From a virus, in IMG/VR virus record IMGVR_UViG_3300042861_000440, positions 1 through 29,827 of that record: a stretch of 29,827 nucleotides of DNA, one strand, 5' to 3'. The notes beneath the pieces were generated by a model. It had not been told where the DNA came from and made no database searches. It was given only the letters and a program-made list of their open reading frames with translations. The position numbers were made by a program, and so were the translations under genes. Of the stretch, positions 1 through 29,827 are shown piece by piece (position 1 is the first letter of the stretch; every line of letters starts with the position of its first letter).

Positions 1-139
1 TTCCACCAAGGTTAGAAGGTATAAGTTTAGTTCAGAACTTATGTCTATAGACCCAGACATTCAGTGGTATGTCCATGGACTGATTAAACGTGGTGCATCC
101 ACCCTGTTGACTGCACACCCCAAGGTAGGGAAAACCACA
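1..139. repeat. Terminal direct repeat, left copy
   Basis: These 139 bases are repeated at 29689-29827 with a single difference (A at 127, C at 29815). The difference is synonymous, because both codons encode valine in the Walker A region of the helicase. The repeat most simply reflects assembly overlap of a circular or terminally redundant genome, giving a unit length of 29,688 bp. The primase-helicase frame continues through it from the right end. Confidence 0.95.
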
Positions 140-934
140 TGGTTATCCCACATGTTGCAGTGCTTAGGAACTGGGTCCACATTCTGTGGTCTAGCCACAA
201 AAGCCATCAGGGTGATGGTGGTGTCAGAAGAGGATGAATCCACACTGGCTGACAGGTGCAAGGAACTGGGAATCGGTGACCATGTGTCATGGTATTGCAG
301 ACCTTTTGTTACCAGACCTAATCCCCTGCAATGGAAACAGTTTTTGTCCTATGTCAGACAGGACTGTCTGGACACTGGGTCCCAGCTGGTCATCATCGAC
401 ACCATCGCAAAATGTTTACCTGTCAGGGATGAAAACAGTGCATCGGAAATAGAATCTGCACTGACACCACTGTGGGAACTGACCCAACAGGATATTGCAC
501 TGCTGGGTGTTCACCACAGCAGAAAGTCCCCTGGTCAGGATGGGACAGCAGCCCGTGGTTCTGGTGCCCTGACAGGGCACTTTGAAATCCTGCTGGATAT
601 GTTGCGTGGACCAGAGGAACAGCCCACCCAGCGACTGATCAAGGGAAACAGCAGGTACAAACAGACACCGCATGAACTTCTGGTCGAACTGACTGCTGAT
701 GGTTACCAGTCCTTGGGCAATCCATCAGACCATGCAGGACAGATGTTTCAGATCAAAATAATGAACTATGTGCAGGCTAATCCAGCAATGGATGTACGCA
801 CAATTGCAGGGGCTGTGGACTATCCCAGACCTCTGGTACAGGGCCATCTGGACAGGATGGTGACAGCAGGTGTACTGACTGTCAGTGGATCGGGAACCCG
901 TGGTGATCATCACCGATATTACATAGGACGATAA
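1..934 (+). CDS. Primase-polymerase/helicase fusion, 3' part: RepA-like AAA ATPase
   Basis: This is the continuation of the gene that starts at 28652; the frame is open from base 2. The ATPase domain has Walker A AHPKVGKTT, a conserved SEED segment after strand 2, Walker B LVIID and the HHSRK motif typical of RepA/KaiC-like (AAA_25) hexameric helicases. The C-terminal 70 residues look like a winged-helix domain (KIMNYVQANPAMDVRTIAG onward), suitable for binding DNA at an origin. An internal ATG at 41 could be taken for the start, but the upstream frame is continuous with the PrimPol part. The replicative helicase role is inferred from family membership. Confidence 0.92.
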   Translation, partial: STKVRRYKFSSELMSIDPDIQWYVHGLIKRGASTLLTAHPKVGKTTWLSHMLQCLGTGSTFCGLATKAIRVMVVSEEDESTLADRCKELGIGDHVSWYCRPFVTRPNPLQWKQFLSYVRQDCLDTGSQLVIIDTIAKCLPVRDENSASEIESALTPLWELTQQDIALLGVHHSRKSPGQDGTAARGSGALTGHFEILLDMLRGPEEQPTQRLIKGNSRYKQTPHELLVELTADGYQSLGNPSDHAGQMFQIKIMNYVQANPAMDVRTIAGAVDYPRPLVQGHLDRMVTAGVLTVSGSGTRGDHHRYYIGR

Positions 935-940
935 TAGCAC

Positions 941-1633
941 ATGGAATTTACAGTGCAGGCTGAGTTTGAATCTGTGTCTGTTGGTACTTATCAGGCTAAA
1001 CTGAAAGGCATTGATGAACTACCACCTACAACATCGCACCCAGAATGGGGTAGTAGTCTGTTGTGGAAATTTGAAATTGTTTCAGAGTGTCAATTCAAGG
1101 GAAAGGAAGTGGTTGCCTTTACTCCCTCGATAGCCAAGGAAAACAACAATCTGGGAAAACTGCTACGGCAGATGATGGGGCGGAAACTAATGCCACAGGA
1201 AAAAGTGAATGTCAGTCCCCTGATGGAACAGACATTCAATGTGGTGGTGGACCTGAATGGACAGGGCACAAAAACGCGAGTGGTCAGTGCCCATCCAATA
1301 CAGGGTGGGGCTGTGGCTGCACCAGCTACGCCACAGGCACCCAAAATTGCTGCACTGGCTGCAGCAATAGCCCCGCCTGCACCAACAGCCCCAAAACCAC
1401 CAAAACCAGCCACAGACCCAACTGTGAAAAAGCCTGTGACCTGTCAGCGAGACTACCAGACACCGGGGCTGTGGTGTTTTGTGTCTGTCGATGGTGACCC
1501 ATCTTTTGAAGCAACAGTGGGTTCCATCAGACAGAAGGTAGTGTCTGGTGCAATTGACAGTTCTAAGTTGCAGGCATACATTCCCGACACAGGGGAATGG
1601 ATTCCCTGGGCACTGGTGGACGTGCCCTTCTGA
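941..1633 (+). CDS. Putative ssDNA-binding protein (DUF669-like) with C-terminal GYF_2-like domain
   Basis: This 230-residue protein starts 6 nt after the helicase stop. Residues 1-120 resemble phage DUF669-like proteins: a beta-rich fold with a WKFEIVSECQFKGKEV segment, a helix with LGKLLRQMMG, and a closing VVVDLNGQG strand. Such proteins sit beside phage replicases and are thought to bind single-stranded DNA. Residues 125-165 are an Ala/Pro linker. Residues 177-226 (LWCFVSVDGD to GEWIPWALV) match the pattern of a GYF_2 (DUF4339) domain, a small aromatic module with a conserved W-x-P near its end. Such a tail could replace the acidic tip by which SSBs recruit partners. Both domain calls come from pattern reading. 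Confidence 0.65.
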   Translation: MEFTVQAEFESVSVGTYQAKLKGIDELPPTTSHPEWGSSLLWKFEIVSECQFKGKEVVAFTPSIAKENNNLGKLLRQMMGRKLMPQEKVNVSPLMEQTFNVVVDLNGQGTKTRVVSAHPIQGGAVAAPATPQAPKIAALAAAIAPPAPTAPKPPKPATDPTVKKPVTCQRDYQTPGLWCFVSVDGDPSFEATVGSIRQKVVSGAIDSSKLQAYIPDTGEWIPWALVDVPF

Positions 1634-1672
1634 TCATGCTTATGGTCAGTACTGTCAGGGATGACACCTACT

Positions 1673-1701
1673 GGTGGGGCTGTGGCCACAGCAGCCCCAC
1701 C
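1673..1701 (+). terminator. Strong intergenic hairpin (possible terminator or processing site)
   Basis: A perfect 10-bp inverted repeat (GGTGGGGCTG at 1673-1682 and CAGCCCCACC at 1692-1701) with a 9-nt loop lies in the 178-bp gap after the SSB-like gene. It is followed by CTAATTTCC rather than a T run, so it is not a textbook intrinsic terminator. It could attenuate transcription or protect the upstream mRNA end. Nothing else is evident in the gap 1634-1811 apart from an open frame that could extend the next gene upstream to GTG 1734. Confidence 0.5.
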
Positions 1702-1811
1702 TAATTTCCACAATTTCCCCCTGATCTGGTGGTGTGTTACCACTGGATAAATGCGCTGAGAACACAGGAGGAAGTTGTGGGTCATATTTCTTACTACAGG
1801 AGATGGTCCAC

Positions 1812-2255
1812 ATGAATGGTATTAGTGCAGATCCGTATGAAGTGCAGGAAGCTGTTGATGTTTTGAATCAGAACAAGAAAATCAGCAGGCTGCAAAAGGC
1901 ACAGGCCATGTTGCCAGTGGCTGTGGATCAGTATGTTGCAGCCAAAACATTCCACCTGCTGGTGGTGCAGCGACATAACAACACAGTGAATGGTCACAAG
2001 CTGAACTGTCAGACAGCCACACCAAAACCTGCAAAATGCTGGGTGTGCAGGGAATGTATGTTTGTTGCTGCACAGGCTTCAGATGTTTGCAGGATCGCGT
2101 TGCTGGATGCTGTCGAGGAATTAGCCACAGTTCGGTCCACCATTGACTACCACCTAGAAGTCATCAGATCCACCCCCAGTCTGGTCCACTGTCCTGTGGA
2201 TACTGCCACAGAACAGGGAAAGTATGAAGAAAAGAGACCCACCTATGAAGACTGA
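1812..2255 (+). CDS. Hypothetical protein with CxxCxxC cluster
   Basis: This is a 147-residue, mostly helical protein that I do not recognise. The start ATG at 1812 is chosen because AGGAG lies 9 nt upstream. The frame is open to GTG 1734 and includes ATG 1803, but neither has a well-placed ribosome site. A small CWVCREC cluster near residue 85 and a further Cys nearby could bind a metal. The C-terminus is acidic and charged and overlaps the next gene by 32 bp. Its position behind the replication genes suggests an accessory early function. Confidence 0.6.
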   Translation: MNGISADPYEVQEAVDVLNQNKKISRLQKAQAMLPVAVDQYVAAKTFHLLVVQRHNNTVNGHKLNCQTATPKPAKCWVCRECMFVAAQASDVCRIALLDAVEELATVRSTIDYHLEVIRSTPSLVHCPVDTATEQGKYEEKRPTYED

Positions 2256-2478
2256 AATCTGGCTGGATTTTGGGTCCGATGATCACCATGAATGGGAACT
2301 GGTGGACTTCCGCAGAATCACCAGAATCACCCATCACAATTTCTACGGGTGGTCTGTGGCTGTGGCTTGCACACCACAGCCTGATGGATCTGGGGCTGTG
2401 AGATTCTGCAATGTTAATCAACAGATTGACCAGATCATGGAATACAGGAACAGACAATGGATAGGGGTGAAAAAGTGA
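2224..2478 (+). CDS. Small hypothetical protein
   Basis: This 84-residue protein begins inside the previous gene and ends by GTGA overlap with the next. ATG 2224 is preceded by AGGGAAA at good spacing; ATG 2245 is an alternative. The middle is rich in His, Trp and Arg (DDHHEWELVDFRRITRITHHNFYGW), followed by predicted beta strands and a short helix. I recognise no domain. Tight packing between neighbours supports its being a real gene. Confidence 0.6.
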   Translation: MKKRDPPMKTEIWLDFGSDDHHEWELVDFRRITRITHHNFYGWSVAVACTPQPDGSGAVRFCNVNQQIDQIMEYRNRQWIGVKK

Positions 2479-2873
2479 GTGCAGAAGGGATTAGTTCAGC
2501 AGAACCATCAGCCACTTTCGTGTGGTCTAGTCAAAATGTGGCTGATTATATCGGCATAAATGTTCAGACAGTCTGTGAGTGGTTAGCCAGGGGACTGTTG
2601 CCCACACCAGCGAAACTGCGTGGTAGAAGACGCTGGAATGGTCACCTAATCAAGAAATGGATCCCACAGGAATGGTTGCATCTGTCCGCTGTCCAGATCC
2701 GTGGTAGGCTAGAAGCTACCCTTGCAGAAAAGGCAGTTCTGCATCGCAAACGGAAAAAGACACGGAATTATCTACAGCGTATTGTGATGGATTTTGAAAA
2801 AAAGATGAACCAGTTCTATCTGAAAATGAATCAGCTGGAACAGCAGATAAACGATATGAAAGGTGGTCTGTAA
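2475..2873 (+). CDS. HTH (MerR/excisionase-like) DNA-binding protein with coiled coil
   Basis: GTG 2475 is preferred as the start because AGGGG stands 7 nt upstream and GTGA overlaps the previous stop; ATG 2457 has no such site. In the 132-residue product, residues near 15-65 form a HTH_17-type winged helix: SSQNVADYIGINVQTVCEWLARGLLPTPAK, then a wing with RGRRRW. The second half is basic and then heptad-like (FEKKMNQFYLKMNQLEQQIN), suggesting a dimerising coiled coil. Such proteins act as excisionases or transcription factors. With no integrase present, a regulatory or DNA-architecture role is more likely. It is the second HTH protein in the early arm after the one at 27895. Confidence 0.75.
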   Translation: MSAEGISSAEPSATFVWSSQNVADYIGINVQTVCEWLARGLLPTPAKLRGRRRWNGHLIKKWIPQEWLHLSAVQIRGRLEATLAEKAVLHRKRKKTRNYLQRIVMDFEKKMNQFYLKMNQLEQQINDMKGGL

Positions 2874-3028
2874 TGCATGATGATGATGAATGGGAACACC
2901 CAGAACATCGCCTGTGGACAGTGGCCACACTCTGGGGATTGTTCCTTGCATCAACTGCTTCTGTTTTGGGTTTTACAATCTACTGGACCTACTGGATGGT
3001 CCTATACGTCACAGGGGAAATTAAATGA
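2873..3028 (+). CDS. 51-residue putative membrane protein
   Basis: This small gene starts by TAATG overlap with the HTH gene (AAAGGTGG lies upstream) and ends by ATGA overlap with the DUF3310 gene. The product begins with an acidic head (MHDDDEWEHPEH) and then has about 30 hydrophobic, aromatic residues (from VATLWGLFL to WMVLYV) before a short polar tail. It could form one long or two short membrane helices. Its position among early genes argues against a normal holin, though a membrane anchor or superinfection-exclusion role is possible. No family is recognised. Confidence 0.7.
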   Translation: MHDDDEWEHPEHRLWTVATLWGLFLASTASVLGFTIYWTYWMVLYVTGEIK

Positions 3029-3267
3029 GTGATCCAATACACCCTGACCACTACAGGGACAGGGACGGTTCCCAGATTGATTGCAGCAGGGCACAGAAGG
3101 CTGGACTGGGTCTGGGTGGTTACAGGTCCTACCTAGCTGGATGTGCAGCAAAATACCTGTGGCGGCATGATCAGAAAAACGGTGTGGAAGATCTCAGGAA
3201 GTGCATTCAGGTACTGCACATGCTAAAGGATACCTACCTAGAAGGAAATCCACATGACAAGCAGTGA
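3025..3267 (+). CDS. DUF3310 family protein
   Basis: This 80-residue protein matches the DUF3310 pattern: an N-terminal HPDHY motif, a Cys/Gly-rich middle, then YLAGCAAKYLWRHDQKNGVEDLRKCIQVLHML, which resembles the family signature (YL.G...KYLWR...K.G..DL.K). DUF3310 proteins are common in phages, often near nucleotide metabolism or replication genes, and their biochemical role is not settled. It lies at the end of the rightward arm and overlaps a possible small gene at 3254. Confidence 0.85.
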   Translation: MSDPIHPDHYRDRDGSQIDCSRAQKAGLGLGGYRSYLAGCAAKYLWRHDQKNGVEDLRKCIQVLHMLKDTYLEGNPHDKQ

Positions 3268-3439
3268 AGTGATGAAAAGCCTGTCTGAATCTGTTGCCCT
3301 ACTGGAACGTCTTATGGTCTATTGCGAACCCGCAGATAGTACCATGACACATCCTTTTCCACCATTACATTCCAGCTTGACCAGTTCCGTAAATGTCCCC
3401 ATGTTAGGTGACAGTCCTGACACAGTGTCAACAGATTAG
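3254..3439 (+). CDS. Possible small hypothetical protein antisense to the HNH gene
   Basis: A 61-codon frame begins inside the end of the DUF3310 gene with AAGGAAA about 6 nt before its ATG. The first 25 residues could form an amphipathic helix (SSEVMKSLSESVALLERLMVYC). The last 128 bases run antisense to the 3' end of the leftward HNH gene and read as a Ser/Pro/Thr-rich tail. Good start signals support it; the antisense tail weakens it. Confidence 0.4.
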   Translation: MTSSEVMKSLSESVALLERLMVYCEPADSTMTHPFPPLHSSLTSSVNVPMLGDSPDTVSTD

Positions 3440-3656
3440 TGGGATCCAGTTCCCTGTCAGGCTGGATGTGGTAGGGGACAATGTGGTGGACTTCCAGCTG
3501 GTCCCTCTGTCCACATGCTTGACAGGTTTTCTGTTTTTTGAGGTGTGCAGCCCTAACACCAGCCCACTGTGGGGACCGTGGTCTGGTGCCCATCACAGGT
3601 ACTGTCGATTCAGCCCCTGTGATGGTCCCCAGCCAGTTCAATAGCTTCTGGATCAT
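3312..3656 (-). CDS. HNH endonuclease (late-arm end)
   Basis: In this 114-residue protein the HNH core is clear: zinc-knuckle Cys45/Cys48, the catalytic stretch LEVHHIVP (His57/His58), Asn74 in DPTNLLTLC, then Cys79/Cys82 and His83. HNH enzymes cut or nick DNA using one metal. Phage versions act as homing nucleases or assist packaging when next to terminase genes. This one lies far from the terminase, at the end of the leftward arm, so a homing or host-DNA-attacking role is at least as likely. The start ATG overlaps the previous stop (ATGA). Confidence 0.85.
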   Translation of the reverse strand: MIQKLLNWLGTITGAESTVPVMGTRPRSPQWAGVRAAHLKKQKTCQACGQRDQLEVHHIVPYHIQPDRELDPTNLLTLCQDCHLTWGHLRNWSSWNVMVEKDVSWYYLRVRNRP

Positions 3657-3955
3657 TGCATACCCAGCATGTGGGTCCTGATCAGTTCTGCACAGTATTC
3701 AGCCAGTGTCCGCCATGTAGAACCATCATTGTGGTCTGGGTTTTCCAGAACCACATCACAGGATTCCTCGGCTAGAACCCGTAGTGGTTTTGGATCTGGG
3801 ATTCCAGAACCATATGGAACCCTGGTTGCTTGCAGGCTGTGGGACTTAATCAACCCCATAGCCTGAACAGCCAGCACAGATGACAATGCAATCTGTGACC
3901 AGCCTTCCTGACCTCTGGAAAGTCTCCGTACGCGTTCTAAGTCTGTTGTCTGCAT
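3653..3955 (-). CDS. Hypothetical protein
   Basis: This 100-residue protein is unrecognised. ATG 3955 is chosen because AGGGGG lies 5 nt upstream; an in-frame GTG at 3958 also exists. Its first 45 residues look helical (DLERVRRLSRGQEGWSQIALSSVLAVQAMGLIKSH) and could form a small helical bundle or HTH-like fold. The C-terminal part is acidic and ends in a helix. It lies between the papain-like protease and the HNH gene. Confidence 0.6.
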   Translation of the reverse strand: MQTTDLERVRRLSRGQEGWSQIALSSVLAVQAMGLIKSHSLQATRVPYGSGIPDPKPLRVLAEESCDVVLENPDHNDGSTWRTLAEYCAELIRTHMLGMQ

Positions 3956-3964
3956 CACATCCCC

Positions 3965-4864
3965 CTACAGTGTCCAGTCAATCTGTTTGACTGGGAAACC
4001 ATCGACAGAAGAAAAGATCCAGCAATCCCCACTGGACAGCATGTACTGAATCCTGTTTGCATCTGCCCAGAATCCTTCTGGACCAGGGTTTCCCGGTCCT
4101 ACTGGTCCTGTGTGGGATGAACTGCCCCAGCTGTTGTCTATTCTTCCGTATTCCCTGTTGTTTATCACAGTGTACCCACACAGACACATGCAGTGATTCC
4201 ATGCGCCAGATGGGTCTGCTATCCCATCCTTATTTCTGGACATAGTGAATCCCTGATCAGAACACAGACTGATTCCATAGCCATTAGCCAGTGCAATCTT
4301 AGCCTGTTTCCAGTCCTTAACCGTGGTCACCTGTCGGACTGGATGCAGCCTTGCAACAGCTTCCAGACTGTCTGGGACACCATCTTTCCCCATGGTTCTG
4401 CATGTGGCTTCAGAATAGGTGGACAGGTCCAGATCCCCATACTGTCCCCGTGGAAGGATCCCCCAGTCCCGTACAAAAGTTGCTGCCCATGCACCGATGG
4501 AACCATCATTCCGCAATCTGCCCTTGCCCACTTCTACCCTACTACCACCATAGATTACCTCTGCTGCAAGTGGCTGGAACTGTTCAGGCTGTCCAGCCAC
4601 TATTTCCGCACACATGGTGTATTCAATTGCTCTAGCTGTGCCGAAAGCCACACAGGAACCCACTTTCCCCTGATTCCTTGGTGGTAGCAGTGCCCCTGTA
4701 ACCTTCCGTGCTAGGTCCCACAGATAGACCTGTGCTGGAAGATCTTCCACAGGAACCTGTCCCAGATCGGTCTGGGACAGGTCACCATAGGGAAGTGCTT
4801 CTGTGATTGCAGCTACTGCTGCATCATCCCTAATCCAGCCCCGTTCATATTCAGGTGGTGTCAT
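3965..4864 (-). CDS. Papain-like (C1A) cysteine protease, candidate lysis or host-envelope enzyme
   Basis: The 299-residue protein has a complete papain-type active site: Gln65 (oxyanion hole) and Cys71 in NQGKVGSCVAF, His224 in GAWNHCMCLCGY, and Asn244 in IDNSWG. A C-terminal strand pattern (EGFWADANRIQYML) matches the end of the fold. About 55 residues precede the catalytic domain and could be a short prosegment; no signal peptide is visible. It follows, by ATGA overlap, a secreted-type protein and a one-helix membrane protein, in the place where tailed phages usually keep the endolysin. No lysozyme, amidase or transglycosylase is recognisable elsewhere. A lysis or surface-protein-degrading role is therefore inferred. 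Confidence 0.88.
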   Translation of the reverse strand: MTPPEYERGWIRDDAAVAAITEALPYGDLSQTDLGQVPVEDLPAQVYLWDLARKVTGALLPPRNQGKVGSCVAFGTARAIEYTMCAEIVAGQPEQFQPLAAEVIYGGSRVEVGKGRLRNDGSIGAWAATFVRDWGILPRGQYGDLDLSTYSEATCRTMGKDGVPDSLEAVARLHPVRQVTTVKDWKQAKIALANGYGISLCSDQGFTMSRNKDGIADPSGAWNHCMCLCGYTVINNREYGRIDNSWGSSSHTGPVGPGNPGPEGFWADANRIQYMLSSGDCWIFSSVDGFPVKQIDWTL

Positions 4865-5511
4865 CGCAGTGATTCCAGTGCAGTGATTATGTTCTGGATT
4901 AGAACAGCACAGTCTGACCTGTGCTGTTCTGTGACAGGAACATCAGTGGTCCCCAGCACTCTGGTCCATTCTGTGCCGATCCTCTGCCTGAGAGGTAACA
5001 GGTCATTATCTTTCAGGCCAGAAGCTTTCCGCTGGGACAGCAACACCTGGTACAGCTTTTCCGTGGTGGTCAGTGTAGTGTCCCTGACCACAGGAACACA
5101 CCGGCGGTAACAGTCGATGTACTGCAACAGTTTCTGTGCTTTTGCAGGATCCTGTAACCCACCGTAGATTCCAGACAGTGCTTCTGTCAGTTCATTGTCT
5201 GGTGGTGTTGGTGGTGGTACTGGGGACTGATCCCCCACCACTATGGTGGTGATGACAGGGTCTGTGGGAATGTCACCGACAGAAGAATAGCACAGCAGTC
5301 TGTACCTACCAGATTTTCCTGCTACCACTACCGTGGACTTCGGATTGACCAACAGACCAGGTGGGAATACCTGCAAGCCTGCATCAAGTGGGACATACTT
5401 GACAGCTTTCCCCTCTGTCACAGCTGTAACTGGGATGAACCCAGACACAGGTCCCTTGATTTCTGGTGGGACTGTCAATTGACCACATAACAGAATCAGT
5501 GAAAGGATCAT
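4861..5511 (-). CDS. Putative secreted protein of the lysis-like cassette
   Basis: ATG 5511 is chosen because ATGA overlaps the previous stop, although the frame is open 13 codons further upstream. The 216-residue product begins MILSLILLCGQL, a short signal peptide or possible lipoprotein signal. A beta-rich domain of about 80 residues follows (PPEIKGPVSGFIPVTAV to VVVGD), resembling an Ig-like or fibronectin-like fold. Then come a Pro-rich hinge (PVPPPTPPD) and a helical C-terminal domain with several Cys. It is unrecognised as a family. Export and placement between a membrane protein and the protease suggest a periplasmic or envelope role such as a spanin-like or protease-partner function. 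Confidence 0.65.
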   Translation of the reverse strand: MILSLILLCGQLTVPPEIKGPVSGFIPVTAVTEGKAVKYVPLDAGLQVFPPGLLVNPKSTVVVAGKSGRYRLLCYSSVGDIPTDPVITTIVVGDQSPVPPPTPPDNELTEALSGIYGGLQDPAKAQKLLQYIDCYRRCVPVVRDTTLTTTEKLYQVLLSQRKASGLKDNDLLPLRQRIGTEWTRVLGTTDVPVTEQHRSDCAVLIQNIITALESLR

Positions 5512-5780
5512 TTTGATTCTCGCTGCAAAATGTACTGCTGTCCCCTGCAAGCTATGGTATCCATCTGCTTAACTATTGTGGCTGTGTTTTCGGCCAGTTT
5601 TTCCTGTTCTGTGTTTAGTTTTTCGAGGTGACCATCCAACTTGTCAAGAAATTTACAGTGCTGGTCCCTAACTGGGATCAGGATGTGCTGTGCAATCCAC
5701 CACATACTGGTTCCCACACCCAGCAGAATCATTCCCACCAAATAGGTGTTTGGTCCCAGTTCGCGTGCCACTTCATTCAT
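5508..5780 (-). CDS. Small membrane protein with coiled coil (holin- or Rz-like candidate)
   Basis: In this 90-residue protein, residues about 12-35 form one membrane helix (NTYLVGMILLGVGTSMWWIA). Residues 45-72 form a heptad-like coiled coil (FLDKLDGHLEKLNTEQEKLAENTATIV), followed by a short Cys-containing tail. One helix plus a coiled coil is common among small phage holin-associated and Rz-type proteins. Start and stop overlap the genes on both sides by 4 nt. Holin function is inferred from size, topology and neighbours only. Confidence 0.7.
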   Translation of the reverse strand: MNEVARELGPNTYLVGMILLGVGTSMWWIAQHILIPVRDQHCKFLDKLDGHLEKLNTEQEKLAENTATIVKQMDTIACRGQQYILQRESK

Positions 5781-7345
5781 TGTGTGTCCCCTTCTAGATC
5801 CATCCAGACTACGCTTTTGTGCAGGTAGGATACTATGTGTTTTAACCGATATTTTGACAGTGGATGCATGGTGTGGGTCAGTGCCCTATACCCTCCCAGA
5901 TAGGTGTCTGGTCCACCCACTATCTGGTGGGAATCCTGTGTCAGAATCAATCGTTTCCACTTCTTTGTCTGCTGTGCCCAGTCCAGAAATTCCACCACCA
6001 TCCTGTCAGGCCAGTGGTGCAGAACGTCCTTGCACAGTGCCCAGTCCCCAATAGGTAGGTTTTCCCTGTCCCTGAAAAAGTCCATGTGCAGCCAGATCTT
6101 TTTGGGATACAGTTCCTGTAGTTTTGTGATGTTGCTTTTGGTGCAGTCAACACCCACATAGGCCACATTTTCCAGTGCCATTCCTACTGACCCATCACCA
6201 CAGCCTAGGTCCACCACAGACCGTGGTCTGTTCCCATCAGATGACCATGCAATCAATGTGTTGATCAGGTCCACATATGGTCTAGCTTCTGTGGACACAT
6301 TGGAACCAGGTCCACTGTTCCCACCCCAGATTTTCTTGTTATAGATCAGCTCAAAAGTCTTTTCAGAATCCTTAATGTCAGACAGGAGTTCAGCGAACAT
6401 GCCGAATACTTCCTGTTCCCGTGGAAGGTTCCATTTTGGGGCACTGTAGGACTGTTTCCCTTCTGGGATGTGTTCGTGCCTGTACAGTTTCCCCTGACAC
6501 CTGTGAACCACCAGTGGCTTATCCCGTTCAATACCACAGACAAAAGCCGTGGATATCCATGGTGCAGGTCCTATGTTATGCCACAGGGACCGGTCATTCA
6601 TTGCAGCCAAAACCACCCTGTAGGTGTCCTGATCACCAAACATGTGTTTGTAGTAGAAGTCCGAATGTTGGTTCATCCAGTGGGTAATCAGCAGGGTTTT
6701 CCACAGTTTCTTCCTGTGGATTGCAAGCTGTCCACCCTGAATACCTGGTACTCCCCTGTCCCCACTGGGCCAGACGTTGGTCCACTTAACATTGTTGTAC
6801 ATACTTTCAAAATCAGACCAGAACACGAATGGTGCATTGTGTAGCTGGTTCAGCAGTGGTTCAGGGTCCCTAACAAAATACGCGTCTGCATCGATGTACA
6901 GAACACGTTCAAAACCACAGTGAACCAGTGCATACAGTTTTTGTTCCCATCCCCTTAGGATCCTGCTGGGGTTATACAGGGATGAATGCACTAGGCTGTT
7001 GATGACTTCCACACCGGGAATCTGTTTCAGCAGTGCCAGTGGTAGTGGTTCCTGATCTGGTCCCCTGTGCCACACCTGAATGGGTAGTGTGGATCCTATT
7101 TTTCTTAGCATTCGACAGGCAATCACAATACCTTCTGAAAACTTTCCCCCGCCCACAATAACCACACCATCCCCAAAACATTGTTCTGGTGGTGGTAGTA
7201 CCTGTTCTTTCATGCTGATTAGGCTGTCCAGTGCGTTGTAATGTATCTGGACAGCATCCATCCCACCAGGTTCAGCGATGTGGGGGTAATTTGTTTCAGG
7301 TCCCTGAATGGGGTCTTCCAGATTTCCGTATATCATTCTGTTCAT
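5777..7345 (-). CDS. Glycosyltransferase-methyltransferase fusion
   Basis: This is a 522-residue two-domain protein. Residues 60-320 form a GT-A glycosyltransferase with the metal-binding DxD motif (D152, D154 in VLYIDADAYF), a later GVPGIQGGQLAIHRK strand-loop and a FGDQDTYR segment. The pattern is GT8/GT71-like. Residues 335-522 form a class I SAM-dependent methyltransferase with motif I VVDLGCGDGS (378-387), an acidic end of strand 2 (YVGVD) and DVLHHW in the motif IV region. Nothing in it is secreted, so the substrate is cytoplasmic: a virion protein or a nucleotide-sugar-linked molecule. It lies just downstream of tail-tip genes, so glycosylation and methylation of a tail or adhesin protein is the favoured inference. 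Confidence 0.85.
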   Translation of the reverse strand: MNRMIYGNLEDPIQGPETNYPHIAEPGGMDAVQIHYNALDSLISMKEQVLPPPEQCFGDGVVIVGGGKFSEGIVIACRMLRKIGSTLPIQVWHRGPDQEPLPLALLKQIPGVEVINSLVHSSLYNPSRILRGWEQKLYALVHCGFERVLYIDADAYFVRDPEPLLNQLHNAPFVFWSDFESMYNNVKWTNVWPSGDRGVPGIQGGQLAIHRKKLWKTLLITHWMNQHSDFYYKHMFGDQDTYRVVLAAMNDRSLWHNIGPAPWISTAFVCGIERDKPLVVHRCQGKLYRHEHIPEGKQSYSAPKWNLPREQEVFGMFAELLSDIKDSEKTFELIYNKKIWGGNSGPGSNVSTEARPYVDLINTLIAWSSDGNRPRSVVDLGCGDGSVGMALENVAYVGVDCTKSNITKLQELYPKKIWLHMDFFRDRENLPIGDWALCKDVLHHWPDRMVVEFLDWAQQTKKWKRLILTQDSHQIVGGPDTYLGGYRALTHTMHPLSKYRLKHIVSYLHKSVVWMDLEGDTQ

Positions 7346-7743
7346 TCGTCACCCACTTCAAAATTCACACAGCTGGTGCAGATGTGCCACTTGTTCGTGT
7401 TCCCTCGGGTTACACACTCACCATGGATGCTGCACTGGTGTCTGGGTCCACAGCCACAGGATGGTTTTTCCTCAATTAGCATACCCAGATGAATACAGGG
7501 TTTTTTCAGTCTCATTTTTATCTGTGCTACCCTGACAGCCAACATTCTGGATGCGTGCTGTTCAGATGGGGTTTTAAGCCACTCTTGAACCTGTTCCCTG
7601 TGCTGGATCCATTCAGAAACTCTGGTCATCCAGTCATCTGGGAGTTTACCCCATGCAGACAGTTTCCTGTCATCATTCAGGTACAGGATGACTCCCACAC
7701 CTGCACAGTTTTCTACTATTTCTTCTGGTGTCATGTTGGGCAT
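7342..7743 (-). CDS. Hypothetical protein with C-terminal Cys-rich module
   Basis: This is a 133-residue protein. The first 80 residues are helical and begin with a predicted helix-turn segment (MTPEEIVENCAGVGVILYLNDDRKLSAWG). The last 45 residues carry seven Cys and several His (PCIHLGMLIEE, CGCGPRHQCSIHGEC, HICTSC), a pattern suggestive of a zinc-binding module. From memory, similar Cys-rich tails occur beside glycosyltransferases in phage-like regions of Planctomycetota. It overlaps the glycosyltransferase gene by 4 nt. Function is unknown; an adaptor for the modification enzyme is a guess. Confidence 0.65.
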   Translation of the reverse strand: MPNMTPEEIVENCAGVGVILYLNDDRKLSAWGKLPDDWMTRVSEWIQHREQVQEWLKTPSEQHASRMLAVRVAQIKMRLKKPCIHLGMLIEEKPSCGCGPRHQCSIHGECVTRGNTNKWHICTSCVNFEVGDE

Positions 7744-8162
7744 CCACAGGTAATAGGTCCACTGTTCTGATTATGTGTGGTCCCTGGTGCAAGTCCAGCA
7801 CTGGTGCATGTGCAGGTACCTGATCCTACTACTACCCCATATTGATTAGTACACCCTGTCAGTGGTACCCATTCTACTAAAAAAGCATCCCACCAGAAAC
7901 TACACTGTGTGCAGCTGCATCTGTTGGTGTTACCACCTAGTGTGCAGTTAATCTGGTACTCTTCGTCTTCATAGTTTCCCATCCGTGGTGGTGATGGACA
8001 TCCACAACAGGGTTCAGAGGAACCACTACCACCACCACATCCATCAATAATTGACCATGCATAGGACATAGTGGCTTCAAAATAAATCCACCGCCACAGG
8101 CATGAAGAACAGCCACATGCAGAAGTGCAGCAGTTGCAGGGTCCTATGTTGTATGTGGTCAT
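7731..8162 (-). CDS. Cys-rich putative virion protein
   Basis: In this 143-residue protein I count 19 Cys (about 13 percent). They occur in clusters such as CNCCTSACGCSSC (residues 9-21), CCGC, CSCTQC, CTC and a terminal CGC. The protein also has many aromatics (WRW, FWWDAFLVEW) and Gly/Ser linkers. No signal peptide or membrane segment is present. The gene follows the Ser-Gly repeat protein and overlaps the next gene by 13 bp, placing it in the tail-tip group. Many disulphides or bound metal are expected. The family is not formally recognised. Confidence 0.65.
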   Translation of the reverse strand: MTTYNIGPCNCCTSACGCSSCLWRWIYFEATMSYAWSIIDGCGGGSGSSEPCCGCPSPPRMGNYEDEEYQINCTLGGNTNRCSCTQCSFWWDAFLVEWVPLTGCTNQYGVVVGSGTCTCTSAGLAPGTTHNQNSGPITCGCPT

Positions 8163-8164
8163 GA

Positions 8165-9253
8165 TTACCCAGCTATTGTGATGGTGGTTTTGGTTACAAC
8201 AATACTACCATTCACACACTGCACATCTGTTACCACCTCTATGGTATTACCTGAACCACCACCAGAAGTGGAACCTGCACCAGATTGACTACCAGCCACT
8301 GATCCAGACAGCCCTGATCCACTGACCACAGAACCACTGGCCACTGATCCAGACACATCAGATCCAGACAGCACAGATCCACTATCCACTGATCCTGACA
8401 CACCAGATCCACTGGCTATTGACCCAGAATCCACCACAGAACCGCTGGTGATGACAGAACCACTGTCTACTGATCCTGACAGCACAGACCCACTGACAGC
8501 AGATCCAGACACACCAGAACCAGACCCAGATTCAGAACCACTGATGATCAGTCCACTATCTGGTGCAGATCCTGATTCAGCAGTACAGGGGACCAGCAGG
8601 GTTTCACCAAACACAGTACCTGGTGTGGTGGGGAATGTGCAGGGTCCACAACCATCAGTACAGGTGGTGGACTGTAGTGCCCACTGAATCCCAGTCCACC
8701 AGTAGTAACAGGTTCCTGTGCAGGGAGCAGACCCACTGCTGACCACAGATCCTGACACATCAGAACCAGATCCACTGACCACAGATCCACTGATGACAGA
8801 ACCACTGGCTACAGAACCAGAATCCACCACAGAACCACTGAACACACCAGAACCACTGCCTGATTCACCAGACCCAGATCCTGAATCCCCACTGGTCACA
8901 CCTGCTACCAGCTGCACCAGGTACACAATTTGGGAATCGGCACTGTAACCAGCGAGACGGCCCAGATACCTTTTTCTGGTCAGGTCATCATTGTTCACAT
9001 CCCTGATCAGAATGTCTGAAAATTCAGTGTATGTGTTTAGTTTTGAGTCGTATTTCAGCAGTTTTCCAGCGTAGTACCCATACCCATTCTTGGTGGTACT
9101 GGTGACCAGCACAGGGTGGATGATGGGACTGGTACTGGTTTCATAGTAAACATTATCTGAATTTCTGTTAGTCAATTGGCCAGATTCAAAGTCCAACAGC
9201 ATCCTGCTGATTCTGCTGAAACTGTCACCATCGACAAGATAACCACCAGCCAT
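8165..9253 (-). CDS. Modular tail-tip or adhesin-like protein with Ser-Gly repeats
   Basis: A 362-residue protein with GAGGTG ahead of its ATG. Residues 1-118 form a mixed alpha/beta N-terminal domain (SRISRMLLDFESGQLTNRN to YLVQLVAG). Residues 121-176 and 227-335 are SGS(V/D/A)-type repeats. Between them lies a compact Cys-rich module of about 45 residues (CTGTCYYWW to LVPC, 178-223) with six Cys and many aromatics. The C-terminus (VVTDVQCVNGSIVVTKTTITI) is a beta hairpin. The flexible repeats look like tethers presenting a binding module. A structural or host-contact role is inferred from the architecture and its place after the tape measure and tail genes. Confidence 0.7.
   Translation of the reverse strand: MAGGYLVDGDSFSRISRMLLDFESGQLTNRNSDNVYYETSTSPIIHPVLVTSTTKNGYGYYAGKLLKYDSKLNTYTEFSDILIRDVNNDDLTRKRYLGRLAGYSADSQIVYLVQLVAGVTSGDSGSGSGESGSGSGVFSGSVVDSGSVASGSVISGSVVSGSGSDVSGSVVSSGSAPCTGTCYYWWTGIQWALQSTTCTDGCGPCTFPTTPGTVFGETLLVPCTAESGSAPDSGLIISGSESGSGSGVSGSAVSGSVLSGSVDSGSVITSGSVVDSGSIASGSGVSGSVDSGSVLSGSDVSGSVASGSVVSGSGLSGSVAGSQSGAGSTSGGGSGNTIEVVTDVQCVNGSIVVTKTTITIAG
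8249..8575 (-). repeat. Ser-Gly-Ser coding repeat, long block
   Basis: The minus strand encodes about 109 residues built on SGSV, SGSD, SGSG and DSGS units (residues 227-335 of the adhesin-like protein). The DNA is a degenerate repeat of about 12-15 bases dominated by GATCC, CCACTG and CCAGA on the plus strand. Such tracts change length easily by slippage or recombination. Confidence 0.85.
8726..8893 (-). repeat. Ser-Gly-Ser coding repeat, short block
   Basis: This is a shorter block with the same repeat logic, coding for residues 121-176. It is separated from the long block by the Cys-rich module. The shared units suggest expansion from a common repeat, with the module inserted or kept between two linkers. 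Confidence 0.85.
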
Positions 9254-9265
9254 GGGACACCTCTT

Positions 9266-10147
9266 TTATAGGCTGGGGAACGCGATTCTGGGGTAAACAT
9301 GGAACACCTGGTAGGTTGCAGTTTCGCTAGGCTTCCGTGCGAAACCGAATTCATCCAGATAGACTGGTGTCGAAACTATACCACCCAGAGGTGATATAAT
9401 GTCCTCGAATTCGTCCAGAACCACAGACCGTTGACGTTTCCCAACATTCGCAATAACAAAAGACCACCCATCTGGTCTGTACTCGAATACTAGTGTCCAG
9501 TGCCAGTAGGAAATACCATCCTCAAAAACCCTGTTTGCATTAACAGAATTCAATTTTGCAAGCCCTGCACCAACAGCATACGGTCCCAGAATGAAAGAAG
9601 CCTGATTCAGTTTCCCGATGGATGCTATCCATGTGGATGTGACTGGATTCAGGCTGTTCAATCCCACTGTGATGGTTGCCCCACCCTTGACTATTTCAAC
9701 AGGTGGTAGGAATGGATCACCAGCAGAATTAGCTATTTTCACCCCGAACCTGTCGAATTTCACAGCCAGTGGGTAACTGGTGGTACTGACTGTGTAATCC
9801 CGTGGACGTAGCAGTGGGTTTTCCACCCTCTCTGCTGGGTCCTGTCCATCCTGTTGGGTTTCTTGTTCTGGTGATTCATTGACTATGTATGAATACTGGA
9901 CAGTGATTCTCCACAGGTAGGGGTCACCCTGATCCTGTGTGGGTGTGATACTGGTGCAGTAGGCTTTCAGATCCTCTGGATATTTTGACCAGATTGCTGG
10001 AAGTGACGGATGACTGGCTGCATACGCTGGACCATATGCCCAGTCATTAGTCCTGACTAGGAAAACCCTGGTGTAGGTCCTCTGGTATTTCTGGTCCACA
10101 TTAGCTGTGCGACCTTCTGCCACTTCCACAAAATGTGTATATGCCAT
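9266..10147 (-). CDS. Putative tail-tip/distal tail structural protein
   Basis: This 293-residue protein sits directly downstream of the tape measure, where siphoviruses encode distal tail or baseplate proteins. It is beta-rich throughout (RRTYTRVFLVRT-like N-terminal strand, YLWRITVQYSYIV, YPLAVKFDRFGVKI, YWHWTLVFEYRPDGW) with no signal peptide. AAGGA precedes the ATG by 8 nt. It resembles conserved but unnamed phage proteins that I recall from similar genomes. Its local CpG content is somewhat higher than that of its neighbours. Confidence 0.65.
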   Translation of the reverse strand: MAYTHFVEVAEGRTANVDQKYQRTYTRVFLVRTNDWAYGPAYAASHPSLPAIWSKYPEDLKAYCTSITPTQDQGDPYLWRITVQYSYIVNESPEQETQQDGQDPAERVENPLLRPRDYTVSTTSYPLAVKFDRFGVKIANSAGDPFLPPVEIVKGGATITVGLNSLNPVTSTWIASIGKLNQASFILGPYAVGAGLAKLNSVNANRVFEDGISYWHWTLVFEYRPDGWSFVIANVGKRQRSVVLDEFEDIISPLGGIVSTPVYLDEFGFARKPSETATYQVFHVYPRIAFPSL

Positions 10148-10159
10148 GGTATGTATCCT

Positions 10160-12133
10160 TTATTTAGGTGCAACAGCCACAGCTGGTTTTCCTTTTGCTG
10201 CATTCGCTGCAGCTTCCTTTTGTGCGTCTGCAATGCGCTTCTGTTCGTTTAGCTGTGCCTGTGCGAACACACCAGCTTCATTAGCTGCAATGACCAGCTT
10301 GTCCAGCCGTTCCACCTGTAGTTCTGACTGTCTAGCCTGGTTCAGCATTGCAGCCTTTAGTTGGCTCTGGAAGTCCTGTTCAGTCAATTGCATCTTAGCC
10401 CTGATTTCCTGTTCCACTGCTGCACTGGATCCCCTAGTCATGGTCTGGGGTAGGTTCTGATCTGGGGCTGTCCCAAAATCCTTGATCAGTTGTTCAAGAT
10501 CCTTTCCTACCTGTCGTCTTAATCCCTGTTTGAATTTCAGGTTCAGTGCTGCATCTGCACCAACTGCCTGTTTAGCTTGATTCAGGCTGTCTGTGATCTT
10601 CCTGCTAAATTCTTCCATTGCAGTGGCATTAGCACGCATCAGATCCAGTGTCTTTACTTTCAGATCCTTATTTATCATTTCCAGATCTTCTACGCGTTGC
10701 TTTTCTTGTTTGCCCACATCCTTAAGACCTTTAACCACATTAGCGTTTGCTTCTGCTGCTTTGTTTGCAGCTTCTGCTGCAGCTTTGTCCCCAGCTGCAG
10801 CCCTTTCCCTTGCTTTATTCAACACACCTAATGCTGTCGCCTGCATTTGTGCAAAATTGATTTCACCCAGTTTAATAGGTTCTGCTCTTTTAGCTGCAGC
10901 AATAGCAGGTGCATTAGCTTTCACCTCATCTGGAAGCATCCTATTGGCTAGGCTGTTTGGATCCCTCACACCCATGGGATCTGGTGCATTTTTGGCTATT
11001 CTGGTAGCCATTTCTGCTTCTGCATTAGCTAGCCAGTTCGCCAGTTCCACCACCTGTTTGGCAATCTGTTGGATGACTTCTGCAAGTCCTGCACCAGCTT
11101 TCACCAGTGTTTCTGCAATTTCAAAAGTCATGTCCCTGGCACCAGCAAACACTTTTTCTAATTGCATGCCCTTTTTAGGATCAATTGCAAGTCCCAGACT
11201 TTCTGAAATCTGGTCAATGATAATCTTCACACCTTCCATACCGCCCCTGAATACAGCAATAACACGTTCAGGGTTCAGGGCATTGATCAGGCTTTCACCC
11301 ACGCTAGTAAGCATGGCCGTAAACCCTTCCTGCAATTTGTCCAGCTGTCTGGTGAATGTTGCACCGATTCCTTCTGCTGCAGCCTGTGCAGCAGGGTTAT
11401 TACTTGCCCTGAATACGGCTGCAACAGCAGTACTGGACAAAACTGCACCATCTTTTACCTTTTGCATTGCAGTTTCGACGTTGTGTGCTTCACCTGTGAC
11501 TATTGACAGTTCCTGTGCAAGTGCTTCAAAAACTTTCAAACCACTGGCTTGTAGACTTTGTAACGGTCCCTCGGTTGCTGTGGCTGAACCCCGTAGCTGT
11601 GCGATGGAACCAGCCACAGCATCTGCACCAGCTGCACCACCACCCAATATCTGGACAGCATTGCCCAGCCTTGCCATGGTGTTCCCTGCAGCCTGCACAG
11701 ACAGACCCAGCCCAGTTAATGTGGTAAGTGATTTTGTTAGGCTAGCCAGTGGGATTCCAGTGTCTGAAGCCTGCTTTTGCAGCTTCCTGAATGCATCGAC
11801 ACCCTGCACAGCAGAACCAGCCATGTACCCTAGCTTGATCTGTGTGGCTTGTGCATCACTACCCAACTTAAGGATTGCCATAGATGCCTGAATTGGTGCA
11901 ACTATTAGTGTGTCAATTCCCATTTTTAACAGACTAAAACCTGACATAATTTCTGTCAGACCACCTAATCCCATAGATTCTGCACCAGGTGCTTTAATTG
12001 CTTTCATTTTGTCATTAGTGGATTTAGCTGTATCCCCAACTTTTTTTAGATTCTTTTCTATTGATGCTGCGCCCTTTTCAGCCTGTTCCCCATTCCAGCC
12101 CATCTGGACAGACATTTTTGCAATACTAGCCAT
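10160..12133 (-). CDS. Tail tape measure protein
   Basis: A 657-residue, largely helical, Ala/Lys/Gln-rich protein placed between the tail chaperones and distal tail genes. It begins with MASIAKMSVQMGWNGEQAEKG. It has a hydrophobic central segment (from IMSGFSLLKMGIDTLIVAPIQ), long helices with heptads from about residue 430 to 640, and a low-complexity Ala/Lys tail. Tape measures set tail length. Using the usual rule of roughly 0.15 nm per residue, this would give a tail near 100 nm. GGGGACAG precedes the ATG and the gene overlaps the chaperone frame by 8 nt. A 432-codon antisense frame inside is treated as a shadow. Confidence 0.9.
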   Translation of the reverse strand: MASIAKMSVQMGWNGEQAEKGAASIEKNLKKVGDTAKSTNDKMKAIKAPGAESMGLGGLTEIMSGFSLLKMGIDTLIVAPIQASMAILKLGSDAQATQIKLGYMAGSAVQGVDAFRKLQKQASDTGIPLASLTKSLTTLTGLGLSVQAAGNTMARLGNAVQILGGGAAGADAVAGSIAQLRGSATATEGPLQSLQASGLKVFEALAQELSIVTGEAHNVETAMQKVKDGAVLSSTAVAAVFRASNNPAAQAAAEGIGATFTRQLDKLQEGFTAMLTSVGESLINALNPERVIAVFRGGMEGVKIIIDQISESLGLAIDPKKGMQLEKVFAGARDMTFEIAETLVKAGAGLAEVIQQIAKQVVELANWLANAEAEMATRIAKNAPDPMGVRDPNSLANRMLPDEVKANAPAIAAAKRAEPIKLGEINFAQMQATALGVLNKARERAAAGDKAAAEAANKAAEANANVVKGLKDVGKQEKQRVEDLEMINKDLKVKTLDLMRANATAMEEFSRKITDSLNQAKQAVGADAALNLKFKQGLRRQVGKDLEQLIKDFGTAPDQNLPQTMTRGSSAAVEQEIRAKMQLTEQDFQSQLKAAMLNQARQSELQVERLDKLVIAANEAGVFAQAQLNEQKRIADAQKEAAANAAKGKPAVAVAPK

Positions 12134-12479
12134 TGTCTGTCCCCTTGACTGGGACCAGTCCCAGACTGGTCAGGTACATTTTGGCTGCAGCCAGTTCGTC
12201 CAGGCTAGCCACTTTTTTCTGTTCTGCCGGTTTTGATTCTACACTTTTTGGTTCTGGGATTGCACATGGATCAACAGGTAAAAAGTCCTGAACTTTAGAT
12301 TGTGATGACCATGCAGCCACAGAAGCCCATGCAGCAACAGCCCCCCGAACATCAGCCCTGTACTCTCCCCATGGGTCTAGCCAAGCCAGTGCTACCCATT
12401 CAGTTAATTCAGAACTGGACAGCCTCTGTTCTAATTCGGCAACAGTGCAGCCCAGATGACCAGCCAGACGGAACATCAC
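12126..12479 (-). CDS. Tail assembly chaperone, T-like extension (made by -1 frameshift)
   Basis: This frame encodes a 117-residue DUF4035/gpT-like segment (LAGHLGCTVAELEQRLSSSELTEWVALAWLDPWGEYRADVRG), followed by a Pro/Lys linker and a short helix. It has only a GTG start and no good ribosome site of its own. The open frame extends upstream to meet the slippery site of the preceding gene, so it is probably translated as the tail of a G-T fusion (about 237 residues in total). Lambda gpGT bridges the tape measure and tube protein during tail assembly. Confidence 0.82.
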   Translation of the reverse strand: MMFRLAGHLGCTVAELEQRLSSSELTEWVALAWLDPWGEYRADVRGAVAAWASVAAWSSQSKVQDFLPVDPCAIPEPKSVESKPAEQKKVASLDELAAAKMYLTSLGLVPVKGTDNG

Positions 12480-12499
12480 CCGCCTGACTGGTCTTTTTC

Positions 12500-12838
12500 T
12501 TAGTTTTTTTCCACTTCCTCAGTCTTCAATCCACATAACAGTGCAGCCTGGTCCCACAGCCTGTCCACCACATGTGCTGGTAAACTGCTGATGGTGGACA
12601 CCTCTGCATCTGTGAACAGCCTGTTTCCATCCTGATCACAGATCGACAGGATCAGCAGTCTAGCCCTGAAATCTGTGTACTTACTCTGCCCCTGCTGGTC
12701 GATCTGGTAACCATCATACTGGTCCCTCTGACCAGCTGTGATGTCCCTTAAATGAATAGTCCCACCCCATTCTGGGACTGGGACTTCTATGATTTTGGGC
12801 CTAGCCTGTGCTAGCAGCTGTTCCCTGTTCAGACCCAT
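12500..12838 (-). CDS. Tail assembly chaperone, G-like
   Basis: A 112-residue protein between the tail tube and tape measure. It begins MGLNREQLLAQARPKIIEVPVPEWGGTIHLRDITAGQRD, the typical pattern of phage tail chaperones (a strand with VPVPEWGG, then an activating LRDITAGQRD helix). A helical C-terminus ends VEKN at the slippery site. GAGGTGA precedes the ATG. It is expected to coat the tape measure before tail polymerisation; most product stops here and a minority shifts to the longer form. Confidence 0.88.
   Translation of the reverse strand: MGLNREQLLAQARPKIIEVPVPEWGGTIHLRDITAGQRDQYDGYQIDQQGQSKYTDFRARLLILSICDQDGNRLFTDAEVSTISSLPAHVVDRLWDQAALLCGLKTEEVEKN
12503..12509 (-). promoter_or_regulatory. 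-1 ribosomal frameshift site (A AAA AAC)
   Basis: On the minus strand the last codons of the upstream chaperone read GTG GAA AAA AAC TAA. The heptamer A AAA AAC fits X XXY YYZ in phase and is directly followed by the zero-frame stop. Slipping back one base yields CTA AGA AAA AGA CCA and continues without a stop into the 12126-12479 frame. This is the expected arrangement for siphovirus tail chaperones. Confidence 0.9.
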
Positions 12839-12850
12839 ACATCACCTCAA

Positions 12851-13282
12851 TTAGTACTTGTCAGACCGTTGTAGAGTAACCGTGTATTGCAGTGCATCAT
12901 CAGACGCTGCAATTTCAGGTTCACCCACTTCTGTCACATACCCATCATATTGGAACAGGTCATCAATCGTGGAACCCGATGAAAGGTTTATTGTGATTCT
13001 GGTGTGTGTTCCAGAAGTCAATCGGGTTTTAAGAGTAGTTATCTGGTTAGTGGCTGTGGCTGTGTCATCCAGATAAAACGTAATCTGCAATGTACCCTTG
13101 TCATTCCTGCTGGGTAACCGCTGCAAGGTGGTATCACCCAGTGCTGTCACATCAGCCATAGCACGCGTAACAGCAGAACCACCGATACTTTTTACATTGG
13201 TTAACACAGCAGCTGTGCCAGGTGTCCCTGCTGTCAATGTATTGATTGAAGCCACTGCACCCGCTGGAAACTGAATCGCCAT
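12851..13282 (-). CDS. Major tail tube protein
   Basis: This 143-residue beta-rich protein lies directly upstream of the chaperones. The segments GSAVTRAMADVTALGDTTLQRLPSRNDKGTLQITFYLDDTA and the final YTVTLQRSDKY match the tube-protein pattern of HK97/lambda-type phages: a beta-sandwich that rings into hexamers. AAGGGGGGTG sits just before the ATG, a very strong ribosome site fitting a major structural protein. Confidence 0.85.
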   Translation of the reverse strand: MAIQFPAGAVASINTLTAGTPGTAAVLTNVKSIGGSAVTRAMADVTALGDTTLQRLPSRNDKGTLQITFYLDDTATATNQITTLKTRLTSGTHTRITINLSSGSTIDDLFQYDGYVTEVGEPEIAASDDALQYTVTLQRSDKY

Positions 13283-13294
13283 GGATCACCCCCC

Positions 13295-13711
13295 TTATGT
13301 TATTTCATAGGACCCTATTACATCCACTGTCGTGGTTCGGACTGGTTCATCTGCACCGTCTGCAAGGAATTCAGCTATGTCCCCTTCGTCATCCACCCGT
13401 AATGTGTGGACAGTGACACCAGACATAACAGTTCTTGTTGAAGCCAGTGCGATCTTCGATGTTATCCAGTCCACCACAGTCTGAACACCAGATCTGGTGG
13501 TAGCTGCACAGGCGAATGTCACCCGCTCAGTGTAGTAAATGCTGGTATTCCCCACTAGCTGTGTTCTCTGTCTGGACACACCAGCGTAGTGAACGAATGG
13601 TAGTGGTAGACCAGTCCCTGTGACCTCTGGACTGATTCCACCAGGTATGGTTGCTGCATACCCTGTTTGTTCTGTCAGGTAGGTCCTGAGAACCTTCCCT
13701 AGTAGACTCAT
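13295..13711 (-). CDS. Tail completion/terminator protein (DUF3168-like)
   Basis: A 138-residue protein with the gene order and pattern of DUF3168 tail proteins: an N-terminal helix (LGKVLRTYLTEQTGY), an IPGGISPEVTGTGLPLPFVHYAGV strand region, a central RVTFACAATTR strand, a helix (VQTVVDWITSKIA) and C-terminal strands ending TTTVDVIGSYEI. The family caps the tail tube. Start and stop signals overlap the neighbouring gp10-like gene by 4 nt. Confidence 0.85.
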   Translation of the reverse strand: MSLLGKVLRTYLTEQTGYAATIPGGISPEVTGTGLPLPFVHYAGVSRQRTQLVGNTSIYYTERVTFACAATTRSGVQTVVDWITSKIALASTRTVMSGVTVHTLRVDDEGDIAEFLADGADEPVRTTTVDVIGSYEIT

Positions 13712-14316
13712 GATGTTTCCCCATTACTGACAGGGGAAGCTTTTCCAGCCTTGACCAGCTTTTCAATTTCTTTATTGACGCTGTCTGATGTAATCGAAAC
13801 AGCCTGTGATTTCGATGCATCCATCGCTGGTCTAAGGAATGGTCTAGCTGGGACCTGTACCATTCTCCCACTGCGCCACAGCTTGTTCATGGAACCATTC
13901 TCTACCAGATGGGAATACCTGCTGGGTTCAATGGAAACCGTGGTGTTTTTGTATGTTGGCTGACCCTTAGCCCGTTTGTACCACTTGACCCAGCCAACAG
14001 TTCCCATTCCTTTTTTTGCACCGATTATCCCTATCCATGTGGATGTGCCCTGTGCGTTTTTTGGCTTTCTAGCCACATTCGTTATAGACTTTTTAAGTGA
14101 CCCACTGGAACCATACATGGCTACACTTTTGCTACCTATCCTGATGGACTTTCTTCTACTTGGTGCCCGTGCTTTTGCAGCATTCTTGACTATTCGACCA
14201 GTCATGGTTGCAGACCGTTTGAATGCTGCATTCAGGGATTTGGGGAAGTCTCCCAGCATCCTTTTCATCAGATCCAGCCCCTGCACATGCAGATCTATAC
14301 CGAATGGTCTACCCAT
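13708..14316 (-). CDS. HK97 gp10-like head-tail protein
   Basis: ATG 14316 is chosen because it overlaps the previous stop (TGATG). The frame is open another 423 nt upstream, but that part is antisense-like shadow over the adaptor gene. In the 202-residue product, the pattern of an N-terminal helix, KNAAKARAPSRRKSIRIGSK, an SRYSHLVENGS turn and ARPFLRPAMDA is diagnostic of HK97 gp10-type proteins (aromatic-x-x-LVE then PARPFLRPA). These sit at the neck. The middle is unusually basic. Confidence 0.88.
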   Translation of the reverse strand: MGRPFGIDLHVQGLDLMKRMLGDFPKSLNAAFKRSATMTGRIVKNAAKARAPSRRKSIRIGSKSVAMYGSSGSLKKSITNVARKPKNAQGTSTWIGIIGAKKGMGTVGWVKWYKRAKGQPTYKNTTVSIEPSRYSHLVENGSMNKLWRSGRMVQVPARPFLRPAMDASKSQAVSITSDSVNKEIEKLVKAGKASPVSNGETS

Positions 14317-14645
14317 CACGGCTGTTCCTCGATAGCCACAATTTTCATGAACTTTCTTTCCCCATCCAGTGGGATCACAGACTGGATGTTCAGGGTTTTG
14401 TTTTCCCAGATCATTCTGTGTGTCATGGCTACTGTGTACAGGGTCCTGATGACTACCTGGTATGTGACCAGACCAGACAGCTGTCCAGCCTGCTGAACCT
14501 CTGTCCCACCCTGTGCGATGACTTGCCCCCACACCGTGGTGTAGGTGGTCCAGCTTCTGATGGGCTGTCCATAGCTGTCCACAGTGTCTGTGGGAGACTG
14601 TAGGATCAGCCTGTGTCTCATTGTGCCGATAGTAGTTAGGGGCAT
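14316..14645 (-). CDS. Head closure/head-tail adaptor protein
   Basis: A 109-residue beta-barrel protein of the phage head-tail joining family (SPP1 gp16/HK97 gp7-like). The signature is MRHRLILQSPTDTVDSYGQPIRSWTTYTTVWGQVIA, then a helix and strands ending with KTLNIQSVIPLDGERKFMKIVA. It closes the connector after packaging. Gene overlaps on both sides (1 nt upstream and TGATG downstream) fit the coupled late operon. ATG 14621 (MRHRLIL) is a possible later start. Confidence 0.88.
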   Translation of the reverse strand: MPLTTIGTMRHRLILQSPTDTVDSYGQPIRSWTTYTTVWGQVIAQGGTEVQQAGQLSGLVTYQVVIRTLYTVAMTHRMIWENKTLNIQSVIPLDGERKFMKIVAIEEQP

Positions 14646-15262
14646 TAGTTGTATCCCCCTGAATCATGCAGGGACAGAATGTTAGCCAGTGCCAGTGGGA
14701 CTTCGGTCCCATAGCTTCCCACTGCGTCCCGGTGTTCATACCAGTGGGCTGTCAGAATTTTGACAGCCATTCTCAGGAGTGGTGGGACTGCACCAGGTGC
14801 AGAACCATATCCAGCAACAAAATCCACCTCTACTGCACCCCGCTGGTAGACCAGAGTGACAGGCCACAACATGGTAGCAGGCAGTACTATTCTGGGTGGG
14901 TTATCGTCCAACAACAGTTCATAATCAACATCCAGAACCATGGTCTGCTGGTTACCATCACCATCCCAGTATTTGATTCTGGGTGTGTCATAATTCACAC
15001 CTGAGATTGTTGCAGATGGTGCAGTAATGGCTGGGATTCTGGGTAATTCAATATCGTCCCATGCAGGGAAAGCGTCTAGTGTCAGTCTGTAGGCTGTGTA
15101 GATTAAAGTCTTTTTTGTGTGTCTTTCAACATATTCCCTAGCTGCAGCCATAATCCCAGCTATGGTGGAATCATCATCTGTGCTGTCAACACGGCAGTAG
15201 GCTTTCACCTCTGCTAAGGTGCAGGGTTCCACAGCAGGCTGGGCCAACACCTTTAGGTTCAT
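14645..15262 (-). CDS. Head-tail connector (gp6-like)
   Basis: This is a 205-residue protein. The first 70 residues match the helical gp6/gp15 connector domain (PAVEPCTLAEVKAYCRVDSTDDDSTIAGIMAAAREYVERHTKKTL). A beta-rich insert follows, then the closing helices PPLLRMAVKILTAHWYEHRDAVGSYGTEVPLALANIL, typical of the family. It forms a ring below the portal. It is longer than many homologues, chiefly because of the beta insert at residues 75-160. Confidence 0.9.
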   Translation of the reverse strand: MNLKVLAQPAVEPCTLAEVKAYCRVDSTDDDSTIAGIMAAAREYVERHTKKTLIYTAYRLTLDAFPAWDDIELPRIPAITAPSATISGVNYDTPRIKYWDGDGNQQTMVLDVDYELLLDDNPPRIVLPATMLWPVTLVYQRGAVEVDFVAGYGSAPGAVPPLLRMAVKILTAHWYEHRDAVGSYGTEVPLALANILSLHDSGGYN

Positions 15263-15456
15263 CGGGATTCAAACCTCTTTTTACGCTTAGATTCTGGGGT
15301 TTCAGCAATGGTAGGAACCACTGCTGAAACCACCACCAGTTCTGCTAGTCCTGCATCCAGCATCCTCTGTCCATCGCTGTCTGGTACCTCAATTACAGTA
15401 CCAGGCCAGTGGTTTTCATGCGTGCCTACACAGTGGATCAGGACCTTAACTTTCAT
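15259..15456 (-). CDS. Small hypothetical head-region protein
   Basis: This 65-residue protein starts with AAGGTGATGC before its ATG and ends with an ATGA overlap into the connector. The sequence MKVKVLIHCVGTHENHWPGTVIEVPDSDGQRMLDAGLAELV resembles small phage proteins with an SH3-like strand pattern and a DGQRMLDAGLAE turn, often found between capsid and connector genes. The C-terminus is basic. The exact function is unknown. Confidence 0.75.
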   Translation of the reverse strand: MKVKVLIHCVGTHENHWPGTVIEVPDSDGQRMLDAGLAELVVVSAVVPTIAETPESKRKKRFESR

Positions 15457-15464
15457 GCATCACC

Positions 15465-16826
15465 TTAGGTTGCAGGCTGGGTGATACGCTTGATCGCGTT
15501 CGTTTGCATTACCTTTGCATCTGACCGATGGATGCTAAGGAAACCAGTCTGGTACTTTTCAGCATATCGTTCGTTCAACCGGATGATTTCGATATCACCG
15601 ATATCACGAATCATGTACTTGCTGAAATCACCAAACAGGATGGTCTTGGCATTGGCTGCAATGCTTGAAGCCATGGCATTGTTGACAATGACTGGATACC
15701 CCAAAAGCTTAGGGGTATTCCCATTCAGCAGGTCTAGGAACAGTGGTCTGGACTGACTGTCAGCCAGTTGCAGAATCGTGTTCCACACTGCCTGATGCAT
15801 CATGAAACTTGCACCCTGCTGGTAGGAATAGTCAAGGGATCCGATCAACCCCATGATGTTAGCCAAGGTGATGGTGGTGGTGGTGGCACCAGCAACACCA
15901 GTACTGGATCCTGTAACCACACCCTGTGGGGCTGTGGTACCGTTTCCAGTCGTGAAATCCGTGGCTTCCTTGCGCCCGATGCGTTCACCCAACATGCCAC
16001 CAATTTCAGAAGCCAGATCCAGACCTGAATCCCGCAACAGTTCGTTGCTGGTCAGGACCAGGGATTCATACCGATAGGATCCCAGCAACACCTGCGTAAA
16101 GGTCATTGCAGTTTCTGATGGTGCAGTGTTTTCTGCACCGATGGCTGCAGGGTTCCCGGTGTCATCAGTGACAGGGAATGGGAGTGGGTTTCCGGTGTCA
16201 GTGCGAATAACCCGGCAGACATTGCGAAGATTGTTGTAGTACAACAATCGTTTTTCAAGTTCTGCAAGGAATCCCTGTGGAATGGTGTAACCACCATCAC
16301 CCACCGTGGTGGACTGTGCCCGCTTCAAAACCAGTCGATCATTGTTCAGATCCAGCCCTGTTCGCTGTGCAGCAGACCGATGCTGTGCAGTGGCTTCACG
16401 GCCCAGGCACCAGCCCTGCAATGCTGACCGGCGGTCAGATTCAAGGCGGCGGTCATTGAAATCCCGCACAAAAGCAGGGGATCCCAGTGGAGCTGGTGCA
16501 GTGCGACGATTGGACACTAGAAGACCCTCTAGTTTTTCAATCCGGCGGGCCAGATTGTTCTGCTGTGGCTGTTCTGGATCTGCCATGGCTGGTTCAGCCG
16601 CTGGTTCAGCCGCTGGTTCTTCCGTGGTATCCTCTGCTGAATCAGCTGCAATGTATTCTTCTGCAGCTACCAGCCTGGTGTCCAACATCTGGATCTGTGC
16701 TACGATATCATCCACCTTAGCAGATTCTTCCGGTGTCCATTCCCGGTGTGATGCTAGGTCATGCAGACTCTTAGCCTGCTTGACAAGCCCTGCACGCTGT
16801 TGTGCCAGCTTCTGTCGATCAGTCAT
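15465..16826 (-). CDS. Major capsid protein, HK97 fold
   Basis: This is a 453-residue protein. Residues 1-65 form a coiled-coil delta (scaffolding) domain, followed by an acidic Glu/Pro/Ala linker (EEPAAEPAAEPA) and another helix up to about 105. The mature shell domain has the expected TTVGDGGYTIPQGFLAELEKRL start, the GSYRYESLVLTSNELLRDSG spine and P-domain region, FMMHQAVWNTILQL, and the closing IEIIRLNERYAEKYQTGFLSIHRSDAKVMQTNAIKRI. GGGGGG precedes the ATG. The neighbouring protease is expected to remove the delta domain. CpG is about three times commoner here than in the replication genes. Confidence 0.95.
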   Translation of the reverse strand: MTDRQKLAQQRAGLVKQAKSLHDLASHREWTPEESAKVDDIVAQIQMLDTRLVAAEEYIAADSAEDTTEEPAAEPAAEPAMADPEQPQQNNLARRIEKLEGLLVSNRRTAPAPLGSPAFVRDFNDRRLESDRRSALQGWCLGREATAQHRSAAQRTGLDLNNDRLVLKRAQSTTVGDGGYTIPQGFLAELEKRLLYYNNLRNVCRVIRTDTGNPLPFPVTDDTGNPAAIGAENTAPSETAMTFTQVLLGSYRYESLVLTSNELLRDSGLDLASEIGGMLGERIGRKEATDFTTGNGTTAPQGVVTGSSTGVAGATTTTITLANIMGLIGSLDYSYQQGASFMMHQAVWNTILQLADSQSRPLFLDLLNGNTPKLLGYPVIVNNAMASSIAANAKTILFGDFSKYMIRDIGDIEIIRLNERYAEKYQTGFLSIHRSDAKVMQTNAIKRITQPAT

Positions 16827-16828
16827 GT

Positions 16829-17392
16829 TCAGCCCCCCGGCAGCATCAGCTGCAGTAATGTTATCCGATTCCCCCGATTCTGCAGACGCTTTTGCAGTCT
16901 GTCAGACTCCCACAGACCCAGCCCCCTGACAGCTACTGTGGTGTCAGGATAGGCTGGAATGGACACAACTGAAACTTCTAACAGTTCCAGATCAGATACA
17001 GTTCTGATTTTGGTTCCTTCTTCGACACCCCATGATTCCCCACCAGGCATGACAATAAACCCGAATGACATCTGGGACACATCACCCCGTTTGACCAGTT
17101 CCATCAGGTCTGCAGCGTAGCTGGTGGATGGTGGGTCGATGGTCACCTTTAACCCTGTACTGTCCACAGACAGTTTCAAGGTGTCATTCTGTCGGCGGCC
17201 CAAAACCATGGTGGTGTCATGGTTCACCAGTGCCCGCACATCAGACTTGCCCTTTAATGTGCGATTAAATGCCTCTGGTGCAATTCTTTCCCTGAACCCG
17301 CCCAGATCTTCAGAGAGTGGGCCAAACACGCTTGCATAGCCCACCAGCTTCCCAGCATCCAGTCCCATGGTCCCCAGTGCCCTAGTTTCCAT
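16829..17392 (-). CDS. Prohead protease (HK97 family, U35)
   Basis: A 187-residue protein with the family pattern: an N-terminal GYASVFGPLSEDLGGFRERIAPEAFNRTLKG segment, catalytic His58 in ALVNHD, catalytic Ser109 in GDVSQMSFGF, and LELLEVSVVSIPAYPDT. It matures the head by cutting the capsid delta domain. It overlaps the portal gene by 11 nt and precedes the capsid gene by 2 nt. An 18-residue basic and hydrophobic tail follows the core. Confidence 0.95.
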   Translation of the reverse strand: METRALGTMGLDAGKLVGYASVFGPLSEDLGGFRERIAPEAFNRTLKGKSDVRALVNHDTTMVLGRRQNDTLKLSVDSTGLKVTIDPPSTSYAADLMELVKRGDVSQMSFGFIVMPGGESWGVEEGTKIRTVSDLELLEVSVVSIPAYPDTTVAVRGLGLWESDRLQKRLQNRGNRITLLQLMLPGG

Positions 17393-19295
17393 CTTTTTTT
17401 TCCTCGTCTATAGAATCCATCTGATCAGACACTTTTTGAGACCATGTTTTACCTGAATCCCCACCCCATAATGCCCATGCAATTCTACCAGCACTGGGGT
17501 AACCATCCTGACCAGGTGACCATCCCTCACCTTCTTTGTCCACCTCATGCCTAGCAAAATAACTGACCATTCGACCTATAGTTTCCGGTGACACTGAAAC
17601 ACCATTAGACAAGTCCCTAGCCCTTGCCACACCTACTAATGTTCCACCTCTGTTATATTCTTTTCGCCACTTCAAGCCTAGTTCAGCCTCTTTCCTAACA
17701 CCATCAGGTGGCTTGAAATTTAGACCATCATATCTGTCTCTGATATAGACAGACCTGTTTACATCAATGGGTGACCACTTGATTCCCCAGCTGTGCTGTC
17801 CACCCGGTTCTGGTGGTGGGATCAAGACTCTCTCCCGTTCAATGCCACAGATCCTGCATCTGTTGGTGTAGCCGTGTTCGCAACTTGGGATCTGGTGGTC
17901 TGTCATATCCTGTGCCAGTTTCGCACACCATGCAGCACTGTGGATGACAGCCCCAGCATCCGTTCCAACTGAAGCAGTTGCGCTGTCTGGTGTGTCTGCT
18001 GTTGGAAGCTGTGCTGGGGCTGTGGTTGGGGCTGTGGTAACAGATGGTGCCGCTGGTGGTGCCTGTGCCCCACCAGGTCCATCCAGTGGCTGCATGTTCA
18101 ACGGTTGCAGGTATACATCCCCACCTGGTACTGGTTCTAGGTTTTCCAGTGCCCGAATTTCATTGATGCTTAACCAGCCCCAGTTTCTGCCCACAGCATA
18201 CGCTGCATACCGTGCAGCTAGGTCTGTGCGTAACAGACCCTCCACTGAATGTTCGGCATAGTAGCTGTCAGATTCAGGGGAAAGCAATTTTCTTTTGATT
18301 TCCTGTTCGATCCTGACCAGCCATGGTCTAAGGGTTTCACTAAGGAATGCAATGTTTTCCTGTTCCAGACTCGAATAAGAAACCCCACCTGTGTCCCTTA
18401 ATTTACTGGGTGGGATGTTAAACCACCTAGCCACTTCCTCTATCTGGAATTTTCTGGTCTGTAAAAACTGTGCATCATCAGGTGGGATGGATGTGGCTGT
18501 CCATTTCATCCCCTCTTCTAAAATGGCTACCCTGTGGCTGTTATCCAGTCCACTGTGCAGCCTTTCCCAGTCTCCCCTGAGTCTTCCCCTAGCATCATCA
18601 GACAGTCTACCCGGATGTTCTAACATCCCTGATGGTCTAGCCCCAGACCCAAACAGACCAGCCCCGAATTGTTCGCAAGCCATGCCCAGTCCGATGGATT
18701 CCCGTGCAAGCCTGATGGGGCTGTAGCCTGTGATCCCATCGAAACCAGGACCAGCTATGTGGAACACATCTGATGGTGCAAGCCTGACCACAGAACTACC
18801 GGGAATCTGGTATTTGTAGAACAGGTTCCCGTTGGTGTCCCTGTCTATTTTGACTAGGTCTGGTGGTAGTAGCCACAGGTTTTTAATGTTGCCGAATATG
18901 TCGCGTTCAATTTCAGCGAAACCATTACCCCATGACAAAGCATGTGCCACAATGCTTTCACGGAACTGGAATGCTGAACTCTCTGAATTAGGCTGGGTTT
19001 TGAGCAGATAGGCCACAGCAATGTCATCTATTCTGACCCTTCCACCGGGCTGTTTGTCGTAAACATGCAGTGGAAGACTTGCGATGGTTTCGCTGATGAT
19101 TCTGATTGCCTGAAACACAGGACTGTAGGTCAGTGCAGTGTCTTCTGACACAGCAACACCAGCAGTGCTGGTAGGAACCCCAAAGAAGCTGTTGAGTGCT
19201 GGGTCCCTGAGATTGGGCATACGGTTTTTAGGACTGCCTACAAAATAGGATGCAGCCCTAGTGATCGATGACATGAGCCTTTCAGCTAGGTTCAT
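17382..19295 (-). CDS. HK97-type portal protein with an extra C-terminal module
   Basis: A 637-residue protein. Residues 1-400 are a standard HK97-like portal (SPVFQAIRIISETIASLPLHVY; FRESIVAHALSWGNGFAEIERD; a stem region with RKFQIEEVARWFNIPPSKLRD; SINEIRALENLEPVPGGD). A Pro/Thr/Ala linker (405-445) follows. Next are a small Cys cluster (C472, C480, C483 in CEHGYTNRCRICGIER) and a domain of about 110 residues with GVARARDLSNGVSVSPETIGRMVSYFARHEVDKEGEGW and GYPSAGRIAWALWGGDSGKTW. I recall this last sequence from other phage head and protease proteins. Typical portals end near residue 400-430, so the fusion is notable. Confidence 0.92.
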   Translation of the reverse strand: MNLAERLMSSITRAASYFVGSPKNRMPNLRDPALNSFFGVPTSTAGVAVSEDTALTYSPVFQAIRIISETIASLPLHVYDKQPGGRVRIDDIAVAYLLKTQPNSESSAFQFRESIVAHALSWGNGFAEIERDIFGNIKNLWLLPPDLVKIDRDTNGNLFYKYQIPGSSVVRLAPSDVFHIAGPGFDGITGYSPIRLARESIGLGMACEQFGAGLFGSGARPSGMLEHPGRLSDDARGRLRGDWERLHSGLDNSHRVAILEEGMKWTATSIPPDDAQFLQTRKFQIEEVARWFNIPPSKLRDTGGVSYSSLEQENIAFLSETLRPWLVRIEQEIKRKLLSPESDSYYAEHSVEGLLRTDLAARYAAYAVGRNWGWLSINEIRALENLEPVPGGDVYLQPLNMQPLDGPGGAQAPPAAPSVTTAPTTAPAQLPTADTPDSATASVGTDAGAVIHSAAWCAKLAQDMTDHQIPSCEHGYTNRCRICGIERERVLIPPPEPGGQHSWGIKWSPIDVNRSVYIRDRYDGLNFKPPDGVRKEAELGLKWRKEYNRGGTLVGVARARDLSNGVSVSPETIGRMVSYFARHEVDKEGEGWSPGQDGYPSAGRIAWALWGGDSGKTWSQKVSDQMDSIDEEKKDGN

Positions 19296-20857
19296 AAAGT
19301 CATCATCCCCCTAGATTCGTACACAGATGGTGCATTGTGTCCGATTCTACCCCCCGCTTCACCTACTCTGGATCGTGCCACAGCCATAATTGAAGCAATG
19401 AGTGCATCGATCTTTTCAGAACTCTTGCTTTTACTCGGTTTTATATTGCCTGCTGCATCAGATTCTATTGAACAGTTTCCCAAGCACCATCGCAATACTG
19501 GATGACCAGAATGCCTGATTTTTTTGCTTGCCAACAATGTTTCAAAGTCTTTTGCAGCAGGGGACATAGAAGCGTAACCCTGACCGAATGCCACCACCTG
19601 CAGACCATCTGACTGCATCTGTTGGGCTAGCTGGGCACAGTTCCATCTGTCTATTGCGATATCCTGTATCCTGTATTGTGTGGCAAGTCTCTTGATCTGT
19701 GCATAAACTTCTTCGTATTCAATCACATCACCATCTGTGACATTCAGGTGACCACTGCCCACCCACTGGTCATACCTCATTCTGTTAGAGCGTTCGCGTT
19801 GTTTCAGAACACCCCGTGGTGCCCAGCAGTGGGGTTCCACCCACACAGTCCCATCATCCAGTGGGAATGCTAAGACAAAAGCAGATAAGTCCTGTGTACT
19901 GGACAGGTCCAGTGCCCCATAGCAGGGTCTACCATCCAGATCTGGTCTGGGGCACTGACACTGGTCCCACAGGTCGAATGACAGCCACCTGGTTACAGTG
20001 TCGGTCCACTGGCACAGGTGCAGCCTTCTGAATGCTAATTCCTTGGCTGGTGATGTTGCAGCCTCTGCTGCAGCCTGTGACAGGTACTCTGGTCTTACAC
20101 TGATCCCATAACCGGGGTTAGCCTTCTTCCATGTGGATTCCAGTTTCCAGTCATCATTTTCCCCTGCTGCATACAGGATGGGTAGGAATGTGGGATCCTG
20201 AATGGATCCATCCAGCACAGATTTTGCGTAGCTGTGCATCTCATAGCACAGGCTGGTTCTGTCGTGACCAGCCGTGGTGATTGCCACTGTGAGCGGTTGC
20301 AGCCTTGCAGCCACACTGGTGGTCAGGACAGACCACAGTTCCCTGTTGGGCTGTGCATGTAGTTCATCGAAAATGATTGCTGAACAGTTCATGCCATGTT
20401 TTGTGTATGCGTCAGCAGACAGTGCCCGGTACCTGTTGCCTGATTTTGTGATGATCTCTTTTCTCAACACATGACACTGTTCAGACAGAAGCTTGTTACT
20501 CTGGACCATCCTGCTTGCAAGGTCAAAAACAATGGAAGCCTGCTCACGGTCTGCTGCAGCACTGACTATTTCTGCACCCTGTTCTGGGTCTGCAAGCAAC
20601 AGGTACAGTGCAATCCCTGCACACAGGGTGGACTTCCCGTTTTTCCGTGGGATTTCGATGTAACTGGTCCTGTACTGTCTCAGTCCATCAGCCCTGATGG
20701 TTCCAAACAGTGGCTGGATAATGTCGGTGAATTGCCATTCAGATAACGCGAAACTGTGCCCAGCTAGGCTACCCTGCTGGTGGGTCAGACACCGTTCAAA
20801 GAACCTTTTGACCTGCAGTGCTTTCTGTTCGCCGATGGTCACCAGGTCTGTGGTCAA
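19292..20857 (-). CDS. Terminase large subunit
   Basis: This is the packaging motor and nuclease. Walker A is in YIEIPRKNGKSTL, Walker B is SAIIFDELHAQ, and a coupling motif follows (TVAITTAGHDRTS). Nuclease-domain acidic residues are in YGALDLSSTQDLSAFV, IAIDRW and SEKIDALIA. The profile is HK97/P27-type. The start is uncertain: the frame is open to ATG 21121, but that would overlap the small subunit by 268 bp and add a Ser/Arg/Lys-rich tail resembling an out-of-frame shadow. TTG 20857, overlapping the small-subunit stop (TTGA), or GTG 20842 is preferred, giving about 520 residues. Confidence 0.93.
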   Translation of the reverse strand: MTTDLVTIGEQKALQVKRFFERCLTHQQGSLAGHSFALSEWQFTDIIQPLFGTIRADGLRQYRTSYIEIPRKNGKSTLCAGIALYLLLADPEQGAEIVSAAADREQASIVFDLASRMVQSNKLLSEQCHVLRKEIITKSGNRYRALSADAYTKHGMNCSAIIFDELHAQPNRELWSVLTTSVAARLQPLTVAITTAGHDRTSLCYEMHSYAKSVLDGSIQDPTFLPILYAAGENDDWKLESTWKKANPGYGISVRPEYLSQAAAEAATSPAKELAFRRLHLCQWTDTVTRWLSFDLWDQCQCPRPDLDGRPCYGALDLSSTQDLSAFVLAFPLDDGTVWVEPHCWAPRGVLKQRERSNRMRYDQWVGSGHLNVTDGDVIEYEEVYAQIKRLATQYRIQDIAIDRWNCAQLAQQMQSDGLQVVAFGQGYASMSPAAKDFETLLASKKIRHSGHPVLRWCLGNCSIESDAAGNIKPSKSKSSEKIDALIASIMAVARSRVGEAGGRIGHNAPSVYESRGMMTL

Positions 20858-21306
20858 CCCTGCAACAGTTTCAGGATGGGGTTCTGTTCTTCCGGTTGAC
20901 TTCCGCTTATTTCTGCTTCCAGATTGACTGGGAGTTTTGACGACCCTCTGGTTCTCGGACTTAGGTACAGTGCCGCCAGCACGTCTTTTAGTCGGCTTTC
21001 CGTTCGGCTCAGTTCCTGAACCACTGGGTGGATCTGTGCCCCCCGCTGTCCTGGTATCAACAGATCGGTTAATCCTTCCAGACTTTTTCTCAACAGGTCT
21101 GCTCTGACTGCTATTCGACATGCTAGGATCACCACCATCAGGTCAGACTGTCCACCAAAACCCACTTCCTGCATAGCTGGTACGATCCATTTATAATATC
21201 GTAATTCAGCTGCATTCAGTGCATTAACACCAGTGGGCTTTTCAGGAAAAGCCCCACCAGCTTTCAGCCAAGTAGACCTGTTTACTTTCTTTACACCACG
21301 TTTCAT
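20854..21306 (-). CDS. Terminase small subunit (P27-like)
   Basis: This is a 150-residue protein directly upstream of the large subunit. It is mostly helical (LNAAELRYYKWIVPAMQEVGFGGQSDLMVVILACRIAVRADLL), ending in RLKDVLAALYLSPRTRGSSKLPV, which resembles the L-x-L-T/S-P-x-x-R motif of P27-type small terminase proteins. It recognises the packaging site. The start ATG has only a weak GAGAAG upstream, so coupling to an upstream frame is possible. Confidence 0.85.
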   Translation of the reverse strand: MKRGVKKVNRSTWLKAGGAFPEKPTGVNALNAAELRYYKWIVPAMQEVGFGGQSDLMVVILACRIAVRADLLRKSLEGLTDLLIPGQRGAQIHPVVQELSRTESRLKDVLAALYLSPRTRGSSKLPVNLEAEISGSQPEEQNPILKLLQG

Positions 21307-21310
21307 TGTG

Positions 21311-21388
21311 CTATCTTCTCAAAATTACAAGAGGCAACATAAATTCGCGTTCTGGCCACAAGGGACGGTCTTCAGCAAAAGATAGCAT
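21311..21388 (-). CDS. Possible 25-residue micro-ORF upstream of the small terminase
   Basis: A 26-codon frame fills the gap between the gene at 21411 and the small terminase, with a GGGGGG run 10 nt before its ATG and its stop 4 nt before the terminase ATG. The peptide begins MLSFAEDRPLWPEREF and ends hydrophobic then basic. Its tiling of the gap suggests a leader peptide or small gene that couples translation into the terminase. Chance occurrence cannot be excluded. Confidence 0.3.
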   Translation of the reverse strand: MLSFAEDRPLWPEREFMLPLVILRR

Positions 21389-21410
21389 ATTATTTTGACC
21401 CCCCTACCAT

Positions 21411-21728
21411 TTATTCCCTAGAATATGAAAAGTTTTTCAGAAGAATTTTCAAAGCATATTGAAGAATTATTGAAACCAGAACTGGTGAAAGTGATGCAAC
21501 AGGATGACCATCTGTCAATCCTGCTTCGACATTTACAGATTCAAGAACAGAAACAATGTCATCTGAATTTTCTGGATTAGCTGCACCACCGTAACTTTTA
21601 GGCTGAGTGATTAGCATACGGCCAAAATATCCAGCCACTGTCAGTGCAGCGTCGAATACTTCAATGGACCAGATACTCTGTCCCCGTGCAAAAGATAACA
21701 GGATCCCGATTTCAGAAGTTGGAAACAT
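21411..21728 (-). CDS. Hypothetical protein of the structural block
   Basis: ATG 21728 is chosen with GGGAG 7 nt upstream; the longer open frame to 21803 overlaps the neighbouring gene. The 105-residue product has an alpha/beta start (FPTSEIGILLSFARGQSIWSIEVFDAALTVAGYFG), a polar middle and a C-terminal amphipathic helix (PVLVSIILQYALKILLKNF). No family is recognised. It sits between putative virion proteins and the terminase genes. Confidence 0.65.
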   Translation of the reverse strand: MFPTSEIGILLSFARGQSIWSIEVFDAALTVAGYFGRMLITQPKSYGGAANPENSDDIVSVLESVNVEAGLTDGHPVASLSPVLVSIILQYALKILLKNFSYSRE

Positions 21729-21730
21729 AG

Positions 21731-22021
21731 TTAAACTCCCACTAGGTCCAGAACAAAAAAGGTGTCCTGGTCTGCAGCCTGTGCTGGTGTAGTACCAGCC
21801 CACCTGAATGATACATCACCAGCAGTCGATGCTGAATAATCGTAGCGGTAAACACCGACAGAAACTTTTGTGATCGAACTGGAACCATACACCAGAGTGG
21901 TTAGCACACCATCCCCAGACCTGATGTACAGGGTAACCGTGGTGGGATCTGTAGCCACACCACTAACCGTGAATGTGGCTGTCAGTCTGACTAGGTCCCC
22001 TCTGTCGTATGTGGTAGCCAC
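21731..22021 (-). CDS. Ig-like beta-sandwich virion protein
   Basis: A 96-residue all-beta protein starting at GTG 22021 with AGGGG 7 nt upstream. The pattern GDLVRLTATFTVSGVATDPTTVTLYIRSGDG, then VGVYRYDYSASTAGDVSFRWAGT, is that of small phage proteins with a single Ig/fibronectin-like fold, usually head or tail decoration or fibre-associated. The exact role is unknown; the domain pattern is clear. Confidence 0.72.
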   Translation of the reverse strand: MATTYDRGDLVRLTATFTVSGVATDPTTVTLYIRSGDGVLTTLVYGSSSITKVSVGVYRYDYSASTAGDVSFRWAGTTPAQAADQDTFFVLDLVGV

Positions 22022-22022
22022 A

Positions 22023-22211
22023 TCAATCCCCTGTTACCTGTGTAGTGGATACTGTACTGGATATGGTGGTAGCTGTCTGGATGGTGACAGCCACACCATG
22101 GGACTGTGCAGTACCTGTCACCACTGCATGTGCTACGGTTGCTGTGGATAGTTTACTGTGGGCAACAGCAACAGCCCCTGTAACAGCATGTGCAGCAGTG
22201 GCTGTTCCCAT
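22023..22211 (-). CDS. Small Ala/Thr/His repeat protein
   Basis: A 62-residue protein with an excellent ribosome site (GAGGTGA, 4 nt before ATG). It consists of approximate repeats of a T-A-x-x-A-H-A-V pattern (TATAAHAVTGAVAVAHSKL; TATVAHAVVTGTAQSHGV), followed by a Thr/Ser tail. Alternating small and His residues suggest beta strands. I do not recognise a family. Its place between the fibre gene and the Ig-like protein suggests a virion component. Confidence 0.6.
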   Translation of the reverse strand: MGTATAAHAVTGAVAVAHSKLSTATVAHAVVTGTAQSHGVAVTIQTATTISSTVSTTQVTGD

Positions 22212-22223
22212 TACATCACCTCA

Positions 22224-23141
22224 TTAAGCATATTTCACAAGTCTCCACCCCGCCGCGCCCGATCCATTATCAGTCGAATCGTACACCAGATCTGCCCACT
22301 CGTTCACCGTCAGCGATGTGTGGTTGCCGCCGTGTATGTAGATTCTGTTAGCGGCTGTACTGTTGGTGTCATTGTGCATCAATCTAACCGTTGCCGTACC
22401 CACATTCACTAGCCTAATCGAGCGGCCAGCAAAATGAGACCCTCCAGTGGGTGGAGCGATGCCGGTAATGTCTGATGCAGTGGTGCAGTTCAGGCGTTGG
22501 AATGCTGATCCTGTTAATACATAGTTATTTTGGGAGGATGTAATTGCTGCGGGTGTCGATGGCACAAAAGCAAAACTTGCACCTACAGTTGTATCGTATG
22601 CAGAGTTAGCTACAGGCAAAATGCCTTTGTTTACTGAGGCACTCAATTGGCCATTAGTAATTGATATTCCATTAGCGTTGCCACCACCTATTAACACCCA
22701 ATCATCATTACCCAAATAACCTCCCGTAAAGGTTGCAAATCCATTGCCGGTATACATTATTCTATTACCCGACTGAAACAACCTCAATGATCCAGCATTT
22801 GCAACAATAAAAGCATTGGTCCCATCGTGATATATGCTTAAATCTTTGCCAGAAGCCCCCCCTGGTTGGCGGACAATGACAAAACCATTCCCACCAGTTG
22901 TTGCCTGTGCCCCCGGTTCCAAAATGATACTGCCACCAGCCCCACTGGTAACACCATCTGCTGCGATGATCGAAAGGCTTGCCCCAGCCCCAGAACTTGC
23001 GCTATTTGGCTGAGACAGCCCTTCTGCGACGATAGCTGCAACTGTTGCCCTACCGCTGGGTCCACCCGATGGTGTGACAGGCAACAGGTCTGTATCTGCT
23101 ACCGTTCTTGCATCTAGTTCGTCAATTCTTTTGCTGGGCAT
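22224..23141 (-). CDS. Tail fibre-like protein
   Basis: A 305-residue protein. The N-terminus (KRIDELDARTVADTDLLPVTPSGGPSGRATVAAI) is typical of phage fibre and tailspike attachment segments. The rest is Gly/Asn/Ser-rich beta sequence (GGSIILEPGAQATTGGNGFVIV; LSIYHDGTNAFIVANAGSLRLF) suited to a trimeric fibre, ending in a compact tip (VRLMHNDTNSTAANRIYIHGG to WADLVYDS). GAGGTAG precedes the ATG. Its 3' third shows near-normal CpG frequency, unlike most of the genome, which suggests recent acquisition by horizontal exchange. Confidence 0.8.
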   Translation of the reverse strand: MPSKRIDELDARTVADTDLLPVTPSGGPSGRATVAAIVAEGLSQPNSASSGAGASLSIIAADGVTSGAGGSIILEPGAQATTGGNGFVIVRQPGGASGKDLSIYHDGTNAFIVANAGSLRLFQSGNRIMYTGNGFATFTGGYLGNDDWVLIGGGNANGISITNGQLSASVNKGILPVANSAYDTTVGASFAFVPSTPAAITSSQNNYVLTGSAFQRLNCTTASDITGIAPPTGGSHFAGRSIRLVNVGTATVRLMHNDTNSTAANRIYIHGGNHTSLTVNEWADLVYDSTDNGSGAAGWRLVKYA

Positions 23142-23152
23142 TGTCTACCTCA

Positions 23153-23293
23153 TTACTGCCAGATTATGTAATCTGTTGCACCGTTGAATAACAGAAAGTC
23201 TGTTGCACTCTGCCACAATAGACCATCGGCTGGTCCATCTGTGCTGATGACAGCCCCACTGCCGATGGAAATGTCAATCCTAATTCCTATCAC
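23153..23293 (-). CDS. 46-residue putative virion protein
   Basis: A short gene starting at GTG 23293, overlapping the previous stop by GTGA, and ending 11 nt before the fibre start. The product is strand-rich (IGIRIDISIGSGAVISTDGP; WQSATDFLLFNGATDYIIWQ) with an internal repeat of ATDFLLFNG and ATDYIIWQ. Such mini-proteins occur next to fibre genes in other phages. Coupled start, tight fit and ordered composition support it as real. Confidence 0.65.
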   Translation of the reverse strand: MIGIRIDISIGSGAVISTDGPADGLLWQSATDFLLFNGATDYIIWQ

Positions 23294-23601
23294 AGGACAC
23301 CAGCAGTCGTGGCTAGCCTGGTCAATGTGCTGACCAGTGCTGACATTGTTGTGGACACATCACCATCTGTTGCAGCCAAAAACCACACATCAGGAATGTG
23401 GTAGTTTCTGCGCTGGTCACCCAGTACCCATCCTGTTGGACTGGATGGTTCCCGGCGTGCTGATCGGAACCAAGCTTCTGCTGTCAGTGGCTGTTCAATG
23501 CCATTACCACTGAATACCAGCGATTCCACCACCCATAGTGGGAATGTCTGGGCTGGTACTGCTGGTGTCACCACTGGGACTGTTGCTGGAATATCTGACA
23601 T
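23290..23601 (-). CDS. Hypothetical virion-associated protein
   Basis: A 103-residue protein with AAGGGG before its ATG. It starts with a Pro/Val-rich segment (MSDIPATVPVVTPAVPAQTFP), then a mixed domain with many aromatics (EAWFRSARREPSSPTGWVLGDQRRNYHIPDVWFLAATDGD) and a final helix. No family is recognised. Co-location with the spike-base-like and fibre genes suggests a baseplate or fibre accessory. Confidence 0.62.
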   Translation of the reverse strand: MSDIPATVPVVTPAVPAQTFPLWVVESLVFSGNGIEQPLTAEAWFRSARREPSSPTGWVLGDQRRNYHIPDVWFLAATDGDVSTTMSALVSTLTRLATTAGVL

Positions 23602-23610
23602 TGTATCCCC

Positions 23611-23877
23611 TTAGTACAGGTTAATTAGACTGGTTGCTGTGGTACTGGTAGCCAGTACCCTACTTACCCTGATGGGTAGGACAGTCCCAGCAGGAACACC
23701 CACAAAAGTGACATTGGACCCACCTGCTGCAGGTGTGACCACTAGGTTACCTGCACCCCCCACATAAATTCCCCTGCTGACCTGTTCTAGGTCAGTACTG
23801 TCACTTGGGGTGATGGCTACCAGATTGTTACCTGGTGCGGTGATGGATTCTGTCAGGTTTTCAAATACATCAGCCAT
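23611..23877 (-). CDS. Spike base protein (RCAP_Rcc01079-like)
   Basis: An 88-residue protein with the pattern of the small spike-base family first described in gene transfer agents: APGNNLVAITPSDSTDLEQVSRGIYVGGAGNLVVTPAAGGSNVTFVGVPAGTVLPIRVSRVLATSTTATSLINLY. The TPSDSTDL, GIYVGG, VPAGTVLPIRV and RVLATSTTAT motifs are all present. The family forms the base of head spikes or fibres. It starts by TAATG overlap with the upstream gene. Confidence 0.85.
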   Translation of the reverse strand: MADVFENLTESITAPGNNLVAITPSDSTDLEQVSRGIYVGGAGNLVVTPAAGGSNVTFVGVPAGTVLPIRVSRVLATSTTATSLINLY

Positions 23878-24059
23878 TAGCGGGGCTCCCCTAGTTTATT
23901 TTCTGCCTCTGCAACAGCCTGCAATTCCACTGCTGTTTTAATGACCATGGACAGCCAGGTGTACTTGATCGACCATTCTGTGTCTGTCCATTTTGTGTTC
24001 AGATCATCCAACATATCATAGATGTTCTGTATCTGATGCTGTATGGTAATACGTTTCAT
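23877..24059 (-). CDS. Small helical hypothetical protein
   Basis: A 60-residue protein with GAGGGA before its ATG and a stop overlapping the spike-base start. It is entirely helical in appearance, amphipathic and charged (ITIQHQIQNIYDMLDDLNTKWTDTEWSIKY, then VIKTAVELQAVAEAENKL). No family is recognised. The position in the operon suggests a virion or assembly accessory. Confidence 0.6.
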   Translation of the reverse strand: MKRITIQHQIQNIYDMLDDLNTKWTDTEWSIKYTWLSMVIKTAVELQAVAEAENKLGEPR

Positions 24060-24080
24060 TTTTTTCCCTCTAAAGACAGT

Positions 24081-24389
24081 TTACAGTCCCTGTCTAGCCC
24101 TGTGCAATCTGTCCTGTACTGTTTTTTTACTGTGACAGCTGTGGCACAGTGGCTGCAGGTTCCCGTGGTCATTTGTCCCACCCATTGAAAGTGGGACAAT
24201 ATGGTCCACATCCAGTGCTGGTCTACTGCACATCCTGCACAGTGGTTCCCCAGCCAGAATCATGGTTCTCAGTTTAGTCCATGTTCGATTGTAGCCCCGT
24301 TTAGCTGCACAGGGTCTGTCCCCAGACTCAGGTGACCGTGCTGGTTTCAGTTTCTTAGCTGGTCTGTGAGATGGTATTCTTTCAGCCAC
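24081..24389 (-). CDS. HNH endonuclease, packaging-associated type
   Basis: A 102-residue protein starting at GTG 24389 with AAAGGA 8 nt upstream. It has a basic N-terminal half (RPAKKLKPARS to RGYNRTWTKLRTMILAGEPL). The HNH core follows: Cys51/Cys54, VDHIVPLSMGGTN with Asp62-His63, Asn77 in HGNLQPLCHSCHSKKT, and Cys82/Cys85 with His86. This is the HNH type usually encoded beside terminase genes in cos-type HK97-like phages, where it stimulates terminase cutting. Here it lies about 3 kb upstream of the terminase with fibre-like genes between. Packaging help is inferred. Confidence 0.88.
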   Translation of the reverse strand: MAERIPSHRPAKKLKPARSPESGDRPCAAKRGYNRTWTKLRTMILAGEPLCRMCSRPALDVDHIVPLSMGGTNDHGNLQPLCHSCHSKKTVQDRLHRARQGL

Positions 24390-24583
24390 AGCACGCGTCC
24401 TTTATTCTGGTTTTGGCTGGTGGGTCCGTAGCGATAGCGTAGGATCCCATCCATGCCAAAATAACTGTTCTGAAAAAAGAGGCCTTGACAGATTCTACAG
24501 TACTGACCATCTTCCAGTACAATCAAAACAGTACTTAACAGTTTTCTGTTCAACTCTGCTGATGTTTTATTCTCCGTTATCAC
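24347..24583 (-). CDS. Possible small protein ahead of the HNH gene
   Basis: A 78-codon frame starting at GTG 24583 without a clear ribosome site, overlapping the HNH gene by 43 bp. The sequence has a CxxC pair (YCRIC), an aromatic middle (GLFFQNSYFGMDGILRYRYG) and a basic end. Local base composition is more A/T-rich than the flanks. It may be a real small zinc-binding protein or a chance frame. Confidence 0.4.
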   Translation of the reverse strand: MITENKTSAELNRKLLSTVLIVLEDGQYCRICQGLFFQNSYFGMDGILRYRYGPTSQNQNKGRVLWLKEYHLTDQLRN

Positions 24584-24978
24584 TACGAAAAAACACAGCA
24601 GACAGTAAAACAGTACTGTGGATGGGGGTCTGGGGAAACCATCATGTTCAGCTTATTTGTTATCTTTTGTCTGGGACAGACCACCTGTCCCACCTGACCC
24701 AGTCCCAGATCTGGTAGCCGACAGTCTGTTGGTGTGACCAGAACAGGCCCGAAAATGACCCACAGTAGGTGGTATCCCAGAACAGGTCAGACTGGACAGC
24801 CGCGTCCCAGATCCAGTCCCACAGCCCCTTCCAGACCACCAGTCAGACCACCAGTCAGACCACCAGTCAGACCACCAGCCCCTGCACCAGGTACGCTGGT
24901 CCAGCACTGGTCCATGTGATACGGTCCCTCGGTTTCATGACACATGGAACCCTGTGACAGGTCTGTATGTTGCGAACA
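24584..24978. other. Non-coding region with repeats between RusA and the HNH gene
   Basis: About 395 bases without a convincing gene. It holds a 12-bp tandem repeat (24832-24878), an 8-bp inverted repeat (TCCATGTG 24911-24918 with CACATGGA 24941-24948) and a short hairpin (GGGACAG 24673-24679 with CTGTCCC 24685-24691). Three overlapping frames are open only because the repeat period is a multiple of three. Possible roles are a replication origin, a terminase-binding or cos region, or a leftward promoter and operator region. Confidence 0.6.
24832..24878. repeat. 12-bp tandem repeat (about four copies), iteron-like
   Basis: Three exact units of CAGACCACCAGT followed by an 11-base partial unit (CAGACCACCAG). 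Spaced repeats of this length resemble origin iterons or small-terminase binding repeats, but could simply be a slippage product. On the minus strand they would encode a WWSD repeat in an unconvincing frame. Confidence 0.85.
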
Positions 24979-25350
24979 TCACAGTGGACTGATGGTGACT
25001 TCGATACATGCCACTGGCTGTGGTCTGGGATCAATCGACAGGTGAATCTGTCTCACCACACCACAATCATCACCAGACAGAATGTCCCACCTGACTAACC
25101 AGTCCAGAATGGGTTTCAGCAGGTTGTCTATGTCCCTGCTACGGTTCCACCCATGCCCTGTCCTGACCACCACATCCACAGACACAGGCTTTTTAATCGA
25201 TGGTCTAGGGATTCTGGACTGTAGTGCAGCCAGATCACAACAGGACAGCCATTCCCTGTACTTAGCAGATTTCACCATTCTTCCGTTTGATACTCTCCAT
25301 ATTGTGTTTACAGATGGTGGCACTGGTAGAGTGAGCTGAATGATTCCCAT
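24979..25350 (-). CDS. rusA: RusA-like Holliday junction resolvase
   Basis: A 123-residue protein with GAGGA 7 nt before its ATG. The RusA pattern is complete: N-terminal LPVPPSVNTIWRVSNGRMVKS, YREWLSCC, the central acidic strand-helix RSRDIDNLLKPILDWLV with catalytic-type aspartates, and ILSGDDCGVVRQIHLSI. RusA dimers cut four-way junctions and would resolve replication or recombination intermediates before packaging. It is the first gene of the leftward arm, opposite the early promoter, which suggests early or middle expression. Confidence 0.92.
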   Translation of the reverse strand: MGIIQLTLPVPPSVNTIWRVSNGRMVKSAKYREWLSCCDLAALQSRIPRPSIKKPVSVDVVVRTGHGWNRSRDIDNLLKPILDWLVRWDILSGDDCGVVRQIHLSIDPRPQPVACIEVTISPL

Positions 25351-25641
25351 GTGGTTTTCCTCATGGTGATTTTGGTCCCAGACGATAATCAGTGTACCTA
25401 CTGGGAGTTAGACAATGCGACTGATCATGTGCTGTGCTGGGGCTGTCCTGTGCTGTGTGTGCTGTGGATGTGCAGGGACTGTGTCCATGGGTGTGACTGT
25501 GTCCCATGGACCTGTGCAGGGTGGGGTTTACTGGACCAGATAAATTTCTTGAAAATACCCATTGACAGTTTTAGCGTCTAGGCGCATATTACTGGTGTCA
25601 GACAACTGAGTCAGACGCAGACGCAAACAGGAGTAAAAGTC
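25351..25641. other. Divergent promoter region between the two arms
   Basis: About 290 bases lie between the start of rusA (leftward) and the first rightward gene. It contains a sigma70-like rightward promoter (25562-25590), an inverted repeat GTCCATGGG (25483-25491) / CCCATGGAC (25503-25511) and a direct repeat TGTGCAGGG (25469-25477 and 25513-25521). These last two are plausible operator elements. A Cys-rich plus-strand frame (25351-25581) is open here but arises from TGTGCTG-rich sequence and has no support. I see no convincing leftward promoter. Confidence 0.6.
25562..25590 (+). promoter_or_regulatory. Early rightward promoter, sigma70-like
   Basis: A perfect TTGACA -35 box (25562-25567) is followed by a 17-nt spacer and a CATATT -10 box (25585-25590; four of six match TATAAT). 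Transcription would begin near 25597, giving a leader of about 45 nt before the ATG at 25642, which carries AGGAGT 8 nt upstream. It is well placed to drive the rightward early arm. Confidence 0.72.
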
Positions 25642-25872
25642 ATGGCAACAGCAACAGCAACAGCAAACAACGCGAAGTTCATTCTTGCAACTGGTCCTAG
25701 CTGGGAATGTGATGCACAGGACCGTGAGGTGGCATTTTACTATGTGGGTGTGTCTGATGAAGACGATTTCATCGGACGGGTTTACCAGTGCCAATCACGA
25801 CAGGCTGCACTGAATCTGGCCACGAAAATGAGTCAGGACCGCAGATTACCACTGGAACTGGAACTGGACTAA
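25642..25872 (+). CDS. Hypothetical early protein
   Basis: A 76-residue protein, first gene of the rightward arm, with AGGAGT before its ATG. It starts with a six-base coding repeat (MATATATAN) and continues as an acidic alpha/beta protein (AKFILATGPSWECDAQDREVAFYYVGVSDEDDFIGRVYQC, then a helix). No family is recognised. First-gene position and a strong promoter suggest a host-takeover factor, by analogy with other phages. Confidence 0.65.
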   Translation: MATATATANNAKFILATGPSWECDAQDREVAFYYVGVSDEDDFIGRVYQCQSRQAALNLATKMSQDRRLPLELELD

Positions 25873-25875
25873 TCT

Positions 25876-25913
25876 GGGGACTGTCCCCACCACCCCACCA
25901 GATTCTGGTGGGG
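25876..25913 (+). terminator. Two adjacent hairpins after the first early gene
   Basis: GGGGAC/GTCCCC (25876-25888) is closely followed by CCCCACCAGA (25893-25902) and TCTGGTGGGG (25904-25913), a near-perfect palindrome. Both are G/C-rich and lack a T run. They may act as attenuators or protect the upstream message, so that the first early gene is expressed above the rest. Confidence 0.45.
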
Positions 25914-25969
25914 AACTGGGGCTGGTCACAGGAGTGGACAGCACATTGGGTTTACAGGGAGTTTTTACA

Positions 25970-26191
25970 GTGCGGACTAAAACATACCACATCAGCAATT
26001 TTGGATCCATGGCACCATCTGGTGTGGAATGTGTGGATGGTTATGTCACCATCCACGATTCCACCAGGTACAGTGACGCAACAGTCCAACAGCTGCACAC
26101 ATGGACCACCAGCAGACTACCTGCTGTCAGGGATGCTGCATTGACAGAGTTGGCTAACCGTTCTGTTCAGCAGTGGCGTAACAGCAACTGA
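25970..26191 (+). CDS. Hypothetical early protein
   Basis: GTG 25970 is chosen with AGGGAG 8 nt upstream; GTG 25934 is possible. The product has 73 residues: a beta-rich first half (RTKTYHISNFGSMAPSGVECVDGYVTIHD) and a helical second half (SDATVQQLHTWTTSRLPAVRDAALTELANRSVQQW). No family is recognised. Confidence 0.55.
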   Translation: MRTKTYHISNFGSMAPSGVECVDGYVTIHDSTRYSDATVQQLHTWTTSRLPAVRDAALTELANRSVQQWRNSN

Positions 26192-26227
26192 TTCACACCC
26201 AACATCACACAGACAGGAGTCAGAACC

Positions 26228-26629
26228 ATGATGATTATTGACAGGGACAGCCTGGTTGAATTTGTGGCCCAGAAGACTGGCAATTCTAAGACCAGCTACG
26301 ATGTGGACGTGATCACCACAGGGATCCTGCACAGCGATCACCCACAATATGGGACAGACTGGTCACAGTTTCTGGTGAATCTGGATCTGGACTATTATCT
26401 GGAAATTGAAGAACACACCTACCACATCGCAGTTAAACAGGATGCAACTGGTTTTTTTGACATCATCAAAACCTTTGAAGCTGTGGATGATGATGATGCA
26501 AACGCGTATGCAGAGGAAAACCATTCTGATCTGGAATGGTATGTGCTGGATGCAAAACTGAAAAACATCAACGATGGTGAACGGGTTGGTACTGTTGTTA
26601 TCCACCGTAAGAAAGTTGGGAAGTCATGA
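26228..26629 (+). CDS. Acidic hypothetical early protein
   Basis: A 133-residue protein with AGGAGT before its ATG. It is strongly acidic, with an alpha/beta start (MMIIDRDSLVEFVAQKTGNSK), a beta-rich middle (LVNLDLDYYLEIEEHTYHIAVKQDATGFFDIIKTF), then DDDDANAYAEENHSDLEWYVLDAKL. The last segment resembles the small DpnD/PcfM-type fold in which a helix with alternating Ala is followed by a strand; that match is weak. Acidic early proteins are often DNA mimics or inhibitors, but there is no direct evidence here. Confidence 0.65.
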   Translation: MMIIDRDSLVEFVAQKTGNSKTSYDVDVITTGILHSDHPQYGTDWSQFLVNLDLDYYLEIEEHTYHIAVKQDATGFFDIIKTFEAVDDDDANAYAEENHSDLEWYVLDAKLKNINDGERVGTVVIHRKKVGKS

Positions 26630-26796
26630 ATGATAATAGGGTGAAAGAATTAGAAGAACTGGTTTCTAAGCATCAGCTTGGTTTTTATCAAATTGAAGAA
26701 CTAATTGGTGGATGTGCAGGCAAACAAATTGATGGGATGGATTATTACCCAGAGTGGGCCATTAAAGTTATGAAAATAGCAGGAGAAAATAAATGA
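26626..26796 (+). CDS. 56-residue hypothetical early protein
   Basis: A short gene that starts and ends with ATGA overlaps to its neighbours. The product (MNDNRVKELEELVSKHQLGFYQIEELIGG, then MDYYPEWAIKVMKIAGENK) is helical and charged with a Gly-rich turn. No family is recognised. The precise coupling on both sides supports its reality. This gene and the next are more A/T-rich than the rest of the genome. Confidence 0.65.
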   Translation: MNDNRVKELEELVSKHQLGFYQIEELIGGCAGKQIDGMDYYPEWAIKVMKIAGENK

Positions 26797-27056
26797 ACCT
26801 TGCAGACAAGATTGATAAAAAGGATTTAGCACTGGCATGGTCTAAAGGTCCCAGATGCATTAAATGCAGCCACCCATGTTCTACGGGGATCTTTCCAGAT
26901 AAGGGTAGAAAAAAGCGTGCCTGGCAATGCATGGCTTGCGATGTAATTCAGATTACACACCAGTTTCTGTGTGAAGAAGGAACTGGTGAATACTACAGGA
27001 CAACATACTTACCCATCGGTTTAGACCTAGAAGAAATCCGTAATGGTAGACTTTAA
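26793..27056 (+). CDS. Zinc-ribbon-like hypothetical protein
   Basis: An 87-residue protein with two Cys pairs (RCIKCSHPC and WQCMACDV) spaced by about 20 residues, which could form a zinc ribbon. The flanks are basic (KKDLALAWSKG; KGRKKRAW) and the C-terminus acidic. A nucleic-acid-binding role is possible. Confidence 0.65.
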   Translation: MNLADKIDKKDLALAWSKGPRCIKCSHPCSTGIFPDKGRKKRAWQCMACDVIQITHQFLCEEGTGEYYRTTYLPIGLDLEEIRNGRL

Positions 27057-27068
27057 GGGGGTGCAGTC

Positions 27069-27263
27069 ATGATTATTGAAACGATGAATAAAAAGCAACT
27101 GAAAGCACTGGTTCTTGTGTTGCAGCATTCATTAACTGAAATTTATGAACATGCTGAGTGTATTCGCCATGGACAGGAGTCAGCAGGCTGTGAAGCTAGT
27201 CACCCATTTTTAGAAACTATTTTCAAAGCAGCTTCCTTAATTGGGAGGCGCAATGAAAGCTAA
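27069..27263 (+). CDS. Small helical hypothetical protein
   Basis: A 64-residue protein preceded by AAGGGGG. It is helical (NKKQLKALVLVLQHSLTEIYEHAECIRHG, then HPFLETIFKAASLIGR) with two His/Cys clusters. No family is recognised. It overlaps the next gene by 11 nt. Confidence 0.6.
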   Translation: MIIETMNKKQLKALVLVLQHSLTEIYEHAECIRHGQESAGCEASHPFLETIFKAASLIGRRNES

Positions 27264-27633
27264 ACTGATTTTCTGTGTTGGTCCCAGCGAACACAGGACC
27301 AGATCTGCAGCTGAGAAGGAATCAGAACTGGTGGGAATTCCTGTGGTAACTGCTGCAGAATGTCCATTCTGTCAACAAACAAACATGGACTGGGACAATG
27401 ATGAATTCGTCAACCATCCAGCCCAGTACCACATTGACTGCTGGGGAAAATGCACTGTAGCTGGTGCAGCTGTGCAGGTGGACATCAGCCACACCCAGAA
27501 CATGCGGCCCATTTGGGTCCCTGTGGTGCAGTCCTATTACCCACCAGAAGTGCATGCAGATCTGGTGAACAGGTCTCAGTCTGAATGTAAATCCTACCTG
27601 TGTCCCATCGATGGGAAGTTCTACAGGTGGTAA
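27253..27633 (+). CDS. Hypothetical protein with CPFC motif
   Basis: ATG 27253 is chosen with GGGAGG 4 nt upstream; TTG 27241 is the longer option. The 126-residue product has an N-terminal strand (MKAKLIFCVGPSEHRTR), an ECPFCQQTN motif, an AQYHIDCWGKC segment and several further Cys and His (C-terminal YLCPIDGKFYRW). These could bind zinc. No family is recognised. It is the last gene before the structured intergenic region. Confidence 0.6.
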   Translation: MKAKLIFCVGPSEHRTRSAAEKESELVGIPVVTAAECPFCQQTNMDWDNDEFVNHPAQYHIDCWGKCTVAGAAVQVDISHTQNMRPIWVPVVQSYYPPEVHADLVNRSQSECKSYLCPIDGKFYRW

Positions 27634-27718
27634 CCGTAAACATGGGGCGAATCTGTTGGTGGATGTCGATTTCTTTGTAATTTCATCAACAACTGCGACA
27701 GGCTAGCCCTATGCGACC

Positions 27719-27789
27719 TGGTCTGGTCCACACCGGCTGATTCCTATTCTCTGGAAGTTCTGACAGCTGGGGCACTGTGGACCAGACCA
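27719..27789. repeat. Inverted repeat 1 (14-bp arms)
   Basis: TGGTCTGGTCCACA (27719-27732) is the exact reverse complement of TGTGGACCAGACCA (27776-27789), with 43 bases between. Perfect 14-bp arms are unlikely to arise by chance in this gap. Confidence 0.9.
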
Positions 27790-27797
27790 TTAAATCT

Positions 27798-27873
27798 GGG
27801 ATGGGTGGGTGTGTGGTGTGTTGCCACATTTTTATGTTCGGTTGGCCCTGAACTGTGTACACCCACCCATCCC
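27798..27873. repeat. Inverted repeat 2 (15-bp arms)
   Basis: GGGATGGGTGGGTGT (27798-27812) is the exact reverse complement of ACACCCACCCATCCC (27859-27873), with 46 bases between. It ends 7 nt before the AGGAGT of the HTH gene. The left arm contains GGG-TGGG-TGGG runs on the plus strand, which could also form a guanine-rich structure. The loop size matches that of repeat 1. Confidence 0.9.
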
Positions 27874-27894
27874 GGTTTTCAGGAGTTTTTTCTT

Positions 27895-28185
27895 ATGGCA
27901 ATGAATTCAAAAAAGAAATTGACCAGCACAGAAGCCTGTGTCATTCTGGGACGTTCACTCAGGACTGTTCAGCACTTGTGTAAAACAGGGAAATTGAAGG
28001 CAAAAAAAGTGGGTCCACTGGGTCGTCAATCATGGGAAATATGGATGGATGGTGACAGCTATGGAAGCAGAAAAGTGGGCCGTAGTGCAGATGGAAGGAC
28101 CAGGAGTCCTGCATCTGGGAAAAAAACACCAGCTGTCAAAGGTGGTGTTCAAGGGAAAAACAGGAAGGGCAGAACTGGTCGATGA
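27895..28185 (+). CDS. HTH (excisionase-like) DNA-binding protein
   Basis: ATG 27895 has AGGAGT 8 nt upstream. In the 96-residue product, residues 7-50 form a HTH_17-type domain: KKLTSTEACVILGRSLRTVQHLCKTGKLKAKKVGPLGRQSWEI. The remaining half is basic and low in complexity (Gly, Ser, Arg, Lys), unlike a folded domain, and overlaps the next gene in another frame by about 125 nt. It could bind the inverted repeats just upstream and regulate the replication genes. That link is inferred from position. Confidence 0.72.
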   Translation: MAMNSKKKLTSTEACVILGRSLRTVQHLCKTGKLKAKKVGPLGRQSWEIWMDGDSYGSRKVGRSADGRTRSPASGKKTPAVKGGVQGKNRKGRTGR

Positions 28186-28453
28186 TAATGGTCATACCAC
28201 ATGGACAGATTGTTGTCGGTCTGATGGTGATGACAGATGGTGTATCAGAACCCTGTCCATGTGTGCTGGTCCCAGACCAGCCAGAAAATCATGGAACATC
28301 GATGACTACACCAGAATCAGTGTCAGAATCCCGTACAGCATAGTCCAGCGAGCAGTAATGTTATCTGAATCCCGTGGACTTAGTCGGGATGAACTGATCA
28401 CACAATTGATCGAAGATCAGGAAGAAGGTGGAAATTGCGTGGACTTAGTCTGA
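28061..28453 (+). CDS. Putative ribbon-helix-helix protein
   Basis: ATG 28061 is chosen with GGTGA 5 nt upstream; ATG 28049 is also possible. In the 130-residue product the C-terminal 45 residues (YTRISVRIPYSIVQRAVMLSESRGLSRDELITQLIEDQEE) match a ribbon-helix-helix pattern: a short strand, then two helices with G-x-S-R-x-E-L-I. The first part is beta-rich (KWAVVQMEGPGVLHLG to RAELVDDNGHTTW) with a Cys-Cys and unknown function. Such proteins are usually dimeric repressors. It overlaps the HTH gene upstream in another frame and the csrA-like gene by 19 bp. Confidence 0.65.
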   Translation: MEAEKWAVVQMEGPGVLHLGKKHQLSKVVFKGKTGRAELVDDNGHTTWTDCCRSDGDDRWCIRTLSMCAGPRPARKSWNIDDYTRISVRIPYSIVQRAVMLSESRGLSRDELITQLIEDQEEGGNCVDLV

Positions 28454-28626
28454 CCCGAAGGGTGGGAGAACACATCCTGTTCATGATTGATGGACAGGAT
28501 GGTAAGGAAGTGGTTGCAGCAGTAATCACACTGGTGGAACATGATGGAAGCAGGGTCCGCCTTCAGATCCAAGCAGACCCTGCAATCAAGATCAGAAGAG
28601 CGGAAGGTCCTTTAGAATTGCAATGA
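28435..28626 (+). CDS. csrA: CsrA-like RNA-binding regulator
   Basis: A 63-residue protein starting at TTG 28435 with AAGGTGG upstream. Residues 4-12 (LSLTRRVGE) match the CsrA N-terminus LILTRRVGE, and SRVRLQIQADPAIKIRRAE matches the second RNA-binding strand. R55 takes the place of the key Arg44 and P49 that of Pro37, while Gly33 is replaced by Gln44. There is an extra two-residue N-terminus and a 4-5 residue insert in the loop (DGQDGKEVV). CsrA dimers bind GGA hairpins in mRNA leaders and alter translation. In the phage it could redirect host or own mRNAs. It lies directly upstream of the primase gene. Confidence 0.85.
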   Translation: MRGLSLTRRVGEHILFMIDGQDGKEVVAAVITLVEHDGSRVRLQIQADPAIKIRRAEGPLELQ

Positions 28627-28651
28627 TTTCTAGTCACATGGAGTATAGCAC

Positions 28652-29827
28652 ATGACTGTTTTTAGTACTAGCAGTAGCGCACAGCAGTTTTTTGATGATG
28701 GTTACAACATGCTACCCATCGCGTTGGATGGGAAAAAACGCCCAGCAGGGTTAGCACTCCCGAATGGGTCATGGGGACCACTACAGGACAATAGGATCAC
28801 AGCAGAGGATGTGACCAGATGGTATGGTGGAAATAACCCATACGGAATAGCTGTGATCTGTGGACACATCAGTGATAACCTGCTGGTGTTGGACTGTGAA
28901 ACAAAACAGGTCTGGGATGACATTCACAGGGACCTTTCCTGTGATCCTGAACTGTCTGAACTGGTGCAGCAGTGTACCCTGTCACAGACACCCAGTGGTG
29001 GTTACCACCTCTGGATGCATCTGGACCACCCCTGTCCACCGGGAAAGAAATTAGCACAGACCAAAACATCACCACCGAATGTGTTGGTTGAAACCCGTGG
29101 ACAGGGTCACTATATCTGTGTTCCCGGTTCACCACCCGCTGTCCATGCCCTGAACCTTCCCTACCAGTTTGTTGAGTACCACGACAGGGAGAACCGCTGT
29201 TATTGGACAGCAGATCAGGTAGACAGAATTCTGGGAATAGCTGCAAGCTATAACCAGTACACACCACCAGAGAAACTTGCACCGACACCAGCCGCTGCAC
29301 CAACAGGGGACCATGGGACTGCACCAGGTAGCCTGTTCAATGCCCATGCAAGCTGGACAGATATTCTGGAACCCCATGGATGGAAAGTGGTGGGACACCG
29401 TGGGGACAGTCTGCTGTGGTGCAGGCCCGGAAAAAGTAATGGCATCAGTGCTACCACTGGACATTGCAGCACACCTGGTAGTGGTTCCCTGTTGTATGTG
29501 TTCAGCACTTCCGCCCACCCATTCGAGGCTGACACAGCATATTCTAAGTTCGCTGCACAGACCCTACTGAACCATGGTGGGGACTTTAAGTCCTGTGCAT
29601 CTGACCTATCTGCAAAAGGCTATAGGGAAGATCAGGGACAGCCGTTCCACATCATCCTTCCGTCTGTTTCTGTGACAGCCCCAGATGGTTCCACCAAGGT
29701 TAGAAGGTATAAGTTTAGTTCAGAACTTATGTCTATAGACCCAGACATTCAGTGGTATGTCCATGGACTGATTAAACGTGGTGCATCCACCCTGTTGACT
29801 GCACACCCCAAGGTCGGGAAAACCACA
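28652..29827 (+). CDS. Primase-polymerase/helicase fusion, 5' part (runs off the right end)
   Basis: This is the first 392 codons of a gene that continues at base 1; on the circle the protein is 656 residues. Residues 1-200 look like a bifunctional primase-polymerase (PrimPol) domain. They carry the acidic pair D81/E83 after a hydrophobic strand (LLVLDCE), the SGGYH motif at 115-119 and a glycine turn at GQGHYICVPGS (150-160). A linker and small domain (200-345) lead to a RepA-type ATPase whose Walker A box (AHPKVGKTT, 384-392) begins at the window edge. The family makes primers at phage and plasmid origins. The start ATG has a GGAG sequence 8 nt upstream, just after the csrA-like gene. Priming and unwinding by one protein is inferred from the fusion. 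Confidence 0.92.
   Translation, partial: MTVFSTSSSAQQFFDDGYNMLPIALDGKKRPAGLALPNGSWGPLQDNRITAEDVTRWYGGNNPYGIAVICGHISDNLLVLDCETKQVWDDIHRDLSCDPELSELVQQCTLSQTPSGGYHLWMHLDHPCPPGKKLAQTKTSPPNVLVETRGQGHYICVPGSPPAVHALNLPYQFVEYHDRENRCYWTADQVDRILGIAASYNQYTPPEKLAPTPAAAPTGDHGTAPGSLFNAHASWTDILEPHGWKVVGHRGDSLLWCRPGKSNGISATTGHCSTPGSGSLLYVFSTSAHPFEADTAYSKFAAQTLLNHGGDFKSCASDLSAKGYREDQGQPFHIILPSVSVTAPDGSTKVRRYKFSSELMSIDPDIQWYVHGLIKRGASTLLTAHPKVGKTT
29689..29827. repeat. Terminal direct repeat, right copy
   Basis: This is the second copy of the 139-base terminal repeat. It lies inside the primase-helicase gene, which argues against a natural packaging end defined by its own site. An assembly overlap of a circular map is more likely. 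The single mismatch may be a population variant or a sequencing error. Confidence 0.95.

Follow-up and report, generated by a model that had tools for sequence, protein, structure and literature searches.

A putative lysis module built around a papain-type protease in phages of planctomycetes

Introduction

By what means would a phage leave its host if its genome held no recognisable murein hydrolase? The question is raised by a three-gene locus in a freshwater phage genome, IMG/VR record IMGVR_UViG_3300042861_000440, whose 29,827 bases were analysed at full length (hereafter the window). An earlier reading of the letters (the original prediction) saw in these genes a lysis-like cassette with a papain-type protease in place of a peptidoglycan hydrolase. 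A 139-bp direct repeat occupies both ends of the window (positions 1–139 and 29689–29827, no strand assigned). The terminal repeats indicate that the genome is complete, and the absence of a gene from it therefore carries weight.

Results

The three predicted ORFs were confirmed on the minus strand, each overlapping the next by ATGA: a small membrane protein of 90 aa (TMcc, 5508–5780), a secreted protein (SPb, 4861–5511) and a protease of 299 aa (C1A, 3965–4864). Since ATGA overlaps also join the upstream gene GT-MT to TMcc, and g7342 to GT-MT, coupling of this kind is not special to the trio. GT-MT (5777–7345, minus strand), by Pfam a fusion of a mannosyltransferase-like and a methyltransferase part, lies outside the conserved module: of the 52 sequences compared, 4 gave a match. 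Nearby, the tail region encodes a Ser/Gly-repeat protein (8165–9253), a possible target for glycosylation by GT-MT. Directly downstream of C1A lies a 101-aa ORF (3653–3958, minus strand) with a weak match to a PHROG of unknown function. It adjoins C1A in 38 of the 52 sequences, the window included, and is a possible accessory of the module.

C1A matched Pfam PF00112 (Peptidase_C1) with an E-value of 3.7e-9 and 37.4 bits, against a curated cut-off of 20.7. Its AlphaFold2 model has a papain fold (pLDDT 94.9, pTM 0.93). The best 50 PDB structure matches of the model were C1A-type proteases, with xylellain and procathepsins at the top and neither CHAP nor NlpC among them; a PDB sequence search led to the same family. 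The catalytic set named in the original prediction, Gln65 (oxyanion), Cys71, His224 and Asn244, is intact in the window. Cys71 and His224 are kept in all 42 C1A representatives, Gln65 in 41 and Asn244 in 38, the remaining four having Gln at this last position. By Pfam, site residues and modelled fold, C1A is thus a genuine member of the papain family (Peptidase C1A), with proteolysis as its predicted activity. The window protein carries neither a signal peptide nor a transmembrane segment (TM). Across the 42 representatives Pfam matched only Peptidase_C1 (28/42), bar one weak stray match; it recognised no fused wall-binding domain and no murein hydrolase domain in them, nor an inhibitory prodomain in C1A. 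A role for C1A as the prohead protease was rejected, as a separate S78 protease is encoded at 16829–17392. The C1A gene of a 92-kb phage contig (L047, 1130–3193) holds an intein-like insert (CFPAGTK...VEGIGVHN) immediately before the catalytic Cys, which serves as the +1 splice residue; the insert includes a homing-endonuclease-like region. Inteins prefer the active sites of important proteins.

TMcc consists of one N-terminal TM followed by a coiled coil, and SPb of a signal helix followed by a beta-sandwich, in keeping with the predicted one-helix coiled-coil membrane protein and signal-peptide protein with a beta domain. Like a holin, TMcc is a small TM protein encoded beside the proposed lytic enzyme, and it is linked to C1A in the loci found with TMcc as seed. 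It matched none of the described holin families: Pfam returned a weak, sub-threshold FAZ1_C match, and PHROGs gave nothing for TMcc, SPb or C1A.

The SPb ORF as listed begins at TTG 5550, with an in-frame ATG at 5511. The ATG is probably the true start, because it overlaps the TMcc stop as ATGA in the same way that the C1A ATG (4864) overlaps the SPb stop. The SPb model (pLDDT 91) comprises the signal helix, an Ig-like beta-sandwich, a Pro-rich linker and five helices; Pfam matches were at chance level. What stays constant among relatives is the helical domain. L038–L045 lack the Ig domain, and L099, L068 and L063 have a coiled coil in its place; L058, L065 and L066 have no SPb at all, and there TMcc and C1A directly adjoin. 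The idea that SPb is a chagasin-type inhibitor was rejected: the likeness is to an Ig-like fold only, with no chagasin among the PDB matches listed. The spanin label given to this gene in the original prediction found no support in the window. An o-spanin is a short, Pro-rich lipoprotein with a lipobox; the signal of the window SPb ends in ILLCGQ, without a lipobox, and the protein, at more than 200 aa, contains two folded domains. Certain relatives (L070, L071) probably have SPb as a lipoprotein.

The original prediction saw no lysozyme, amidase or transglycosylase in the window, and this was borne out by Pfam scans of its genes and by five family searches of the record, which found no peptidoglycan hydrolase. 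Whole-record searches with CHAP, Phage_lysozyme, SLT, M15_4 and NLPC_P60 were negative in 31 records (window included), as was Amidase_2 (PF01510) in the 30 related records; control searches gave matches in known genomes. Broad Pfam scans of six genomes bearing direct terminal repeats (DTRs; G004, G012, G013, G014, G016 and the window) recognised no murein hydrolase either. For the five relatives these took in most genes of at least 85 aa, with 25 of 29 families listed in one case; the PHROG scan listed 25 of 80. Pfam recognised no murein hydrolase domain in the tape measure or tail proteins, so the idea of a lysin concealed there, named at the outset as a finding that would count against the lysis reading, was rejected. 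This absence is one of recognisable profiles, and a murein hydrolase could hide among the many ORFs of unknown family.

Conservation of the module was then assessed in related sequences. As the count from the first search was biased by its protease seed, two independent seeds were added, a tail protein and TMcc. The module is conserved in more than 100 loci, which excludes chance. With the tail protein as seed (9266–10147, matches down to 42% identity), 31 loci carried C1A. A further 45 lacked it; in each, the sequence runs on for no more than 4,537 bases past the tail gene, and the longest ends inside SPb. The trio is therefore a core module, present at all 31 related tail-module loci with sufficient downstream sequence. 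No relative was found with a standard endolysin alongside the trio, nor one with such an enzyme at the module's place; this second result speaks neither for nor against functional equivalence of the two. The TMcc seed, searched with a closer subset because the 21-row alignment was too diverse as a query, returned C1A with SPb in 37 of 40 loci; the other three run off the contig.

The genes stay together under changed order. One group (L246–L257) has the order SPb-C1A-TMcc; TMcc and SPb are separated by fiber or other genes in G018 and G019. The module follows the tail genes in the window and most relatives. In L075 it lies near a portal gene, in L074 beside and upstream of a gpA-type terminase, and in L058 at the end of a series reading portal-protease-MCP-connector-closure-TMcc-C1A, without tail genes; the roles given to the small head genes of L058 are putative, read from size, order and sequence. 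Such mobility favours a lysis module over a component of the tail.

Some relatives appear to solve export differently. At 16 loci C1A has an N-terminal TM and no TMcc was found; among them are L070, a prophage in a Planctomycetia MAG, and L099, from the 45.5-kb phage G016 with its DTRs. In 39 representatives, 22 had TMcc and a C1A without its own TM, nine had a C1A with its own TM and no TMcc, eight had neither and none had both; L073 was ambiguous. Two of the eight (L049, L097) carry another small TM-plus-coil ORF nearby, and L071 and L076 small multi-TM ORFs. This pattern is suggestive of mutual exclusion between TMcc and an anchor on C1A. A tree-aware test counted two to four independent changes, with two pairs on supported branches, and the sign test was not significant. 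We do not claim true SAR release, because the anchors resemble ordinary TMs of strong hydrophobicity. A small secreted protein often follows the anchored C1A (L057:10924-11298, L061:6758-7255, L062:11049-11429, L070:10472-11011); it is possibly thioredoxin-like and might keep the protease reduced.

The hosts of the relatives are Planctomycetota, mainly Gemmataceae. Planctomycete labels were found on 24 of 25 genome loci, most of them Gemmataceae and one of them the isolate Limnoglobus roseus. The sole exception, L067, is labelled Sphingomonadaceae; mis-binning is likely, as its gene layout is identical to that of the viral contig L049. From these labels we infer a planctomycete host for the window phage as well. 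No relative was found in the annotated phage collection searched, and no isolated planctomycete phage was found described in the literature searched. The window portal protein (17382–19295) has a C-terminal extension of ~250 aa past the Pfam portal domain (residues about 386–637). Very large ORFs of about 1,600–1,900 aa occur in the structural region of relatives (G010 33150, G012 25865, G016 26862, record coordinates).

Discussion

We read the trio as a lysis (egress) module for planctomycete hosts in which a papain-type protease, as effector, replaces the murein hydrolase, and consider this probable. Support comes from its position, its obligatory and mobile linkage, the exclusion between TMcc and a C1A anchor, and some 30 related records in which no murein hydrolase was recognised. 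The lysis-cassette reading of the original prediction is partly supported, its spanin excepted. In the proposed order of events, TMcc would act like a holin, accumulating late in infection in the inner membrane and giving the leaderless C1A passage out; relatives with an N-terminal membrane anchor on C1A would not need it. SPb, exported through its own signal, would partner C1A in the periplasm, whether as chaperone, inhibitor or wall adaptor. The cell would burst once C1A had cut a load-bearing envelope protein, murein stem peptides or links between protein and murein. Lysis, this order of action, the substrate and the role of SPb are all given here as what the gene content suggests.

The host wall bears on what such a protease would cut. 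The walls of planctomycetes were for long described as proteinaceous, before murein was shown in several of them (PMC4432640); early sacculus work had reported protein (PMC5147048). The sacculi of Gemmata obscuriglobus contain murein and are attacked by lysozyme (PMC4432640). A pure protease would therefore have to act on something else or rely on host autolysins as well. Of the two wall types first suggested for the host, a protein-rich one fits the phylum, and the peptidoglycan-poor one is weakened by this murein. A bolder version of our reading, in which a whole lineage of tailed planctomycete phages gave up murein hydrolases and lyses by a papain-family protease (with a dedicated holin or its own anchor) acting on load-bearing envelope proteins, would amount to a previously unknown way of lysing bacteria; we put it forward tentatively, as a possibility.

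The same position and linkage would be expected if C1A were a true endolysin, a papain-type enzyme shifted to murein stem peptides or cross-links and serving ordinary holin-endolysin lysis as a new enzyme family. The hosts possess murein (PMC4432640), and the papain-like superfamily includes murein enzymes such as CHAP and NlpC/P60 (PMC10318531). C1A, however, belongs by sequence and fold to the true C1A branch, nearest to xylellain and the cathepsins and not to CHAP or NlpC, and lacks a fused wall-binding domain in the 42 representatives, which makes this explanation unlikely. By domain content C1A does not belong to the endolysin family, even if on our reading it would work like one.

Other rivals move the protease away from lysis altogether. 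Since the trio directly follows the tail genes in most relatives, and is coupled to them by ATGA in the window, it might be a late extension of the tail module, with C1A as a virion-associated or tail-linked entry protease that opens a protein-rich surface layer. We find this decidedly unlikely: the module leaves the tail and keeps its partners (beside the terminase in L074; with capsid genes and no tail in L058), and partners with a TM or a signal peptide indicate the host membrane rather than the virion. The trio might instead remodel the surface of the infected or lysogenic cell, by shaving receptors, excluding superinfecting phages or maturing a secreted partner. Chromosomes that encode a membrane-anchored C1A together with SPb, in some cases amid few phage genes (L057, L062), could suggest this. 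Unlike cargo genes, the trio is present in every examined member of the lineage, in which no other lysis enzyme was found, and we regard surface remodelling as very improbable. Lysis by the protease remains our preferred reading.

In the literature searched we found no precedent for lysis by C1A-type proteases and no C1A endolysin. By analogy, the nearest concept would be PeiW of a methanogen virus. PeiW and PeiP are pseudomurein endoisopeptidases of methanogen (pro)phages (PMC4592898), and as virus-borne cysteine peptidases that lyse cells with a wall other than standard murein they resemble the proposed effector. They differ in having a Cys-His-Asp triad that acts on isopeptide bonds of pseudomurein, whereas C1A is a Cys-His-Asn enzyme of the papain family, found in bacterial phages with TMcc and SPb as partners. 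Holin/SAR-endolysin cassettes (PMC7312051) likewise place a small membrane protein beside a lytic enzyme, replaced in some relatives of the window phage by an N-terminal anchor on C1A, but their enzyme is a muramidase rather than a papain-family protease. Papain, the cathepsins and xylellain (Peptidase C1A) share the fold and the Gln/Cys/His/Asn site, while the phage enzyme lacks a Pfam-recognised prodomain and has a secreted partner encoded upstream. The Rz/Rz1 spanins also pair a TM coiled-coil protein with an exported Pro-rich protein near the lysis enzyme. The window SPb, however, has folded Ig and helical domains and no lipobox, and TMcc falls short of Rz in length and disappears where C1A is self-anchored.

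If phages exit by a protease without a murein hydrolase, proteins bear load in the planctomycete envelope, and C1A would be a ready probe for which ones do. The known kinds of phage lytic enzyme would gain a protease, and TMcc, SPb and C1A would serve as gene markers for planctomycete phages in metagenomes.

Related genes also occur outside ordinary phage genomes. In Planctomycetota MAGs, a capsid-gene island without tail genes leads into TMcc and C1A (L058:4802-11137, with L055, L065 and L066; L065 shows its 3' part), and is possibly a capsid-forming satellite or a domesticated particle. A chromosomal SPb-C1A pair in L062 (6548–9222), read as a remnant or domesticated prophage, is preceded by genes for a terminase-like protein, an ABC-type ATPase and a GNAT-like protein and followed by ordinary host genes. 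As some chromosomal pairs stand in poor phage context (L057), the SPb-C1A pair may also have a cellular role.
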